From assembly GCF_029946185.1 (NCBI RefSeq), contig NZ_JAQSEA010000091.1, positions 1-58,350 on the forward strand: a stretch of DNA of 58,350 nt. The letters are read 5' to 3'. The DNA comes from Prosthecobacter sp. Lineage in GTDB: Bacteria > Verrucomicrobiota > Verrucomicrobiia > Verrucomicrobiales > Verrucomicrobiaceae. Of this stretch, positions 1 to 58,350 are shown one piece after another. Under the pieces are notes generated by a model. The model was not told the origin of the DNA, made no database searches, and saw only the letters and a program-made list of their open reading frames with translations. Both the position numbers and the translations under genes were made by a program. The number at the start of each line of letters is the position of its first letter. Position 1 is the stretch's first letter.

Positions 1-50
1 CCTCCCTGCGGTATGAGGTGGAGGCCGTTGCCGTGCGCAAAACCCACTGA
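1..50 (+). CDS. 3' end of an unidentified upstream gene
   Basis: One frame is open from the window edge to a TGA at 48-50 and would encode a 15-residue tail ending in VAVRKTH. It stops 6 bp before the next ATG, which fits the tight spacing of the following plus-strand genes. Too little is present to name a product, and the frame could be fortuitous. Confidence 0.4.
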   Translation, partial: SLRYEVEAVAVRKTH

Positions 51-56
51 ACCGCG

Positions 57-902
57 ATGAACAACGACGAAGCAGCGCGCCGTGCCTACTGGGCGGATCA
101 AATGGAGCAAGGCTACGCGATTGTGCAGAAGCTCATCGCGTTTCCGGTCAATGAATGTGGGGAACGCTTTGCCTCGATCCCCGATGCCGCCGCTGCGGCG
201 AATGTGGAGATGCTCTTTTCCACCAGCAAGATCGCGGGTGATCTGGACCGCGTTTACTTTCTGCGCGAGAGCCTCGTGCGTGATGTCATCACCATCGGGC
301 GCGAGATGAATGAGCGTGGCTGGATTTTGAAAATTGAGGACGGCTTTCGTTCGCTGGACATGCAGGGTCAGTTGGTGCGCAAGCCATCGGTCTTCGACAC
401 AGTTTTGAAGAAGTGCATCTGGGAACTTGGCGGAGAAACCCCGTCCACGGAAATGATGTTTCGGCGTGCCATCGTGCTGACGGCCAACATGCCGAAGATC
501 GGCGCTCACATGTCGGGATCGGCCATCGACATCTCGGTTTTTCGGCGTGACGACGGCACCGAAGTCTGGCGTGGCTATCCGTATCTCGAAATGAGCGAGT
601 GCACGCCGATGAGATCGCCCTTCGTCGCTCCTGAGCATGTTGCCACTCGGCTTGAGATCGCTGCGATGATGGAAAAGCACGGCTTCATTCATTTCCCGTT
701 CGAGTTCTGGCACTTCGATAAGGACGACGCCGGGATGCATATCCTCACCGGCAATCCGGCACCCTGTCGTTTTGGTCCGGTGAACTGGGACTCGCGTACC
801 AACGAAGTCACGCCAGTGATCGATCCATTCGCTCTCCTCAATCCGCTACCGGTGATCGAAAAGGAAATCGTCGCCGCCTTGGAACGTGTCCACACCGACT
901 AA
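57..902 (+). CDS. D-alanyl-D-alanine dipeptidase-like (VanX/peptidase M15D family)
   Basis: A 281-residue protein with the hallmarks of the VanX/DdpX zinc D,D-dipeptidases. These are an Arg-containing GFRSLDMQ segment near residue 97, the zinc motif HMSGSAIDIS near residue 153 (consensus SxHxxGxAxD) and a downstream EFWHFD near residue 217 (consensus ExWH), which supplies the catalytic Glu and third zinc ligand. Members hydrolyse D-Ala-D-Ala or related dipeptides from peptidoglycan turnover. I see no signal peptide, so it is probably cytoplasmic. It is longer than VanX (about 200 residues), with an extended N-terminus. It stops 4 bp before the next gene and is probably co-transcribed with it. 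No van resistance genes are adjacent, so a role in peptidoglycan dipeptide use is more likely than glycopeptide resistance (inference). Confidence 0.8.
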   Translation: MNNDEAARRAYWADQMEQGYAIVQKLIAFPVNECGERFASIPDAAAAANVEMLFSTSKIAGDLDRVYFLRESLVRDVITIGREMNERGWILKIEDGFRSLDMQGQLVRKPSVFDTVLKKCIWELGGETPSTEMMFRRAIVLTANMPKIGAHMSGSAIDISVFRRDDGTEVWRGYPYLEMSECTPMRSPFVAPEHVATRLEIAAMMEKHGFIHFPFEFWHFDKDDAGMHILTGNPAPCRFGPVNWDSRTNEVTPVIDPFALLNPLPVIEKEIVAALERVHTD

Positions 903-906
903 TCTG

Positions 907-3366
907 ATGAAATGCCTCCTCTTCTTCCTCCCTCTGGCTGTGTTTGCTCAGTCGGGTCCACCACCCAAAGCACCCGAAGTGCCGAGAGAACTGCCAGCGC
1001 AGATCGAAACGTTGCAGCCAGGTGTGAAGCTGACGCTGCTTGCAGAGCACCCGGATCTTGTCACACCGACTGGCATCGCTGTGGATAAAAACGGGAACAT
1101 CTATTCCATTTCCTGCCACACGCATTTCCGGCCGGAGCACTACGACGGCCCGGTGCATGATGAGGTGCTGGTGTTTGATGCGAACGGCAAAAATCGCCGG
1201 GTTTTTTACAACAAGACGGATGCGACCATGCATGTGGAGATTGGACCGGATGGCTGGATCTATCTCGCAGAACGTGATCGTGTGCTGCGCGTGAAGGACA
1301 CGAATGGCGATGGCATTGGCGATGTGGAGGAGAATTTGGTGACGCTCGATTCCGTTGCAGACTACCCGCACAACGGTCTCAGCGGCATGGCCTGGCATCC
1401 CGATGGCGGCCTTGCTTTCTCGCTCGGCGAAAATTTTGGCAAGGACTGGACGCTCACGGCCAAGGATGGCTCCAAGGTCAGCGGGCGCGGCGAAGGCGGC
1501 GTGTTTCGCTGCACGGCGGATGGCAAGCAGATGCGGCGCATTGCCCGTGGTTTCTGGAATCCCTTTGGACTGCTCGTGCGGAAGGACGGTGAGATTTTCG
1601 CTGCGGAAAATGATCCGGGGAGTCGTCCGCCATGCCGTCTGCTAAACATCGTCGAAGGTGCGGACTACGGTTTCCAGTGGGTGTATGGCAGCGCGCCAGT
1701 GCATCCTTTCGTTGCATGGAATGGCGAGCTGCGTGGTACGCTCGGCATGGTGCAGCCTTGCGGCGAAGGCCCCTGTGCGATCGTGGAACTCGGCGGCGGT
1801 GTGCTGATTCCGAGCTGGAGCGACCACAGTGTCGATTATTTCCCGCTCACACGCAAAGGCGCAGGTTACACCTCCGAGCGCATTCCGTTGGTCAAAGGCA
1901 GCGACTTTTTTCGCCCTACCTGCATGGCGGTCGGACCCGATGGCGCCTTTTATCTCAATGACTGGGTATTCAGCTCCTACCCCATCCACAAACGTGGGCG
2001 TCTGTGGAAGCTGGAGATTGATCCTGCGAAAGCGACATGGGTGAAGGCCAAACCGGATGCGCCGAATGACGATGCGCGTCTGGCCGAGGACCTGCGCACT
2101 GGCAAAGCCACGCTCGAAACGAACAAGCTCCTGGAGCTTGCGCATGGCAGCGATGCGTATCTTGCTGATGCTGCTTTGACGGCACTGGCGCGTGGCAAGT
2201 GGACAGTTGAGATGTTGAAGCAACTGCCTGCACTAGATCGAGTCTGGGCCTTCGTCGCGCTGCGGCGTGTTGATTTGAACGAGGAGAAATGGGTGCGCGC
2301 GTTTCTGAGCGATGCTGATCCTGAAATGCGCTTTGAGTGTCTGCGCTGGATTGCGGATGCTGTGTTGACTGAGTTTACGCCGCAGGTCGAAGCGATGCTG
2401 TCAGACCCGACACTCGACTATCGGATGTTTGAAGCCGTGCTCGCCACCTGGAACACGCTGCGTGGTAATCCCGGCGCAGGTGTGACGAATCCAGAGGTGC
2501 TCGTCGAGCGCATCATGGATTCCAAGACACCTGCGCGCCTCAAGGGCTATGCGCTCCGTCTGGTTCCAGCCGCAAACAAGCAGCTGACGGTGCCGTTGCT
2601 GCGCGAACTTTATGCCGCAGGTGATCCTATGCTCTCACAGGAAGCCGTGCGCACACTGGCGGCACGCAACGCGGATGATGCGCGTGCTGTACTGGCTGAG
2701 ATTGCCGCCGATGAATCGCAAAAGATGGCGCTGCGGGCCGATGCCATCGTCGGGCTCGCGAGTTCCACCCGACCTGAAGAACTGGTAGTGCTGGCGAAAC
2801 TGGCCGCAGGCAAGGATGGCAGTCTGCGTGACGAAGCCCGGCGTGCATTACGCTATACAGACAAGGACACGTCCTTTGTGATGAGCACGACCCGCCCTGC
2901 GTTTGATGATACCGCTGCATGGCTAAAGCTGCTGGATGGGCTGCCTGGCAAGGCCGATGCGGATGCGGGGAGACGCATTTTTTTCCATTCCAAAGTCGGC
3001 CTCTGCGCCACCTGTCATCGTCACAGCGGGCGTGGCAATGTGGTCGGTCCAGATTTGAGCCTCGTCTCAAAACAAGGAGATCGCGCGGCAATTTTGCGCT
3101 CCATTCTTGAGCCCAGCCGCGAGGTGGCACCGCAGTTTTATCCTTCGCAGGTCAAGCTCAAGGACGGCAGCGAATTCATCGGCATCATGCTGCGCTCTTC
3201 CAGCACCGAGGTCTTTCGTGATCTCACCGGCAAGGAGCGCTCCTTTCCGCAGACGGACATCGTCAAACGCACGGAGTTGAAAACATCGCTCATGCCGCAA
3301 GGACTGGTGATGTCGCTGACGGATGAAGAATTGCGCGATTTGCTCGCCTTTCTCACCGTTCAGTAG
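907..3366 (+). CDS. Membrane-bound dehydrogenase with PVC-type C-terminal heme-binding domain
   Basis: About 819 residues, starting at the ATG at 907 because a clean signal peptide (MKCLLFFLPLAVFAQS) follows it and an upstream in-frame ATG at 886 lies inside the previous gene. Residues about 40-370 form a PQQ-sugar-dehydrogenase-like beta-propeller with repeated GPDG and DxNGDG segments. Residues about 390-670 look like HEAT-type helical repeats. The C-terminus has one c-type heme motif, CATCHRHSG, followed by GPDLSLVSKQGDR, LEPSREVAPQF and the KLKDGSEFIGI tail typical of the PVC heme-binding domain. Such proteins are exported oxidoreductases of unknown substrate, often beside sugar or sulfatase genes. 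The gene sits in a four-gene plus-strand run, 4 bp after the VanX-like gene and 4 bp before the FG-GAP gene. Confidence 0.9.
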   Translation: MKCLLFFLPLAVFAQSGPPPKAPEVPRELPAQIETLQPGVKLTLLAEHPDLVTPTGIAVDKNGNIYSISCHTHFRPEHYDGPVHDEVLVFDANGKNRRVFYNKTDATMHVEIGPDGWIYLAERDRVLRVKDTNGDGIGDVEENLVTLDSVADYPHNGLSGMAWHPDGGLAFSLGENFGKDWTLTAKDGSKVSGRGEGGVFRCTADGKQMRRIARGFWNPFGLLVRKDGEIFAAENDPGSRPPCRLLNIVEGADYGFQWVYGSAPVHPFVAWNGELRGTLGMVQPCGEGPCAIVELGGGVLIPSWSDHSVDYFPLTRKGAGYTSERIPLVKGSDFFRPTCMAVGPDGAFYLNDWVFSSYPIHKRGRLWKLEIDPAKATWVKAKPDAPNDDARLAEDLRTGKATLETNKLLELAHGSDAYLADAALTALARGKWTVEMLKQLPALDRVWAFVALRRVDLNEEKWVRAFLSDADPEMRFECLRWIADAVLTEFTPQVEAMLSDPTLDYRMFEAVLATWNTLRGNPGAGVTNPEVLVERIMDSKTPARLKGYALRLVPAANKQLTVPLLRELYAAGDPMLSQEAVRTLAARNADDARAVLAEIAADESQKMALRADAIVGLASSTRPEELVVLAKLAAGKDGSLRDEARRALRYTDKDTSFVMSTTRPAFDDTAAWLKLLDGLPGKADADAGRRIFFHSKVGLCATCHRHSGRGNVVGPDLSLVSKQGDRAAILRSILEPSREVAPQFYPSQVKLKDGSEFIGIMLRSSSTEVFRDLTGKERSFPQTDIVKRTELKTSLMPQGLVMSLTDEELRDLLAFLTVQ

Positions 3367-3370
3367 CGGC

Positions 3371-4558
3371 ATGCGCCGGATTCTCATTTTAGCAGCTTTG
3401 TGTACCACAGCTTCACTGAGGGCTAACGATACGGTGATCCTAGCACCTGGTACGTCTTGGGCTCGTCACACCATCGACAATACCTCACGTGGAGCGGACG
3501 GGGTGAAGCTGGGGGATCTGAACAAGGATGGCCTGCCGGACATCGTCACCGGCTGGGAGGAGGGTGGTGTGGTGCGGGTTTATTTGAATCCCGGTGCGGC
3601 GAAAGCACTTGAGCCGTGGGAGCAGCTCACCGTGGGTGCGGTGAAAGATGTCGAAGAGGCGATCTTCACTGATCTGGATGGCGATGGAGAACTTGAGGTG
3701 GTCAGTGGCACTGAAGGCAAGACCTGCACGCTGTACTGGCATCGACTGGTGGACGGCGCATGGACTACGGAGGCCTTTCCAGCTGCGACAAACACCCAGA
3801 TGTGGATGCAGGTGGCGGCGCTTGATCTCGACGGGCAGCACGGACCCGACCTGCTGGTGGCATCCAAAAACAAAGGCGCTGCCGTGAGCTGGTTGCAGGC
3901 ACCGCAGAAGGCGGATGATCTCCAGGCATGGACATTGCACAAACTGCGCGATGCCGGCTGGGTCATGTCACTCACGCCGCAGGACATGGATGGTGATGGT
4001 GACGTGGATGCTGTTTTCAGCGACCGCAAAGGCGAATGTGCCGGCGTGTTTTGGTTGGAGAATCCCGGTGCAGCGGGGAATCGCAAGTATGCCGCATGGA
4101 CAGAGCATGCCATTGGCGGTCTGGGAAAACAGGTCATGTTTGCCGATCTCGGAGATGTGAATGGAGACGGCTTGATGGATGTCGCGGTGGCGGCCAAGCC
4201 GGTGGACATCGTGCTTTGTCTGTGCAAATCTGGGGGTGGGTGGGAGGAGCATGTACTGAAGCTGGATGGCGCAAACTTAGGCGATGCGAAAGCGGTCAAG
4301 ATTGCGGATCTGAATGGCGACAAACTGCCGGACCTCCTGTTCACTTGCGAAAATGCCAAAGGGAAACTTGAGGGCATTGTTTGGCTGGAGCAACAGCGCG
4401 GCGGACCCTGGAAGCAGCACACACTCGGCGGGCCCGAGGGCTTGAAGTATGATCTCATGCAGACGCTTGATCTGGACGGCGATGGCGATCTCGATGTCAT
4501 CACCTGTGAGGAGCGTGATCAACTTGGCGTGTTTTGGTATGAGAATCCGCACAAGTAA
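3371..4558 (+). CDS. Secreted FG-GAP/VCBS repeat beta-propeller protein
   Basis: About 395 residues. The ATG at 3371 directly precedes a signal peptide (MRRILILAALCTTASLRA); an ORF start at 3323 would overlap the upstream gene and bury the signal. The mature part is a series of FG-GAP/VCBS-like repeats, each with a calcium-binding DxNxDGLPD or DxDGDGDxD loop, for example GDLNKDGLPDIVTG, TDLDGDGELEVVSG, QDMDGDGDVDAVFS and LDLDGDGDLDVITC. The fold should be a seven-bladed propeller. Such proteins are common secreted partners of PVC dehydrogenases; no catalytic residues can be assigned. It is likely co-transcribed with the dehydrogenase (4-bp gap) and the ceramidase-like gene (16-bp gap). Confidence 0.85.
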   Translation: MRRILILAALCTTASLRANDTVILAPGTSWARHTIDNTSRGADGVKLGDLNKDGLPDIVTGWEEGGVVRVYLNPGAAKALEPWEQLTVGAVKDVEEAIFTDLDGDGELEVVSGTEGKTCTLYWHRLVDGAWTTEAFPAATNTQMWMQVAALDLDGQHGPDLLVASKNKGAAVSWLQAPQKADDLQAWTLHKLRDAGWVMSLTPQDMDGDGDVDAVFSDRKGECAGVFWLENPGAAGNRKYAAWTEHAIGGLGKQVMFADLGDVNGDGLMDVAVAAKPVDIVLCLCKSGGGWEEHVLKLDGANLGDAKAVKIADLNGDKLPDLLFTCENAKGKLEGIVWLEQQRGGPWKQHTLGGPEGLKYDLMQTLDLDGDGDLDVITCEERDQLGVFWYENPHK

Positions 4559-4574
4559 GACGTATTGAAGGGCC

Positions 4575-5987
4575 ATGAAATCTGTCATCTTCGCGCTGCT
4601 GATCATTGCACCTTCACTTTTCGGGCAATCCAAAATGCTTCGCGCGGGTGCGGCGGCGGTGGACATCACACCCACCGAGTTTCCCGTGAATATGCCCGGG
4701 GGATTCAGCAAGAACCTTGCGGACAAGGCGCATGATCCGTTTCATGCCCGCGCGCTCGTGCTCGACGATGGTAAAACGACGATCGCAATGGTGGTGGTGG
4801 ATGTTCTCGGTGCGGGCCCGGACGTGCTCAATGAAGCGAAGGCCATCGCCGCGGCAAAGACAGGCATGGCGGTGGACAAGATGCTCGTCAGCTCCACGCA
4901 TACACACAGCGGGCCGTCGGTGAATACACGTAGCGAGGCGGCGGCACGCTATTACAAGCGGTTTGTCGAGGGCATTGCGGAGTCGATCATCAAGGCGCAT
5001 GCGGCGCTGCGGCCAGCGACTGTCGGTGCTGCAGCTCACTCGCTTCCTGATGAAGTTTTCAATCGCCGCTGGTATCTGAAGCCGGGGAAAATGCCTCTCA
5101 ATCCCTTTGGCCGGATGGACAAGGTGAAGATGAATCCTGGCACCAGTCCGGATGTGATCGATCATCCTGCCGGACCCACGGACCCGGACATCACGATCAT
5201 TTCGGTGCAGGATGCCAAGCGGAAACCCCTTGCCGTTTATGCGAACTACTCGCTGCATTACGTGGGCGGCGCGCCTGCAGGCGAGATGTCGGCGGATTAC
5301 TTTGGTGAATTTGCCCGCGTCATGCCCTCACGCGTGCGTGGCGATGAAAACTTCGTGGCGATGATGTCCAACGGGACCTCCGGCGACATCAACAACATCC
5401 CTTTTGGCGTGACGCGTCCGCCGCGTGAACCGTTTGAGCAGATTCGCATTGTGGCACAAAAAGCGGCGGACACTGCGTGGCTGGCGCAGCGGAAGATTGA
5501 AAAACATCGGGGTGATGTAACGCTGGGCATGCTGCAGCGTGAGATCACTCTGAAGTATCGCCGCCCATCTGAGCAGGAGGTTGCGGAGGCGAAGGCGGTG
5601 CTCGCGGTGAAAGACAAGGAGGCTGTCGAGAAACTGCCGCGTCTGGCGAAAAACTATGCCGGGAGCGTGGTTGCCGCGATGGAGCGAAAGGAAGAAACAA
5701 TCACGGTGCAGCTGCAAGCCATTCGCATCGGTGATCTTGTCGTGTGTGCCATTCCATTTGAGACGTTTGTTGAGATCGGTCTCGATTTGAAAAAGCGCAG
5801 CCCGTTTCCGCAGACGATGGTCGTCGGTCTCGCCAATGGCCGCCACGGCTACCTGCCCACGCTGGAGCAGCACAAGCTCGGCGGCTACGAGACCTGGCTG
5901 GGCACGAATCAGGTGCAGGAGGACACAAGTGTCATTCTCACGGACAACCTGCTGGAGATGCTGGCGGAATTGAAGAAAGCGGAATGA
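4575..5987 (+). CDS. Neutral/alkaline non-lysosomal ceramidase-like hydrolase, secreted
   Basis: 470 residues with an N-terminal signal peptide (MKSVIFALLIIAPSLFGQ). The sequence matches the ceramidase N-terminal domain family: an AAAVDITPTE start, a zinc-site SSTHTHSGPS near residue 110, the NYSLHYVGG segment near residue 222, and SNGTSGDINN near residue 260, which holds the position of the nucleophilic Ser in neutral ceramidases. In environmental PVC bacteria this family is large and the true substrates are mostly unknown, so ceramide hydrolysis should not be assumed. It closes the plus-strand run beginning at 57 and converges on the histidine kinase gene with a 6-bp gap. Confidence 0.85.
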   Translation: MKSVIFALLIIAPSLFGQSKMLRAGAAAVDITPTEFPVNMPGGFSKNLADKAHDPFHARALVLDDGKTTIAMVVVDVLGAGPDVLNEAKAIAAAKTGMAVDKMLVSSTHTHSGPSVNTRSEAAARYYKRFVEGIAESIIKAHAALRPATVGAAAHSLPDEVFNRRWYLKPGKMPLNPFGRMDKVKMNPGTSPDVIDHPAGPTDPDITIISVQDAKRKPLAVYANYSLHYVGGAPAGEMSADYFGEFARVMPSRVRGDENFVAMMSNGTSGDINNIPFGVTRPPREPFEQIRIVAQKAADTAWLAQRKIEKHRGDVTLGMLQREITLKYRRPSEQEVAEAKAVLAVKDKEAVEKLPRLAKNYAGSVVAAMERKEETITVQLQAIRIGDLVVCAIPFETFVEIGLDLKKRSPFPQTMVVGLANGRHGYLPTLEQHKLGGYETWLGTNQVQEDTSVILTDNLLEMLAELKKAE

Positions 5988-5993
5988 GCACGG

Positions 5994-7433
5994 CTAAGCG
6001 TTGGGGATGTAAATGGTGATCTCCAGGCCAGCAGGTTCGCGCAGTCGCGCGGTCACGCTGCCATAGCATGCTTCGATGCAGCGCCTGGTGATGGCAAGAC
6101 CGAGGCCGCTGCCGCCGGTGGAGCGGCGGCGTGCAGCTTCTGGACGATAGAAGGGCTCGAACAAACGCGGCAAAGCTTCTTGAGACACACCCGGGCCTTG
6201 ATCGGAGATGCGGATGACGATGTTGCCGTTTTGCTGATCGGCGTGGATTTGAATGGGGCCGGATTCAGCGGCGTAGCGGGCGGCATTGCGCAGGATGTTG
6301 CCGATGGCACGGTCGAGCGCGTCACGCAGCGAATGCACCTGCAACTCCGTGGCCACGTTAAGTTGAATGTCCGCTTCAGGCGCTTCACGGGTGATGACGG
6401 CTGTGATCAATTCATGAAGGTGGATGTCTTCGGCGGTTTCGCGCTCGGGCAGAGTCTCGGCTTTGGAGAAGGCGAGCACTTCTTCGACCAGCCGCGCCAT
6501 GTGCTGGAGTTCAGCGTCGAGTTTTTGCAGATAGGCAGATTGCTCCGGTGTGCTGCGTTGTTCCACCACGCCAAGAGCCATCTGCATACGCGCAATCGGT
6601 GAGCACAGCTCATGCGCCACGTCTGCGGTGATGCGCCGCTGCTGCGCCACGTATTCGCCGAGCTGAGCGGCCATGGTGTTTACTGAGGTGGATAACTCAC
6701 CCAGTTCATCGTTGCGGCCGCGTGAGACACGTTCGCCGAAGTTTCCCTGCGCAATGCGGCCTGCGGCATGGTTGAGCTGTCCGATGAAACCGGTGATGCT
6801 GCGAACGAAGGGCATCCAGACGAGTGAGGATAGAAGCAACGCTGCTGCGGCGAGTCCGAGCCAGGGCCATAGATCAAAGAACAGGCCGCCTCCTGTGATG
6901 GTGTTTGATACCATGAGCAGGGTCAGCGGGCGGTGGCCGCCCTGCTGGGTGAGGTCGAGATGAATGCCGGCCCAATAGTGCGCGGGCTCACCGGCGCGCA
7001 GCATGAAGCGAGGCTTGGGCGGGGCATCGGTGGGTCTTTTTCGGACTACGCCAGGAGGTGGGCGTCGCGGCGGTGGGCGGTCGTTCGGACTGCGCTTGTC
7101 GATGAGTTTTGGCAGCACCTCCGCAGGAACTTGAACGCTTGCGCCCATGACCTGAGTCCCGCTGTTGCTGAAAAGGGCGAAGGTCACGTTATACTGTGAT
7201 CCGTGCTGTTGCAGCGCTGCAGGCCATTCCTGCTCGGGGAGCTGTGAGAGCTCGTCCGTGATGCTGTCGCCTATGGCGGAGATGCGTTCGCCTGCTTCCC
7301 CGGAGAACATCCAGTCCAGGCTCATGCGAAATTGCATGCTGAGGAATCCAAACACGAGCAAAGCCAGCACCAGCAGATTCACCCCGAACCAGAGGAGGAT
7401 TTTCAGATAGAGAGGCAGGCGTAATCGGCTCAT
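5994..7433 (-). CDS. Sensor histidine kinase, CpxA-like
   Basis: 479 residues. There are transmembrane segments at about 10-32 and 188-210, with a periplasmic loop of about 155 residues between them that contains an odd Pro/Arg-rich stretch (residues about 119-140). A HAMP region follows (about 210-262), then a HisKA dimerisation domain with the phospho-acceptor His274 in DVAHELCSPI. The ATPase domain has an N box (GNILRNAARYA), a G1 box (DQGPGVS) and a G2 box (GGSGLGLAI). Architecture and H-box resemble CpxA-type envelope sensors. It starts 6 nt after the response regulator gene, so the two form one operon on the minus strand. The signal is unknown. Confidence 0.9.
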   Translation of the reverse strand: MSRLRLPLYLKILLWFGVNLLVLALLVFGFLSMQFRMSLDWMFSGEAGERISAIGDSITDELSQLPEQEWPAALQQHGSQYNVTFALFSNSGTQVMGASVQVPAEVLPKLIDKRSPNDRPPPRRPPPGVVRKRPTDAPPKPRFMLRAGEPAHYWAGIHLDLTQQGGHRPLTLLMVSNTITGGGLFFDLWPWLGLAAAALLLSSLVWMPFVRSITGFIGQLNHAAGRIAQGNFGERVSRGRNDELGELSTSVNTMAAQLGEYVAQQRRITADVAHELCSPIARMQMALGVVEQRSTPEQSAYLQKLDAELQHMARLVEEVLAFSKAETLPERETAEDIHLHELITAVITREAPEADIQLNVATELQVHSLRDALDRAIGNILRNAARYAAESGPIQIHADQQNGNIVIRISDQGPGVSQEALPRLFEPFYRPEAARRRSTGGSGLGLAITRRCIEACYGSVTARLREPAGLEITIYIPNA

Positions 7434-7439
7434 GAGGGA

Positions 7440-8150
7440 TCAGCGATTTGGCGTGACGAGCTGATATCCGTAGCCGCGCACGGTCTTGATGAACTGCGGG
7501 TTCTTTGGGTCGTCCCCGAGTTTGCGACGCAGGGTGGAAATGTGCATGTCGATGGCGCGGTCAAACACATCCCATTCACGGTCGGCGACATCTTCAATGA
7601 GCTGCTCGCGTGTGCGCACGCGGCCATGGGCCTTTGCCAGCGAGAGCAGGAGGCCAAATTCTGCTGGAGTGAGTTCCAGAGGCGAGTCTCCGAGCACGAC
7701 CACGTGCGAATCCGCATTGATGCGCAGCGGGCCGACAATGAGCTCCCTCATGGGGGCCTGCGGTGAGGTTTCCGCCACCCAGCCGGAGCGCCGGAGAACG
7801 GCGCGCAGGCGGGCGAGGAGTTCACGCGATGAAAAAGTCTTTGGAAGGTAGTCATCCGCACCGAGTTCGAGGCCGACGATGCGGTCCACCTCTTCACCCC
7901 GCCCGGTGAGCATCATGACCGGCACCTTGGATTTTGTGCGGATGCGCCGCAGCACCTCGAAGCCATCGCAGCCGGGCATCATCACATCGAGGATGATCGC
8001 ATGCCACGGCTCACTGGTGGCGCGCTCGGCCCCGCTGTTGCCTTCGTGTTCGCACTCGACCTCAAAGCCCATGGGCTTCAAGTAATCCGCCACGAGCTGG
8101 GAGAGCTCGGTGTCGTCGTCGATCACAAGGATGCGCGTGGCGGAAGGCAT
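7440..8150 (-). CDS. Response regulator, OmpR/CpxR family
   Basis: 236 residues. The receiver domain (about 5-120) has acidic residues Asp11-13, phospho-acceptor Asp55 in ILDVMMPG, Thr82 and Lys104. A winged-helix DNA-binding domain occupies about 140-233, with the family signatures LTPAEFGLL, REQLIEDV and KTVRGYGYQL. It is the partner of the downstream histidine kinase. It is transcribed divergently from the YHYH/sulfatase operon, and the gap between them holds direct repeats of the kind bound by OmpR-family regulators (8201-8242). It therefore probably controls its own operon, the YHYH operon, or both. Confidence 0.93.
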   Translation of the reverse strand: MPSATRILVIDDDTELSQLVADYLKPMGFEVECEHEGNSGAERATSEPWHAIILDVMMPGCDGFEVLRRIRTKSKVPVMMLTGRGEEVDRIVGLELGADDYLPKTFSSRELLARLRAVLRRSGWVAETSPQAPMRELIVGPLRINADSHVVVLGDSPLELTPAEFGLLLSLAKAHGRVRTREQLIEDVADREWDVFDRAIDMHISTLRRKLGDDPKNPQFIKTVRGYGYQLVTPNR

Positions 8151-8200
8151 GGGTGGAATATCGCCAGCAGAGCCGTGGTTCGCGAGTTTCTTTACTGTTT

Positions 8201-8242
8201 GCTGACAAATCAGCGGACATCCGCTGATAAACGGCTGACATC
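8201..8242. promoter_or_regulatory. Array of four direct repeats, candidate response-regulator binding site
   Basis: Four related 9-mers begin at 8201 (GCTGACAAA), 8213 (GCGGACATC), 8223 (GCTGATAAA) and 8234 (GCTGACATC), roughly one helical turn apart. The second and third overlap a 20-bp palindrome at 8209-8228 (arms ATCAGCGGA and TCCGCTGAT). OmpR-family regulators bind direct repeats about 10-11 bp apart, and the array lies between such a regulator (start 8150) and the divergent YHYH gene (start 8254). The sites end only 11 bp before the YHYH ATG, so repression of that gene or activation of the regulator operon are both possible. Confidence 0.55.
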
Positions 8243-8253
8243 ACGGCTACAGC

Positions 8254-11235
8254 ATGACGAATATGAAAACCATCTTCGTTGCCGCCTTATCCGTCGGATT
8301 GTTCAGCAGTTCAGCGGCATTTGCGCACACATGGAAAGCCGGTGCATCTGCTGATAAAGAGACCCTGCGTGAGCATATCTTGGATGAATGGATGATGCAG
8401 CATGCGGTATCGGCTGAAGGTGAGATCAAGCCGGTGCAGGTGGCTTCGACGGCGTCCACTTTGAACCTTGCTGCTGCGGCGGCGGCCTCTGCAGCGAACG
8501 CACCGGCGACGGCGAAGGCGTTTCTGGCTTTCCCGAGGCTCGAATTGAAATGGGACAAGGATTTCTTGTTCGTGGGATCGAACGGGCTGCCGGATCATGG
8601 CATGATGGTGGGCATCACGGCGTGGCAGCAGCAGGTGCCGCTGCCGCAAAATTATACCGGGGACAATGCATGGCGTATTCCTCTGCATCCGGTGCCGGCG
8701 AAAACTCCCGCCATCGTGGAGGGGCACTTCCTTCGCGGGGCCATTGCCATTGGGGTGAATGGCATTCCGATTTTTAATCCGCAGAACAATCGCGGTGAGG
8801 TGTCCTATGAGATCGGCGAACTGGATCAATGGGGTGGCCACTGCGGGCGGGCGGACGATTACCACTACCACATCGCGCCGCTGCATTTGCAGGCAGCCGT
8901 GGGGAAGGGGATGCCGATTGCGTACGCACTGGATGGATATCCGATCTATGGCCTCACGGAGCCGGATGGTTCGCCCGTGGGCAAACTGGATGAGTGCCAT
9001 GGGCATGAGGATGCCAATGTGGGCTACCACTACCATGCCTCGACCAAAAGGCCGTATGTACAGAGTGCGTTTCATGGGGTGGTCGTGGAGGCGGAGGGGC
9101 AGGTGGATCCGCAGCCACGTGCGCAAGGCGTGCGCCCTGACACGGTGCCGCTCCGTGGGGCGGAGATCACTGGCTTTGAGAGTTCGGGATCAAACGGCTA
9201 CACGCTCAGCTATCAGGTGGGCGGTGGGAAGCGCTCGATCTCCTACAGCATGAACAACGATGGCTCCTACACGTTTGAGTATAACAATGGTTCAGAGCCT
9301 GTGGTGATGGAGATCTATAAGAGCCGGGATGGCGGTGGCAGAGGCAAAGGGATGGCGAAGGGCCAGGGCATGAGAGCCGATGACGCCCCACGCTCTCCTC
9401 CTCCGGAATCAACGGGATCTACAAGCATGATGGATGTGAATGGCGATGACAGCGTCACCGCCCAAGAATTTGCTGAGAATGTGAAACGTGAGTTTGCCAC
9501 AAAACGCGGCGGCGGAACACTGGCGGATGCGATGGCGAAAGCGCGCGGTGAATTTCTCTCGCTGGATCGCAGTGGCGACGGTAAACTGGATGCGAGTGAA
9601 CTGACTGTACCCACTGGCGGCTTCGTTTTGACCAGCACTGAAGTGGCGGACGGAGGCAATCTGCCTGCTGACTACACGGGGGATGGCAGTGGTGCGACGC
9701 TGCCCCTCGAATGGAAGGGCGTACCCGCTGGCACGAAGAGCTATGCCTTGATCATGGATCATCTCGCGCCGGGCAATGAGATGAAGAGCTACTGGGTCAT
9801 GTGGGACATCCCGGCGAATGTAACGAGCCTTCCCAAAAATGTGAAGGGTGTGGGCAGGCTGGGAGTCGGATTCAGAGGTCAGCCGGGTTACGAGCCGCCG
9901 CACTCGAAGGGGCCGGGAGCGAAGACGTATGTGCTGCATCTCTATGCGCTTTCTGCCGAACCGAAAATCGCAGGGACTTCTGGTGTGAGTCGCGAAGCTT
10001 TGCTGGCGGCGATCGATGGTAAAATTCTCGCCAAAGCCGATTTGAGCGTGGTTTACACGCGTGGTGGTGTCGCAACTGGTGGTCCTGCCTCTAGCGCGCC
10101 ACAGACCCAGCCCATGCAGACTCAAGGTGGCGGTCAGCCGGATGGGCAGCGCAAACCATGGATGCAAATGCACGGTGCTGAGTTGGATGGCAACGGCGAT
10201 GGAATGGTCACGCTGGAAGAGACTCTCGCGGACATGAAGCTGGCAGCTTTGAAATACGATGCGGATAAAAATGGCGTCATCACACCCGCAGAAATCGATG
10301 CTGCTGGAGACATCCGCGAAGGAGCCGCCTTTGCGGGTTTCATCTACCGGCACGCTTTCGAAGTCGATGCCAATCAGGACAGTCAGTTGACCACGGTCGA
10401 GCTTGAAAAATCCGCGAAGTACCTTTTTGACTCAGCGGATATCAATCATGACGGCAAGCTGAGCGCGGCTGAAGTGCAGAGTGCTCCCAATGCACCGCTG
10501 GGCAATGCCGATGAGCCACTTGCAACGCCTCCGCCCGGTCCTGAAATGAAATCCACAAGCAGCAGTGCCCTGCCCATGCGGGGGCAAGGCAATCCTAGCG
10601 GCGGGAAAAAGAAGAAAGGTGGTGGTCCGCCCGGGCTCATCAAGCCGGGCATCGCCGACACGATGAAGCTCAACGTCTATGCCGACAATTGGTTCATGCT
10701 CTACGTGAATGGCCGCCTCGTTGCCGTCGATCCCATTCAGTTCACGCCGCACAATGTCGTTAGTGTCGATTTCCTCCCGGAGTATCCGATGACGATTGCG
10801 GTGCTGGCGAAGGACAATGCCGATCCGATGACCGGACTCGAATATGGAAGCAGTGTCGGCGACGGCGGCTTCATTTTGAAGTTTGCCGATGGCACAGTGA
10901 CCAATGCGAGCTGGAAGGCCAAAAACTTCTTCCACGGCCCGATCAACGGTGACACCGCGAACCCGCAGGTCAAACAGGAGCCGCTGCCGGCGAACTGGTG
11001 GGCTGTCGATTTCGATGACAGTGCATGGAAGAACGCCAAAGAATACAGTGTCGAGGAGGTTGACCCCAAGCAGCCCTATTTCGAGAATGATTTTGAAGGG
11101 GCCAAGTTTATCTGGACTGATAACCTCGCGCTCGACAACACCATCATCTTCAGAACGAAGATTGAGAAGCCTGAGTGGAAGCAGCGCTGGAATACGAAGC
11201 CTGATCTCGATGTAACTGGAGCACCTCTGAAATGA
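8254..11235 (+). CDS. Large secreted chimera: YHYH domain, EF-hands, PEBP-like domain, C-terminal beta domain
   Basis: 993 residues with a signal peptide (an alternative ATG at 8263 gives a shorter one). The YHYH domain (about 90-300) contains ADDYHYHIAP and GYHYHAST. EF-hand loops lie near 392 and 440 (DVNGDDSVTAQEF, DRSGDGKLDASEL). A phosphatidylethanolamine-binding-protein/YbhB-like domain covers about 450-605 (ALIMDHLAP, GFRGQPGYEPPHSKG). A second EF-hand cluster of four loops follows (about 645-740), then a Lys/Gly/Pro linker. The last 190 residues have a galactose-binding-like look (DFDDSAWKNAKEYSV). The protein is presumably periplasmic or surface-attached and calcium-binding. Its stop overlaps the sulfatase start (ATGA), so the two are translationally coupled. 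No catalytic role can be assigned; YHYH proteins are themselves poorly characterised. Confidence 0.85.
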   Translation: MTNMKTIFVAALSVGLFSSSAAFAHTWKAGASADKETLREHILDEWMMQHAVSAEGEIKPVQVASTASTLNLAAAAAASAANAPATAKAFLAFPRLELKWDKDFLFVGSNGLPDHGMMVGITAWQQQVPLPQNYTGDNAWRIPLHPVPAKTPAIVEGHFLRGAIAIGVNGIPIFNPQNNRGEVSYEIGELDQWGGHCGRADDYHYHIAPLHLQAAVGKGMPIAYALDGYPIYGLTEPDGSPVGKLDECHGHEDANVGYHYHASTKRPYVQSAFHGVVVEAEGQVDPQPRAQGVRPDTVPLRGAEITGFESSGSNGYTLSYQVGGGKRSISYSMNNDGSYTFEYNNGSEPVVMEIYKSRDGGGRGKGMAKGQGMRADDAPRSPPPESTGSTSMMDVNGDDSVTAQEFAENVKREFATKRGGGTLADAMAKARGEFLSLDRSGDGKLDASELTVPTGGFVLTSTEVADGGNLPADYTGDGSGATLPLEWKGVPAGTKSYALIMDHLAPGNEMKSYWVMWDIPANVTSLPKNVKGVGRLGVGFRGQPGYEPPHSKGPGAKTYVLHLYALSAEPKIAGTSGVSREALLAAIDGKILAKADLSVVYTRGGVATGGPASSAPQTQPMQTQGGGQPDGQRKPWMQMHGAELDGNGDGMVTLEETLADMKLAALKYDADKNGVITPAEIDAAGDIREGAAFAGFIYRHAFEVDANQDSQLTTVELEKSAKYLFDSADINHDGKLSAAEVQSAPNAPLGNADEPLATPPPGPEMKSTSSSALPMRGQGNPSGGKKKKGGGPPGLIKPGIADTMKLNVYADNWFMLYVNGRLVAVDPIQFTPHNVVSVDFLPEYPMTIAVLAKDNADPMTGLEYGSSVGDGGFILKFADGTVTNASWKAKNFFHGPINGDTANPQVKQEPLPANWWAVDFDDSAWKNAKEYSVEEVDPKQPYFENDFEGAKFIWTDNLALDNTIIFRTKIEKPEWKQRWNTKPDLDVTGAPLK

Positions 11236-12581
11236 AAATACTAATCGCATCAGGCATAAGCCTCCTTCTGGCAGCCAGCGCTGTCGCTAAAGGGCCGAAC
11301 ATCGTTTTCATCCTGGCGGATGATCAATCGTGGAGTGGCACCTCGGTCCGCATGATGCCCAATGTGGCTGGCAGTGCGAGCCGTGAATTTCACACCCCGA
11401 ACCTCGAAAAGCTCGCTGCGCAGGGCATGACGTTTTCGCAGGCTTATGCGCCGCATTGCAAATGCGAGTGCTCGCGTGCGGCGATCCAGATGGGGCGCAC
11501 GACGACCTCGCTCAATGCGCCCGACAAAAATGCACGCAACTGGAGCGCGCCTGTCACGGACTCGCTGGTGAACACGCTCAAGAAGGCGGATCCCGCCTAT
11601 CGAGCGGCGCATTTCGGTAAGTGGCAGTGGTTTCACACGCCGGAGTCGATGGGCTACGATGCCAGCGATGGCATCACGATGAACGAGGATGGCAATACGA
11701 GCGATCCTGAAGATCCCAAGCAGTCCTTCAGCATGACCCGCCGGGCCGGTGCGTTTATGGAATCGCAGGTGAAAGAGGGGCACCCGTTCTTCCTCCAGCT
11801 TTCCTACTATGCGGTGCATCCGACCCCGCAGGCGCTCGCTGCGACGCTCAAGAAAAATGAGGGCATGGCCAGCGCATCGAAAGGCGGGCGTGGTGATCGT
11901 GCCGTGATGGTCGCCATGACCGAGGATCTGGATACTTGCGTGGGCGAGGTCTTGAAAAAACTCGACGACCTGCGCATCGCGGACAACACCCTCGTCATCT
12001 ACACTTCTGATAACGGTTCGCGCACCACGCTTCTGAATGGCGGCAAGGGCGACCTTGGCGAGGGCGGCATTCGTGAGCCGTTGATCATTCGTGGTCCTGG
12101 TATCAAAGCCGGTTCTCATTGCAGCATACCGGTGATTCTCTACGACCTCATGCCGTCTGTGGCGGACTTTGCATCACCCGGATTCGTCATGCCCAAGGGG
12201 GTGGAAGGCGGCAGCTGGAAACCGCTGCTGCTGAGCGCGGGCAAAGAGCGGGTGAAGCGTCCTATCGACCGCTTCGTGTGGCATCAGGCCGTCGAGATCG
12301 AGCATCCGCAGTCCGCCATCCGTGAAGGCGACTACAAGCTGCTGTACTTCTGGGATACCAAGGAAGGGCTGCTCTTTGATGTGGTGAATGATCTCGGTGA
12401 GACGCGTGATCTTGCGAAGCAAAGCCCAGCCATTGCGGCCAAGTTGCTGACGGAGCTCAAGGCGCACATCCGTGCCGGACTCGGGGAGCAGGCATTTTCC
12501 GAGCTAGATCGTGGTGAGTTTCCGCAGGGGCGTGGTCCTGGGTCAGGCAAAAAGAAAGATGGCAAGAAGAGGGTGAAGTGA
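11232..12581 (+). CDS. Sulfatase (S1 family), secreted, atypical active-site motif
   Basis: 449 residues with a signal peptide (MKILIASGISLLLAASAVAK). Type I sulfatase features are NIVFILADDQ with metal-binding Asp30-Asp31, HFGKWQW near residue 126, and YTSDNGSRT near residue 258 with the second metal-binding Asp-Asn pair. The formylglycine-forming motif, normally C-x-P/A-S-R, reads CECSR here (Cys78 to Arg82), so the third position is Cys. The C-terminus is Lys/Gly-rich. It overlaps the YHYH gene by 4 bp and lies downstream of the two-component system. The substrate is unknown; secreted Verrucomicrobia sulfatases often act on sulfated polysaccharides. Confidence 0.88.
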   Translation: MKILIASGISLLLAASAVAKGPNIVFILADDQSWSGTSVRMMPNVAGSASREFHTPNLEKLAAQGMTFSQAYAPHCKCECSRAAIQMGRTTTSLNAPDKNARNWSAPVTDSLVNTLKKADPAYRAAHFGKWQWFHTPESMGYDASDGITMNEDGNTSDPEDPKQSFSMTRRAGAFMESQVKEGHPFFLQLSYYAVHPTPQALAATLKKNEGMASASKGGRGDRAVMVAMTEDLDTCVGEVLKKLDDLRIADNTLVIYTSDNGSRTTLLNGGKGDLGEGGIREPLIIRGPGIKAGSHCSIPVILYDLMPSVADFASPGFVMPKGVEGGSWKPLLLSAGKERVKRPIDRFVWHQAVEIEHPQSAIREGDYKLLYFWDTKEGLLFDVVNDLGETRDLAKQSPAIAAKLLTELKAHIRAGLGEQAFSELDRGEFPQGRGPGSGKKKDGKKRVK

Positions 12582-12728
12582 TCTGAAGCCGCCGGCAGGT
12601 GTGTTTCGGTATTTGCAGTGTGGGTGTTGGAAGATTGCAAATCCGGCGTTTACTGCCGATGTGGAATGCGGGCTGCCAGTGGTGATCGACTGGTGGTTTT
12701 CGTCTTCACTGCCATTCAATTACGTCCC

Positions 12729-13889
12729 ATGTCCGAAGCCTTCAATTCCAACTACCCCTCCATCGAACATCTCCGCGAGAGAGCGCGCCAGCGGGTGCCG
12801 CGTTTCGCTTTTGAATATCTGGAGGGAGGATGTTTCTCAAACATCAATCTTCAGCGCAACACGGAGGAGATCAGGGAGGTGCAGCTGCGGCCTTGGTATT
12901 TGCGGGACTATCCGGGGTCGGACCTGAAGACGGAGCTTTTTGGCATGACCTACGATGCCCCCTTTGGCGTCTCGCCCATCGGGCTGCAGGGGCTGGTCTG
13001 GCCCAAGGCGACCGAGATCATCGCGAGGGCGGCGCATCAGCACAATATCCCATTCACGCTCAGCACGGTCGCGACGGCGAGCATCGAAACCGTAGCCGAA
13101 CTGACGGAGGGGCGGGCGTGGTTTCAGCTCTATCACCCCACCGAGGATGCGCTGCGCGACAAGCTGCTGGATCGTGCGCGGGATGCGGGTTTTCCGGTGC
13201 TCGTCATTCTCGCGGATACGCCCACCTTTGCCTATCGTCCGAAGGAGATCCGCAACGGGCTGTCCATCCCGCCGCGCATGTCGGTGCGCAACGTGATCCA
13301 GATGATGATGCACCCCACGTGGTCGTTCAGCCAGCTCGCGGCGGGTGCGCCGGAGTTTAAGACGATGAAGCCTTATCTGCCGAAGGGGCTGAGCATGAAA
13401 CATCTCGGCCTCTTCATGAACAAGACCTTCTCGGGCCGGTTGAATCCGGCCAAGATCAGCGCCATTCGCGAACGCTGGAAGGGCAAGCTGGTTGTGAAAG
13501 GTGTGGTGACCGAGGAGGATGCTGAAACAGCACTCGGCCTTGGCGTGGATGGTTTCATTGTGTCAAACCACGGGGGGCGTCAGCTGGATGCCGGGCAGTC
13601 CACCATCAAGCCGCTGACGGAACTCGCGAAAAAATTTGGTCAGCGCACGACGGTGATGATCGACAGCGGTCTGCGCGCCGGGCCTGATGTGGCCTGCGCG
13701 CTTGCCAGCGGTGCGAAGTTTGCCTTCATGGGGCGGTCTTTCATGTATGGCGTTGCCGCACTCGGCAAAGCGGGTGGCGATCACACGATGACGATGCTGA
13801 AGCGCCAGCTCAGGCAGGTGATGGAGCAGGTGGGATGCGAACGTGTGGCGGATCTGCCGAAACATCTGGTGAGTGGACCGCAGGCGTGA
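12729..13889 (+). CDS. FMN-dependent alpha-hydroxy acid oxidase/dehydrogenase (lactate dehydrogenase-like)
   Basis: About 386 residues, starting at the ATG at 12729 (MSEAFNSNYPSIEHL); the frame is open further upstream but without family similarity. Signatures are APFGVSPIGLQGL near residue 77, the FMN and substrate positions in FTLSTVATASIE, VKGVVTEEDA, the active-site SNHGGRQLDAG near residue 280, and IDSGLRAGPDVA and GRSFMYGVAALG near the C-terminus. The reaction is flavin-dependent oxidation of a 2-hydroxy acid such as L-lactate or glycolate to the 2-oxo acid. No signal peptide. It is followed directly by truD with start and stop nearly overlapping. Confidence 0.88.
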   Translation: MSEAFNSNYPSIEHLRERARQRVPRFAFEYLEGGCFSNINLQRNTEEIREVQLRPWYLRDYPGSDLKTELFGMTYDAPFGVSPIGLQGLVWPKATEIIARAAHQHNIPFTLSTVATASIETVAELTEGRAWFQLYHPTEDALRDKLLDRARDAGFPVLVILADTPTFAYRPKEIRNGLSIPPRMSVRNVIQMMMHPTWSFSQLAAGAPEFKTMKPYLPKGLSMKHLGLFMNKTFSGRLNPAKISAIRERWKGKLVVKGVVTEEDAETALGLGVDGFIVSNHGGRQLDAGQSTIKPLTELAKKFGQRTTVMIDSGLRAGPDVACALASGAKFAFMGRSFMYGVAALGKAGGDHTMTMLKRQLRQVMEQVGCERVADLPKHLVSGPQA

Positions 13890-13894
13890 AGACG

Positions 13895-14968
13895 ATGTTA
13901 AATCCGAACGATCTTCCGTATCTGCACGGCGGGCCTCTAGGTCGTGCGCGTTTCAAAGTGCAGCCGGAGGATTTTGTGGTGGAGGAGTTGCTGGGGTTTG
14001 AGCCCTCGGGCGAGGGCGAGCACTGCCTTGTTTGGGCAGAAAAGCGGAATCTGGACAGCAACACTGCGGCGGCACGACTGGCGGACGCGGTGGGAATCCG
14101 GCGGCGACTGGTAAGCCACTGCGGGTTGAAGGATCGCCATGCAGTCACGCGCCAGTGGTTCAGCCTTCACATGCCCGGGCAGGCATCGCCGGAACCTGAG
14201 GCATTGGAATCCGAGGGACTGCGTGTGCTGCGCATCACAAGAAACACTCGCAAGCTGCGGCGTGGCATTCATCTGGGAAATCGCTTCACGATCCGACTAC
14301 GAGAGCCGGATTTCGATGCAGTGCTTGCTGCACAGCGCTGGCAGGCGATCGCGGAGAAGGGGGCTCCGAATTTCTTCGGCTCACAACGCTTTGGCAATGA
14401 GGGGCGCAATGTGGAAAAGGCCCAGGCGATGTTTCGCGGTGAGTTCACGCCGGGGGATCGTCTGCTGCGCGGCATCTTGCTTTCTGCTGCTCGCAGTCAT
14501 CTTTTCAATGCTGTGGTGGCGGCACGCATGGCACGAGGGAGTTGGGACAAACCGGTGGCAGGTGAGGTCTTTGGCTTCGCGGACAACGGCACGATTCTGC
14601 TGCCGGAGAATCAGCGTGGCGATGAAGTGGCACGATTTGAAAAAGGCATCGTCGAGCTCACAGCGCCGCTGTGGGGGAGTGGTGAACTGCAAAGTGTGGG
14701 CGAGGTGCGCATGCTTGAACAGGAACTGCTGGCTGAATTTCCGGACATCACTGCCGGACTCGAAGCTTTCGGACTGCGGCAGGAGCGTCGAGTGATGCGG
14801 CTGCGTCCGCTCGATTCGATCTTTGAAGTCATGGAAAACGGCGACCTGCAAATCCGCTTTGACCTTCCCAAAGGAACCTATGCCACGACCCTGCTGAGTG
14901 AACTGGCAGAGTTGGATGAGTCCGGGCCAGATGCAGACGCAGCGTGTATTCAGCGCAATGAAGGGTGA
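13895..14968 (+). CDS. truD: tRNA pseudouridine synthase D
   Basis: About 357 residues. TruD converts U13 of certain tRNAs to pseudouridine in the cytoplasm. Evidence is the N-terminal DFVVEELLGFEPSGEGEH, the catalytic-Asp motif GLKDRHAVTRQWFS near residue 80, PNFFGSQRFGNEGRN near residue 165, and a C-terminal LPKGTYATTLLSEL. The start is uncertain: the ATG at 13895 is used here, but a GTG at 13886 overlaps the upstream stop as GTGA and would add three residues. Codon use matches the neighbours. Confidence 0.93.
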   Translation: MLNPNDLPYLHGGPLGRARFKVQPEDFVVEELLGFEPSGEGEHCLVWAEKRNLDSNTAAARLADAVGIRRRLVSHCGLKDRHAVTRQWFSLHMPGQASPEPEALESEGLRVLRITRNTRKLRRGIHLGNRFTIRLREPDFDAVLAAQRWQAIAEKGAPNFFGSQRFGNEGRNVEKAQAMFRGEFTPGDRLLRGILLSAARSHLFNAVVAARMARGSWDKPVAGEVFGFADNGTILLPENQRGDEVARFEKGIVELTAPLWGSGELQSVGEVRMLEQELLAEFPDITAGLEAFGLRQERRVMRLRPLDSIFEVMENGDLQIRFDLPKGTYATTLLSELAELDESGPDADAACIQRNEG

Positions 14969-14994
14969 TCAGAGTGCGTAGCTGAAGAATCACC

Positions 14995-15858
14995 ATGCAC
15001 CAGCACCGCCGCCCATTCATTGTTCGTTTCCTTGCGGTCTGCGTGACCGCCTCGCTATCTTGGGCCACGGGTGCTGACGCACCTCCCGGCCAGCGGATTT
15101 TTTACACGGGGCACAGCTTTCACATGTTTGTGCCGGGGATGATCGAAGCGATGGTCAAGACTACAGATATTCAAGGGCACAAGCTTGCTGGGAAGCAGGG
15201 CATCGGTGGTTCCAAGGTAATCCAGCACTGGGAGCTGGCGGAAGGGCAGAATGTGGCGAAGCAGGCGCTCACACGTGGCGAGGTCGATGTCTTCACGATG
15301 GCATCGCACCTGCTCAGCCCGGATCCAGGCATCACGAATTTCGTGAAGCTTGGATTGGAGCACAACCCCAGTATGCGCTTCCTCGTGCAGGCTTCCTGGT
15401 ATCCCTTCGATCTGCCTGCGCCAGAACCCGGTCAGCCCGACCGGCGCACCAAAGATAATGCCCAGCGCGACGGCATGAAGATCGCGGATCTGCAAGCCGC
15501 CATTGATGGCTGGCGGGCGAACATCGAGGCGCAAGTGGCCGCACTCAATCTGCAGCAAGGCAAGGCGTGTGTCTTCATTGTGCCCGTGGGCGATGCGGTG
15601 GTGAAGCTGCGCGCCATGGTGGTGGCAGGCGAGTTTCCAGGGGTAACGAAACAATCAGCCCTCTTCCGCGATCCTATTGGCCATGGTCATGGCTCCATCA
15701 TGGCTTTGGCGGCCTACTGCAATTTTGTCGCGATTTATCGCATCAGTCCCGTGGGGCACACCGCTCCGGAGCGCAGCATCAATGCAGCTCAGCATGCCAT
15801 TCTTCAGCAGATCGCGTGGGATACGGTGTCGAAGTATGCGCCAGCGGGCGTGAAGTGA
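14995..15858 (+). CDS. Secreted SGNH-hydrolase-like protein of unknown function
   Basis: 287 residues with a signal peptide ending near residue 27. The mature sequence begins GQRIFYTGHSFHMFV, where GHS replaces the GDS of block I in SGNH/GDSL hydrolases. It has GKQGIGGSKVIQHW near residue 62 (block II-like Gly) and a C-terminal RDPIGHGHGSIMAL that could supply the Asp-His pair. This resembles a family of exported hydrolase-like proteins seen in Planctomycetes and Verrucomicrobia. The assignment rests on motif layout only and activity is not established. It converges on the next gene with no gap. Confidence 0.6.
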   Translation: MHQHRRPFIVRFLAVCVTASLSWATGADAPPGQRIFYTGHSFHMFVPGMIEAMVKTTDIQGHKLAGKQGIGGSKVIQHWELAEGQNVAKQALTRGEVDVFTMASHLLSPDPGITNFVKLGLEHNPSMRFLVQASWYPFDLPAPEPGQPDRRTKDNAQRDGMKIADLQAAIDGWRANIEAQVAALNLQQGKACVFIVPVGDAVVKLRAMVVAGEFPGVTKQSALFRDPIGHGHGSIMALAAYCNFVAIYRISPVGHTAPERSINAAQHAILQQIAWDTVSKYAPAGVK

Positions 15859-16470
15859 TCAGCGCACCAGTTCGAGGATCCCGAATGAAGCGGGCACATG
15901 GAAGTCCGGGCGTTCGGTCTGGGGATTGACCCAGGGCATCCAGCCGGTGTGAACGGTGCCATCAGGGCGGGAATGAAATTCGGCACGATAGAGGCCGGCG
16001 AAGAATTCGTTTGAGCCGGGCTTGAGCACGTTCAAGGCGCGTAGCGTGTCGAGCGGTAGGCTGCCGGTGACGGCGTAGCGATCACCTTCGATGTGGGTGG
16101 TGAGTTGTAGGCCTGCGCACTGCCAGGCCCAGTTCATCTCACGGTAGAAACTTGCCTCGTAGGCCAGCACATCACCACGCGGTGACATTTCGAGGCAGTA
16201 GTAGGGTTTCAGGCTCAGATCAGCAGCGAAAAAGATTTCGACGCGGTCGGAACCGAGCACGCGATCTTTGACTGTGTGGGCGTCGGGGAGCACGAGATCT
16301 TCATCCACGCAGTCGAAGCGGAAATGAAAATGTGTATCGTCCCAGAGGGCGCGGAACTCTGTGAGCGGGGCGGGGCGCTCTTCCCAAGGGAAGGTGAAGT
16401 CAGTCAAAGGCTCGGCCACAGACCATTCCAAGGGAGATGTGGAAGTGTGGCGGACAGAGTAGCATTTCAT
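15859..16470 (-). CDS. Carbohydrate-binding module family 9-like protein
   Basis: 203 residues from the ATG at 16470; the long frame upstream of it lies opposite the CehA-like gene and is not believed. The sequence has the CBM9/DOMON-like pattern LTEFRALWDDTHFHFRFDCVD, then DRVLGSDRVEIFFA, YYCLEMSPRGDVLAYEA and a terminal WVNPQTERPDFHVPASFG. No signal peptide is visible, which is unusual for a sugar-binding module. It may bind carbohydrate or be a stand-alone accessory protein. It is divergent from the CehA/McbA gene with 75 bp between. Confidence 0.7.
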   Translation of the reverse strand: MKCYSVRHTSTSPLEWSVAEPLTDFTFPWEERPAPLTEFRALWDDTHFHFRFDCVDEDLVLPDAHTVKDRVLGSDRVEIFFAADLSLKPYYCLEMSPRGDVLAYEASFYREMNWAWQCAGLQLTTHIEGDRYAVTGSLPLDTLRALNVLKPGSNEFFAGLYRAEFHSRPDGTVHTGWMPWVNPQTERPDFHVPASFGILELVR

Positions 16471-16545
16471 GGGGCATGATTTGGCGGGCGCAGGCGTCAA
16501 TGCAATGGCGGGTGGAAAGTTGTCCGCAAGCAGTCTCGTTCGCTC

Positions 16546-18483
16546 ATGATGAAATGGATTCTGGTTTGCCTGCCCGCACTGTCTTTGATGGCGGATGATT
16601 TGACGGTGGAAACCAAACGGTTGCACCTTGGCAAGGCGGGACAGTTTGAGTGGGATGTGTATAAAGACCAAGCCGTGGACGCGGAGCGGTTGGAAAGGAA
16701 ATTTGAGGCGAAGGCGAATGCGACGGAGCAGACGCTTCGGCTCTGGCAGCGGGATGTGAAACTGACGTGGCCTGTGCTGTTGAACGGTCGCAAGCTGGGC
16801 AAACTGGTGACGGCCGAAACGGCAATGGAGAGCCTGCTGGCGATCCCCACGGGAACTTTGCGTGAGGGTGAGAACGTTTTGGTGATCGAAGCGCCTGCGG
16901 GGCTGGATGACATCGAAGTGGGGCCGGTCTTCATTGCTGCGAAGCCGATGGTGGAGGTGATGAGCGGTTCGCAGATGGAGGTGATGGTGACGGATGGCGA
17001 AACGGGGGCGGGACTGCCATGCCGGCTGACTTTGACGAGAAAAGACGGGACGCTGCAGCCGCTGTGGGCGGAACCTGCGGCTGAGGTGGCGGTGCGCATT
17101 GGCGTGGTTTACACGCGGCATGGCAAGGCTACTCTGTCGCTACCGCCGGGAGACTACATCCTGCATGCGGGACGTGGTTTTGAATGGAGCGCGGGGCGTG
17201 CGGAGATTACGGTGCGTGCGGGTGAGACGAAGCAGGTGGCGCTGCAACTGCGGCGTGAGGTGCCGACGGTGGGCTGGATCGCGGCGGACAGCCACATTCA
17301 CACGCTGACGCATAGCGGGCATGGCGATGCGAAGATCGAGGAACGCATGCTGACGATTGCGGGGGAGGGGATCGAGCTGGCGATTGCGACGGATCACAAT
17401 CATCACACGGACTATGCGCCGAGCGCGGCGAGCATGGGCGTGGCGCAGCGCTTCACGCCGGTGATTGGCAATGAGGTGACGACGAAGCACGGGCACTTCA
17501 ATGCATTCCCGATTGAACCGGGTGCCCGGGTGGTGAACCACCAACAGGAGGACTGGGCGAAGCTGATACCCGAGATCCGTGCGACACCGGGAGTGAAGGT
17601 CATCACGCTGAATCATCCGCGTGACCTGCACAGCGGCTTCATTCCGCTCGGCGGCATGCAGTTCAATCCAAAGACGGGCAGGCATCGTCAGGCAGACGCG
17701 CTGGACATTGATGCGATGGAGGTGGTCACCTCGGCGGCGATGCAGTCGGACATTCATCTACTGTATCGGGACTGGTTTGCGTTGCTGAACCGTGGGCATC
17801 GCATCGCGGCGATTGCATCGAGTGACAGCCATGATGTGAACCGCTTCATTGTGGGGCAGGGGCGCACGTATGTGGCTGCAAAGGATGGGGACGTGGCGAA
17901 TCTTGATCTCGATGAAGTCTGGCGCAGCTACAAAGAGGGGCGGCTGCTGGTGAGTCTCGGGCTGCTGGCTCAGGTGAAGGTGAATGACAAGTTCACAGTC
18001 GGCGATCTGGCTACGGGGCTGGCGGAGAGCATCAAGGTGGAGGCGACTGTCTATGGCCCGGCGTGGACGCAGGCAGATCGCATCGAACTCTTTGCGAATG
18101 GCATTTTGATTCGGGAACAGAAGATCGAGCACGACCATCGTGCGGGTGAAAAGGCACGCATTGTCTGGCAGATACCGAAACCGGCGCACGATGTGCATCT
18201 GGTGGTGATCGCGACGGGGCCGGGGATCACCGAGCCGTTCTGGGAGATTCCACGTCCGTATCAACCGACCAGCAAGACCTTTGTGCCGCGTGTGGTGGGA
18301 TCGACAAACCCGATCTGGCTGGACGCGAACGGTGATGGCCGGTTTGAGCCGGCGGTTGCCATCGCCCAACGATTGCTTCAGGCAAGCGGGGGAGATCGCG
18401 CAAAGCTTCAGGAGGCTTTGAAGAACTGCGATGAAGCCGTGGCCGTGCAGGTGGAATCGCTGATGGCGAAAAGTGATCAATGA
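16546..18483 (+). CDS. CehA/McbA family metallohydrolase (PHP-like domain), secreted
   Basis: 645 residues with a short signal peptide (MMKWILVCLPALSLMA). The N-terminal part (about 20-240) is beta-rich. The PHP-type metal centre starts at DSHIHTLTHSGHGD near residue 250, followed by LAIATDHNHHTDY, GNEVTTKHGHFNAFP, ITLNHPRD and IASSDSHDVNR, which together supply the His/Asp/Glu metal ligands. The family is named after carbaryl hydrolases CehA and McbA; most members have unknown ester or phosphoester substrates. The C-terminal region includes a DANGDGRFEPA calcium-like loop. The next gene starts 40 bp downstream and is likely co-transcribed. Confidence 0.85.
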   Translation: MMKWILVCLPALSLMADDLTVETKRLHLGKAGQFEWDVYKDQAVDAERLERKFEAKANATEQTLRLWQRDVKLTWPVLLNGRKLGKLVTAETAMESLLAIPTGTLREGENVLVIEAPAGLDDIEVGPVFIAAKPMVEVMSGSQMEVMVTDGETGAGLPCRLTLTRKDGTLQPLWAEPAAEVAVRIGVVYTRHGKATLSLPPGDYILHAGRGFEWSAGRAEITVRAGETKQVALQLRREVPTVGWIAADSHIHTLTHSGHGDAKIEERMLTIAGEGIELAIATDHNHHTDYAPSAASMGVAQRFTPVIGNEVTTKHGHFNAFPIEPGARVVNHQQEDWAKLIPEIRATPGVKVITLNHPRDLHSGFIPLGGMQFNPKTGRHRQADALDIDAMEVVTSAAMQSDIHLLYRDWFALLNRGHRIAAIASSDSHDVNRFIVGQGRTYVAAKDGDVANLDLDEVWRSYKEGRLLVSLGLLAQVKVNDKFTVGDLATGLAESIKVEATVYGPAWTQADRIELFANGILIREQKIEHDHRAGEKARIVWQIPKPAHDVHLVVIATGPGITEPFWEIPRPYQPTSKTFVPRVVGSTNPIWLDANGDGRFEPAVAIAQRLLQASGGDRAKLQEALKNCDEAVAVQVESLMAKSDQ

Positions 18484-18523
18484 TCTTGTCCAAAGACGTT
18501 CTCAATCTGACTACTGTATGATC

Positions 18524-19945
18524 ATGAGCACTCCGAACTCTTCACCTGACCTCAAACGCCGTTCCTTTCTGCGCGCCGCATTCTCCGGTGCGCTCGTCAC
18601 ACCGGGAGTGATGAATGCTGCGGAGGTTGAGAAGGCCATTGCGGGGCAGTTTCATGAGCCTGCACAGGATCTGCCACTGGCGGAGGATGCGGATGTGATT
18701 GTCTGCGGTGCTGGACCGGCGGGCATTGCGGCTGCGATCACGGCGGCGCGTGCAGGGGCGAAGGTGCGGGTGTTTGAATGGCGCGGCTGCCTCGGTGGTG
18801 TGTGGACGGCGGGCCTGCTGGGCTACCTGCTGGATTTTGACAAGCCGGGCTTCAATCAGGAATTGCTGAAGCGAATGGACGAGCGCGAAATGCGGCGTGG
18901 CACCAGCAAGGGCAGTGTGGTCTATGAGCCTGAAGGAATGAAACTGCTGCTGGAGGAGATGTTCGTTGAAGCAGGCATCAAGTTCCAGTTTCACACGAAA
19001 GTCTGCGCGGCCTACCGCGAAGGGAAACGGCTCACGACCATCGTGACCGAGTCGAAGTCAGGACGGCAGGCCTGGAAAGCGCCCGTGTTCATTGACACGA
19101 CGGGCGATGGTGATCTCGGAGCATTGGCGGGTTGTGCCTTTGAATATGGTGAGGCAGACTCCTGCCCCTGCCAGCCGATGTCGCTCAATGCGCTGCTGGT
19201 GTGCAAAGACGCCAAGGCGCTGGAGGCCTTCATTCACAAGTCAAACCCGACCAAGGCGGATGGCCTTTCAAAAGACGCGTTCCTTGCGGAGATCAAACGC
19301 ACTGAGCACTTCCCCTCGTATGCGAAACCGACGCTGTGGCAGGTCCGGGACAATCTGCTGCTGGTGATGATGAATCACCAGTATGGCGTGCCGTGCTTCG
19401 ATGCCGCGAAGATCACTGAAGCCACGGTGATGGCCCGCATGGAGATGAACAAAATCGTGAACGGTCTGCGCAAGCTCGGCGGGCCGTGGGATGGCCTGCA
19501 AATCGCCGCGACGGCGGAGCAGATTGGTGTGCGTGACGGACGGCGCATTGCGGGACGCTACACGGTGAGCAAGGACGATGTGATCACCGGTGCGCGCTAT
19601 GATGATGCTGTGGTGAGGCCTACCTTCAGCGTGGACATTCATGCGCTGAGTGCGGAGATGAACAAGAAGTCGGCTTACAGCAATGCGGGAGTCAAAGTGA
19701 AGCCGTATGACATTCCGCTGCGTGCCCTGATCGCGAAGGATGTGGATGGCTTGATGATGGCCGGGCGCAATATCAGCGGCGATTTCATTGCGCATGCAAG
19801 CTATCGCGTGACTGGAAACTCGGTGGCGATGGGTGAGGCCGCAGGTGTGACTGCGGCGCTGGCAGCCACGACGAAACGCCTGCCGCATGATGTGCCCTGG
19901 AGCGAGGCCGAGGCCAAGCTGAAGGCACTGGGGCAGCGGGTGTAG
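18524..19945 (+). CDS. Tat-exported FAD-dependent oxidoreductase
   Basis: About 473 residues from the ATG at 18524 (a second ATG two codons earlier is possible). The N-terminus has a twin-arginine signal, KRRSFLRAAFSGALV, so the protein is exported folded with its cofactor. A Rossmann FAD-binding motif DVIVCGAGPAGIAAAITAA lies near residue 60, then a GCLGGVWTAG segment, FIDTTGDGDLGALAG near residue 195, and a C-terminal SYRVTGNSVAMGEAAG. This is the FAD_oxidored type common in PVC bacteria, of unknown substrate. It follows the CehA-like gene and may share its promoter. Confidence 0.85.
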   Translation: MSTPNSSPDLKRRSFLRAAFSGALVTPGVMNAAEVEKAIAGQFHEPAQDLPLAEDADVIVCGAGPAGIAAAITAARAGAKVRVFEWRGCLGGVWTAGLLGYLLDFDKPGFNQELLKRMDEREMRRGTSKGSVVYEPEGMKLLLEEMFVEAGIKFQFHTKVCAAYREGKRLTTIVTESKSGRQAWKAPVFIDTTGDGDLGALAGCAFEYGEADSCPCQPMSLNALLVCKDAKALEAFIHKSNPTKADGLSKDAFLAEIKRTEHFPSYAKPTLWQVRDNLLLVMMNHQYGVPCFDAAKITEATVMARMEMNKIVNGLRKLGGPWDGLQIAATAEQIGVRDGRRIAGRYTVSKDDVITGARYDDAVVRPTFSVDIHALSAEMNKKSAYSNAGVKVKPYDIPLRALIAKDVDGLMMAGRNISGDFIAHASYRVTGNSVAMGEAAGVTAALAATTKRLPHDVPWSEAEAKLKALGQRV

Positions 19946-19992
19946 CTGGATTGGGCAAAATGCGGGAGCTGTGTGTTTGCAGGCGGGGTGGT

Positions 19993-20012
19993 CCACGCTC
20001 TGGCGAACGCGG
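19993..20012. repeat. Possible REP-like hairpin
   Basis: CCACGCTC and GAACGCGG flank TGGC; the arms pair over eight positions if G-U wobbles are allowed. It abuts the stop codon of the minus-strand gene at 20013. It resembles extragenic palindromes that accompany REP-type transposases, one of which ends this window, but only one copy was noticed here. Confidence 0.3.
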
Positions 20013-20354
20013 CTACGGGGGCAACTTGCCGGTGCGCTTGCGCTTTGCTTCCTGTTTGAGAAACAGCGGTTCCAGATTTTCGCGAATCCAGGTGAAGGCG
20101 GCTTCCTGGCCTTCGCGTTGATAGATGACGCCGATGTCGGCTTCAACGGCGGTGGGATTGCCGGTGCAGGAGAGGAACTGGTTGCAGGTGAAGCGCGTCT
20201 TCATCTCGGCGTCCACCTTGCCCTGTTGCTTGAGGATGAGGCTGCGGACGTAGAGTTCCAGAACGGCATCGCCAATCCAGGCGTTTTCGCGGAGGCGCTG
20301 AGTGAGGTCGAGGTCTGGGGTGGATGGCATGGAGGTGGCATCCAGAGCAAGCAT
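20013..20354 (-). CDS. Single-domain ribonuclease III-like protein (Mini-III-like)
   Basis: 113 residues. The sequence WIGDAVLELYVRSLI (residues about 26-40) matches the RNase III motif around the first catalytic Asp, and AVEADIGVIYQREG (about 69-82) matches the second acidic cluster, where the catalytic Glu of RNase III lies (EA-IG-IY pattern). There is no double-stranded-RNA-binding domain, as in Mini-RNase III, which matures 23S rRNA in Bacillus. It is shorter than a typical Mini-III (about 130-145 residues). The start could also be the ATG at 20330. No neighbour suggests a substrate. Confidence 0.65.
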   Translation of the reverse strand: MLALDATSMPSTPDLDLTQRLRENAWIGDAVLELYVRSLILKQQGKVDAEMKTRFTCNQFLSCTGNPTAVEADIGVIYQREGQEAAFTWIRENLEPLFLKQEAKRKRTGKLPP

Positions 20355-20375
20355 TGAAGCGAGTTCAACCGGGGA

Positions 20376-20570
20376 TCACTTGGTGGTGGCCGGCGTCAGA
20401 TGGAATGACAGCCCGGTATGGGTGAGTTTGTGATGGGAGAGTTCGGCGCAGCGCCGCAGGGTATCATTCACGAGAACGTTTTTGAGGGACACCGTGAGGT
20501 GTGCTGTCTCATCACCACCGGGTTTGAGGACGATGTTGATCCCGCTTGGAGGCAAAGAGCTGTTTTCACG
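20376..20570 (-). pseudogene. Decayed STN/secretin-N-like fragment
   Basis: On the minus strand a 64-codon frame between two stops encodes SGINIVLKPGGDE, then LTVSLKNVLVNDTLRRCAEL. This matches the pattern of STN or secretin N-terminal modules (xNIVxxP...VTLxLKxVxxxxALxxIAE). There is no ATG at its head; an in-frame TGA at 20571-20573 interrupts what appears to be the same reading frame upstream, and the frame ends in TGA at 20376-20378. It looks like a remnant of a larger secreted-protein gene. It explains part of the 426-bp gap before gap; the rest holds only the gap promoter. Confidence 0.45.
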
Positions 20571-20716
20571 TCAAAGCCGAGAGCCTGTCAAAGCTATGCC
20601 TCCCAGCAAGGAGTCCTCTGCGACGACTTTGTCCAGCAGGACAGATTCAGGTGAAATAAGGCAGGCGCAGGCATTTGGAGAAGCCTATTCCGGCCCGAAT
20701 CCTGCTGCCTCGGCGG

Positions 20717-21830
<1,114 letters not shown>

Positions 21831-21863
21831 TCTAAACGAACACAGCAACCTTCAAAGCCTTCG

Positions 21864-21894
21864 ACGGGCCGGCTCACCTGAGCCGGCCCGTTTT
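21864..21894 (+). terminator. Rho-independent terminator after gap
   Basis: A 12-bp perfect stem (ACGGGCCGGCTC, 21864-21875, with its complement at 21880-21891) has a 4-nt loop and is followed by TTTT. It lies 33 bp after the gap stop codon. Confidence 0.85.
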
Positions 21895-21948
21895 GTGTAC
21901 TTGCTCATCCACCCACTTTCCCATGCATCTCTTTTTCTGCTTTCAACC

Positions 21949-23121
21949 ATGTCTCTGTTTTCTCAACTGCACCTGCTGCCCAGACCCTTCTGGGTTCTCG
22001 TAGGCGCTACTTTCGTCAACCGGTTTGGCGTTTTCGTCGTGCCGTTTCTGGCGCTCTTCATCACGCGGAATGGCAATACGGCGACGCAGGCTGGTTACGC
22101 CGTGGCTGCATACTCATTAGGCGGATTTATTGCCGCCTGGATCGGTGGTTGGATGGCCGACCGCCTGGGCCGGAATGTCACCATGGCGGTTTCAGCGCTC
22201 GCGGGCGCGGGGTGCATGATCGCGATGTCCCAGGCGGTGGACTGGCGTGCGCTGGCTGCACTGGCCTTCATCACTGGGGCCATTTATGAGGCGGGGAGTC
22301 CGGCCAGCGCGGCACTGGTGCAGGACATCGTGCCGCCGGAGCACCGCGTCATCGCTTATGCGGTGCAGCGGTTTGCGGTCAATCTCGCGTGGTCTCTTGG
22401 GCCGGCGACGGCGGGTTTCCTGGCGGAGTATTCGTTCTTCTGGCTCTTCGTGGTGGATGCTGCCACCTCGTTTTTCTTTGGCATCATTGCGTGGGTGTTT
22501 TTACCGCGAGGCAGACGCACGGCGCGCGAGCACGCGGGTTGGGGGCATGCGTGGCAGTCGATTCGGAGCAATCACGCGTTTCTCGCGTTGTTTGGCGCGT
22601 GCCTTTGCACGGCATGGATCTTCCGGCAGACGAACACCACCTTCCCGCTGCATTTCGAGCGCAATGGCCTGCCGCTGCACTGGTGCGGCCTCGTGCTCGC
22701 CATGAATGGCGTGATGATCTGCCTGTTTGAAGTGCCGCTGGCGGCGGGGTTGCGCCTGTGGCCGGTGAAACTGGTGCTCGCGATTGGCTACATCTTGATG
22801 GGGGCCAGTTTCCTCACATTCCTTGTCAGTGGCTCGCTCACCGCATTCGTGCTGATGATGATCGTGTTCACCTTCGGTGAGATGTCCGCGTTTTCGCGGC
22901 AGCAGGCTTACTCGGCGAGCCTCGCACCCGAAGATATGCGTGGACGTTATGTCGGCTTTCTCAGCTTGGCATGGTGCGCGGGTAGCACCGCCAGTTCCGC
23001 GCTCGGCATGTCGCTCTATGATCATCACCCCACGGTGCTGTGGGGACTGAATGCTGCGCTTGGCATCGTGGCGGCGCTTTTCATTCTCTACACCCGCAAA
23101 ACCCGACCGCATGAATCCTGA
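21949..23121 (+). CDS. Major facilitator superfamily transporter
   Basis: About 390 residues starting at the ATG at 21949 (MSLFSQLHLLP); the frame opens earlier, but that part overlaps the terminator region. About twelve hydrophobic segments are visible, and the MFS loop 2-3 signature appears as GGWMADRLGRNV near residue 66. The pattern fits a drug/H+ antiporter-like efflux carrier, but the substrate is unknown. It overlaps the downstream rarD-like gene by 11 bp, so the two transporters are probably one operon. Confidence 0.88.
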   Translation: MSLFSQLHLLPRPFWVLVGATFVNRFGVFVVPFLALFITRNGNTATQAGYAVAAYSLGGFIAAWIGGWMADRLGRNVTMAVSALAGAGCMIAMSQAVDWRALAALAFITGAIYEAGSPASAALVQDIVPPEHRVIAYAVQRFAVNLAWSLGPATAGFLAEYSFFWLFVVDAATSFFFGIIAWVFLPRGRRTAREHAGWGHAWQSIRSNHAFLALFGACLCTAWIFRQTNTTFPLHFERNGLPLHWCGLVLAMNGVMICLFEVPLAAGLRLWPVKLVLAIGYILMGASFLTFLVSGSLTAFVLMMIVFTFGEMSAFSRQQAYSASLAPEDMRGRYVGFLSLAWCAGSTASSALGMSLYDHHPTVLWGLNAALGIVAALFILYTRKTRPHES

Positions 23122-24001
23122 AAAACCACCCACCAACGCAGTGCTCAGTGCTGTGGTCGCCTTTGGCCTGTGGGGCGTGCTGCCGGTGTATTGGAAACAG
23201 CTCGGTCATCTCGGCAGCGGTGTGGCGCTGTCTCAGCGTGTCGTGTGGACGCTGGCCATCGTGCTACCCCTGCTGATGCTGCGAGGTGAGTGGTCGGGCT
23301 TCATGCGCTCATTGCGGGACGCGCGTCTGCTCAAAGCGCATGTGTGGTCCGCGTTCTTGCTCGCCATCAACTGGGGCGTCTTCGTCTGGGCGGCGCAGCA
23401 TGGGCGGATTCTTGATTGCAGCCTCGGCTACTTCATCAATCCGCTGCTGAATGTGCTCATCGGCAGCCGATTGTTTGGCGAGCGTTTGTCGCGGTTGCAA
23501 AGGCTCAGCATTGCCGCCGCTGCTTTGGGTGTGTTGACGCAGTTGCTGCAGTTGGGGAGGTTTCCCTGGATTGGCCTGATGCTGGCAGTGAGCTTTGCGC
23601 TCTATGGCCTCGCGCGGCGGCGTTCGCCGCTTGGCTCATTGCCGGGACTTGCGGTGGAAACCGTTGTCGGCATCCCGGTGGCGGTGATCTATTTGATCTG
23701 GGCGCAGCAGAGCGGTTTGCCCATCTGGGGGACGGCTTCGGCGCATGATCTGCTGCTCATCGTGGGACTTGGCGTCATCACGACAATTCCGCTGCTGGGT
23801 TTCGCACATGGTGCACGGCAACTGCCTTTCGCCTTGCTTGGCGTGCTGCAATTCCTCGCGCCCACCGGTCAGTTCATGGTGGGAGCTTTCGTGTATCACG
23901 AGCCCGTCAGCAGCGCGTCGTTGGTGTCGTTTGGCCTGATCTGGCTCGGCGTGCTGCTGTTTTGCAGTGATCTGTGGCTGCGGAAACCAGCCAAGGCCTG
24001 A
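23111..24001 (+). CDS. rarD: EamA-family transporter, RarD type
   Basis: 296 residues from the ATG at 23111. It has ten predicted transmembrane helices in two EamA halves. RarD-type signatures are GLWGVLPVYWKQL at the N-terminus and GYFINPLLNVLIGSRLFGERL near residue 105-125. RarD proteins are inner-membrane permeases of uncertain substrate (named for chloramphenicol sensitivity). It overlaps the MFS gene by 11 bp and converges on ddl with a 6-bp gap. Confidence 0.88.
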   Translation: MNPEKPPTNAVLSAVVAFGLWGVLPVYWKQLGHLGSGVALSQRVVWTLAIVLPLLMLRGEWSGFMRSLRDARLLKAHVWSAFLLAINWGVFVWAAQHGRILDCSLGYFINPLLNVLIGSRLFGERLSRLQRLSIAAAALGVLTQLLQLGRFPWIGLMLAVSFALYGLARRRSPLGSLPGLAVETVVGIPVAVIYLIWAQQSGLPIWGTASAHDLLLIVGLGVITTIPLLGFAHGARQLPFALLGVLQFLAPTGQFMVGAFVYHEPVSSASLVSFGLIWLGVLLFCSDLWLRKPAKA

Positions 24002-24007
24002 GGGATC

Positions 24008-24931
24008 TCAGGGCCTGGCGGCAATCGACAATTGGATGATCTTAGCGCACAGATCCGGGAACTCGATGCCCACGGCCTTCGCGGCCTTGGGCAGCAGGCT
24101 GCTGCTGGTCATGCCGGGTATGGTGTTCACTTCGAGCACGAAGGGGGCTTGGTCGCTGTCACGCAGCATGACATCCACTCGGCCATAGACTTCGGTGCCG
24201 CAGGAACGGAAGGCTTTCATCGCAGCGTCCTGCACGGCCTTGGTCACCTCTGGGCTGAGGTCGGCGGGGCAGTTATAGTTCGTTTTGCCGGTGCCGCCCA
24301 TCCATGGGTACTTGTTGTTGATGTCGTAGAAGCCTTCGACTGGCTCGATGTGAATGATCGGCAGCACCTGATCGCCGAGAATACCGATCGTCAGTTCTTT
24401 GCCGGACACATAGTCTTCGATCAGGGTGTCATGGCCAAATTTTTTCGCGTCTTCAATGGCGGCATCCAGCTCTGCCTGGTCATGGCAGATGTGCACGCCG
24501 ACGCTGGAACCCTCGCGTGGTGGTTTGACGACGAGCGGCATGGAGATCGCCAGCGGCTGGCTGCCATCCAGCGGATAGGTCTGCGAAAGCGGTGTCGGCA
24601 CGCCGGCGGCAATGAAGCGCTCCTTGCTCAGGAGTTTGTCGAACGCAATGCGGCTGCTGACCACGCCTGCACCCGTGTAGGGAATGCCGCGCTTTTCCAG
24701 AATGGCCTGAATCTGACCGTCCTCGCCGAAGGTGCCATGAATCAGGTTCATGGCGATGAACACATCCTCCGGCACTTCGAAGTCCGGGCCGGTGACATCC
24801 ACTTCGATGACAATGGCCCCCTTGCTGCGAAGCGCCTCAGCGACGCTTTCGGCGGTCTTGAGTGAAACTTTGCGTTCGGAACCGGGGCCACCCATGAGGA
24901 GGGCGATTTTCTTGTTCGTGAGGTCGAGCAT
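24008..24931 (-). CDS. ddl: D-alanine--D-alanine ligase
   Basis: 307 residues. It joins two D-Ala with ATP hydrolysis for peptidoglycan precursor synthesis, in the cytoplasm. ATP-grasp features are IALLMGGPGSERKVS at the N-terminus, HGTFGEDGQIQ near residue 65, VVKPPREGSSVGVH near residue 136, EDYVSGKELTIG, and the metal-binding FVLEVNTIPGMTSSSLLP near residue 266. It is divergent from a D-aminoacylase-like gene (87 bp between), which hints at linked D-amino-acid metabolism. Confidence 0.97.
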   Translation of the reverse strand: MLDLTNKKIALLMGGPGSERKVSLKTAESVAEALRSKGAIVIEVDVTGPDFEVPEDVFIAMNLIHGTFGEDGQIQAILEKRGIPYTGAGVVSSRIAFDKLLSKERFIAAGVPTPLSQTYPLDGSQPLAISMPLVVKPPREGSSVGVHICHDQAELDAAIEDAKKFGHDTLIEDYVSGKELTIGILGDQVLPIIHIEPVEGFYDINNKYPWMGGTGKTNYNCPADLSPEVTKAVQDAAMKAFRSCGTEVYGRVDVMLRDSDQAPFVLEVNTIPGMTSSSLLPKAAKAVGIEFPDLCAKIIQLSIAARP

Positions 24932-25018
24932 GGTGTGCAGATATGGAATGCGGAGGCCGGGTTGGCAAAAGGAATCCTGGCAATGTCCGTGCCATCAGTC
25001 ACGTCTTTCCCTATCACC

Positions 25019-26578
25019 ATGAAACTTGGCCTCTCCCTCGCCTGCCTGCTCGCCGGTTCCGTCTTCGGGGCGGATTTCGATCTTCTCATCAAGAATGCAC
25101 AAATCGCGGATGGCAGCGGTGGCCCGCTGGAGCATGGCAGTATTGCGGTGAAGGGCGGTCGCATCGTGGCGGTGGGGCGGGTGAAAGGCTCCGCTGATGC
25201 GATCATTGATGCCGGTGGAAAAGTTGCCGCCCCCGGTTTCATCGACGTCCACACCCACTCGGAAGACATCTGCCTCATCCCGGTGGCGGAGAATTTTCTG
25301 CGCATGGGCGTCACGACCATCATCACCGGCAACTGCGGTCATTCACGCACGGACGTGGCGAAGTTTTTCCAGGAGATCGAGGAATCCAAAGTCGCTCTCA
25401 ATGTGGCCACGCTGATCGGTCACGGTTCTGTACGTGAGCAGGGCATGGGCGGCAGTTTCATCCGTGCGCCGAATGCTGAGCAACTCGCTGCGATGGAAGG
25501 ATTCGTCGAACAGGCGATGAAGGATGGAGCGGTCGGATTGAGCACAGGTCTGATCTATGTGCCAGGCTCATTTGCCAAGACGGATGAGCTTATTGCGCTG
25601 GCGAAAATCGCCGCCGCCCATGACGGCATTTACGTCAGCCATATGCGCTACGAGACGACGCGTATTTTTCAGGCGCTCGACGAACTCATTCGCATTGCTA
25701 GGGAGGCCAAGATCCGCGCTGAAGTCTCCCATATCAAGCTCTCCGGCCCCAGCGCCTGGGGCAAGGCCAAGGAGGTGCTCAAGGTGCTCGACGAGGCGCG
25801 GGCTGCTGGTTTGAAAATCACTCAGGATCAATATGCCTATACCGCCTCCAGCACCGGCCTGCGCCAGACTCTGCCGGACAGCGCTCTGGAAGGCGAGCAT
25901 GCGGACTTCGTGGCCCGTGTTGCCGATCCGCAGAAGAAAGCCGCGATCATCGCCAGCATGGCCGAGATGCGCAGCCGCCAGGGGCGCAAGGATTACAGCT
26001 ACGCCGTGATCGCCCGCTGCAAGGCTGACCCGACGCTCAATGGCAAATCCATTCCTGAAGCCGCGAAGATGCGGCGCGGCGCAGACACTCTTGAAGACCA
26101 AATCGAAGTCATCCTTGAGATCGAAGCCCAAGGTGGTGCCAGCGCCATTTTTCACGGCATGAACGAAGACGATCTGCGCACCTTCCTGAAGCACCCGCTT
26201 ACCATGATCGCCAGCGATGGCGGCCCGCGTCGTCTCGGCGAGGACGTGCCGCATCCGCGCAGCTACGGCAACAACGCACGGGTGCTGGGCCGCTATGTGC
26301 GTGAACTGAAACTGACCACACTGTCCGAAGCCGTGCGCCGCATGACTTCATTGCCGGCGCAGACCTTTCAGCTCAAAGACCGTGGCGCGATCAAAGCGGG
26401 TGCCCATGCCGACATCGTGGTCTTTGATCCTGCCAAGGTCGGTGATTCTTCCACCTTCAGTGATCCCCACCATTACGCGGAGGGCTTCACTCATGTCATT
26501 GTGAACGGAGGCGTTACGATTCGGGACGGCAAGCTCACAGAGGTCCGGAACGGTGGCCCGCTGCGGATGGAGCGGTAG
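25019..26578 (+). CDS. N-acyl-D-amino-acid deacylase (D-aminoacylase family), secreted
   Basis: About 519 residues from the ATG at 25019, which begins a signal peptide (MKLGLSLACLLAGSVFGA); an upstream frame start at 24935 would destroy it. Amidohydrolase features are DLLIKNAQIADGSG, the metal motif FIDVHTHSED near residue 76, ITGNCGHSRTDV, YVSHMRYET, EVSHIKLSGP, and IASDGGPRRLG near residue 400 with the catalytic Asp. The C-terminal layout (KAGAHADIVVFDP) is typical. It likely releases D-amino acids from N-acyl forms; an exported location suggests scavenging. Divergent from ddl. Confidence 0.88.
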   Translation: MKLGLSLACLLAGSVFGADFDLLIKNAQIADGSGGPLEHGSIAVKGGRIVAVGRVKGSADAIIDAGGKVAAPGFIDVHTHSEDICLIPVAENFLRMGVTTIITGNCGHSRTDVAKFFQEIEESKVALNVATLIGHGSVREQGMGGSFIRAPNAEQLAAMEGFVEQAMKDGAVGLSTGLIYVPGSFAKTDELIALAKIAAAHDGIYVSHMRYETTRIFQALDELIRIAREAKIRAEVSHIKLSGPSAWGKAKEVLKVLDEARAAGLKITQDQYAYTASSTGLRQTLPDSALEGEHADFVARVADPQKKAAIIASMAEMRSRQGRKDYSYAVIARCKADPTLNGKSIPEAAKMRRGADTLEDQIEVILEIEAQGGASAIFHGMNEDDLRTFLKHPLTMIASDGGPRRLGEDVPHPRSYGNNARVLGRYVRELKLTTLSEAVRRMTSLPAQTFQLKDRGAIKAGAHADIVVFDPAKVGDSSTFSDPHHYAEGFTHVIVNGGVTIRDGKLTEVRNGGPLRMER

Positions 26579-26651
26579 CTCACAAATTGCTGGTGTCTGC
26601 TCCCAGAGGCGCTTTCCACGCTGCAGGCCCCGCACGCCCGCTAACAACAAA

Positions 26652-26676
26652 GCGGCGTCTGGATCACAGACGCCGC
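26652..26676 (-). terminator. Terminator of the Cys-rich lipoprotein gene
   Basis: A perfect 10-bp inverted repeat (GCGGCGTCTG and CAGACGCCGC with loop GATCA) lies between two convergent genes. On the minus strand it is followed by TTTGTTGTT, so it fits termination of the lipoprotein transcript; on the plus strand there is no T run, but the stem could still act in both directions. Confidence 0.7.
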
Positions 26677-26700
26677 CCTTGGGGTATGCCACGCTCCAGC

Positions 26701-27030
26701 TTAGTGGGTCGAGCAATGATGCAGGGTGCCGCCGCAGCTCTTGCAGGTGTGTGTAGGCAGTTCACCCTTCTTGCCCCAGGCGACGAGCTTGGTCTCGCAA
26801 TCCGGGCAGCTCATATGGCTGGAGGAGTGCAGGGTGACGATGCCTTTGTCTCCAGGAGCCGAGGTGACCGAGGGGGATTTAAACGTGACGGTGTGGCACT
26901 TGCTGCAGGTCACCGCGCTGGTAGGGCAGCAGCTGGCGTGTTTGGCAGTGGTGGCCTGACAGGAGACGAGAGCCAATGAGCTGACGGCCATGATGCCGGT
27001 GATGATGGATTTGATGAGTTTCTTTTTCAT
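26701..27030 (-). CDS. Cys/His-rich lipoprotein, probable metal-binding
   Basis: 109 residues from the ATG at 27030; the frame upstream is open but unrelated. A lipoprotein signal ends in LVSC, with lipid-carrying Cys24. The mature protein is packed with thiols: SCC (33-35), CSKC (42-45), CPDC, and a C-terminal HTCKSCGGTLHHCSTH. The pattern of CxxC pairs suggests zinc-ribbon-like or soft-metal (Cu, Zn, Cd) binding at the membrane. I recognise no named family. A motif identical in layout to those upstream of copA and the sigma operon lies at 27079-27102, so it is likely in the same metal regulon. A terminator follows at 26652-26676. Confidence 0.75.
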   Translation of the reverse strand: MKKKLIKSIITGIMAVSSLALVSCQATTAKHASCCPTSAVTCSKCHTVTFKSPSVTSAPGDKGIVTLHSSSHMSCPDCETKLVAWGKKGELPTHTCKSCGGTLHHCSTH

Positions 27031-27078
27031 GATGTGGGTTGTGTTGAGAGTTGAAGAAGCATCTGCTTCAACCAGACA

Positions 27079-27102
27079 AACCCCGGTGCTTTGGCAAACC
27101 CT
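27079..27102 (-). promoter_or_regulatory. Candidate ECF-sigma promoter of the Cys-rich lipoprotein gene
   Basis: Reading the minus strand, AGGGTTT (27102-27096), 11 bp, then GGGGTT (27084-27079). The same two boxes at the same spacing occur before the anti-sigma/sensor/sigma operon and before copA. The predicted leader to the ATG at 27030 is about 40 nt. Confidence 0.6.
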
Positions 27103-27142
27103 TGTAGGCCACAAGGCATGCACACTGCATGACAAGGCAGAG

Positions 27143-27715
27143 TCAGTCCGCCTGCGAACCACCGAGCGCGGCGCGCAAAATCTGGCGCGCGCGATAGATG
27201 CGCGTTTCCACTGCTTTGGACGTGCAGCCCACGGCGGCGGCGATCTCTGCGTAGCTCATGTCTTGGTAAGTGAAAAGCAGCATGGCCTCGCGCAAATCCT
27301 CGGGCAGGGCGGCGAGAGCGGCTTCGACGCGCTGCATCTTTTCACTGCGTTCCATTTGCTCATCCGGGCCGGGCTGTGGTTCCACACTCTCGGGAACATG
27401 ATCGTCTTCGTTATCGCGAGATACCGTGGGGTGCCGCTGGTTCCAGCGCGCATGATTGCGGGCGAGATTGGAGGCGATGCGGAAAAGATAGGTCGGAAAC
27501 GGCGCTGTGGGGCGGTAGCGCGCACGGCTCTGAAACAGCTTCACAAAAGTTTCCTGAGTGAGATCGACAGCCGTGGCGGCATTGCCGGTCATGCGCAGGA
27601 GAAACGCGGCCACCTTGTCCTTCCAGCGATGCATGAGATCGTTCAGCGCCAGATCATCGTCAGCAGCGAGTCGCTGCATTGCGGCTATGTCGGCGTCGGG
27701 AGGCGTGTCAGGCAT
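27143..27715 (-). CDS. ECF-type RNA polymerase sigma factor of a metal-sensing operon
   Basis: 190 residues. Region 2 (about 25-90) has AVDLTQETFVKLFQ and FPTYLFRIASNLARN. Region 4 (about 125-180) has LPEDLREAMLLFTYQDMSYAEIAAA and ETRIYRARQILR, with the helix-turn-helix of sigma-70 family group 4. It is the last gene of a three-gene minus-strand operon, 9 bp after the CnrX-like sensor. The order anti-sigma, sensor, sigma is that of cnrY-cnrX-cnrH in Cupriavidus. It probably directs transcription from the shared AGGGTTT-N11-GGKGTT motif, including its own operon. Confidence 0.92.
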   Translation of the reverse strand: MPDTPPDADIAAMQRLAADDDLALNDLMHRWKDKVAAFLLRMTGNAATAVDLTQETFVKLFQSRARYRPTAPFPTYLFRIASNLARNHARWNQRHPTVSRDNEDDHVPESVEPQPGPDEQMERSEKMQRVEAALAALPEDLREAMLLFTYQDMSYAEIAAAVGCTSKAVETRIYRARQILRAALGGSQAD

Positions 27716-27724
27716 GCGGGTGGT

Positions 27725-28219
27725 TCAGTGGGACGCATGGTCTGCAGCCGCCCGTGAGTGATCTGGCCCCAGCACATGGGGCAGAACGATCTTCAAGTAA
27801 TAGTCCGCTTGCGCAGGTGCCATGCAGGCGGCGGTTTCATAGACATGCTGCAGCATCGCCTGCTGGCACTCGAGAGTGAGATCGGCCCGTGCGCACATGA
27901 GTGTCACCACATCCCCCGACACCGTGCGGCTGCGCGAGGAGGACTCCATCAGCGCCTGATCAGAATGATGTACGCGCATGCACAGCTCCGCACATTTTGG
28001 CTGATAGGCCAGATGCAGAGCCTGCACTTTGGCAAACTGCTCGCCGGTGAGATGCAACGATTGTCGCAGCCATGCGAGTTCGGGCAGCAGGCTGTCGTGT
28101 TCGACCGGCATTGGTGTCGTGTTTGCACAGTCGCATGGTTTCAGTATCTGCTGCGAGCCAAAGAACATGCCCACTCCGAGCATGACGGCGACGAGTAGGA
28201 TGATCAGGCCGAGTTTCAT
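27725..28219 (-). CDS. CnrX-like periplasmic metal sensor, membrane-anchored
   Basis: 164 residues. One N-terminal membrane segment (about 3-22) is followed by a helical periplasmic domain of the CnrX/heavy-metal-sensor class: SLHLTGEQFAKVQALH (about 54-69), then YQPKCAELC (Cys76, Cys80) and LECQQAMLQHVYE. Potential ligands include Cys29, Cys31, Cys76, Cys80, Cys109, Cys118, Cys132 and several His. In CnrX, metal binding in the periplasm triggers release of the sigma factor held by CnrY. The many Cys residues differ from the His/Met/Glu site of CnrX and suggest a thiophilic ion such as Cu(I) (inference). It overlaps the anti-sigma gene by 4 bp. Confidence 0.75.
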   Translation of the reverse strand: MKLGLIILLVAVMLGVGMFFGSQQILKPCDCANTTPMPVEHDSLLPELAWLRQSLHLTGEQFAKVQALHLAYQPKCAELCMRVHHSDQALMESSSRSRTVSGDVVTLMCARADLTLECQQAMLQHVYETAACMAPAQADYYLKIVLPHVLGPDHSRAAADHASH

Positions 28220-28530
28220 TGCTGCACCTCGCGCAGAAAGGGATTGATCGATTCGGCATAGGCCAGCTCACCCTGTGTGTGGAAGGTCTCGCGGTGTTTG
28301 ATCCAGCCGAAGCCGCCGCCCAGCAGCATGCAGACGGAAATGGTGGCCAAAGCAGGTGCCGGCCGTGCCAGTGTTCCAAGCCATGATTGCCAGGCCTGCG
28401 AAAGCGCAGCACTGAGCGAGGGTGGGGCGTCAGTCTCGATACGCGCCCAGACCTCCCGTGTGAAGGAGCCGGGCAACGAAATAGGCGCGGGAGATTCGCG
28501 CAGGAGCTGGTGCAGTTGATCGTCGTTCAT
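28216..28530 (-). CDS. Putative transmembrane anti-sigma factor (CnrY-like position)
   Basis: 104 residues from the ATG at 28530; a second candidate start at 28554 would give a nearly leaderless message. The N-terminal 65 residues are cytoplasmic (DDQLHQLLRESPAPISLP then SFTREVWARIE). There is one transmembrane helix at about 65-80 (TISVCMLLGGGFGW) and a short periplasmic tail. Length and topology fit CnrY-type anti-sigma factors, which hold an ECF factor at the membrane. It is the first gene of the operon with the sensor and sigma genes. The role is inferred from position and topology, not from a strong family signature. Confidence 0.65.
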   Translation of the reverse strand: MNDDQLHQLLRESPAPISLPGSFTREVWARIETDAPPSLSAALSQAWQSWLGTLARPAPALATISVCMLLGGGFGWIKHRETFHTQGELAYAESINPFLREVQQ

Positions 28531-28559
28531 GGGATCAGGAGGATAATGTACCATGAAGT

Positions 28560-28583
28560 AACACCACCGTGCGCTCAAACCCT
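28560..28583 (-). promoter_or_regulatory. Candidate autoregulated ECF-sigma promoter of the metal-sensor operon
   Basis: On the minus strand, AGGGTTT (28583-28577), 11 bp, then GGTGTT (28565-28560). It has the same boxes and spacing as the elements before the lipoprotein gene and copA. It lies 29 bp before the ATG at 28530. Confidence 0.6.
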
Positions 28584-28635
28584 TGCGGAAACTATGCGGA
28601 TTTTGGCGCTGATTGCGGGATGATGAGATTTGTCG

Positions 28636-28659
28636 AGGGTTTCGATGAGCCACGGTGTT
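28636..28659 (+). promoter_or_regulatory. Candidate ECF-sigma promoter of the multicopper oxidase gene
   Basis: AGGGTTT (28636-28642), 11 bp, then GGTGTT (28654-28659). It matches the element of the divergent sigma operon in both boxes and in spacing. It ends 11 bp before the copA ATG, so the transcript would be almost leaderless; no ribosome-binding site is visible there. Confidence 0.6.
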
Positions 28660-28670
28660 TGACGTCTTGA

Positions 28671-30731
28671 ATGAACCCCCGTTCTCTCATACTCGCCTGC
28701 CTCAGTCTGATGACTGGCGCTTTGCCGTCGCCTTTGGTTGCGGCCACGGTGGAGTATGATCTGGAGATCGCGGAGCAGGTGCTGTCTCCTGCTGGCAAGC
28801 CGGTGAAAGCGCTGACCATCAATGGCACGATGCCCGGGCCCACGCTGCGATTCCGTGTAGGGGACACAGCGGTGATCCGTGTGCACAACCGGCTGAAGCA
28901 TGAGGAAACCTCCACTCACTGGCACGGGCTGTTGCTGCCGAATGAGCAGGATGGCGTGCCCTACGTGACCACGCCGCCGATCAAAGCTGGACAGACGCAC
29001 ACCTTCACCTTCCCACTGCGGCATGCGGGCACCTACTGGTTTCATTCGCACACTGGATTGCAGGAGCAGCGCGGCGTGCTGGGCAGCATCGTGGTGCTGC
29101 CACATGGAGGCGAAGCCGAGCATGCGGATGTGGACCAGGTGATGGTGCTCTCCGACTGGACGAATGAGAACCCGCACGAAGTGCTGCGCAGTCTCAAGCG
29201 TGGCACGAACTGGTATCCAGTGAAGAAAGGTACGGCGCAGAGCATCGTGGGGGCCATGCAAAAGGGCATGCTCAAGGATTACCTCGCCCGCGAGCGCTCA
29301 CGCATGCCGCCGATGGACATCTCGGACGTGGCGTATGATGCGTTTCTCATCAATGGCCTGCGCCAATTTGACGTTCCAGCGAAAGCAGGCCAGACGGTGC
29401 GCCTGCGCTTCATCAATGCCGGTGCAGCCACGTATTTCTATCTGGAGTCCGCGACGGGGCCGCTGACTATTGTCGCGGCAGATGGCACGCCGGTGCAGCC
29501 GGTAAAAGTGCAGCGGCTGCTGATGGGCATCGCAGAAACGTATGACGTCCTCCTGACCGTGCCAGCGAATGGACGATGGGAACTCCGCGCCACAGCGCAG
29601 GACGGTTCCGGTCGAAGCAGCGCTTTTTTTGGCAGTGGCACTGAGCATCCCGCGCCGGACGTGCCCAAACCAAATCTCTACAGCATGGATGACATGCTCA
29701 TGGCTGCGCTGAATGACATGGATGCCGACAGCACCGAGCCAGCGCCAGCGCGGCCCATGGCTCCCTATCGCAAGCTTCGCTCCGTGAAACCCACCACTCT
29801 GCCTGCAGGCTTGCCTGTTCGCGAAATGAAGCTGCGCCTCACCGGAGACATGCAGCGCTACATCTGGTCATTCAATGACAAGACCATCGATGAAGACGGC
29901 GTCATCCCGGTGAAGCGCGGCGAAATTCTTCGCATGGAACTCGTGAACGACACGATGATGCATCACCCCATCCATCTGCACGGGCATTTTTTCCGCCTGC
30001 TCAATGGGCAGGGCGCATGGTCGCCGCTGAAGCACACCGTTGATGTGCCGCCCATGGGACGCCGCACCATCGAGTTTGAGGCCAATGAGCAGGGCGACTG
30101 GATGTTCCACTGCCACATCCTCTATCACATGATGGAGGGTATGGCCCGCATCGTCAGTTATCAGAAGGCGCTGCCAATGGGCGGGGCTTCGCCCCATCTC
30201 ATGTCGCACATGCCTGCCATGGGTGAGCACGCCATGCCCATGCTCTACCCATTTGCTGACTTCAATGTGCTCTCCCAGCTCTCCGACGGCACCGCCACGC
30301 TGATGAGCGGTCGCAATGCTCTGCGTGTGCCATGGGAAATCGGCTGGCAACAAACCAACGGCAAAACCGAATACGAAATCGATCTCCTCTACGAGCGCTA
30401 TTTCAATCCCAACTTCGGCGCGTTCACCGGCGCACGCCTCACCAACATCTCCGGTGCCGAAAATCGTGCGATCGCGGGCTTCTGGTATCGGCTGCCCTAT
30501 CTGGTCGTGTTCACCGCGAATGTTGGCAGCACCGGCGATTTCCGCTTCAACATCGGCAAGACCTTTCAAATCACTCCGCGCTTCAGCGTCAATGCGCGTG
30601 CGCAGTATGACACGCAGCAGATATGGGAGCTCGCCTTCGGCGCGGAATACATGCTCACCAAGCGTCTGTCCCTCTCCACCGCCTACCATACTGATTATGG
30701 TTTTGGTGCCGGCCTCGGCTTCAGATTTTAA
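28671..30731 (+). CDS. copA: CopA-type multicopper oxidase fused to a CopB-like outer-membrane beta-barrel
   Basis: 686 residues with a Sec-type signal peptide ending near residue 25. The oxidase part has all copper clusters: THWHGLLLP near residue 83, TYWFHSHTGLQ near 125, HHPIHLHGHFF near 431, and HCHILYHMMEGM near 481 with Cys, His and the axial Met. This is the CopA/PcoA layout, although those usually carry Tat signals and longer Met-rich repeats; here there is only a short Met/Asp stretch near 340. The last 170 residues (about 515-686) are a predicted transmembrane beta-barrel (WEIGWQQTNGKTEYEIDLLY through AYHTDYGFGAGLGFRF) that resembles the C-terminal part of CopB. It probably oxidises periplasmic Cu(I). 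The two CX3C proteins follow immediately. Confidence 0.85.
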   Translation: MNPRSLILACLSLMTGALPSPLVAATVEYDLEIAEQVLSPAGKPVKALTINGTMPGPTLRFRVGDTAVIRVHNRLKHEETSTHWHGLLLPNEQDGVPYVTTPPIKAGQTHTFTFPLRHAGTYWFHSHTGLQEQRGVLGSIVVLPHGGEAEHADVDQVMVLSDWTNENPHEVLRSLKRGTNWYPVKKGTAQSIVGAMQKGMLKDYLARERSRMPPMDISDVAYDAFLINGLRQFDVPAKAGQTVRLRFINAGAATYFYLESATGPLTIVAADGTPVQPVKVQRLLMGIAETYDVLLTVPANGRWELRATAQDGSGRSSAFFGSGTEHPAPDVPKPNLYSMDDMLMAALNDMDADSTEPAPARPMAPYRKLRSVKPTTLPAGLPVREMKLRLTGDMQRYIWSFNDKTIDEDGVIPVKRGEILRMELVNDTMMHHPIHLHGHFFRLLNGQGAWSPLKHTVDVPPMGRRTIEFEANEQGDWMFHCHILYHMMEGMARIVSYQKALPMGGASPHLMSHMPAMGEHAMPMLYPFADFNVLSQLSDGTATLMSGRNALRVPWEIGWQQTNGKTEYEIDLLYERYFNPNFGAFTGARLTNISGAENRAIAGFWYRLPYLVVFTANVGSTGDFRFNIGKTFQITPRFSVNARAQYDTQQIWELAFGAEYMLTKRLSLSTAYHTDYGFGAGLGFRF

Positions 30732-30743
30732 CCAAACCCACCC

Positions 30744-30977
30744 ATGAAAACCAAACTCGCAATCCTACTGTTACTCACCTCATTCAGCCTTCAGGCTGCC
30801 ACGGGAACGAAGCCTTATCCTCTCAAGACCTGCCTCGTCAGCGGCAACACACTCGGATCCATGGGCGATCCTGTCACGAAGGTCTATGCCGGTCAGGAGA
30901 TCAAATTCTGCTGCAAGCCCTGCGTGAAAAAATTTGAAGCCAATCAGCCCAAATATCTGTCTAAACTTCCCCGTTAA
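30744..30977 (+). CDS. Small secreted CX3C (TRASH/YHS-like) metal-binding protein, copy 1
   Basis: 77 residues with a signal peptide (MKTKLAILLLLTSFSLQA). The mature domain has TCLVSGNTLGSMGDPVTKV and FCCKPCVKKFE. Cys30 and the Cys56-x3-Cys60 pair reproduce the TRASH-type arrangement of a Cys followed about 25 residues later by CxxxC, with an extra Cys57. Such domains bind copper or other soft metals. It lies 12 bp after copA and 20 bp before a paralogue and is likely in the copA operon. A periplasmic metallochaperone or buffer role is inferred. Confidence 0.75.
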   Translation: MKTKLAILLLLTSFSLQAATGTKPYPLKTCLVSGNTLGSMGDPVTKVYAGQEIKFCCKPCVKKFEANQPKYLSKLPR

Positions 30978-30997
30978 ATCACCCACTGCCCACCCTT

Positions 30998-31264
30998 ATG
31001 AAAGCCATTCTTGCTCTCCTCCTCGTTACCGCTGTTTGCAGCGTCAGTTTCCTGCATGCCGCCCCTGAAGGCATTCCCGCCGCCTACCCGCTCAAAACCT
31101 GCGCCGTCTCCGGCGAAGCTTTCGGCGGTGAAATGGGCAAGCCGGTCAAAGTCACTCACGAAGGCACGGACGTTTATCTCTGCTGCAAATCCTGCCTCAA
31201 GGACTTCAAAGCGGATCCCGCCAAGTATGTGAAGATGGTCAAAGACGCCGCTGCCAAAAAGTAA
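30998..31264 (+). CDS. Small secreted CX3C (TRASH/YHS-like) metal-binding protein, copy 2
   Basis: 88 residues with a signal peptide ending near residue 22. It is a tandem paralogue of the preceding gene: TCAVSGEAFGGEMGKPVKV and LCCKSCLKDFKADPAKY, with Cys35, Cys62, Cys63 and Cys66 in the same arrangement. The tail is Lys-rich. The order copA, copy 1, copy 2 suggests one copper-handling operon; it converges on a glycosyltransferase gene with an 11-bp gap. Confidence 0.75.
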   Translation: MKAILALLLVTAVCSVSFLHAAPEGIPAAYPLKTCAVSGEAFGGEMGKPVKVTHEGTDVYLCCKSCLKDFKADPAKYVKMVKDAAAKK

Positions 31265-31275
31265 GCGCCATTACC

Positions 31276-32295
31276 TCAGGCCAGTCTCTGGCATACCCAT
31301 TCGCCGATGCCGCGTGCGTCCTGATCGGTCACGCTTGCATCGCGCTGGCATTCCTCAGCACTGAATTCGCTCCGCGTCGCGATGCGTCCGCCTTTCCAGA
31401 CGTGAACGCCGGACGGATACGGACCGACTTTGCGAGGATCGCTCCAAGTATGGATGCCGAGTGTCTGCGGATTGACCGCAGCGGCGATGTGCATGGGGCC
31501 GCTGTCCACACTGATGCAGAACTTCGCCCGACGCATGATCCAGATCAGCTCCGGCAGGGAGGTGCGCTGACTCCAGTCGTGAATATGGCTGCCTGTTGGG
31601 CGAGTCGTATCAGCCGTCATGCCAACGAGGACGACCGGATGCGGAGCCAGGGCATCGCACAGGGCCTGCAAGGCGGAATTCGAGAGGGATTTGCCCTCGC
31701 CACGCGACCAGGGATGCACGGCGATGAAATTTTGCAGCGCGTCCGGCCAGCCGGTGGGGGCTGCACCAGGGGTGAGTTCAAAGGAGTTGTCGTCCGGCTC
31801 GATCTCGATGCCCAAGGCGCGCGGAAGTTCGAGATAACGGTCCACGGCATGGGCACCGGCATTCACGGGCACCGTGTGATTGTAAAAAAGGCGGGAGCCT
31901 TCACGCGCATCCGAAAGTCCGATGACGGTTTGGGAGCCACGCCAGCTGCTGACCACTCCGCTGCGCAGCAGACCTTGGAAATCGAGCACGATCTCGGGTT
32001 CCTCACGCGGCAGCGTCATCCAGGTGCGCCGCCAGTTCCAGAAGCGCAGCAGACCGGCGAGACCGCGAAAAGTTTTGCGCGGGAAGGGGATCACCTCGTC
32101 GAGCAGTGGGCTGCCCTGCAGAATCGGTGTCCATTCGGTGTTGGCGAGCCAGCGGATTTTTAGATGAGGATGCGCGACACGCAGCGCTTTTACGGCAGGC
32201 AGCGCGTGGACGATATCTCCCAATGAACTGGGTTTGACGATGAGCGCGGAGCGGAAATCACGCAGGCTGGGAAGCTGGCGCGTGGCGGCGCTCAT
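31276..32295 (-). CDS. Glycosyltransferase family 9 (heptosyltransferase-like)
   Basis: 339 residues. GT9 features are IVKPSSLGDIVHALPAVKAL at the N-terminus, WLANTEWTPIL, a central IAVHPWSRGEGKSLS, and the donor-binding CISVDSGPMHIAAAVNPQTLGI near residue 270. These enzymes transfer heptose from ADP-heptose to the lipopolysaccharide core at the inner membrane; the closest pattern is heptosyltransferase I. Its start overlaps the stop of the metallophosphoesterase gene by 4 bp, so the pair forms an operon on the minus strand. Confidence 0.87.
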   Translation of the reverse strand: MSAATRQLPSLRDFRSALIVKPSSLGDIVHALPAVKALRVAHPHLKIRWLANTEWTPILQGSPLLDEVIPFPRKTFRGLAGLLRFWNWRRTWMTLPREEPEIVLDFQGLLRSGVVSSWRGSQTVIGLSDAREGSRLFYNHTVPVNAGAHAVDRYLELPRALGIEIEPDDNSFELTPGAAPTGWPDALQNFIAVHPWSRGEGKSLSNSALQALCDALAPHPVVLVGMTADTTRPTGSHIHDWSQRTSLPELIWIMRRAKFCISVDSGPMHIAAAVNPQTLGIHTWSDPRKVGPYPSGVHVWKGGRIATRSEFSAEECQRDASVTDQDARGIGEWVCQRLA

Positions 32296-33014
32296 TTGCC
32301 CAAGGCAAGGCGGTCGGCCAGCAGAGATGGCAGACCAGCGGCGCGGATTTTACCCTGCGCGGTTTCGATGTCGTATTCCAGTCGGCGGATCGAGATCGTC
32401 TGCTCCTGCACGTCGTAAATGGCATAGGAGGCCCGCCAGTCGCCATCGCGCGGCTGCCCGACGCTGCCGACATTGACGAAGTATTTCACACCGCGCTGAA
32501 GGGCTAGGTCTGTGCCACGGGCGGCACGCACGGCATCGTCTTTTTCAAAGATGCGCGGTACATGCGTGTGGCCGTAGAAGCAGACCTGGGTGAACTGGTA
32601 GCTGAAGCTGGCCATCGCATCAAAACGATTGGTCACGTAACCCCAGTTGCCGGGGGAATCGAGCGTGGCATGGACGATGGTGAAGTCGCGCACCTGGCGT
32701 ACCAGTTTCAGATCCCGCAGCCATTGGCGCTGCTCCGTGCTGAGCTGTTCGCGCGTCCATAGCAAGGCGTTCTGGGCCAGAGGGTTCAATTCTTCGAGTG
32801 AACTCTCGCAGGCGGCGCCTTCATCGTGGTTGCCGCGTACGACGGGACAGCCGAGATCCTGTACGGTCTGCAGGCATTCTACCGGATTGGCCGCATAGCC
32901 AACGATGTCGCCGAGGCAGACGTGATTGGAACAACCCTGTTCCTGAGCATCCCACAGAACGGTCTGCAGGGCTTCAAGATTGGCGTGGATGTCTCCGAAA
33001 ATGGCAAATTTCAT
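32292..33014 (-). CDS. Metallophosphoesterase (YfcE/calcineurin-like)
   Basis: 240 residues. Dimetal motifs are FAIFGDIHANLEAL at the N-terminus, CLGDIVGYAANP near residue 33, VVRGNHDEGAA near residue 58, VHATLDSPGNW and CFYGHTHVPRI near residue 148. The length and GDIHAN/GHTH pattern fit cytoplasmic YfcE-like or diadenosine-polyphosphatase-like enzymes. It is the first gene of the operon with the GT9 gene. A strong minus-strand terminator lies about 120 bp upstream of its start, so it needs its own promoter downstream of that terminator or is controlled by read-through. Confidence 0.87.
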   Translation of the reverse strand: MKFAIFGDIHANLEALQTVLWDAQEQGCSNHVCLGDIVGYAANPVECLQTVQDLGCPVVRGNHDEGAACESSLEELNPLAQNALLWTREQLSTEQRQWLRDLKLVRQVRDFTIVHATLDSPGNWGYVTNRFDAMASFSYQFTQVCFYGHTHVPRIFEKDDAVRAARGTDLALQRGVKYFVNVGSVGQPRDGDWRASYAIYDVQEQTISIRRLEYDIETAQGKIRAAGLPSLLADRLALGK

Positions 33015-33123
33015 CGTCTAAGGTTGGCGGCGATTGCTGCACCTTCGGGACATGCGCAGGGAAATCAAGCATTTCGGTATCAGAAACATTCCAGTGCCAC
33101 ACGCCTTGGCCCGTCGTTTGTTT

Positions 33124-33250
33124 CGAAAAAAAGCAAACGGGGCGGATCACACGATCCGCCCCGTTGCTTGATAGAGTCCAACAGCCAGAAGGAACCACTA
33201 TTTGAAAGTTTTGACTGAACCGCTTTCGGTTCGTTGTATGGCTGTATTCT
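33124..33250 (-). ncRNA. Candidate small RNA or terminated leader
   Basis: In the 372-bp gap between divergent genes, the minus strand holds an outer 7-bp stem (33239-33245 with 33181-33187, ACAGCCA/TGGCTGT), an inner 6-bp hairpin (33217-33232, GAACCG/CGGTTC, loop of 4) and then a strong terminator at 33136-33165 with seven T residues. No coding frame is believable. It could be a small RNA of about 120 nt or a terminated leader of the metallophosphoesterase operon. I recognise no known RNA family. The remainder of the gap holds only possible promoters. Confidence 0.4.
33136..33165 (-). terminator. Strong Rho-independent terminator within an intergenic region
   Basis: A perfect 13-bp stem (AACGGGGCGGATC and complement) with a 4-nt loop is followed, on the minus strand, by a short GC spacer and TTTTTTT. 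No annotated minus-strand gene ends here, which points to a non-coding transcript. Confidence 0.75.
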
Positions 33251-33386
33251 CCCACAGATCGAAAACGATGCGTCAGGCGCACGTAAATGAGTTGTAAGAA
33301 AGATGTCAGATTGCCTGACCTCCCTCAAATGGCATGACCAGCCAGTTTGATTTAGCCTTTGTCCGCACCCATTGTATGAAATGCCT

Positions 33387-34382
33387 ATGAACCTCAAATT
33401 GATCGCCGTCGTCGCCCTTTTCACCGGCCTGTCATCATTCCTGAGCGCTCAGGGCGTGGAGGATGTTCCCGGTTCCAAAGATCCCGCAGGACTGAAGCGC
33501 TATGAGGGCACGCGCACGACATTTTATGAGGAGAAGGCTTTTGAAAGCTACACGCTGCCTCTGGGCAAACTGACCAAGAAGCCTGGCAATGTGAATCTCT
33601 TCGCCAAGAGTCTCACGCTGGAGGGGAAGGTCACGAAGGTCACTTATGTCAGCAATGATCCAAACCGCACGGCGCTGGAAGTCTTTAAAAACTATCAGAG
33701 CGAACTCGCCTCTGGAGGCTGGGAGACGCTGTGGGAAGGCACCGGCGACGAACTCAGTGCTGGTAAAGGTCTGCTGTTTCACTCGCTTTTTGCGCACCGG
33801 CCCGGCGGCACCTTTGCCATCAGCCATCCCGGTGCGCGCTACCTTGCCGCGAAGAAAGGAGGCGCTCACCTGGCGCTCTTCGTTGCAAACTACAAAGCAG
33901 GCACCGTCACACCGAAGGTTTTGCAGCCGCAACCCGGAGTGCCTGTGATCGCGGTGGATCTGATCGAGACCCAGGCCATGGAGGAGAAGATGGTGCTCGT
34001 CAAAGCAGAGGAAATGGCCTCTGGGATCATTCAGCAGGGCTCGGTGAACCTCTACGGCTTTCACTTTGATACTGGCTCCGCCGCGCTAAAGCCGGAGTCC
34101 GACTCCACGCTCGAAGAAGTGGCTAAACTGCTGAAGTCCGACCCCTCTCTGCGCCTGCTCGTCGTCGGCCATACAGACACCGTGGGCAAATTTGAAAGTA
34201 ATATCGAGCTTTCCCAAAACCGTGCCGCGTCCGTGGTCGCAGCGCTGAGCAAGAGGCTGCCCTCGGCGGCCATACGGCTCACGCCATGCGGTGTCGGCTA
34301 TCAGTGTCCGATCGCCAGCAACAGCAACGACGAAGGCCGTGCGAAGAATCGCCGTGTCGCACTGGTGAAGGTGGAGAATTGA
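33387..34382 (+). CDS. OmpA-family outer-membrane/peptidoglycan-binding protein
   Basis: About 331 residues from the ATG at 33387 (an ATG two codons earlier is possible), with a signal peptide ending in SSFLSA. The N-terminal region (about 30-200) resembles DUF4892-type domains. The C-terminal OmpA domain (about 215-331) has FHFDTGSAALKPES, LLVVGHTDTVG and LSQNRAASVV, with NDEGRAKNRRVALVK at the end, containing the Asp and Arg that bind diaminopimelate. It probably tethers the outer membrane to peptidoglycan. A possible promoter with TTGACT at 33211-33216 has a palindrome filling its spacer. Confidence 0.87.
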   Translation: MNLKLIAVVALFTGLSSFLSAQGVEDVPGSKDPAGLKRYEGTRTTFYEEKAFESYTLPLGKLTKKPGNVNLFAKSLTLEGKVTKVTYVSNDPNRTALEVFKNYQSELASGGWETLWEGTGDELSAGKGLLFHSLFAHRPGGTFAISHPGARYLAAKKGGAHLALFVANYKAGTVTPKVLQPQPGVPVIAVDLIETQAMEEKMVLVKAEEMASGIIQQGSVNLYGFHFDTGSAALKPESDSTLEEVAKLLKSDPSLRLLVVGHTDTVGKFESNIELSQNRAASVVAALSKRLPSAAIRLTPCGVGYQCPIASNSNDEGRAKNRRVALVKVEN

Positions 34383-34388
34383 TGGCGC

Positions 34389-34892
34389 TTATGCTCCTGA
34401 CGCCACGGATTCACTCAATTCGGGTGCGGCGGCTCTTTCGTAATAGCGGAACTCCAGATCTTCAAACTGACCGACTACTTCCTTGAGGCGGAACAGGTGT
34501 TCGAAAGGCGGAAGCAAGACATCGCCTTCGTATTCTTTGGTGATGTAGGTCAGGAAGAGGCCATCACATTGCGGCAGGAGTTCCTCAAACACGCGGGCAC
34601 CGCCGATGACGAAGATGGTTTCGGCGGCGGCGCAGGCTTGCGGCAGTTCGCCGGTGCTGCGAATGACGGTGAGCCCTTCACGCGGTGCCATGGTCGTGCT
34701 CAACACGATGTTCTGGCGTCCCGGCAGCGGCCTGCCAATGGAGTCAAACGTCGCACGTCCCATGAGAATGGGGTGACCAAGGGTGGTGCGCTTGAAGAAC
34801 TTCAGGTCTTCCGGGTAATGCCACGGCAGCTTGCCCTCGCGCCCGATGACACGATTGCTGGACATGGCGACAATGGCGATGAGGCGCGGCAT
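34389..34892 (-). CDS. folA: Dihydrofolate reductase
   Basis: 167 residues. It reduces dihydrofolate to tetrahydrofolate with NADPH. Recognised by AIVAMSSNRVIGREGKLPWH at the N-terminus, with the substrate-binding Asp/Glu position in YPEDLKFFK, HPILMGRATFDSIGRPLPGR near residue 40, and VIGGARVFEELLP near residue 95. It lies 9 bp after the beta-CASP nuclease gene on the same strand. The final ten residues are an Ala/Ser-rich tail beyond the usual end. Confidence 0.96.
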   Translation of the reverse strand: MPRLIAIVAMSSNRVIGREGKLPWHYPEDLKFFKRTTLGHPILMGRATFDSIGRPLPGRQNIVLSTTMAPREGLTVIRSTGELPQACAAAETIFVIGGARVFEELLPQCDGLFLTYITKEYEGDVLLPPFEHLFRLKEVVGQFEDLEFRYYERAAAPELSESVASGA

Positions 34893-34901
34893 GGCCGGAA
34901 G

Positions 34902-36260
34902 TTACCAGAGATCAATGGGCTGATGTGGCTCAGGACGGATGATCTCCGTCTCGGGGATGCTTTCGGTGAAGCGGCGGGTGAACCACATCTGCGCAGGCTC
35001 TTCGCCGTGGACGAGCAGGAGCTTCTTGGGCTTCACTTTCTCAATGTATTCGGCAATTTGCTCACGCGAAGCATGGGCGCTGAGGTCAAAGCTCTCGATG
35101 CGGGCGTGCAGGGCCACGGCGGGCATGTCTTTGGCGAGTTTGATCATCGTGCCGGGTGCGGCATTGCGGATCTTGTAGCCGGGGGAATCGGGGTCGGTGT
35201 AGCCCACGAAGCAGATGGTGTTGCGCGGGTTATCGAGGAATTTCTGCGCGAAGGTGTTGGAGACGGTGTGCTCCGTCATCATGCCGCTGGAGAGCGCGAA
35301 AAGTGAGCGCGGGCTGGAAACAAGCTCCACGCGCTTCTTGCTCTTGCGTGGAACAAGCATCTTCATGTCATCCAGCAGGCGGAAGCCGGGGTAGCTGCGG
35401 CGGCTGCGTGAAGCATAGTGATCGTAGAGCACGGTGATCTTGGTGCTCAGGCCGCCGATGTAGAGCGGCATCTCGGGGATCAGCCCTTCCTGATGCAGTT
35501 CGTGCAGCATCATCATGACTTCCTGCGTTTTGCCGAGGGCAAAGACGGGGATCATGACGGCACCGCCGGCTTCATGCGTTTCACGGATCACTCCGGCGAG
35601 ACGTTCTTTTTCGCCTTTGCGGGAAAAGCCTTCCGGGCGGGCGTAATCGCCACGCGTTGTCTCGGCGATCATGACGTCGATGCCGCTGGTGGGGAAATCG
35701 GCGGCGCGGCAGATCGTCTGCGCCTCGAAATTCACATCGCCGGTGTAGAACAGCGTATTGCTGCCTTCACGGACCAGGACGCCCGTGGAACCAAGGATGT
35801 GACCCGCATCGAACATCGTGGCCTCCAGATTGGTGTCCGGGATCTCGAATGGGCGGTCGATGTCGCGGTAAATCCATTTAGCGCGGATATCATCGAGTTC
35901 ACGGTGGGTGAAGAGCGGATACTCGGAGATGCTTTCTTCTTCACGCTGCTTCGTCATCACGTTGACGGAATTGTGCAGCATGGCTGAAGCCAGCTCCCCG
36001 GTGATTTCGGTCATCAGCACGGACGTGTTTGGCTGCTTGCGCTGCAGCACGGGCATGGAGCCGATGTGATCGTGATGAGCGTGCGTGATGATCGCGGCGT
36101 TGACGGACTTGTGCGGCAGGGGGCCGAAATCCGGCAGGGCATCGTAGCCTGCGCGTTTGGGATGCATGCCGGAATCCAGCACGACGCGATGATCTCCGGC
36201 TTCAAGAAGATAGGAATTGGCGCCGATCTCACGTCGGCGGGTCAGATTGCGGAAACGCAT
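34902..36260 (-). CDS. MBL-fold/beta-CASP RNA-processing nuclease-like protein
   Basis: 452 residues. The metallo-beta-lactamase core has THAHHDHIGSMPVL near residue 60, DAGHILGSTGV near residue 150 and FYTGDVN. The beta-CASP region (about 235-370) contains FALGKTQEVMMML and SGMMTEHTVSNTF. The C-terminal part has SFDLSAHASREQIAEYI and LLVHGEEPAQMW. This is the layout of YSH1/CPSF73-like and archaeal-type RNA nucleases, also found in many Gram-negative bacteria. It is likely a cytoplasmic RNA endonuclease and/or 5' exonuclease. First gene of an operon with folA. Confidence 0.88.
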   Translation of the reverse strand: MRFRNLTRRREIGANSYLLEAGDHRVVLDSGMHPKRAGYDALPDFGPLPHKSVNAAIITHAHHDHIGSMPVLQRKQPNTSVLMTEITGELASAMLHNSVNVMTKQREEESISEYPLFTHRELDDIRAKWIYRDIDRPFEIPDTNLEATMFDAGHILGSTGVLVREGSNTLFYTGDVNFEAQTICRAADFPTSGIDVMIAETTRGDYARPEGFSRKGEKERLAGVIRETHEAGGAVMIPVFALGKTQEVMMMLHELHQEGLIPEMPLYIGGLSTKITVLYDHYASRSRRSYPGFRLLDDMKMLVPRKSKKRVELVSSPRSLFALSSGMMTEHTVSNTFAQKFLDNPRNTICFVGYTDPDSPGYKIRNAAPGTMIKLAKDMPAVALHARIESFDLSAHASREQIAEYIEKVKPKKLLLVHGEEPAQMWFTRRFTESIPETEIIRPEPHQPIDLW

Positions 36261-36333
36261 GCGATATTTTTTGGGGGGGAAGGGATGGCGACACTAGGGG
36301 CTTGCCAGTGTTCCACAAGAGCTAATTGAGGGG

Positions 36334-36380
36334 GGCAACCGCCATACGCCGGCATGGCAGGTGCCTGCTATCTGGTTGCC
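36334..36380 (+). promoter_or_regulatory. Possible three-way-junction leader structure
   Basis: Outer 7-bp arms GGCAACC (36334-36340) and GGTTGCC (36374-36380) enclose a GCCAT/ATGGC hairpin and a CAGG/CCTG hairpin. It lies 58 bp before the SHD1-protein ATG and could be a structured 5' leader. It matches no riboswitch I know. Confidence 0.25.
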
Positions 36381-36438
36381 GTCCCGCGTTCTTGTTTCAC
36401 CTTTTGCCATCATGCGCACCCACCTGAAACGATTGGCG

Positions 36439-37293
36439 ATGAAAACTGTGATCTTGCTTTGTCTTTGTCAGGCGGTGGTGCCGCTCCAATCTGCTGACCG
36501 CGTTTGGAAAGATGCCAGTGGTCAGAATGAGATCATGGCTGAACTGGTCCGCCGTACTGGCGACAATATCCTGCTCAGACGTGAAGACGGCACCGTCATC
36601 ACTGTGCCGCTGGGCAGTTTGAGCCGGGAGGATCAGGAATTCATCACCGGGACAAGCTTCAGAGATGCCGTCATGCCAGGTGAAGAGCAGGAAGAAATCA
36701 AGATCGAGCTCCCCAAGCCCATGTACATAGGCAGAGCTTTGGTGAAACTTCCCAATCTTGAGAAAGATGACGTCTCTAACCGCAGCAAGAGTTTCATGGC
36801 GCTCAAGGGTACCTTGAATGTCGCCAAGGGCAAAAAAGTCACCTCTTCAGATGCTGCTCCAATCATCGGTGGTCTTGACCTCATCACGGACGGTGACGCC
36901 GATGGTGCCGACGGGAGCTTCGTCGAGCTCATTCCTGGGAAACAGTGGGTGCAGATAGATCTCGAAGCCACTCACACACTGGAAAAAATCGCGGTATGGC
37001 ATTACCACAAGGCTGCCCACGCCTACCTCGACGTCGTCATTCAGTCATCGGACGATCCTGAGTTTCGGACCGGTGTCACTACTCTGTGGAATTCCGATCA
37101 CGATAACACCTCCGGCTTGGGAAAGGGTAAAGACCCAGCCTATATTGAGACCAACTATGGCCGCATCATGGAAGGCAAGGCAGCCAAGGCGCGGTACGTC
37201 CGCCTGTGGAGCAATGGCAACTCGGCCAATGAGATGAACCATTACATCGAAGTTCAGGTCTTTGCCGTTCCTGCCCAAAAGACAGCAAGGTAA
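36439..37293 (+). CDS. Secreted SHD1-domain protein with C-terminal discoidin-like domain
   Basis: About 284 residues. The ATG at 36439 starts a signal peptide (MKTVILLCLCQAVVPLQS); an ATG at 36412 would add nine residues. Residues about 20-70 are an SLA1-homology domain 1 (RVWKDASGQNEIMAELV, then GTVITVPLGSLSREDQEFI), a small beta domain frequent in Planctomycetes and Verrucomicrobia. The C-terminal part (about 115-280) looks like an F5/8-type galactose-binding (discoidin) domain: GKQWVQIDLEATHTLEKIAV and ARYVRLWSNGNSANEMNHY. It may bind glycans on the cell surface. It converges on the CHASE2 gene (4-bp gap). Confidence 0.78.
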   Translation: MKTVILLCLCQAVVPLQSADRVWKDASGQNEIMAELVRRTGDNILLRREDGTVITVPLGSLSREDQEFITGTSFRDAVMPGEEQEEIKIELPKPMYIGRALVKLPNLEKDDVSNRSKSFMALKGTLNVAKGKKVTSSDAAPIIGGLDLITDGDADGADGSFVELIPGKQWVQIDLEATHTLEKIAVWHYHKAAHAYLDVVIQSSDDPEFRTGVTTLWNSDHDNTSGLGKGKDPAYIETNYGRIMEGKAAKARYVRLWSNGNSANEMNHYIEVQVFAVPAQKTAR

Positions 37294-37297
37294 GAGA

Positions 37298-38506
37298 CTA
37301 CTTCCTGCGGCCCGCGATGCGGGCAAACACCGTCGATACGGCGAGCAAGGCGGCGGGAATCGTGGGAGGGCACCAGATCAAGCTGGACTGGAAGGCGAGA
37401 AAGCATGTGACCAGCGCTGCGAAGATGCAAAGCGTGCCGCGCAGAATGGCTTTGCTGCGTGGCACAAAGAACACCAGCCAGAATCCTGCCAGCCCGGCGG
37501 CACCCCAGATGATCCATTGCGTCCAGGCAGGCAGCAGTCGCAAACGTGGCGCGGCGAGCACCTGCGCAATTGCCTGGGCATGCAGGCGTGCCTGTCCGTT
37601 TGGGGTGCCATCATCGGTGCCAATCACGATCACCTTGTCAGCTGAGAGGCTCGCCTTATCCTGCGGGGACAGAGCCTCGGCCAGTTCCGAGGTCATCAAA
37701 TGGAGCGCATCCACTTCTTGAACTGGCTGCTTCGTGTTGATGATGAATTCTCCGGCTGCCGAAAGCGGTACAAAAGCGCCGTTGGAGAGATAAGCACCCG
37801 CTCCAGGCCCCAGCAGCAGGCGCTGAGTGGCATAGGGCGTCTGGGTGAAACGTGCCAGCGACTGGGCCAGCACGGTAGGTAGCAGGTGGCCGCTTTCATG
37901 CAGGGCATAAGGTAGTTTGCCAGCGTTCTTCTCGTCAAACGGGATGGAAATGCCGATCTCGGCCTGGCGGCGGAGCAGGTCATCTGGCGCAACGATCAGT
38001 GCCCCCAAGGATGGAACTGATCCGATGTCTCCCTGAACCTTTTGAAAGGGGGGCAGTGAGCTTTCGAGGCCACCCAGAAATGCTGGTGCCTCACGGTTGG
38101 TGGCAAGCTGGGCCTCGACACCCAGAACGGTGCTTGGAAAGGGCACCAACGCCTGCGCGGCTTCATTCACAAATTCGGGCGGAGGGTGCCCCCAAAACAG
38201 AGTTTCGGGTACCACGACTACCGCAGGATTGTAGGCCTGCAGGCCCTTCAGGACCATTTGCCAGTCCAGAGGCCGCGGGGGCCAGCCGGCATATTCCGCT
38301 TTGTCTTCCAGACGCATTTTCACCAAGACAACGGGTGAAGATGCGACAGCCTGATCATCGGCCGTGGCAAAACGGTCCCGTGCGTTGGCGACGAGGAAGT
38401 CGAGAAACAACTCGTCCACGCGCTGGAACCGTCCGGCATGATGCTCGCGATCCAGCCAGCAGCCGAGGCTGCCGAGAAGGAGAACGAGAATCAGGGCACG
38501 GATCAT
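37298..38506 (-). CDS. CHASE2-domain membrane protein without an output domain
   Basis: 402 residues. An N-terminal membrane anchor (about 2-18) is followed by a periplasmic CHASE2-like sensor domain (about 25-310) with VVLVKMRLEDKAEY, YNPAVVVVPETLFW and VIVIGTDDG. Three closely packed membrane helices follow (about 325-395), and the protein then stops at GRRK. CHASE2 sensors normally continue into a kinase, cyclase or GGDEF domain; here nothing follows, and no frameshifted continuation is visible in the 4 bp before the convergent gene. It lies 30 bp downstream of clpC on the same strand. Confidence 0.75.
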   Translation of the reverse strand: MIRALILVLLLGSLGCWLDREHHAGRFQRVDELFLDFLVANARDRFATADDQAVASSPVVLVKMRLEDKAEYAGWPPRPLDWQMVLKGLQAYNPAVVVVPETLFWGHPPPEFVNEAAQALVPFPSTVLGVEAQLATNREAPAFLGGLESSLPPFQKVQGDIGSVPSLGALIVAPDDLLRRQAEIGISIPFDEKNAGKLPYALHESGHLLPTVLAQSLARFTQTPYATQRLLLGPGAGAYLSNGAFVPLSAAGEFIINTKQPVQEVDALHLMTSELAEALSPQDKASLSADKVIVIGTDDGTPNGQARLHAQAIAQVLAAPRLRLLPAWTQWIIWGAAGLAGFWLVFFVPRSKAILRGTLCIFAALVTCFLAFQSSLIWCPPTIPAALLAVSTVFARIAGRRK

Positions 38507-38536
38507 GGCAGGCGGAGCCCGGCGGATCGCTCCCGG

Positions 38537-41068
38537 TTAAGGGGCTGGCGTTTCGGCCGGAGCCGTAATGTCAGTGGTTTCGCGTGCGTCGGCGGCAAAC
38601 TTGAGGCGCTTAAGCTCTTCATCGTGGGAGACCTTGACGGTGTCTCCTTCGCGGATGTCACCACGCAGGAGATGCTCGGCCAGAGGGTCTTCGATGTTTT
38701 TCTCCACGGCACGGCGCATCGGACGAGCACCATATTGGGGATCAAAGCCCTCTTTCATGAGGAACTCGCGGGCGCTGTCGTCGAGCGCGATGTGAATGTT
38801 CTTCTTCTTGAGACGAACGACCACCTTGCTGACTTCGAGATCGACGATCTTGTTGAGCTGCTCCTTCTCGAGCATGCGGAAGATGACGATGTCGTCGAGA
38901 CGGTTGAGGAACTCAGGCTTGAAGAATTTCTTCGAGGCTTCGGTGATCTTGCCTTTGATGCCGGCGTTGTCGGCGGCGTCTTCCTGCATGGCCATGAAGC
39001 CCAGGCTGGTCTGGCGTTTGATCTGCTCCGCACCGATGTTGGAGGTGAGGATGACGATGGTGTTCCGGAAGTCGATCTTGCGGCCGAAGTTGTCGGTGAC
39101 CTGGCCTTCTTCGAGAATCTGCAGGAGCAGATGCATGACATCCGGGTGCGCTTTTTCAACTTCGTCGAACAAGATCACGGAGTAAGGGCGACGGCGCACG
39201 GCCTCGGAAAGCTGCCCGCCTTCTTCATAACCGACGTATCCCGGAGGCGCACCAATCAGACGGCTGGCGGTGTGCTTCTCCATGTACTCGGACATGTCGA
39301 TCTGGATCAGCGAATCAGCTGTGCCAAACATGAATTCGGCGAGGTTCTTTGCGAGGAAGGTCTTGCCGACACCGGTTGGGCCGAGGAAGAGGAAGGAGCC
39401 GATCGGGCGGCGTGGGTCCTTCAAGTCGGCGCGGGAACGGCGCAGGGCCTTGCTGATGGCGATGACGGCTTCGTCCTGGCCGATGACCTTGCCCTTGAGC
39501 TCGGTTTCCATCTTGAGCAGCTTCTCGGCTTCAGCCTGTTCCATGCGTTGCAGCGGCACGCCGGTCCATTTGGAAACGACGGACATGATGTCCTCTTCCG
39601 TGACGTCGACGATGCGCTCCTGATTGTTGGTGCGCCAGGTTTCCAGCACGTCATCAAAACGCTTTTTCGCGTTCTTCTCACGGTCACGCAGGCTCGCGGC
39701 TTTTTCAAAATCCTGCTCCTTGATGGAGCCCTCTTTCTCGACGCGGATCTCTTCAATCTCGCCTTCGATCACTTTGAGCTCGGGCGGACGGGTCATGGCG
39801 GCGATGCGGGCCTTGGAGCCAGCTTCGTCCATGATGTCGATGGCTTTGTCCGGCAGGAAGCGGGAGGGCAGATAGCGCGAGCTGAGGTTCACGGCAGACC
39901 GGAGAGCGTCTTCGCTATACTTCGCCTTGTGGTGCAGCTCGTATTTGCCACGCAGGCCAAAGAGAATCTTGATGGCGTCCTCAACGGAGGGCTCCTCGAT
40001 CTTCACGCTTTGGAAGCGGCGTTCGAGCGCGGAGTCCTTCTCGATGTACTTGCGGTATTCATTGAGCGTGGTCGCGCCGACGCATTGCAGTTCGCCACGG
40101 CTGAGCGCGGGTTTGATGATGTTGCTGGCGTCCATCGCGCCTTCAGCGCCGCCTGCACCCACGATGGTGTGCAGCTCGTCGATGAAGAGAATGACGTTTT
40201 TATTGCGGCGGATTTCATCCATGACCGCCTTGATGCGTTCTTCAAACTGGCCGCGATATTTCGTGCCAGCGACCATCAGGGCCAGATCGAGGGTGATGAC
40301 TTTCTTGTCGCGCAGGATTTCAGGGACGTTGCCAGCGGCAATTTCCTGGGCCAGTCCTTCGACGATGGCGGTCTTGCCGACACCGGCTTCGCCGATGAGC
40401 ACCGGATTGTTCTTGGTACGGCGGCAGAGGATCTGGATGACGCGGGCGATTTCTTCTGAGCGGCCGATGACGGGGTCCATTTCACCCTTGATGGCGAGCT
40501 CGGTGAGGTCACGACCGAAGGCTTTGAGGGCCGGGGTCTTCTCGTTCTTCTTCTTGTCACCTGCAGGTGAGTTGCCGGTAGGATTGACGGGTTCGCCTTC
40601 CTCCTCTTCCTCTTCGTTCTGGGAGGAGAAGTTGGGGTCGAGTTCCTTGAGGATTTCGCTGCGCGCCTTGTCGAGGTTCACATCGAGATTGCGCAGCACC
40701 TGGGCAGCCACGCCTTCGCCTTCGCGGAGGAGGCCGAGCAGGATGTGCTCCGTGCCGACATAGCTGTGGTTGAGTGCCTTGGCTTCCTTCGAGGCCAGGG
40801 CGAGCACCTTCTTCACCCGTGGGGTGTAGGGAATGTTGCCGACCATCTTGGTCTCAGGGCCGGAGCCGACCTGCTGCTCGACCTGCATGCGCACGGTTTC
40901 GAGGTCGAGGCCGAGCTTGGTCAAAACGTTGACTGCGACCCCTTGGCCGAGTTTGATCAGGCCAAGCAGGAGATGCTCTGTGCCGACGTAATTGTGGTTG
41001 AACCGGTCGGCTTCCTTGCGGGCAAGGGCCAGAACCTGTTGGGCGCGTGGAGTGAAATTATTCATCAT
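38537..41068 (-). CDS. clpC: AAA+ chaperone ClpC
   Basis: 843 residues. ClpC unfolds proteins, including arginine-phosphorylated ones, and feeds them to ClpP. A double Clp N-domain occupies about 1-150. D1 has Walker [14 protein letters not shown] near residue 233. A coiled-coil M-domain with a UVR-like segment lies near 430-475 ([19 protein letters not shown]). D2 has [17 protein letters not shown] near residue 570. A SLGFMAMQ loop near residue 688 sits where the ClpP-docking VGF/LGF tripeptide lies. An acidic linker follows the N-domain. It overlaps mcsB by 11 bp. No CtsR-type operator or ctsR gene is seen. Confidence 0.97.
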
Positions 41069-42182
41069 TGGTAGGGGAGGGGGTACCTCCGTTGTTAGAT
41101 TGTGATGGGGGAAAACTACCCGGGCCGTCGATGGATTGCAACCGTGTGCGGGTTAAATCCGCGCGCATGCTGTCGCGCTCTTCCGGGGACAATTCACGCG
41201 CAGCATTGAGCTGCAGATGAGCAGGTTGAATTTCAAGCAGAAGCATGTCGATCAGGCTGCGGTCGCAGTTCCCGACAAGGTCGAGATCGGCACCGAGGCG
41301 CAGCATGGAAAGCAGGTTCAGTGCCTCTTTGGAGGTAAGGATGTGCGCATACCTCAGAATGGCGAATGCACGCCCGATCTGGTCGCGCAGCATGGTCTGA
41401 TGGTCCTCCTTGAGCTTGGCACGGGCCGTCACTTCAGAACGCACGACGCCTTCGATGACTTTTTCGATCTGGGCGATGATTTCCGGCTCCGCCTCCCCCA
41501 GCGTGTGCTGGTTGGAGATCTGGAACAGGTTGCCGAGAGCCTCGGTACCTTCACCGTAGAGACCGCGCACAGCGAGGCCGATCTTGCCAATGGCCTTGAT
41601 CACGGGGTTGATCTGTTCGGTGAGCACCAGCGCCGGCAGGTGCAGCATGACGGAGGCGCGCATGCCGGTGCCGAGATTGGTGGGGCAGGCGGTGAGGTAG
41701 CCGAGCTTGGGGTCAAAAGCATAGGGCAGCAGGCCTTCCAGCTCCGTGTCCACGCGATCCACTGCCTCGAAGGCGCTGGTGAGGTTCAGCCCGGGACGGA
41801 TGCCTTGAATGCGGAAGTGATCCTCCTCATTGATCATGATGGAGATGCTCTGCTTGCGGTCCACGACCACGGCGCAGCCGGTAGAACGGGCCGCATGCTC
41901 ACGGCTGACGAGATGGCGCTCCACCAGCACCTGCTTGCGGATCTTGCTGAGTTCAGTGTAGTCCTCGCTGTAGCCGTCCCGCATTTCGGGCAGTTCTTCC
42001 ACCACCGGGCGTGCACGCTCCAGCAGTTCAATGCGCTGGCGTTCCTGGCTAAAGCCGGGAAACGGATAGCCACGGAGATTGCGAGCAAGGCGCACGCGCG
42101 AGGTCATGACGACATCGGAGTGCGGACCCGCGCCCTTCATCCAGTCGGCGGGGTTCTTGATCAAAGTGGCAAAGCGCATCAT
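41058..42182 (-). CDS. mcsB: Protein-arginine kinase McsB
   Basis: 374 residues. It phosphorylates arginine side chains, marking proteins for ClpC-ClpP. It is a phosphagen-kinase-fold enzyme recognised by VVMTSRVRLARNLRGYPFPG near residue 25, the catalytic-Glu segment MINEEDHFRIQGI near residue 117, and the active-site Cys in LTACPTNLGTGMRASVMLHL near residue 160. A C-terminal Ser/Pro/Asn tail of about 20 residues is extra. It lies between mcsA and clpC, as in Firmicutes, and overlaps clpC. Occurrence in a Gram-negative phylum is notable. Confidence 0.95.
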   Translation of the reverse strand: MMRFATLIKNPADWMKGAGPHSDVVMTSRVRLARNLRGYPFPGFSQERQRIELLERARPVVEELPEMRDGYSEDYTELSKIRKQVLVERHLVSREHAARSTGCAVVVDRKQSISIMINEEDHFRIQGIRPGLNLTSAFEAVDRVDTELEGLLPYAFDPKLGYLTACPTNLGTGMRASVMLHLPALVLTEQINPVIKAIGKIGLAVRGLYGEGTEALGNLFQISNQHTLGEAEPEIIAQIEKVIEGVVRSEVTARAKLKEDHQTMLRDQIGRAFAILRYAHILTSKEALNLLSMLRLGADLDLVGNCDRSLIDMLLLEIQPAHLQLNAARELSPEERDSMRADLTRTRLQSIDGPGSFPPSQSNNGGTPSPTNDE

Positions 42183-42258
42183 GAGATTACGAAGTTGGAC
42201 GGTGCAAGAGGGATACGCGTTGAATGATGCGGAAGGATGATTCCACCTGTGGCATCCT

Positions 42259-42816
42259 TCATTTGGAGGCCTTGGGCTGGAGATTTTCGATCTCGGATTT
42301 TAACCGGGCTGCGTCCTCGTAACGTTCCTCTTTGACGGCTAGATCGAGTTCGGCGCGAAGTTGGGCGGCGTCCGGTGGCGGTGCAGCCGCAGGGGCTGCA
42401 GGTGCCGATGGAGAGGCTTCCTTCAGGGAGGTCGCTCGCTGCCGGGGGAGTATTTGGGGTGCAACGGCGCTGATGTGGCTCGGACGCTTGCCCACATGCC
42501 GGGTTCCCTTGTGCATGTTGCGCAGCAGTCCGTCCAATCCATCACGGAAGGCGGCGTAGCATTCGGGGCAGCCCATGCGGCCAATTTTTTTCAGCTGTGA
42601 GGCCGTGAAACCGCAGGAGTCGCACACGATTTCCATCGTGTCGGACTCCGTTCGGTGGGAGGGGCTCAGAAATGCTTCCGCAAGACCGAAGCCGGTCTCC
42701 TCGGTCACGCCTTTGGCCTTTGAACAGCTTTCACACAGATTCACCGTGGTCATTTGACCGTTGATGATCTGGGTGAGAAACACGGTGGCCTCATTTTCGC
42801 AAACGTCACATTTCAT
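42259..42816 (-). CDS. mcsA: McsA, zinc-finger activator of McsB
   Basis: 185 residues from the ATG at 42816 (the frame extends eight codons further). It has two treble-clef-like CxxC pairs: CDVCENEATVF with LCESCSKAKG, and CDSCGFTAS with GCPECYAAF. A C-terminal UVR motif follows (ELDLAVKEERYEDAARLKSE). An Ala/Pro-rich linker (about 140-152) joins the halves. McsA activates McsB kinase activity. First gene of the mcsA-mcsB-clpC operon; a weak promoter (TTGACG-N17-TACCCA, 42901-42873 on the minus strand) is possible just upstream. Confidence 0.92.
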   Translation of the reverse strand: MKCDVCENEATVFLTQIINGQMTTVNLCESCSKAKGVTEETGFGLAEAFLSPSHRTESDTMEIVCDSCGFTASQLKKIGRMGCPECYAAFRDGLDGLLRNMHKGTRHVGKRPSHISAVAPQILPRQRATSLKEASPSAPAAPAAAPPPDAAQLRAELDLAVKEERYEDAARLKSEIENLQPKASK

Positions 42817-42897
42817 GGAATTAGTCGTGCATGCTATCATGCCACACAGGTGATACGAACGGCAGCGCGTACTGGGTATGACAGGTATTCGCGCCCG

Positions 42898-43512
42898 TCA
42901 ACCAATGCCCTGAGCCGCCAGCCATTCGTCCAGTTCCGCCTGCAGCTGGGAATGCTTCTCAAAGCTGTAGTGAAAAGTCCGAAAACCCAGCCGTGCAGCT
43001 GTGGCGATGTTGGCCTCCAGATCGTCGATGTAAAACGTGCGTGCTGGGTCGAGGTCCAGCTGCTCGGCGGTCTTGAGGAAGATCTCATCCCCCGGCTTCG
43101 CACAGCGCGCGGTATGTGAGTACACGCCACCCTGGAAGTGCTGGAAAATCGCAAACTCGCGCAGGAAGTAGCCTTTGTGAAGTTCGTTGGTGTTTGAGAG
43201 CAGATGCATCGGCAGCCTGCCCGCCAGAGCGCCGAGCGTCGCGTGCATGGGCTCATTCTGCGCAAAAATCTCGCACCAGATGACTGCAAATTCAGCGGGG
43301 GAGCCACGAAACCCTGTCCGCACCATGCCCTGCCGCACGAACTCCACATCATCCATGTCACCTACCTCGTACGGACCTTTGATGTCATCAAACAATGTCA
43401 GCACCGTCTCCGCCGGATGATCGCAGTGCTCTGCGAGCCGCCGGGCGGCGATGCTGAAGTCGAAGTCGATGAGAACTTTGCCGATGTCGGAAAGGAGAAC
43501 GGGCTGGGGCAT
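42898..43512 (-). CDS. HAD-superfamily hydrolase (YihX-like)
   Basis: 204 residues. HAD motif I reads LLSDIGKVLIDFDF with nucleophile Asp9 and a Gly at the +2 position, as in the FDLGNVIVD pattern of YihX-type sugar phosphatases. Motif II is LLSNTNELH near residue 105, Lys is in AKPGDEIF near residue 140, and motif IV is TFYIDDLEANI near residue 160. It probably dephosphorylates a small cytoplasmic metabolite; the substrate is unknown. It ends 81 bp before the mcsA start on the same strand. Confidence 0.85.
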   Translation of the reverse strand: MPQPVLLSDIGKVLIDFDFSIAARRLAEHCDHPAETVLTLFDDIKGPYEVGDMDDVEFVRQGMVRTGFRGSPAEFAVIWCEIFAQNEPMHATLGALAGRLPMHLLSNTNELHKGYFLREFAIFQHFQGGVYSHTARCAKPGDEIFLKTAEQLDLDPARTFYIDDLEANIATAARLGFRTFHYSFEKHSQLQAELDEWLAAQGIG

Positions 43513-43548
43513 GGCTTTTCTAGGCGCGCAGGACAGGCGTGGGTCAGA

Positions 43549-44322
43549 TTACTTCATCAGCTCAGCGAGCTTCGCACTGATCGCGTCGGCCCAGATCTGG
43601 TAGCCAGCGGCGGAGAGGTGCAGGAAGTCAGGCATGATCTCCTTGGTGAGGCTGCCGTCTGGCTGCATGAATTTGGCACCGATGTCGAGGAAGAAGATGT
43701 TCTTGTTGTCGTCGAGTTTGGCGATGATGCCGTTGACCTCTTTGAGTTTGTCGCGGCCTGGATTCGGGCTGGCTTTTTCGCCACGCGGGAAGACGGCGAG
43801 CAGGAGGATTTTTGCCTGCGGCTGCTTGGCGCGGATGGTTTCGACAATGACGGTGACGCCTTTGGCGATGCCTTCAGCGGAATCTGCTCCGACATTGTTG
43901 GTGCCGATCATGAGGACCACGGCCTTGGGCTTGATGCCGCCGTCAAGTTCGCCGTTTTGGATGCGCCACAGCACATGCTGCGTGCGGTCGCCGCCGATGC
44001 CGAAGTTCGCAGGCATATACTCGTTGAACGCTTTTGCCCAGACGTCCTTGCCGGCGCCCGCCCAGCCGGCGGTGATCGAGTCACCGAGAAATACGAGCTG
44101 GGCCTTGCCTTCCTTGGCGATGCTCACGAACTTCTGATGCGAAGCGATGAAGCCGGGGTTGATCTTGCCATCCTTGCCATACTTCTGCGCAGGCACATCC
44201 GGTGGCTGCGGGGGCATGACGACCGTCGGAGCCGCTGGTTTTACGGCAGGAGCTGCGGTCTGCGCCCGAAGGGCGGTGGTGGCAAGCAGCAGAAGGGACA
44301 AGGCGAGGGATGTAATTTTCAT
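43549..44322 (-). CDS. SGNH/GDSL esterase (PAF-acetylhydrolase-like), secreted
   Basis: 257 residues with a signal peptide ending near residue 20. The four SGNH blocks are clear: FLGDSITAGWAGAG with nucleophilic Ser near residue 79, NFGIGGDRTQHVLWR near residue 108, VLMIGTNNVGAD near residue 137, and FLHLSAAGYQIW near residue 234 with Asp/His. It resembles platelet-activating-factor acetylhydrolase-type esterases that deacetylate sugars or lipids in PVC bacteria. A Pro-rich linker follows the signal. It lies 36 bp upstream of the HAD gene on the same strand. Confidence 0.88.
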   Translation of the reverse strand: MKITSLALSLLLLATTALRAQTAAPAVKPAAPTVVMPPQPPDVPAQKYGKDGKINPGFIASHQKFVSIAKEGKAQLVFLGDSITAGWAGAGKDVWAKAFNEYMPANFGIGGDRTQHVLWRIQNGELDGGIKPKAVVLMIGTNNVGADSAEGIAKGVTVIVETIRAKQPQAKILLLAVFPRGEKASPNPGRDKLKEVNGIIAKLDDNKNIFFLDIGAKFMQPDGSLTKEIMPDFLHLSAAGYQIWADAISAKLAELMK

Positions 44323-44466
44323 GCATGTCTATTGTGGAGGGCTGCTCCTAGAGAGGCAATCCGAAAGAGCCGGTAAAGTAATTCGTTTAGGTAGCCCAGC
44401 GGCGTCAGCCTTTCCCGGCCCCTGCACCGTGCACACTTGGCTGCCCACGTTTTTCCTTCACCAGGA

Positions 44467-44496
44467 TTGACGCGATCCGCCGGTTCTGACTAGCAT
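44467..44496 (+). promoter_or_regulatory. Sigma-70-type promoter of the formaldehyde dehydrogenase gene
   Basis: TTGACG (44467-44472), 18 bp, TAGCAT (44491-44496). The predicted start near 44503 gives a leader of about 39 nt. Confidence 0.5.
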
Positions 44497-44541
44497 GACC
44501 GGGAATTCCCCAAATTCAGTCAACCACAACCACACAATATT

Positions 44542-45738
44542 ATGCCTAGCAATCAAGGTGTCGCTTACATGGGTACCGGTAAGGTAGAAGTTCAGAGCAT
44601 TGATTTCCCCAAACTGGAGCTGCGCGAACAAAAGCGTAAATGCCACCACGGAGTCATCCTCAAAGTCGTCAGCACGAACATTTGCGGTTCCGACCAGCAC
44701 ATGGTGCGTGGTCGTACCACCGCGCAGAAGGGGCTGATTCTCGGCCATGAAATCACGGGCGAAGTCATCGAGACGGGCCGCGATGTGGAGTTCATCAAGA
44801 AAGGCGATATTGTGAGCGTGCCTTTCAACATTGCTTGTGGACGCTGTAGCAACTGCAAGGAAGGCAAGACCGGCATCTGCCTGAGCGTGAACCCTGCGCG
44901 CCCCGGTGCTGCGTATGGCTACGTGGATATGGGCGGCTGGGTCGGCGGTCAGGCGGAATACGTGATGATCCCCTACGCAGACTTCAACCTGCTGAAGTTC
45001 CCGGATCGTGATCAGGCCATGGCCAAGATCAAAGACCTCACCCTCCTCTCGGACATTTTCCCCACCGGCTATCACGGTGCGGTCACCGCAGGGGTGGGAC
45101 CGGGTGCAACCGTTTACATCGCCGGAGCCGGCCCAGTCGGCCTCGCCTGCGCGGCTTCCTGCCATCTGCTCGGTGCTGCGGTCGTCATCGTCGGTGATTT
45201 GAACAAGGAGCGTCTTGCCCAGGCCCGTCGTTTCGGTTGTGAAACTGTGGACGTTTCCCTCTCCGCCTCCATTCAGGATCAGATCGAAAACATCCTCGGT
45301 GTGCCGGAAGTGGATTGCGCCGTGGATTGCGTCGGCTTTGAAGCCCGTGGCTGCGGCCACAACCACAGCAAGGAAGTGCCTGCTCAGGTGCTCAACAGCG
45401 TCATGGAAATCACCAAGGCGGGCGGTGCCATCGGCATTCCCGGGCTCTACGTCACGGGTGATCCGGGCGCGGTCGATGAAGCAGCCAAGGTGGGCGCTCT
45501 GTCCATCCGCATCGGCCTAGGCTGGGCCAAGAGCCACACCTTCGTCACCGGCCAATGCCCGGTGATGCGCTATCACCGCCGCCTCATGATGGCGATCTTG
45601 CACGACAAGATCAAAATCGCCAAGGCGACGAACGTGCAGGTCATCTCGCTGAAGGGTGCCCCCAAGGGCTACGTGGACTTCGACAAGGGCGCGGCCCGCA
45701 AGTACGTCATCGATCCGCATGGCATGATCAAAGCCTGA
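44542..45738 (+). CDS. fdhA: Glutathione-independent formaldehyde dehydrogenase
   Basis: 398 residues. This zinc-dependent medium-chain dehydrogenase oxidises formaldehyde with NAD, without glutathione. Catalytic zinc ligands lie in STNICGSDQHMVRG near residue 46 and GHEITGEVIE near residue 70. Structural zinc Cys residues are in ACGRCSNCKEGKTGICL near residue 97. The NAD-binding motif is AGAGPVGLACAASCHLLGA near residue 195, and DCAVDCVGFEARGCGH follows near residue 255. The whole sequence fits the Pseudomonas putida FdhA type. Monocistronic, with its own promoter and terminator. Confidence 0.95.
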   Translation: MPSNQGVAYMGTGKVEVQSIDFPKLELREQKRKCHHGVILKVVSTNICGSDQHMVRGRTTAQKGLILGHEITGEVIETGRDVEFIKKGDIVSVPFNIACGRCSNCKEGKTGICLSVNPARPGAAYGYVDMGGWVGGQAEYVMIPYADFNLLKFPDRDQAMAKIKDLTLLSDIFPTGYHGAVTAGVGPGATVYIAGAGPVGLACAASCHLLGAAVVIVGDLNKERLAQARRFGCETVDVSLSASIQDQIENILGVPEVDCAVDCVGFEARGCGHNHSKEVPAQVLNSVMEITKAGGAIGIPGLYVTGDPGAVDEAAKVGALSIRIGLGWAKSHTFVTGQCPVMRYHRRLMMAILHDKIKIAKATNVQVISLKGAPKGYVDFDKGAARKYVIDPHGMIKA

Positions 45739-45761
45739 TCAGTTTTTGAGAGTTAGCTTGG

Positions 45762-45797
45762 AAAGCCCTCCCGCTGCAAAGCTGGAGGGCTTTTTTT
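45762..45797 (+). terminator. Rho-independent terminator after fdhA
   Basis: A 10-bp perfect stem (AAAGCCCTCC and GGAGGGCTTT) with a 12-nt loop ends in seven T residues, 23 bp after the fdhA stop. Confidence 0.88.
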
Positions 45798-45803
45798 GGA
45801 GTA

Positions 45804-45956
45804 CGACAGACACTCATGTCTGTCGGCCAGCGTCCCCGCAATCCCCTCTGCCCGCGCTCCATCCTAAACCGACTGAACAGCTCAGTGACTCGGTACGCAG
45901 AGTTGTGGGCTCCGGGGTATAGCGGAGCGCTGTTCGACCGACAAGAATGTCCGTCG
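45804..45956. repeat. REPIN-like element: two REP palindromes about 110 bp apart
   Basis: The first palindrome (45804-45825) is CGACAGACA-CTCA-TGTCTGTCG. The second (45935-45956) is CGACCGACA-AGAA-TGTCCGTCG with one mismatch. Both share the form CGACNGACA-N4-TGTCNGTCG. They bracket a GC-rich segment that also contains GAGCGC/CCGGGG-type short repeats. A 61-codon minus-strand frame here is not a gene. A REP-type transposase at the window end is the likely mobilising enzyme family. Confidence 0.65.
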
Positions 45957-45964
45957 TCTCTTGT

Positions 45965-46597
45965 CTAGAGCGTCTGAATGAACCTGTCCGCTTCAGCAAT
46001 GGAGCGGTTCATCTGGTCGAGCAAACGCTGGATATCGCCCTGAATGTTGTCTGCCGTGCCACGCAACGAGCCGACTGCGGCGGCGTTAAGATTGTGCTTC
46101 AGGTAGAGCACCTGATCGCGAAACCGGCGCAGCACGGGGTCCATGGTGGCTTCTGCGGCGTGTAGAGAACGCGACAGAGGCTCAAAGCGGCTGCGGGTGT
46201 CCGCCAGCTTGCGGCGGCTGTCCGCAGCGAGGGTGGCATTGTCATATTGGCGGATTTCCACCTCCCATTCGCGGAAGAGATCCCGCGCCACCGTATCCAC
46301 CTCGCGGATCTGGCTGCGCACCCGGACTGCCTGGGCTTCGCAGTCATCGTACTCGCCCTTGAAGCGGTTGTAGGCGGACTCAAGATTGCCACCGTTGTAA
46401 TTGGTCAGCTTCTTGAGCTGCGTCAGCGCGTCCTGAAACTGCGCTCCGGCCTCCTTTTGCTCGCCACGGGCCTTTTTGACCGCGCTTTTGAGCAGGTCAC
46501 GCTTCTCGTAACCCAGCTTTTCCCAAGCGGCATAATAGACGGTGTTGCAGGCGGCGAGAGAAACCGCCAGCCCAAGGAGGAAAAGCCGGGAACGCAT
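45965..46597 (-). CDS. DUF2959 coiled-coil lipoprotein
   Basis: 210 residues. A lipoprotein signal ends LAVSLAAC with Cys17. The mature protein is almost entirely helical with heptad-like patterning. Typical DUF2959 segments are TVYYAAWEKLGYEKRDLL directly after the Cys, LTNYNGGNLESAYNRFK near residue 65, and VLYLKHNLNAAAVGSLRG near residue 160. The function is unknown. It lies 6 bp after the glutaredoxin-like gene, so the pair is likely co-transcribed. Confidence 0.85.
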   Translation of the reverse strand: MRSRLFLLGLAVSLAACNTVYYAAWEKLGYEKRDLLKSAVKKARGEQKEAGAQFQDALTQLKKLTNYNGGNLESAYNRFKGEYDDCEAQAVRVRSQIREVDTVARDLFREWEVEIRQYDNATLAADSRRKLADTRSRFEPLSRSLHAAEATMDPVLRRFRDQVLYLKHNLNAAAVGSLRGTADNIQGDIQRLLDQMNRSIAEADRFIQTL

Positions 46598-46603
46598 GCA
46601 GAA

Positions 46604-46960
46604 TTAGCCCACGAATTTCAAGGTGCCCACCTGACCAGCAGCCATTGCGGCGTGCTGAGCGTCGGTGCAGGCGGAATCCGTCGGCGCGTCGGCTGGTGCT
46701 TCGCTCTTTTCGAGCAGGCCGTTCGCAGTCATCCAAGTTTCCACTTCGTCACCGCTGATGTCGGCGAGCATGGTGCCGTTGATTTCCACGCAGGGGGACA
46801 GCGGCTGGCCGCTCTTCTGTTCCATCTCCCAGCGGAACGCCGGATTTTTGATGATGTCTTTCTCTTCGAAAGCGAGGTCGTACTTGCGGAAGATGGCACG
46901 GATGCCTTCGCTCCAGCCACAGTAGGTTTTCAGGTAGGCGGTGATTTGGGGTGTTTGCAT
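46604..46960 (-). CDS. Glutaredoxin-like protein with CxxS active site
   Basis: 118 residues. The thioredoxin-fold active site is YCGWS near residue 13, a monothiol CxxS form. The cis-Pro loop is LSPCVEINGTML near residue 54, and a glutathione-site-like ISGDEVETW follows. The last 35 residues are an Ala/Asp-rich extension beyond a normal glutaredoxin. It may act in glutathione exchange or redox sensing rather than as a dithiol reductase. The operon partner is the DUF2959 lipoprotein. Confidence 0.8.
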   Translation of the reverse strand: MQTPQITAYLKTYCGWSEGIRAIFRKYDLAFEEKDIIKNPAFRWEMEQKSGQPLSPCVEINGTMLADISGDEVETWMTANGLLEKSEAPADAPTDSACTDAQHAAMAAGQVGTLKFVG

Positions 46961-47098
46961 ATCTCGTGTGGTTACGTCCTCAGCCTAGCTGGCGATGCAG
47001 CGAATGCAAATGGGCTGTGGTAGCGAGCCATGGCTTGGGTCCGTCGGCGGTCACCCACCGCATGATGCCACGGGTGAGTCGGACATGCGTCCTGCACC

Positions 47099-49285
47099 TC
47101 ACTTCCAGTCAAGGTTCTGCTTCAGGAACTCAAACGTGCCGACGCCGTGGATGGTGTGCGGACCGTCGAAGTGCTCGATGGTGGTGCGGTCGCCGATGAG
47201 GAGCTTGTTGTAGAGGCGGCGCACCTTGGCGAATTCGTAGTTCACCCATTCGTCCGAACCCACCCCATCGTTGTGGCCGCGCTCGACCATGAACGGTCTG
47301 GGCGCGATGAGGGCGGCCATTTCGGCATAGTTGAAAGTACGGCCCATGTTCCACTCCCAGATTTCATACTCATGGGTGTGGATGTAGCTCATCGGCATGT
47401 CGGTGCTCACGCACTTGCGTACCCATTCGTTGAAGTCACCGCTGCAAATGCTCAGGCAGTAGTCCTTGAGCACCGCAGGCGTGCGCATGGCGGATTTTCC
47501 GCCGTAGCTGAGTCCGTAGAAGGCGATCTTGTCCGGCTGCGTGAAGGGCTGCGCCTTCAGCCATTCGAGAATGCGCTGGTGCTGGCCGTTGATGACGCTG
47601 TAGAGCGTGAGTCCCAGTGGATTGAGCTTCCGCTGCAAGGTGCGGAACGCATCCTTGCCACGATACGGATTGTGCGGGGCAAAGGTGACGAAGCCCTGCT
47701 CGGCCAGTCGCATTGCGAAGCCCTTGTACGGTGCATAGGCCTTCTGTGTCTCGTCCGTGGTGATGGTGTCTTCCGGCAGGCCTTCCAACCCATGCTGGCA
47801 GACGACGACGGGGCGCTTCTCACCGGGCTTGAGATCTTTCGGCAGGCACAGCCAGCCCCAGGCAAAGACATCGTCCCACACATCCATCGTCACCTCGTAG
47901 ATCGTGACCTTGTCCGTCTCGCGCACGAAGCGGCTCTTCGCATTCACGGGCAGGTTCGGGTCCGGCAGGCGGCCGATGACTTCGTTCCAGAACCGGTCAC
48001 GTTCGGTGGTCGTGTGCTTTTCAAACTCGGCCACAGATTTGAGCGGCAGCTTGTCCCAAAACTGTGCTTTGCGCTCCAGTTCGGTGGTCACGAGCAGGCG
48101 CTGCGTGAACGTTTCCAGCTCACGCACCAGACGCTTCTGGCGGGTGGCATCGACTCTCGCATGCTCCTCGTTTTTCTGTGGCATGATCGGCTCGATGCGC
48201 TTCACCAGTTGTTCTGCAACCGTCGCTGGCAGCAGATGGGCGACGACTTCCTTTAGACCATGCTCTTCAGTCGCCAGCATGAGCCAGTTCCCTGGCGCGA
48301 GCACCTTGGCACGGGCGACTTCAGCCTGCACGGCGGCGAGCGTGGGTTTCGTGATCTTTCCTGGCGCGGCGACGCTGCGTTCGCCCTTTTTAGCCTCCGG
48401 TGGCCCCTGCACATTCGGGAAGCCGAGATTTTGCACCACGAGAGGGCGCGGCGCGATGAGGGAGGCGACTTCGGCATCGCCAAAATCACGCAGCAGATTG
48501 AAAACATTGCGGTAGATCGGCTCGGCCCACACACCCTCACGCGGCTCGAAGCAGCCCCACACGTAGACGGAGCTGATGCGTTCATCGAGCGCCCCGGAAT
48601 GCATAGCGATGAGGCCGCCTTCGCCGAGTCCGGCCACGAGCAGCGGCAGCTTCGGCTGCGTGCCGAAGTAATCGACAAGTGACAGCATCTTCTGCACCTC
48701 GTAGCCGATGATGTGACGCCCCAGCTCATACGACTGGCGGTAAATCCACTCGCGGTGCGGCACGTTCGTTTTCACGCCAAATTTGTCATTGGTGCTGAAC
48801 TCGCTACTGCGGTTGATGAGCGCAGGAATGATGATCTCGCAGCCGCTGTAGGCCAGCATGGCGTCATTGGCCAGCTTCTCGGGATCGGTGTCCGCATCCG
48901 GGATGTAGATCACCCGCGCCACGGGCTTGCCTTTGGGCTGAATCAGAATGCCCTCACCATGCACGCCGTCGAACACCGGCCAGCGCACCCGCATGATGCG
49001 AGCGGTGGCGGTTTCCGCCAGGAGCGCTGGAGACACAGTGTCACCGACGAGTTCAAGGGCCGTGATGGGCAGGCGCTCGTCCACCACTCCGAGGATGGAC
49101 TTCAATTTCTCGCGCGTCGGCTTGCGGCCCGTTTTCGACTGTTCGATGAGCCGTAGCGCCATTTTGTCGATTCCTGCAACCATGGTTGCGGAGAAATCGG
49201 GATTCGGCTCCAAGGGCTGGGTGCCGGGCAGCAGCTGAGCCTGCAAAGAGGAGGCAATGAGAAGCGGGAGAAGGCGTCGGATCAT
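47099..49285 (-). CDS. Tandem alpha/beta-hydrolase protein with a degenerate N-terminal domain, secreted
   Basis: 728 residues with a signal peptide (MIRRLLPLLIASSLQAQ). Two alpha/beta-hydrolase units are visible. The first (about 60-370) has LPLLVAGLGEGGLIAMH near residue 215, where the nucleophile Ser of GxSxG is replaced by Gly. The second (about 430-728) has the intact elbow FYGLSYGGKSAM near residue 592 and a C-terminal histidine near HFDGPHTIHG. The closest pattern is acetyl xylan esterase/dienelactone-hydrolase-like enzymes common in PVC genomes. Only the second domain should be catalytic. It precedes nothing obvious; the esterase at 49319 lies just upstream on the same strand. Confidence 0.8.
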   Translation of the reverse strand: MIRRLLPLLIASSLQAQLLPGTQPLEPNPDFSATMVAGIDKMALRLIEQSKTGRKPTREKLKSILGVVDERLPITALELVGDTVSPALLAETATARIMRVRWPVFDGVHGEGILIQPKGKPVARVIYIPDADTDPEKLANDAMLAYSGCEIIIPALINRSSEFSTNDKFGVKTNVPHREWIYRQSYELGRHIIGYEVQKMLSLVDYFGTQPKLPLLVAGLGEGGLIAMHSGALDERISSVYVWGCFEPREGVWAEPIYRNVFNLLRDFGDAEVASLIAPRPLVVQNLGFPNVQGPPEAKKGERSVAAPGKITKPTLAAVQAEVARAKVLAPGNWLMLATEEHGLKEVVAHLLPATVAEQLVKRIEPIMPQKNEEHARVDATRQKRLVRELETFTQRLLVTTELERKAQFWDKLPLKSVAEFEKHTTTERDRFWNEVIGRLPDPNLPVNAKSRFVRETDKVTIYEVTMDVWDDVFAWGWLCLPKDLKPGEKRPVVVCQHGLEGLPEDTITTDETQKAYAPYKGFAMRLAEQGFVTFAPHNPYRGKDAFRTLQRKLNPLGLTLYSVINGQHQRILEWLKAQPFTQPDKIAFYGLSYGGKSAMRTPAVLKDYCLSICSGDFNEWVRKCVSTDMPMSYIHTHEYEIWEWNMGRTFNYAEMAALIAPRPFMVERGHNDGVGSDEWVNYEFAKVRRLYNKLLIGDRTTIEHFDGPHTIHGVGTFEFLKQNLDWK

Positions 49286-49318
49286 GGAAGATCAAACGCT
49301 AGCCGGGCCTCCTGCCTG

Positions 49319-50029
49319 TCATGGCTTCTTCTGCTCAAACAGCCAGCTCCAGAACTCCGGATTGGCATAAGTCTGGGTCCAAGAATCATGTCCTACGCTG
49401 GGGTAAATAGTGAATTTGACCGGAGCGTCGATCTTTTTCAGGGCATCGTAAATCTTCTGGCTGTTCTCGATCGGAACCGCACCGTCCTTGTCGCCGTGGA
49501 AAATCCAGCAGGGCATGCTCTTGAGACGCTGCGCTGTCACCCAGCGCACGCCAGCACCACCACAGATGGGTGCGATGGCGGCATACATTTCAGGATACTC
49601 AAAGGCCGTCTCCCAGGTGCCAAATCCGCCCATGCTGATGCCGGTGAGATAAACGCGCTTGGGATCCACCTGCAGCGTCTTGACCAAATGATCGGTGACC
49701 GCTTTGACGCCGTGTGGATTCCACAGGTTGTTGGGTTCGCATTGCAGGCTGGCGATGATGGCGGGAATTTTCTGTCCTGCAGCCACCAGCTTCGGCGGTC
49801 CGTGTTTCTTGATCAGTTCAAGATCGTTGCCGCGTTCGCCAGCGCCGTGCAGAAAGACCACCAGAGGCCATTTCTTATCCGGGCTGGCCTCATAGCCCTC
49901 CGGCTTGCTCAGCAGGTAGCGGTAATTGACCTTGATGACAAAATCACCGCTGAATGACTGCGGCATTTGCGTGTCGGCGAGAAGCATGGACGAGGCGGCA
50001 AGAACGAAGAAGGCGGCAAGTTTAACCAT
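49319..50029 (-). CDS. Secreted alpha/beta-hydrolase esterase (phospholipase/carboxylesterase type)
   Basis: 236 residues with a signal peptide ending near residue 19. Hydrolase features are PLVVFLHGAGERGNDLELI near residue 56 (oxyanion loop), YLTGISMGGFGTWETA near residue 126 with nucleophile Ser, FHGDKDGAVPIENS near residue 178 with Asp, and YPSVGHDSW near residue 208 with His. It fits the polyhydroxybutyrate-depolymerase/feruloyl-esterase-like class with unknown substrate. It lies 33 bp upstream of the tandem hydrolase gene on the same strand and may share its transcript. Confidence 0.87.
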   Translation of the reverse strand: MVKLAAFFVLAASSMLLADTQMPQSFSGDFVIKVNYRYLLSKPEGYEASPDKKWPLVVFLHGAGERGNDLELIKKHGPPKLVAAGQKIPAIIASLQCEPNNLWNPHGVKAVTDHLVKTLQVDPKRVYLTGISMGGFGTWETAFEYPEMYAAIAPICGGAGVRWVTAQRLKSMPCWIFHGDKDGAVPIENSQKIYDALKKIDAPVKFTIYPSVGHDSWTQTYANPEFWSWLFEQKKP

Positions 50030-50071
50030 GAGAGAACAACGTCATCTGTGAGGGATGACTTGCCGCGCAGA

Positions 50072-50767
50072 TCACTGCGGCCGCATCTTTCCCGTGCCGG
50101 GCAGGGCACTGAGGAAAAAATAGCGTGGTGAGCGCAGCAGGTCGCCGACCTCACGGATGGCCATGCAGAAGAGCAGTTCATCGAGCCTGGTGCTGGCTTG
50201 GGCATGATTTTTGAGATGCTCATCGAGGAAGCGGCGCAGGCGCTTGTTGGCATTGAACTCAAGCGGCACGCTGCCGAGGTTCAGCAACAGCAGAATAACG
50301 ATGACTCCGGCGGCGACGAAAATGGCGTTCTTCGCTATCAGGATGCGTGCGATCATCAGCCCTATGATGGCGAATACAGCGGCCATGGGGATGTAGCGGC
50401 TCATGCGGATGCAGCTCTGCCGCCACTTGAGCTCGCTCAAGGTCTCACCAGTTTGCAGCGCATGCGCGGCTTCATGCAGGGCGATGGCCCAAGCGGACAA
50501 GGTGGTGCCCTCGGCGACGTCACGACGCAGAAACAGGCGGCGTCGGGTCGGGTCGAAGTAATCGGTAACGACGGCGTTGTGTTCGAGGATTTGCACGTCA
50601 TCCACCCCTTCGGATTTCAGAAACATGAGGGCGATCTCGCCGCCGGTGTGTGCCGTGGGGGCGTTGGCGCGAAAGCCTTTGAGCATCATCGACTCATGGC
50701 GTGCCTGCGCCCAGCGGGCGACGGCAAGACCGAGGAAAAGAGCAGCGACAATGAGAATGAAGACCAT
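50072..50767 (-). CDS. Neutral zinc metallopeptidase, YugP-like
   Basis: 231 residues. There is an N-terminal membrane segment (about 2-18), a zinc motif AIALHEAAHALQ near residue 97 (HExxH), and two or more membrane helices near 120-165 (FAIIGLMIARI, IFVAAGVIVILLLLNLG). A third ligand Glu is expected in the SVPLEFNANKRLRRFL segment near residue 170. This is the YugP/DUF zinc-peptidase layout, an inner-membrane protease of unknown substrate. Divergent from the beta-propeller gene (101 bp between). Confidence 0.85.
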   Translation of the reverse strand: MVFILIVAALFLGLAVARWAQARHESMMLKGFRANAPTAHTGGEIALMFLKSEGVDDVQILEHNAVVTDYFDPTRRRLFLRRDVAEGTTLSAWAIALHEAAHALQTGETLSELKWRQSCIRMSRYIPMAAVFAIIGLMIARILIAKNAIFVAAGVIVILLLLNLGSVPLEFNANKRLRRFLDEHLKNHAQASTRLDELLFCMAIREVGDLLRSPRYFFLSALPGTGKMRPQ

Positions 50768-50868
50768 GATAAGAAGCGGGAATCAACCTCGCAGCAATAC
50801 GGGGGCTGGCAAACCATCCATGCGTTGATCTTGCGCGAGGGCCGGTGGCATGATTGCATGTCTGCATG

Positions 50869-51879
50869 ATGCGTTTTGTTATCTTCTGCCTGCTTACAGC
50901 AGTTTTTTCCCAAGCTGAGGACATTCTTGGCCAGGGGGAGTTTCGTTATCGGATTGTGCCTGGCTGGGGACGGGAGGCGCTTGCGCAGGTTAACGTCAAA
51001 AATGGTCACGCAGTGACTATTGATGCAAATGGGCGCTTGTTGTTGCTGACGGATGACGTGAGGAACAATGTGATCATGCTTGATCCGAAAACGGGAGCTT
51101 TGATCAAGCACTGGACGGCGCGCATGCCGGGGGCGCATGGGATGAGTGTTGTGAGGGAAGGTGGGCGCGAGGTGCTTTTTATTACCGACACGCAGCTCCA
51201 TGAGGTGCGCAAACTGACGCTGGATGGCGAAGAACTGGCGCATTATGCGTGGCCGGAACAAGCGAAGGTGCATGCGAGTGCAAATGAATACAGGCCCTCC
51301 AAAACGATTCATTTCGCGAACGGGGATTTTTGTGTGTTCGATGGGTATGGGAAGGACTGCATTTTTCATTATAAGGCGGATGGCACGCTGCTGCGCTGGT
51401 GGGGTGGGAATCTGGGGGAAGTGGAGAACCAACTGAAGCATTGGGGGCCGCACGGAGGCGGACTTGATGTGTCGGATTCAGCAAAAATGCGGGTGATTAT
51501 CGCCATGAGTGATCAGCAGGAAATTAAGCGGTTCACGGCCGAGGGGAAATTCATCGATAAAATTGCGATGCCGGGAGGGAATCCGCGGGACATCGTCTTT
51601 TGGGGTGAACATGTGATTGTGCCGCATCTGGGGGACCAGTGGCCGAAGGACAAGAATTCGCCGGGGTTCATTTCGATTGTGGATCGCGAGTATCGGATTG
51701 TTTCCAATGTTGGTGCTCCGGCTGCGGTTTATCAGGGTGGGGTTCTGCAGCCGATGAAGAGTGATGGGAAGACTTTCATTCATCCTCATGGGGTGGCGGT
51801 GGATGCGGAGGGAAACCTCTATGTGGCGCAGTTTGCCTCCCCGGCGGCCCCCTTGCTGAAACTGGAGCGTATCAAGTGA
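50869..51879 (+). CDS. Secreted NHL-like six-bladed beta-propeller protein
   Basis: About 336 residues from the ATG at 50869 (an adjacent ATG at 50866 is equally possible), with a signal peptide (MRFVIFCLLTAVFSQA). Repeated beta-blade segments include VTIDANGRLLLLTDD, LFITDTQLHEVRKL, HFANGDFCVFDGYGKD, VIIAMSDQQEIKRF and HGVAVDAEGNLYVAQF, the last being a classic NHL blade. Some NHL propellers are peptidyl-hydroxyglycine lyase-like; no catalytic residues are assigned here. The local base composition is slightly lower in GC than its neighbours. Confidence 0.8.
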   Translation: MRFVIFCLLTAVFSQAEDILGQGEFRYRIVPGWGREALAQVNVKNGHAVTIDANGRLLLLTDDVRNNVIMLDPKTGALIKHWTARMPGAHGMSVVREGGREVLFITDTQLHEVRKLTLDGEELAHYAWPEQAKVHASANEYRPSKTIHFANGDFCVFDGYGKDCIFHYKADGTLLRWWGGNLGEVENQLKHWGPHGGGLDVSDSAKMRVIIAMSDQQEIKRFTAEGKFIDKIAMPGGNPRDIVFWGEHVIVPHLGDQWPKDKNSPGFISIVDREYRIVSNVGAPAAVYQGGVLQPMKSDGKTFIHPHGVAVDAEGNLYVAQFASPAAPLLKLERIK

Positions 51880-51976
51880 ATGCAACTTTTGGCAGGCAGA
51901 TGAGTTAGTAGCCGCAATGAATACTGAGACCAGCTATCAGGTTGCCAACAGAGCGCAGCGGCGGAAATTGACCGCC

Positions 51977-52714
51977 ATGCGTCCTCTGGTTTTCTTATTT
52001 GCCCTCGCCACGGCTGTCCTAGCTCAGTCTGAAGGCGACAAACCAAAGCCGCCGCCACCTAGTGATGGACCGCCGCATCGTGATGGTGAACACCATGGTC
52101 CGTCGGGAATGATGCCCGGCAGGGGCAAGCCGCCGCGTGGGTTTGATGGTTTTGAAAAACTCTCGGAAGCCGAGAAGCAGAAGGTGCGCGCTGCTTTTGA
52201 AAAGGCCTGGCAGCGTCCTGAAGTGATTGAGGCGCGTGACAAGGCGCTGCGGGCGAATGAGGAGATGCGCAATACGCTGCACGCCGCGCTGAAGGATATT
52301 GATCCTGAAGTGGTGGGCATTTTGGAAAAGATCAAACCGCAGTTCCCGATGGACCAGCGCGGTATGCCGGAAATGCCGAAGCCGGACTCACCCAATTTTG
52401 CGCATATGGCGGCCCTCCGACTCGGGGCGGAACTGCAGTCCATCGCCCGGCCTGAGCGTCGTGATGAGACGCGGGGATTCCATGAGCGCCTTTTGCAACT
52501 GCCGCGTGTCAAGGAGGCGCTGGCGAACCTGGACGCGCTGCCTCCTGCGGAGCGCATGGAGGCCTTCAAGAAATTTCGGGAGATCTATCGTGAAGCTGCG
52601 AGTCAGGAATTTATGAAATTCCGCGAGCGGGGAGGAGAGCCCAAGGAGGGATTCCGCCGCCCGCCACCCGAGCAGGACAAGCCTGCTCCTCCGCCTGGGG
52701 AACCGAAACCGTAA
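51977..52714 (+). CDS. Pro-rich secreted helical protein of unknown function
   Basis: About 245 residues from the ATG at 51977, which starts a signal peptide (MRPLVFLFALATAVLAQ); a frame start at 51917 is not believed. A Pro/His-rich segment (about 20-55) precedes a helical domain with EKLSEAEKQKVRAAFEKAW, which has the look of Spy/CpxP-like periplasmic proteins. The C-terminus is again Pro/Glu-rich. I recognise no family with confidence. It converges on sdhB with a 6-bp gap. Confidence 0.65.
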   Translation: MRPLVFLFALATAVLAQSEGDKPKPPPPSDGPPHRDGEHHGPSGMMPGRGKPPRGFDGFEKLSEAEKQKVRAAFEKAWQRPEVIEARDKALRANEEMRNTLHAALKDIDPEVVGILEKIKPQFPMDQRGMPEMPKPDSPNFAHMAALRLGAELQSIARPERRDETRGFHERLLQLPRVKEALANLDALPPAERMEAFKKFREIYREAASQEFMKFRERGGEPKEGFRRPPPEQDKPAPPPGEPKP

Positions 52715-52720
52715 AACGGA

Positions 52721-53509
52721 TCAATCGCCGCCGCCGGCTTCCTTGCGGGTGTTGCCCAAGGCATCTTTGAGGGATGCCACTGAGTAGTCGCGATTGAGCT
52801 TGGTGATCCAGCGGACGCTGATCTCCTTGGGGCAGGCGGCTTCGCACTCGTATTGATTGGTGCAGTTGCCGAAGCCTTCCTTGTCCATCTGACGGACCAT
52901 GCCGAGGGTGCGGCGGTCTTTTTCAGGCTGGCCCTGGGGAAGAGAATTGAGCTGGCCAGCTTTTGCGGAGACGAAGAGCATGGCGCTGGCGTTTTTACAA
53001 GCGGCCACACAGGCACCGCAGCCGATGCACTCGGCGGCGTCCATGGCGGCATCGGCGACTTCCTTGCCAATGGGGAGGGCGTTGGCGTCCTGCGGCGCAC
53101 CGGTGCGCACGCTGACGAAACCACCGGCCTGCTGGATGCGGTCAAAGGCACCACGGTCGATCATGAGATCCTTCAAGACTGGGAAGGCGCGCGCGCGGAA
53201 GGGCTCGACCCAGATGGTGTCGCCGGTGCGGAACTTGCGCATGTGCAGCTGGCAGGTCGTGGTGGCCTTTGCTGGACCGTGGGGAACGCCATTGATCTGC
53301 ATGGAGCATGCGCCGCAGATGCCTTCACGGCAGTCATGGTCGAAAGCCACGGGATCTTCGCCTTTGGAAATGAGGCGCTCGTTGATGATGTCCATCATCT
53401 CCAAGAAGGACGCATGATCAGGAATTTCTGGAGCGTCGATGTCCTGGAAATGACCGGGTTGCGAGCCGTTCTGACGCCAGACTTTGAGGTGCAGATTGAG
53501 TTGAGACAT
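52721..53509 (-). CDS. sdhB: Succinate dehydrogenase iron-sulfur subunit
   Basis: 262 residues. It carries electrons from the flavoprotein to the membrane quinone site in succinate:quinone oxidoreductase. The 2Fe-2S motif is [20 protein letters not shown] near residue 59. The 4Fe-4S and 3Fe-4S clusters are in [17 protein letters not shown] near residue 140 and in [15 protein letters not shown] near residue 216. This is the type found with a single b558 cytochrome subunit. It is the last gene of the sdh operon, separated from sdhA by two non-sdh genes. Confidence 0.95.
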
Positions 53510-53533
53510 GGGAATTTGGAGGGATGAAAAAGA

Positions 53534-54109
53534 TTAAGCGGCGAGGGCGATCTCCTGGCTGATCTGAGCCAGATTGAGATGAATCCACCGTGTCTCACCA
53601 ACGTAATGGTCAAGGGCCTCGGTGGCGCGGCTTTGGAGTTGAGCGGTGGTGAAGTAACGATTCCGGGCCAGCGCAAGGATGTCAGCCTGGTCGTTGGGAG
53701 AAAAGCGGGAGAGCTTTGACACTGCCAGATCGACGGGGCAGAAGACCAGCAGGTGAATCAGCCGTTGTTCATTGCCCATGCCCACCCACTCGATGCAGGA
53801 TTCGCGATGATCGGGATGCAGGAGGGCGAAGGTGTCGCTGTAAGTGGTGTCAAAGTAGATGCATGACGGCTTTCCCGTCTCACGCATGTAGTCGATAGCG
53901 AGTTTTTCAAAAGGCAGGATCAAGCGCCGGGAAAAAGTGGCATCGACATCATCGGTATAGCGTGTGCCGCAATGGTAGTGAACAGCCATGCCGCCTGCGA
54001 GATACATTTGGATGGGTTCGCCGGAATATCCTGCGTCGCGCAAGAAGCCGTCCAGCCGGTCCATCATTTTGCCCATGGCATGGGTTAGCTCTGGATGGAG
54101 ACTATGCAT
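53534..54109 (-). CDS. DUF6036-like nucleotidyltransferase-fold protein inserted in the sdh operon
   Basis: 191 residues. The segment MYLAGGMAVHYHCGTRYTDD near residue 35, with VDATF following, has the GG...G.R.T.DVD pattern of the nucleotidyltransferase fold seen in AbiEii/DUF6036-type proteins, several of which are toxins of toxin-antitoxin systems. PVDLAVSKLSRFSPNDQADI near residue 127 also matches that family. It overlaps the preceding gene by 8 bp and sits between sdhA and sdhB. The toxin role is inferred from the fold and pairing only. Confidence 0.7.
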   Translation of the reverse strand: MHSLHPELTHAMGKMMDRLDGFLRDAGYSGEPIQMYLAGGMAVHYHCGTRYTDDVDATFSRRLILPFEKLAIDYMRETGKPSCIYFDTTYSDTFALLHPDHRESCIEWVGMGNEQRLIHLLVFCPVDLAVSKLSRFSPNDQADILALARNRYFTTAQLQSRATEALDHYVGETRWIHLNLAQISQEIALAA

Positions 54110-54389
54110 GGCCCAGTCTCCTTTTCAGGGAATTGGCAAATCGGGGAGTATCGAAGCGAAGTGCACAGGCCAGAGTGCCGAAGGTGGTTTCGACACCGTT
54201 CAGCAGCTTGCGGGCAGCGGTTCTGAGGCCGTGCTCATGGCCGAACCAGTCAACGCCCGCGAGGAAGAGGCAAACGGCGGCCATTTCCTGCTTTTCGATG
54301 GGGGCAAAGCTGGTCCACGCATCTTCGCAGAACTCCCCGCGCTGGGTGGCGCAGAAGTGGAGGAGTTCGGACTCAGATTCGCGGGTCAT
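54102..54389 (-). CDS. Small protein of unknown function, partner of the nucleotidyltransferase-fold gene
   Basis: 95 residues from the ATG at 54389 (a GTG at 54404 is possible, 3 bp after sdhA). The sequence is not recognised. It is mixed helical, acidic at the N-terminus (MTRESESELLHFCATQRGEF) and basic at the C-terminus (FANSLKRRLGHA). It overlaps the nucleotidyltransferase-fold gene by 8 bp, so the two are translationally coupled, as is typical of paired modules such as toxin-antitoxin systems. It begins 18 bp after sdhA. Confidence 0.6.
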   Translation of the reverse strand: MTRESESELLHFCATQRGEFCEDAWTSFAPIEKQEMAAVCLFLAGVDWFGHEHGLRTAARKLLNGVETTFGTLACALRFDTPRFANSLKRRLGHA

Positions 54390-54407
54390 GACGGCTGAAA
54401 CCACGGG

Positions 54408-56324
<1,917 letters not shown>

Positions 56325-56342
56325 GGCGTGTCGCGAGAGAAA

Positions 56343-57047
56343 TTAACGTCCGTAGCCGAAGAAGAAGATGGCGATGGGGATGGAGCAGTTGCCGACGAGG
56401 ATCAGGCCGGCGAAGGCGTAACCGAGCTTCTTGAAGAGCGGCTCTGACTTGTCTGTGGAGACGCCGAGGGTCTGGAAGAGGCTGCTGAAGCCGTGGCTGA
56501 GATGGCTGGTGAGGAGCACCATGGCGATGATGTAGAAGATCACCGCGGGAGCCCAGGAGAAGCCTACAATGACCATGCGATAGACGTCATGCACTGTCTC
56601 GCCATGGAGGGTAGTCTTGTAGGTGCCGTAGTCATTGCCTGCATGGATGGTGAAGTGCAGCAGGTGGTAAACGATGAAGGCGAGGATGGTCAGCCCGCTC
56701 CAGATCATGATGCGGGAGGAAGTGCTGCTCACCTGCGCTTTGTGCTGACCATACTGGGCCAGACGTGCGGCGCGGTTGGCACGAGTCAGCGAAATCGTCG
56801 CGACGATGTGAATGACCACGGCGACGAGCAGGCCGATGCGGGCGATCCAGACGCCTCCGCCGTGCAGGGCAGTCTGGAGCATGTGGCCGTATTCATTGAT
56901 GGCATCCTTGCCGACAAAGATCAGCAGGTTGCCAATCATGTGACCAATAACAAAGCCGAACAATGCGAGGCCGGTGAGGGCCACCAAAATCTTCTTGCCG
57001 ATGGAGGAGGCGTAAAATCGCGAAAAGGAATCAAAAACAGCGCTCAT
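56343..57047 (-). CDS. sdhC: Succinate dehydrogenase cytochrome b558 subunit
   Basis: 234 residues with five transmembrane helices, the single-subunit diheme cytochrome b type. The pattern includes KILVALTGLALFGFVIGHMI near residue 19, LLVAVVIHIVATISLTRANR, and YHLLHFTIHAGNDYG near residue 121, with the His residues expected to ligate heme. It anchors SdhAB and reduces quinone. First gene of the sdh operon. Upstream, 57048-57312 holds two palindromes and no gene. Confidence 0.93.
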   Translation of the reverse strand: MSAVFDSFSRFYASSIGKKILVALTGLALFGFVIGHMIGNLLIFVGKDAINEYGHMLQTALHGGGVWIARIGLLVAVVIHIVATISLTRANRAARLAQYGQHKAQVSSTSSRIMIWSGLTILAFIVYHLLHFTIHAGNDYGTYKTTLHGETVHDVYRMVIVGFSWAPAVIFYIIAMVLLTSHLSHGFSSLFQTLGVSTDKSEPLFKKLGYAFAGLILVGNCSIPIAIFFFGYGR

Positions 57048-57142
57048 GTGGGGAGAGATTCATCATGGAGATACGATGCGGCTGCGCAAGCCGTGCGTGC
57101 ATTTTTCCTTGGGAATCGCTGATGCGATCTTGTCTCAATCGT

Positions 57143-57155
57143 CCGACATTGTCGG
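57143..57155. repeat. Short palindrome upstream of sdhC
   Basis: CCGACA-T-TGTCGG, a 13-bp perfect inverted repeat about 95 bp before the sdhC ATG. It could be a regulator site or a REP remnant. Confidence 0.3.
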
Positions 57156-57203
57156 CTCGATGCCTATCCAATTCCGTTGTCTGGGGCCGCCTGTGTCATT
57201 TGA

Positions 57204-57221
57204 GCCTTCTAGGTAGAAGGC
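57204..57221. repeat. 18-bp palindrome upstream of sdhC
   Basis: GCCTTCTA-GG-TAGAAGGC, perfect 8-bp arms, about 157 bp before the sdhC ATG and 92 bp after the transposase gene's stop. It is a candidate operator or element end. Confidence 0.35.
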
Positions 57222-57312
57222 GGGGGTGGGAGAGATGGGGAGCCGCTAGGCGGTGCCACGGTAATTGAAGGACGTGGTTTGCGCATTCCGAAAGGTGGCG
57301 ACAGGTCTGTTT

Positions 57313-58350
57313 TCAGGAGACAGGCCGTAAGCGCAATTGCCGCAGGCTGTAAAAAGGTGCGGACGATTCGGGCATGCGTCTGGCTCCGTGTTTGCGCTTT
57401 GGACTGAACTGATCCCGCTGTGACTCGAAGATGCCTTCCACAAACTCCCTGCTGCCCAGAACGACGCCATCGGTGAAATAGCGCACGCGAAGGCGAACCA
57501 GTTCCGCTGGACTCAGTTTCCGATTCTCCGCCAGCACAGCGCGCGCCGACTCCACGCTCACACCGCGCTGCACCACCTTTGCATTTTGCGCATTTTTCAC
57601 CTCCCGGCCCTCTGCATGCAGCAGGCCGCGGTAGGCTTCAGAGGTGCCGGCGTTCCGCCAGCCGTCCACCGGCTTACCCAGGGCTTTGCACAAGCCACGC
57701 TGCGCACGGCGGCTGCCGCCCAGAGCTTCGGCATAGCCGCACCAGCGATACTCTTTCGGATCTTTGGCCACACCGGCACGCACCGGATTCAGATCAATGT
57801 ACGCCGCCATGGTGCGCAGAGGCTCGCCTTTGCCCTCCACCAGCACGCTCTTGAAACGGTCCATCCATAGCGTGCCACGCCTGCCGCGCCGTTTGTTGAA
57901 CCAGCGGCTGAAGCGCTCTTTGATTTCCTTCACGAAGAGCGAGAGATCGCAGAAGCGTTTTTTGAGCGATACCAGCTTTTGCTCGGCCAGCGCCGCCATG
58001 CCGCGTGCGCGAAAGTCCGCCAGTTCATCACGCAGCAGGCCCAGGTAGGCCTTGCTGTAGAGCGTGCCGAGGTGCTCGAAGAGCTTCTTCTCGCCATCCG
58101 CTCCCTCAAAGCGCTGGAGCCAGGTCGGGCGATGAGGCACCTCGGCCAGCAGATGGAAATGATTGCCCATGAGGCAGTAGGTCACGATTTTGATGCCGGA
58201 GAACTCGGCCATGCGCCACATGACACGCCGGAGCGCCTCCTTCTCGACGTCATCGAACCAAATCTCCCCACCACAGGTGCGCGACATGACGTGATAGCAG
58301 TAGGACTCCAGCGGCCCCTTGCCGAGGATGCGCCTCCGCCCGCCGGACCA
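57313..58350 (-). CDS. REP-associated (Y1/IS200-like) transposase, 5' end beyond the window
   Basis: The frame is open from the window edge on the minus strand, so the start lies outside; about 345 residues are visible. The HUH motif is LMGNHFHLLAEVP near the N-terminal third. The downstream GTLWMDRFKSVLVEGKGEP and YIDLNPVRAGVAKDPKEYRW segments are characteristic of a large REP-transposase subfamily common in Verrucomicrobia and Planctomycetes. The N-terminus SYCYHVMSRTCGGEIWFDD also fits. Such enzymes act on single-stranded REP hairpins, like those at 45804-45956, and are often domesticated single-copy genes. No flanking IS ends were recognised. Confidence 0.85.
   Translation of the reverse strand, partial: WSGGRRRILGKGPLESYCYHVMSRTCGGEIWFDDVEKEALRRVMWRMAEFSGIKIVTYCLMGNHFHLLAEVPHRPTWLQRFEGADGEKKLFEHLGTLYSKAYLGLLRDELADFRARGMAALAEQKLVSLKKRFCDLSLFVKEIKERFSRWFNKRRGRRGTLWMDRFKSVLVEGKGEPLRTMAAYIDLNPVRAGVAKDPKEYRWCGYAEALGGSRRAQRGLCKALGKPVDGWRNAGTSEAYRGLLHAEGREVKNAQNAKVVQRGVSVESARAVLAENRKLSPAELVRLRVRYFTDGVVLGSREFVEGIFESQRDQFSPKRKHGARRMPESSAPFYSLRQLRLRPVS

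Follow-up and report, generated by a model that had tools for sequence, protein, structure and literature searches.

The nickel/cobalt system CnrYXH of Cupriavidus metallidurans has the gene order cnrYXH, with sigma promoters, cnrYp and cnrCp, ahead of the regulatory and the effector genes (PMC9045368; this and all other papers are cited here from excerpts of their text). CorE of Myxococcus xanthus is a copper-dependent ECF sigma factor; its targets include the oxidase gene cuoB, and its consensus was drawn from four promoters (PMC3107203, PMC10141476). No anti-sigma factor controls it; that part is played by a Cys-rich extension at its C-terminus (PMC10141476). Here we describe a locus in a 58,350-nucleotide stretch of Prosthecobacter DNA (the window) that is best read as a CnrYXH-like anti-sigma/sensor/sigma module with an autoregulated promoter. 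Its features are as follows.

26701-27030, minus: Cys-rich lipoprotein, 109 aa, with weak similarity to a zinc ribbon (under the Pfam cut-off)
27050-27072, minus: inverted repeat GTTGAAG...CTTCAAC, where the lipoprotein message is predicted to begin
27079-27102, minus: putative lipoprotein gene promoter (AGGGTTT at 27096-27102, N11, GGGGTT at 27079-27084)
27143-27715, minus: ECF sigma factor, 190 aa (Sigma70_r2, Sigma70_r4_2)
27725-28219, minus: CnrX/NccX-like membrane-anchored periplasmic sensor, 164 aa, with conserved H69, C76, C80, C118, and H125
28216-28530, minus: anti-sigma candidate, 104 aa, with one hydrophobic helix by eye; role suggested by position
28560-28583, minus: putative promoter of the anti-sigma/sensor/sigma operon (AGGGTTT, N11, GGTGTT)
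28636-28659, plus: putative multicopper oxidase promoter (AGGGTTT, N11, GGTGTT), divergent from the operon promoter
28668-28671, plus: region where the oxidase message is predicted to start (TGAA, element positions 33 to 36), a downstream consensus that reaches the ATG at 28671
28671-30731, plus: CopA-like multicopper oxidase, 686 aa; its C-terminal part (about 524-686) is predicted to form a beta domain of 12 strands
30744-30977, plus: small exported YHS/TRASH-like protein, 77 aa, below the Pfam cut-off; spacing suggests that it belongs to the oxidase operon
30998-31264, plus: small exported YHS/TRASH-like protein, 88 aa, below the Pfam cut-off; likewise placed in the oxidase operon by spacing

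The locus shares with CnrYXH the gene order, a membrane-anchored CnrX-like sensor, and the placement of the sigma promoters (PMC9045368). The effectors differ: an oxidase, small metal-binding proteins, and a lipoprotein here, an RND pump in CnrYXH. The sigma factor is not specially close to CnrH, whose entry came eighth among solved sigma factors (2.5e-15), behind entries for sigma-H (6in7, 1e-22), SigE, and E. coli sigma-E. The likeness to CorE is that of an ECF sigma factor of putative copper genes, an oxidase among them. Unlike CorE, the sigma factor here has no Cys-rich C-terminal extension, and its gene shares an operon with those of a sensor and a candidate anti-sigma.

Proteins of the module and its effectors

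The sigma factor consists of region 2 and region 4 domains only (PF04542 and PF08281, both above cut-off), which places it in the ECF group (group IV), and it scores 105.2 bits against TIGR02937, where the cut-off is 42.9. The order anti-sigma, sensor, sigma is the same in relatives, and gene overlap and spacing point to co-transcription. The family of the anti-sigma candidate has invariant F23, W28, P57, Y91, and P97; a profile search for CnrY homology detected no solved relative. The oxidase scores 405.7 bits against the CopA model TIGR01480, below the curated cut-off of 478.95, so we call it CopA-like. Its full-length structure model is poor (pLDDT 54.5) and fairly confident in the C-terminal part only; this part has weak CopB matches in two homologues.

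The best matches of the sensor profile among solved structures are NccX (2.5e-7) and CnrX (2.1e-5), followed at 1.5e-4 by coiled-coil Bicaudal D chains, which are not relatives. CnrX was also best in a fold comparison (Z 10.1, rmsd 2.3 over 103 residues), in which unrelated helical chains score up to Z 8.7; in Foldseek the best E value was just 0.018. PF13801 is found at an E value of 0.1 or below in 38 of 43 family members, the window's own protein being outside those 38. The metal ligands of CnrX are H42, H46, E63, and H119. Of these, the sensor conserves just the H119 equivalent (H125); it has Cys 76, 80, and 118 instead and no conserved counterpart of H42 or H46. We take it to be a homologue of CnrX/NccX that has a Cys/His pocket.

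A two-box element that accompanies the sigma clade

The first-pass annotation had reported AGGGTTT-N11-GGKGTT upstream of three transcription units and proposed that all of them are under the sigma factor at 27143. All three copies are where it placed them and match without any mismatch at a spacer of 11 bases, and the third base of the second box is G, T, and T, in keeping with its K (G or T). Allowing two mismatches gave no further site in the window. The genome-wide scan that it had called for covered 6,187,319 bases in 317 contigs (95.9% complete) and returned 3 exact matches, all at this locus, against 0 for the reversed pattern and 0.138 expected under a first-order Markov model of the window. 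The chance of three sites inside 1.6 kb is of the order of 1e-11; this is a post hoc estimate, since these very sites supplied the pattern.

A wider regulon in the same genome was considered and rejected. With up to one mismatch (GGNGTT form) there were 23 sites, the three exact ones included, versus 37 in the control, so one-mismatch sites are not commoner than control. Among the 20 such loci inspected, the most promoter-like surroundings are those of the three AGGGGTT-GGAGTT sites; L107, L112, and L115 are likewise clear of long frames and may be further sites. The regulon, which the first-pass annotation called self-contained, is so for the exact consensus in its own genome, with L107, L112, and L115 as possible additions.

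We then compared 159 loci with distinct sigma factors, picked by sigma similarity rather than by motif, and searched them with the looser form NGGGNTT-N11-GGNGTT. In the 61 loci with a sigma identity of 50% or more (656 kb), there were 106 matches at spacer 11 against 0 for the reversed pattern; the 98 loci below 50% gave 9 against 3. Other spacers from 5 to 18 gave 0 to 10 matches each in the same 61 loci, and the counts at 10 and 12 include spacer-11 sites read in a shifted register. The exact site is present in 52 of the 61. Of the nine clade loci without it, five have a near match ending in GTA, GTG, TTT, or TTA, while L149, L210, and L219 have no convincing site and L096 ends at a contig edge. 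The enrichment near sigma orthologues that the first-pass annotation had wanted examined is present, and the element reaches deep lineages: Methylacidiphilaceae (L247), LW23 (L220), and Haloferula (L214).

In the eight nearest loci, the window included, the site precedes the anti-sigma gene in 8/8 and the lipoprotein gene in 8/8, and divergent sites occur in 6/8. Spacer conservation among them is only 67 to 80%; the conservation of the boxes is fixed by the search pattern and hence is no result in itself. A genus clade of 23 paralogues has a relaxed match at one locus only (L101, the own-genome copy). In a promoter search by counting word pairs in 17 non-redundant upstream regions of that clade, the best pairs occurred in 7/17, compared with 3 to 5 in five shuffles. 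Across 56 genomes, our own included, there were 47 exact matches, 33 of them within 2.5 kb of a sigma homologue by hand count, and the reversed control gave 25 in total. We inspected 13 of the 14 matches away from sigma homologues in relatives (G012:C120 was left out). Three have a fitting context: L047 (an anti-sigma gene, on another contig), L102 (a Cys-rich exported protein), and L056 (an exported 482-aa protein). Seven of the remaining ten lie inside a stop-free frame of at least 150 codons, a loose coding sign that covers L047 and L056 too.

The full consensus over the loci is R-AGGGTTT-N11-GGTGTT-N2-WC-N4-TGAA, the downstream part of which looks like a start. The window's own operon promoter is without the WC and TGAA consensus downstream, and this counts against the circuit proposed below. 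Promoters of E. coli sigma-E and Mycobacterium tuberculosis sigma-H likewise have two short boxes at rigid spacing, with a GTT core in the sigma-H second box (PMC6411747, PMC6713349). Their first box is GGAAC, whereas here it is AGGG-N-TT, and GG before N-GTT is conserved here. The optimal gap for sigma-H is 17 bp (PMC6411747); the gap here is about 3 bp shorter, depending on where the box edges are drawn.

A sister sigma with a second promoter class

The first-pass annotation did not include a second class of promoter, which the genome carries together with a sigma factor for it. The sister sigma clade, which is also represented in the own genome, has promoters of the form AGGGGTT-N11-GGAGTT; from one clade to the other, the switch affects position 5 in the first box and position 3 in the second. 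The two sigma factors of the own genome are 55% identical. In eight genomes with both sigma types, hand-picked from the fetched loci, the loci are nearly class-pure; outside those eight, mixed-type loci are L203, L126, L070, L071, and L148. The class labels are coarse (44 sigmas labelled by hand), and exceptions within the labelled set are L095 with TG and TA sites, L087 with GGCGTT, and L127 with CA and GC sites. Promoter class also tracks sigma phylogeny, which we counted against the circuit reading. At L076, in another genome, modules of the two classes are neighbours. The third AGGGGTT-GGAGTT site of the own genome precedes a 164-aa gene, and a sigma locus of another species has, by eye, the same gene behind a site of this type (L104, L083).

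Related sigma factors with distinct promoter preferences are likewise found in the orthogonal ECF sets of Rhodius et al. 2013 (PMC3817407). Here, by comparison, the related pair is natural and sits in one genome, and the promoters differ mainly at two bases. The paired classes offer a natural test case for a change of ECF specificity without loss of function.

A model of the circuit and its alternatives

The sequence gives us the element, its uniqueness, its co-occurrence with the sigma clade, its fixed spacing and positions, the gene content, and the similarity of the sensor; from these we infer sigma dependence, metal identity, start sites, and release mechanism. We consider it very probable that the locus is an autoregulated ECF sigma circuit for metal stress, most likely copper, with a sister circuit running in parallel on AGGGGTT-N11-GGAGTT promoters. 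The periplasmic CnrX-like sensor and the small membrane anti-sigma would hold the sigma factor at the membrane, and metal binding by the sensor would free it. The freed sigma, with RNA polymerase, would initiate at the full element, domain 4 reading the first box and domain 2 the GTT, with a start at about TGAA. The element precedes the sigma operon itself, a position that suggests autoregulation, with sigma dependence predicted. This regulatory operon would form the first unit and provide positive feedback, the oxidase and two small metal-binding proteins the second, and the Cys-rich lipoprotein the third.

Could the threefold motif be a chance resemblance? A single exact site would be unremarkable in a 6-Mb genome. 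However, three lie at one locus and none elsewhere, and the motif recurs in relatives whose spacers have diverged. With loci chosen through sigma similarity, we rejected chance, which is vanishingly improbable. The element may instead be an operator for a regulator encoded elsewhere, or may combine an operator with a housekeeping promoter, with the sigma reading something else. Conserved bases by themselves do not identify their reader, and G032 has a first-class site (AGGGTTT-GGTGTT), yet only a second-class sigma was found there (E values up to 1e-40). But the class of the element shifts with the sigma clade, also inside the eight genomes with both types, and the related paralogue clade nearly lacks it. 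Two asymmetric boxes at a single spacing, with a start-like consensus downstream, suit a promoter better than a dimer operator, and we regard an operator as improbable. The proposal that the sigma at 27143 drives the three units gains from the co-occurrence of element and sigma clade, the rarity of the element among the 23 paralogues, the rigid spacing, and the positions in relatives.

The circuit may also be real and answer to a signal other than copper, such as nickel/cobalt, silver, zinc, or thiol stress. The nearest solved relatives of the sensor are nickel/cobalt sensors, and the oxidase falls under the CopA cut-off. Against this, the regulon comprises a CopA-like oxidase with some CopB likeness in homologues and TRASH-like and Cys-rich exported proteins, and the conserved sensor residues are rich in Cys. 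We regard another signal as unlikely. That the regulon is one for metal, as first proposed, is backed by its gene content and by the CnrX-like sensor; copper in particular is our inference.

The promoter, its sigma clade, and its likely targets are in this way defined by sequence alone across Verrucomicrobiota. Among the matches listed in a search of the open-access literature, we found no earlier description of them.

Message starts and an inverted repeat

The oxidase ATG lies 9 to 11 nt past the element in all 10 loci where the oxidase follows directly. Because the distance is so short, the oxidase message is probably leaderless or nearly so, given the predicted start; the first-pass annotation had suggested a nearly leaderless message in the window, and the spacing is conserved. 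ATG positions were taken from printed sequences instead of tblastn distances, since the tblastn alignments start past the first residue in several oxidases (distances 36, 42, 55, -3) and in two of the lipoproteins (31). The lipoprotein homologues of relatives are also preceded by the site.

The lipoprotein message would begin with the inverted repeat, a feature absent from the first-pass annotation. Hairpins at or near the 5′ end stabilize the ompA, papA, and aprE messages; the known cases that we noted each concern a single message (titles cited in PMC3997798). The repeats here, at predicted 5′ ends, recur through the regulon, and their stem sequences differ. A repeat at the predicted start was found in 28/50 other leaders at p<=0.05 (mononucleotide shuffles). 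With dinucleotide shuffles over 65 leaders, the mean z is about 0 near the promoter and drops to -1.53 where transcription is predicted to start (position 34); 42% of the leaders reach p<=0.05 there. Pair counting gave a weak signal: in 12 leaders, 72.9% of cells are paired, compared with 15.6 to 39.6% in slid registers, but shuffles reached this percentage in 54/500, the covariation score in 25/500, and the number of pair types in 9/500. Rfam gave no match within 26400-31500, and four relatives gave only a tRNA.

Such repeats may be general in the leaders of these bacteria, or unrelated to the system, a serious possibility that we put a little short of even. A structured stretch, by a loose measure with mononucleotide shuffles, is found in 53% of 88 non-regulon upstream regions. 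The sense strand is no more stable than the antisense (28 versus 28 of 58; antisense better by a mean of 0.46 kcal/mol, p=0.29), and RNAalifold on two MAFFT alignments predicted 0 pairs and no consensus structure. On the other hand, the same loose measure gives 78% of 64 regulon leaders (p=1.4e-5), z falls at the predicted start, and the repeat is placed more tightly (sd 6.7) than by random placement in the leader (11.8; minimum 8.1 in 2000 draws). The promoter fixes its place only somewhat better than the ATG does. A promoter-fixed window gave an sd of 3.2 from the promoter and 8.4 from the ATG, a biased measure because the window was tied to the promoter and only hairpin-bearing leaders were counted. 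With a free window, the values were 6.7 and 8.3 in the 43 leaders with E<=-4, and 7.4 and 8.9 in all 49. These weaker figures led us to weight a 5′ module lower and a general leader feature higher.

Tentatively, and with less than even confidence, we suggest that several output levels arise from one sigma through message stability or translation mode: a start-sited repeat, free in stem sequence and fixed in place, on messages for small metal-binding proteins, a leaderless oxidase message, and short plain leaders on the nearest regulatory operons. The same proposal includes two insulated versions of the circuit that came to differ in one base per promoter box and a few sigma residues (candidates T171V, N87S, R79H, and Y155H/Q). 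If the start repeats do act in RNA, they would add a regulon-wide post-transcriptional layer to an alternative sigma factor.

A second z dip (-0.29 to -0.55) occurs at window starts -48 to -30 and perhaps reflects terminators of upstream genes.

A two-box element with three exact sites at one probable metal locus

The first-pass annotation had noted a shared element, AGGGTTT-N11-GGKGTT, before three transcription units and proposed that the sigma factor of the locus drives all of them. The genes and sites are as follows:

minus strand, anti-sigma candidate (104 aa), followed by sensor, sigma and lipoprotein genes
minus strand, sensor (164 aa)
minus strand, ECF sigma factor (190 aa)
minus strand, Cys-rich lipoprotein gene, after the sigma gene
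28671-30731, divergent from the regulatory genes, CopA-like oxidase, with two small YHS/TRASH-like proteins after it
27079-27102, minus strand, element site (lipoprotein gene), exact match, spacer 11
28560-28583, minus strand, element site (operon), exact match, spacer 11
28636-28659, plus strand, element site (oxidase gene), exact match, spacer 11

All three sites were found exactly as annotated, and the suggested scan of the whole genome (6.19 Mb, 317 contigs) returned no other exact match; the reversed pattern, our control, gave 0. Under a first-order Markov model of the window, 0.138 exact matches are expected in this genome. One site alone means little, but three in 1.6 kb are not plausibly a product of chance, the probability being a post hoc one.

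The sigma factor has regions 2 and 4 and no other domain. On TIGR01480 the oxidase reaches 405.7 bits, below the cut-off of 478.95; it resembles a fusion of a CopA-type oxidase with an outer-membrane barrel. Its C-terminal extension (~524-686) is predicted to form 12 beta-strands and to end near a C-terminal F (block pLDDT mostly 77-88). Two oxidase homologues weakly match CopB (0.0021 and 0.0098); the window's own oxidase does not.

The element co-occurs with the sigma clade in relatives

Using the window's sigma factor, we searched genus, order and phylum genomes, plus named genomes (best 80 of 172, under names that include Prosthecobacter, Verrucomicrobiaceae, Akkermansiaceae, Luteolibacter and Haloferula), and obtained 181 loci, 159 with distinct sigmas. 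The spacer was tested with the relaxed pattern NGGGNTT-N(s)-GGNGTT. In the 61 loci (656 kb) with a sigma of 50% identity or more, s = 11 gave 106 matches versus 0 for the reversed pattern, and the other spacers from 5 to 18 gave 0 to 10 each. The 98 loci with a sigma below 50% identity (907 kb) gave 9 relaxed matches versus 3 reversed. Of the 61 closer loci, 52 hold one site or more; among the nine without, five hold near matches with an altered end (L206, L207, L212, L216 and L217), L096 is truncated where its contig stops, and nothing convincing as the element was seen at L149, L210 or L219. A natural negative control is offered by 23 paralogues that form a genus clade (L101 of the same genome among them), with a relaxed match at only one of the 23 loci.

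Across 56 genomes, our own included, the exact pattern occurs 47 times, in 26 of them (reversed control, 25 times). When places were compared by hand, 33 of these matches had a sigma homologue no more than 2.5 kb away. We looked at 13 of the 14 remote matches: three have a fitting context, and a long stop-free frame covers seven of the other ten. At the comparative level, these results support the proposal that the sigma factor would drive all three units, and the interpretation of these units as a regulon.

The sensor is related to CnrX and NccX

Searched against PDB, a profile of 43 sensor sequences matched NccX (2.5e-7) and CnrX (2.1e-5), followed by coiled-coil Bicaudal D chains (1.5e-4). 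PF13801 is found at E≤0.1 in 38 of the 43; the window's own protein has no match. The AlphaFold model (pLDDT 87.3, pTM 0.67) has CnrX as its best structural match (Foldseek E 0.018; Z 10.1, rmsd 2.3 over 103 residues), and unrelated helical chains reach Z 8.7. Sequence and fold jointly support kinship to CnrX/NccX. The conserved residues H69, C76, C80, C118 and H125 point to a metal site softer than that for nickel/cobalt. For the anti-sigma candidate, no solved relative was detected.

The system would work much as CnrYXH does, and its sensor is related. Since the sensor ligands are different and CnrH is no particularly close relative of the sigma, we keep the system outside CnrYXH. CorE (PMC3107203, PMC10141476) is another design. 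Among the papers listed by our searches of the open-access library, none was seen to describe this regulon; the word Verrucomicrobi- is absent from the main text of PMC10141476 and PMC8103513.

Two promoter classes

The commonest of the 106 sites are AGGGTTT-GGTGTT (40) and AGGGGTT-GGAGTT (34). The first class has the broadest lineage range; the second lies within a single supported clade of 18 sigmas (100/99), which also holds AGGGATT and other variants. Both occur in our genome, where a sigma 55% identical to the window's is flanked by two second-class sites and a third lies elsewhere:

C269:1-11000 (locus L091), sites 3595-3618 and 5642-5665, AGGGGTT-N11-GGAGTT, second sigma/sensor/anti-sigma module
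C4:3562-3585, third AGGGGTT-GGAGTT site, upstream of a 164-aa gene

The second module has its own small Cys-rich/TRASH-like proteins, and the C4 gene is, by eye, the one that follows such a site at L083, a sigma locus of another species. Our genome also carries a third related sigma/sensor module (L101, C163:1-11000; sigma ~46% identical), which has no clear promoter of either class; its one relaxed match, CGGGTTT-N11-GGGGTT, lies on the other strand.

In eight hand-picked genomes with both types, bases 5 and 21, counted from the first base of the element, are TT at 13 sites and TG at 1 in first-type loci, versus 21 GA, 2 GC, 1 AC and 1 TA in second-type loci. Outside these genomes, types are mixed at a few loci. 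At L076 (7115-10847), two modules, one per class, stand in tandem on one contig. Genome G032 has an AGGGTTT-N11-GGTGTT site (L074, 12483-12506) upstream of an exported 482-aa protein, although the sigma search found only an AGGGGTT-class sigma there and none of the first class.

We then compared 44 sigmas, with coarse class labels set by hand. The change of base 21 from T to A tracks N87 to S/T, Y150 to V/L and T171 (or M) to V without overlap, and R79 to H everywhere but in L123, which has H with T; residue 155 (Y, Q or H) loosely tracks base 5. T171 and Y155 presumably correspond to S172 and Y156 of sigma-E. Both sigma-E residues touch the -35 element (PMC6713349). Because the changes follow descent and N87 is also present in motif-less paralogues, residues 79, 87, 150, 155 and 171 are no more than candidate specificity determinants.

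Predicted starts and leaders

The consensus over 106 sites is R-AGGG[T/G/A]TT-N11-GG[T/A]GTT-N2-[A/T]C-N4-TGAA, in which the fixed box letters are imposed by the search pattern and the flanking letters are independent of it. Its GTT core agrees with that of the sigma-H second box, where the final T occupies -9 (PMC6411747); this would place +1 at about position 33, within TGAA. In the window, TGAA is present at the oxidase and lipoprotein sites but not at the operon site. According to the same paper, ECF sigmas require rigid spacing; the box gap here falls ~3 bp short of the sigma-H optimum.

At 11 loci an oxidase homologue is found downstream of the element, with another gene between at L077. 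In all ten others (the window, L065, L066, L070, L071, L073, L125, L148, L190 and L192), the ATG is 9-11 nt past the element, within the start consensus. This supports the annotation's view of a nearly leaderless copA message: it would be leaderless or almost so if translation does begin at this first ATG, where the signal peptide opens. Lipoprotein genes have longer leaders, with 48-66 nt between element and ATG in the 20 listed.

Many of these longer leaders open with an inverted repeat. In a scan of 66 non-redundant promoters with a 30-nt sliding window, mean z is ~0 both around the promoter and further downstream, but drops sharply to -1.53, its minimum, at position 34 (n=65, 42% at p≤0.05); a smaller dip lies upstream of the promoter. 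From position 34, p≤0.05 was reached by 28 of 50 leaders over five gene types: 7/10 lipoprotein (10/10 at p≤0.2), 7/8 second TRASH family, 3/6 first TRASH family (6/6 at p≤0.2), 9/18 other reading frames and 2/8 anti-sigma genes with long leaders. None of 2 short-leader anti-sigma or 3 oxidase leaders did so. In a free window, loop position has an sd of 6.7 from the promoter, 8.3 from the ATG and 11.8 under random placement (43 leaders); a tighter figure from another window was biased by that window.

Several results speak against an RNA role: the repeat has no strand preference, RNAalifold gave no structure for the leaders, covariation is weak, and structure by a looser measure occurs in 53% of 88 control upstream regions, compared with 78% of the 64 leaders of the regulon. 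Message stabilisation, as known for single mRNAs, would be the likeliest role of a real repeat, with about even chances. This unexplained repeat at the predicted starts and the second promoter class are the more surprising parts of the system.

Leaders of the AGGGGTT class (L079 5109-5178, L088 4777-4853 and similar) carry a very regular GCAC..GATGAACGC after the element, and several have a short ATG near the predicted start. The regular stretch may be a signal within the initially transcribed sequence, or else a very small upstream frame.
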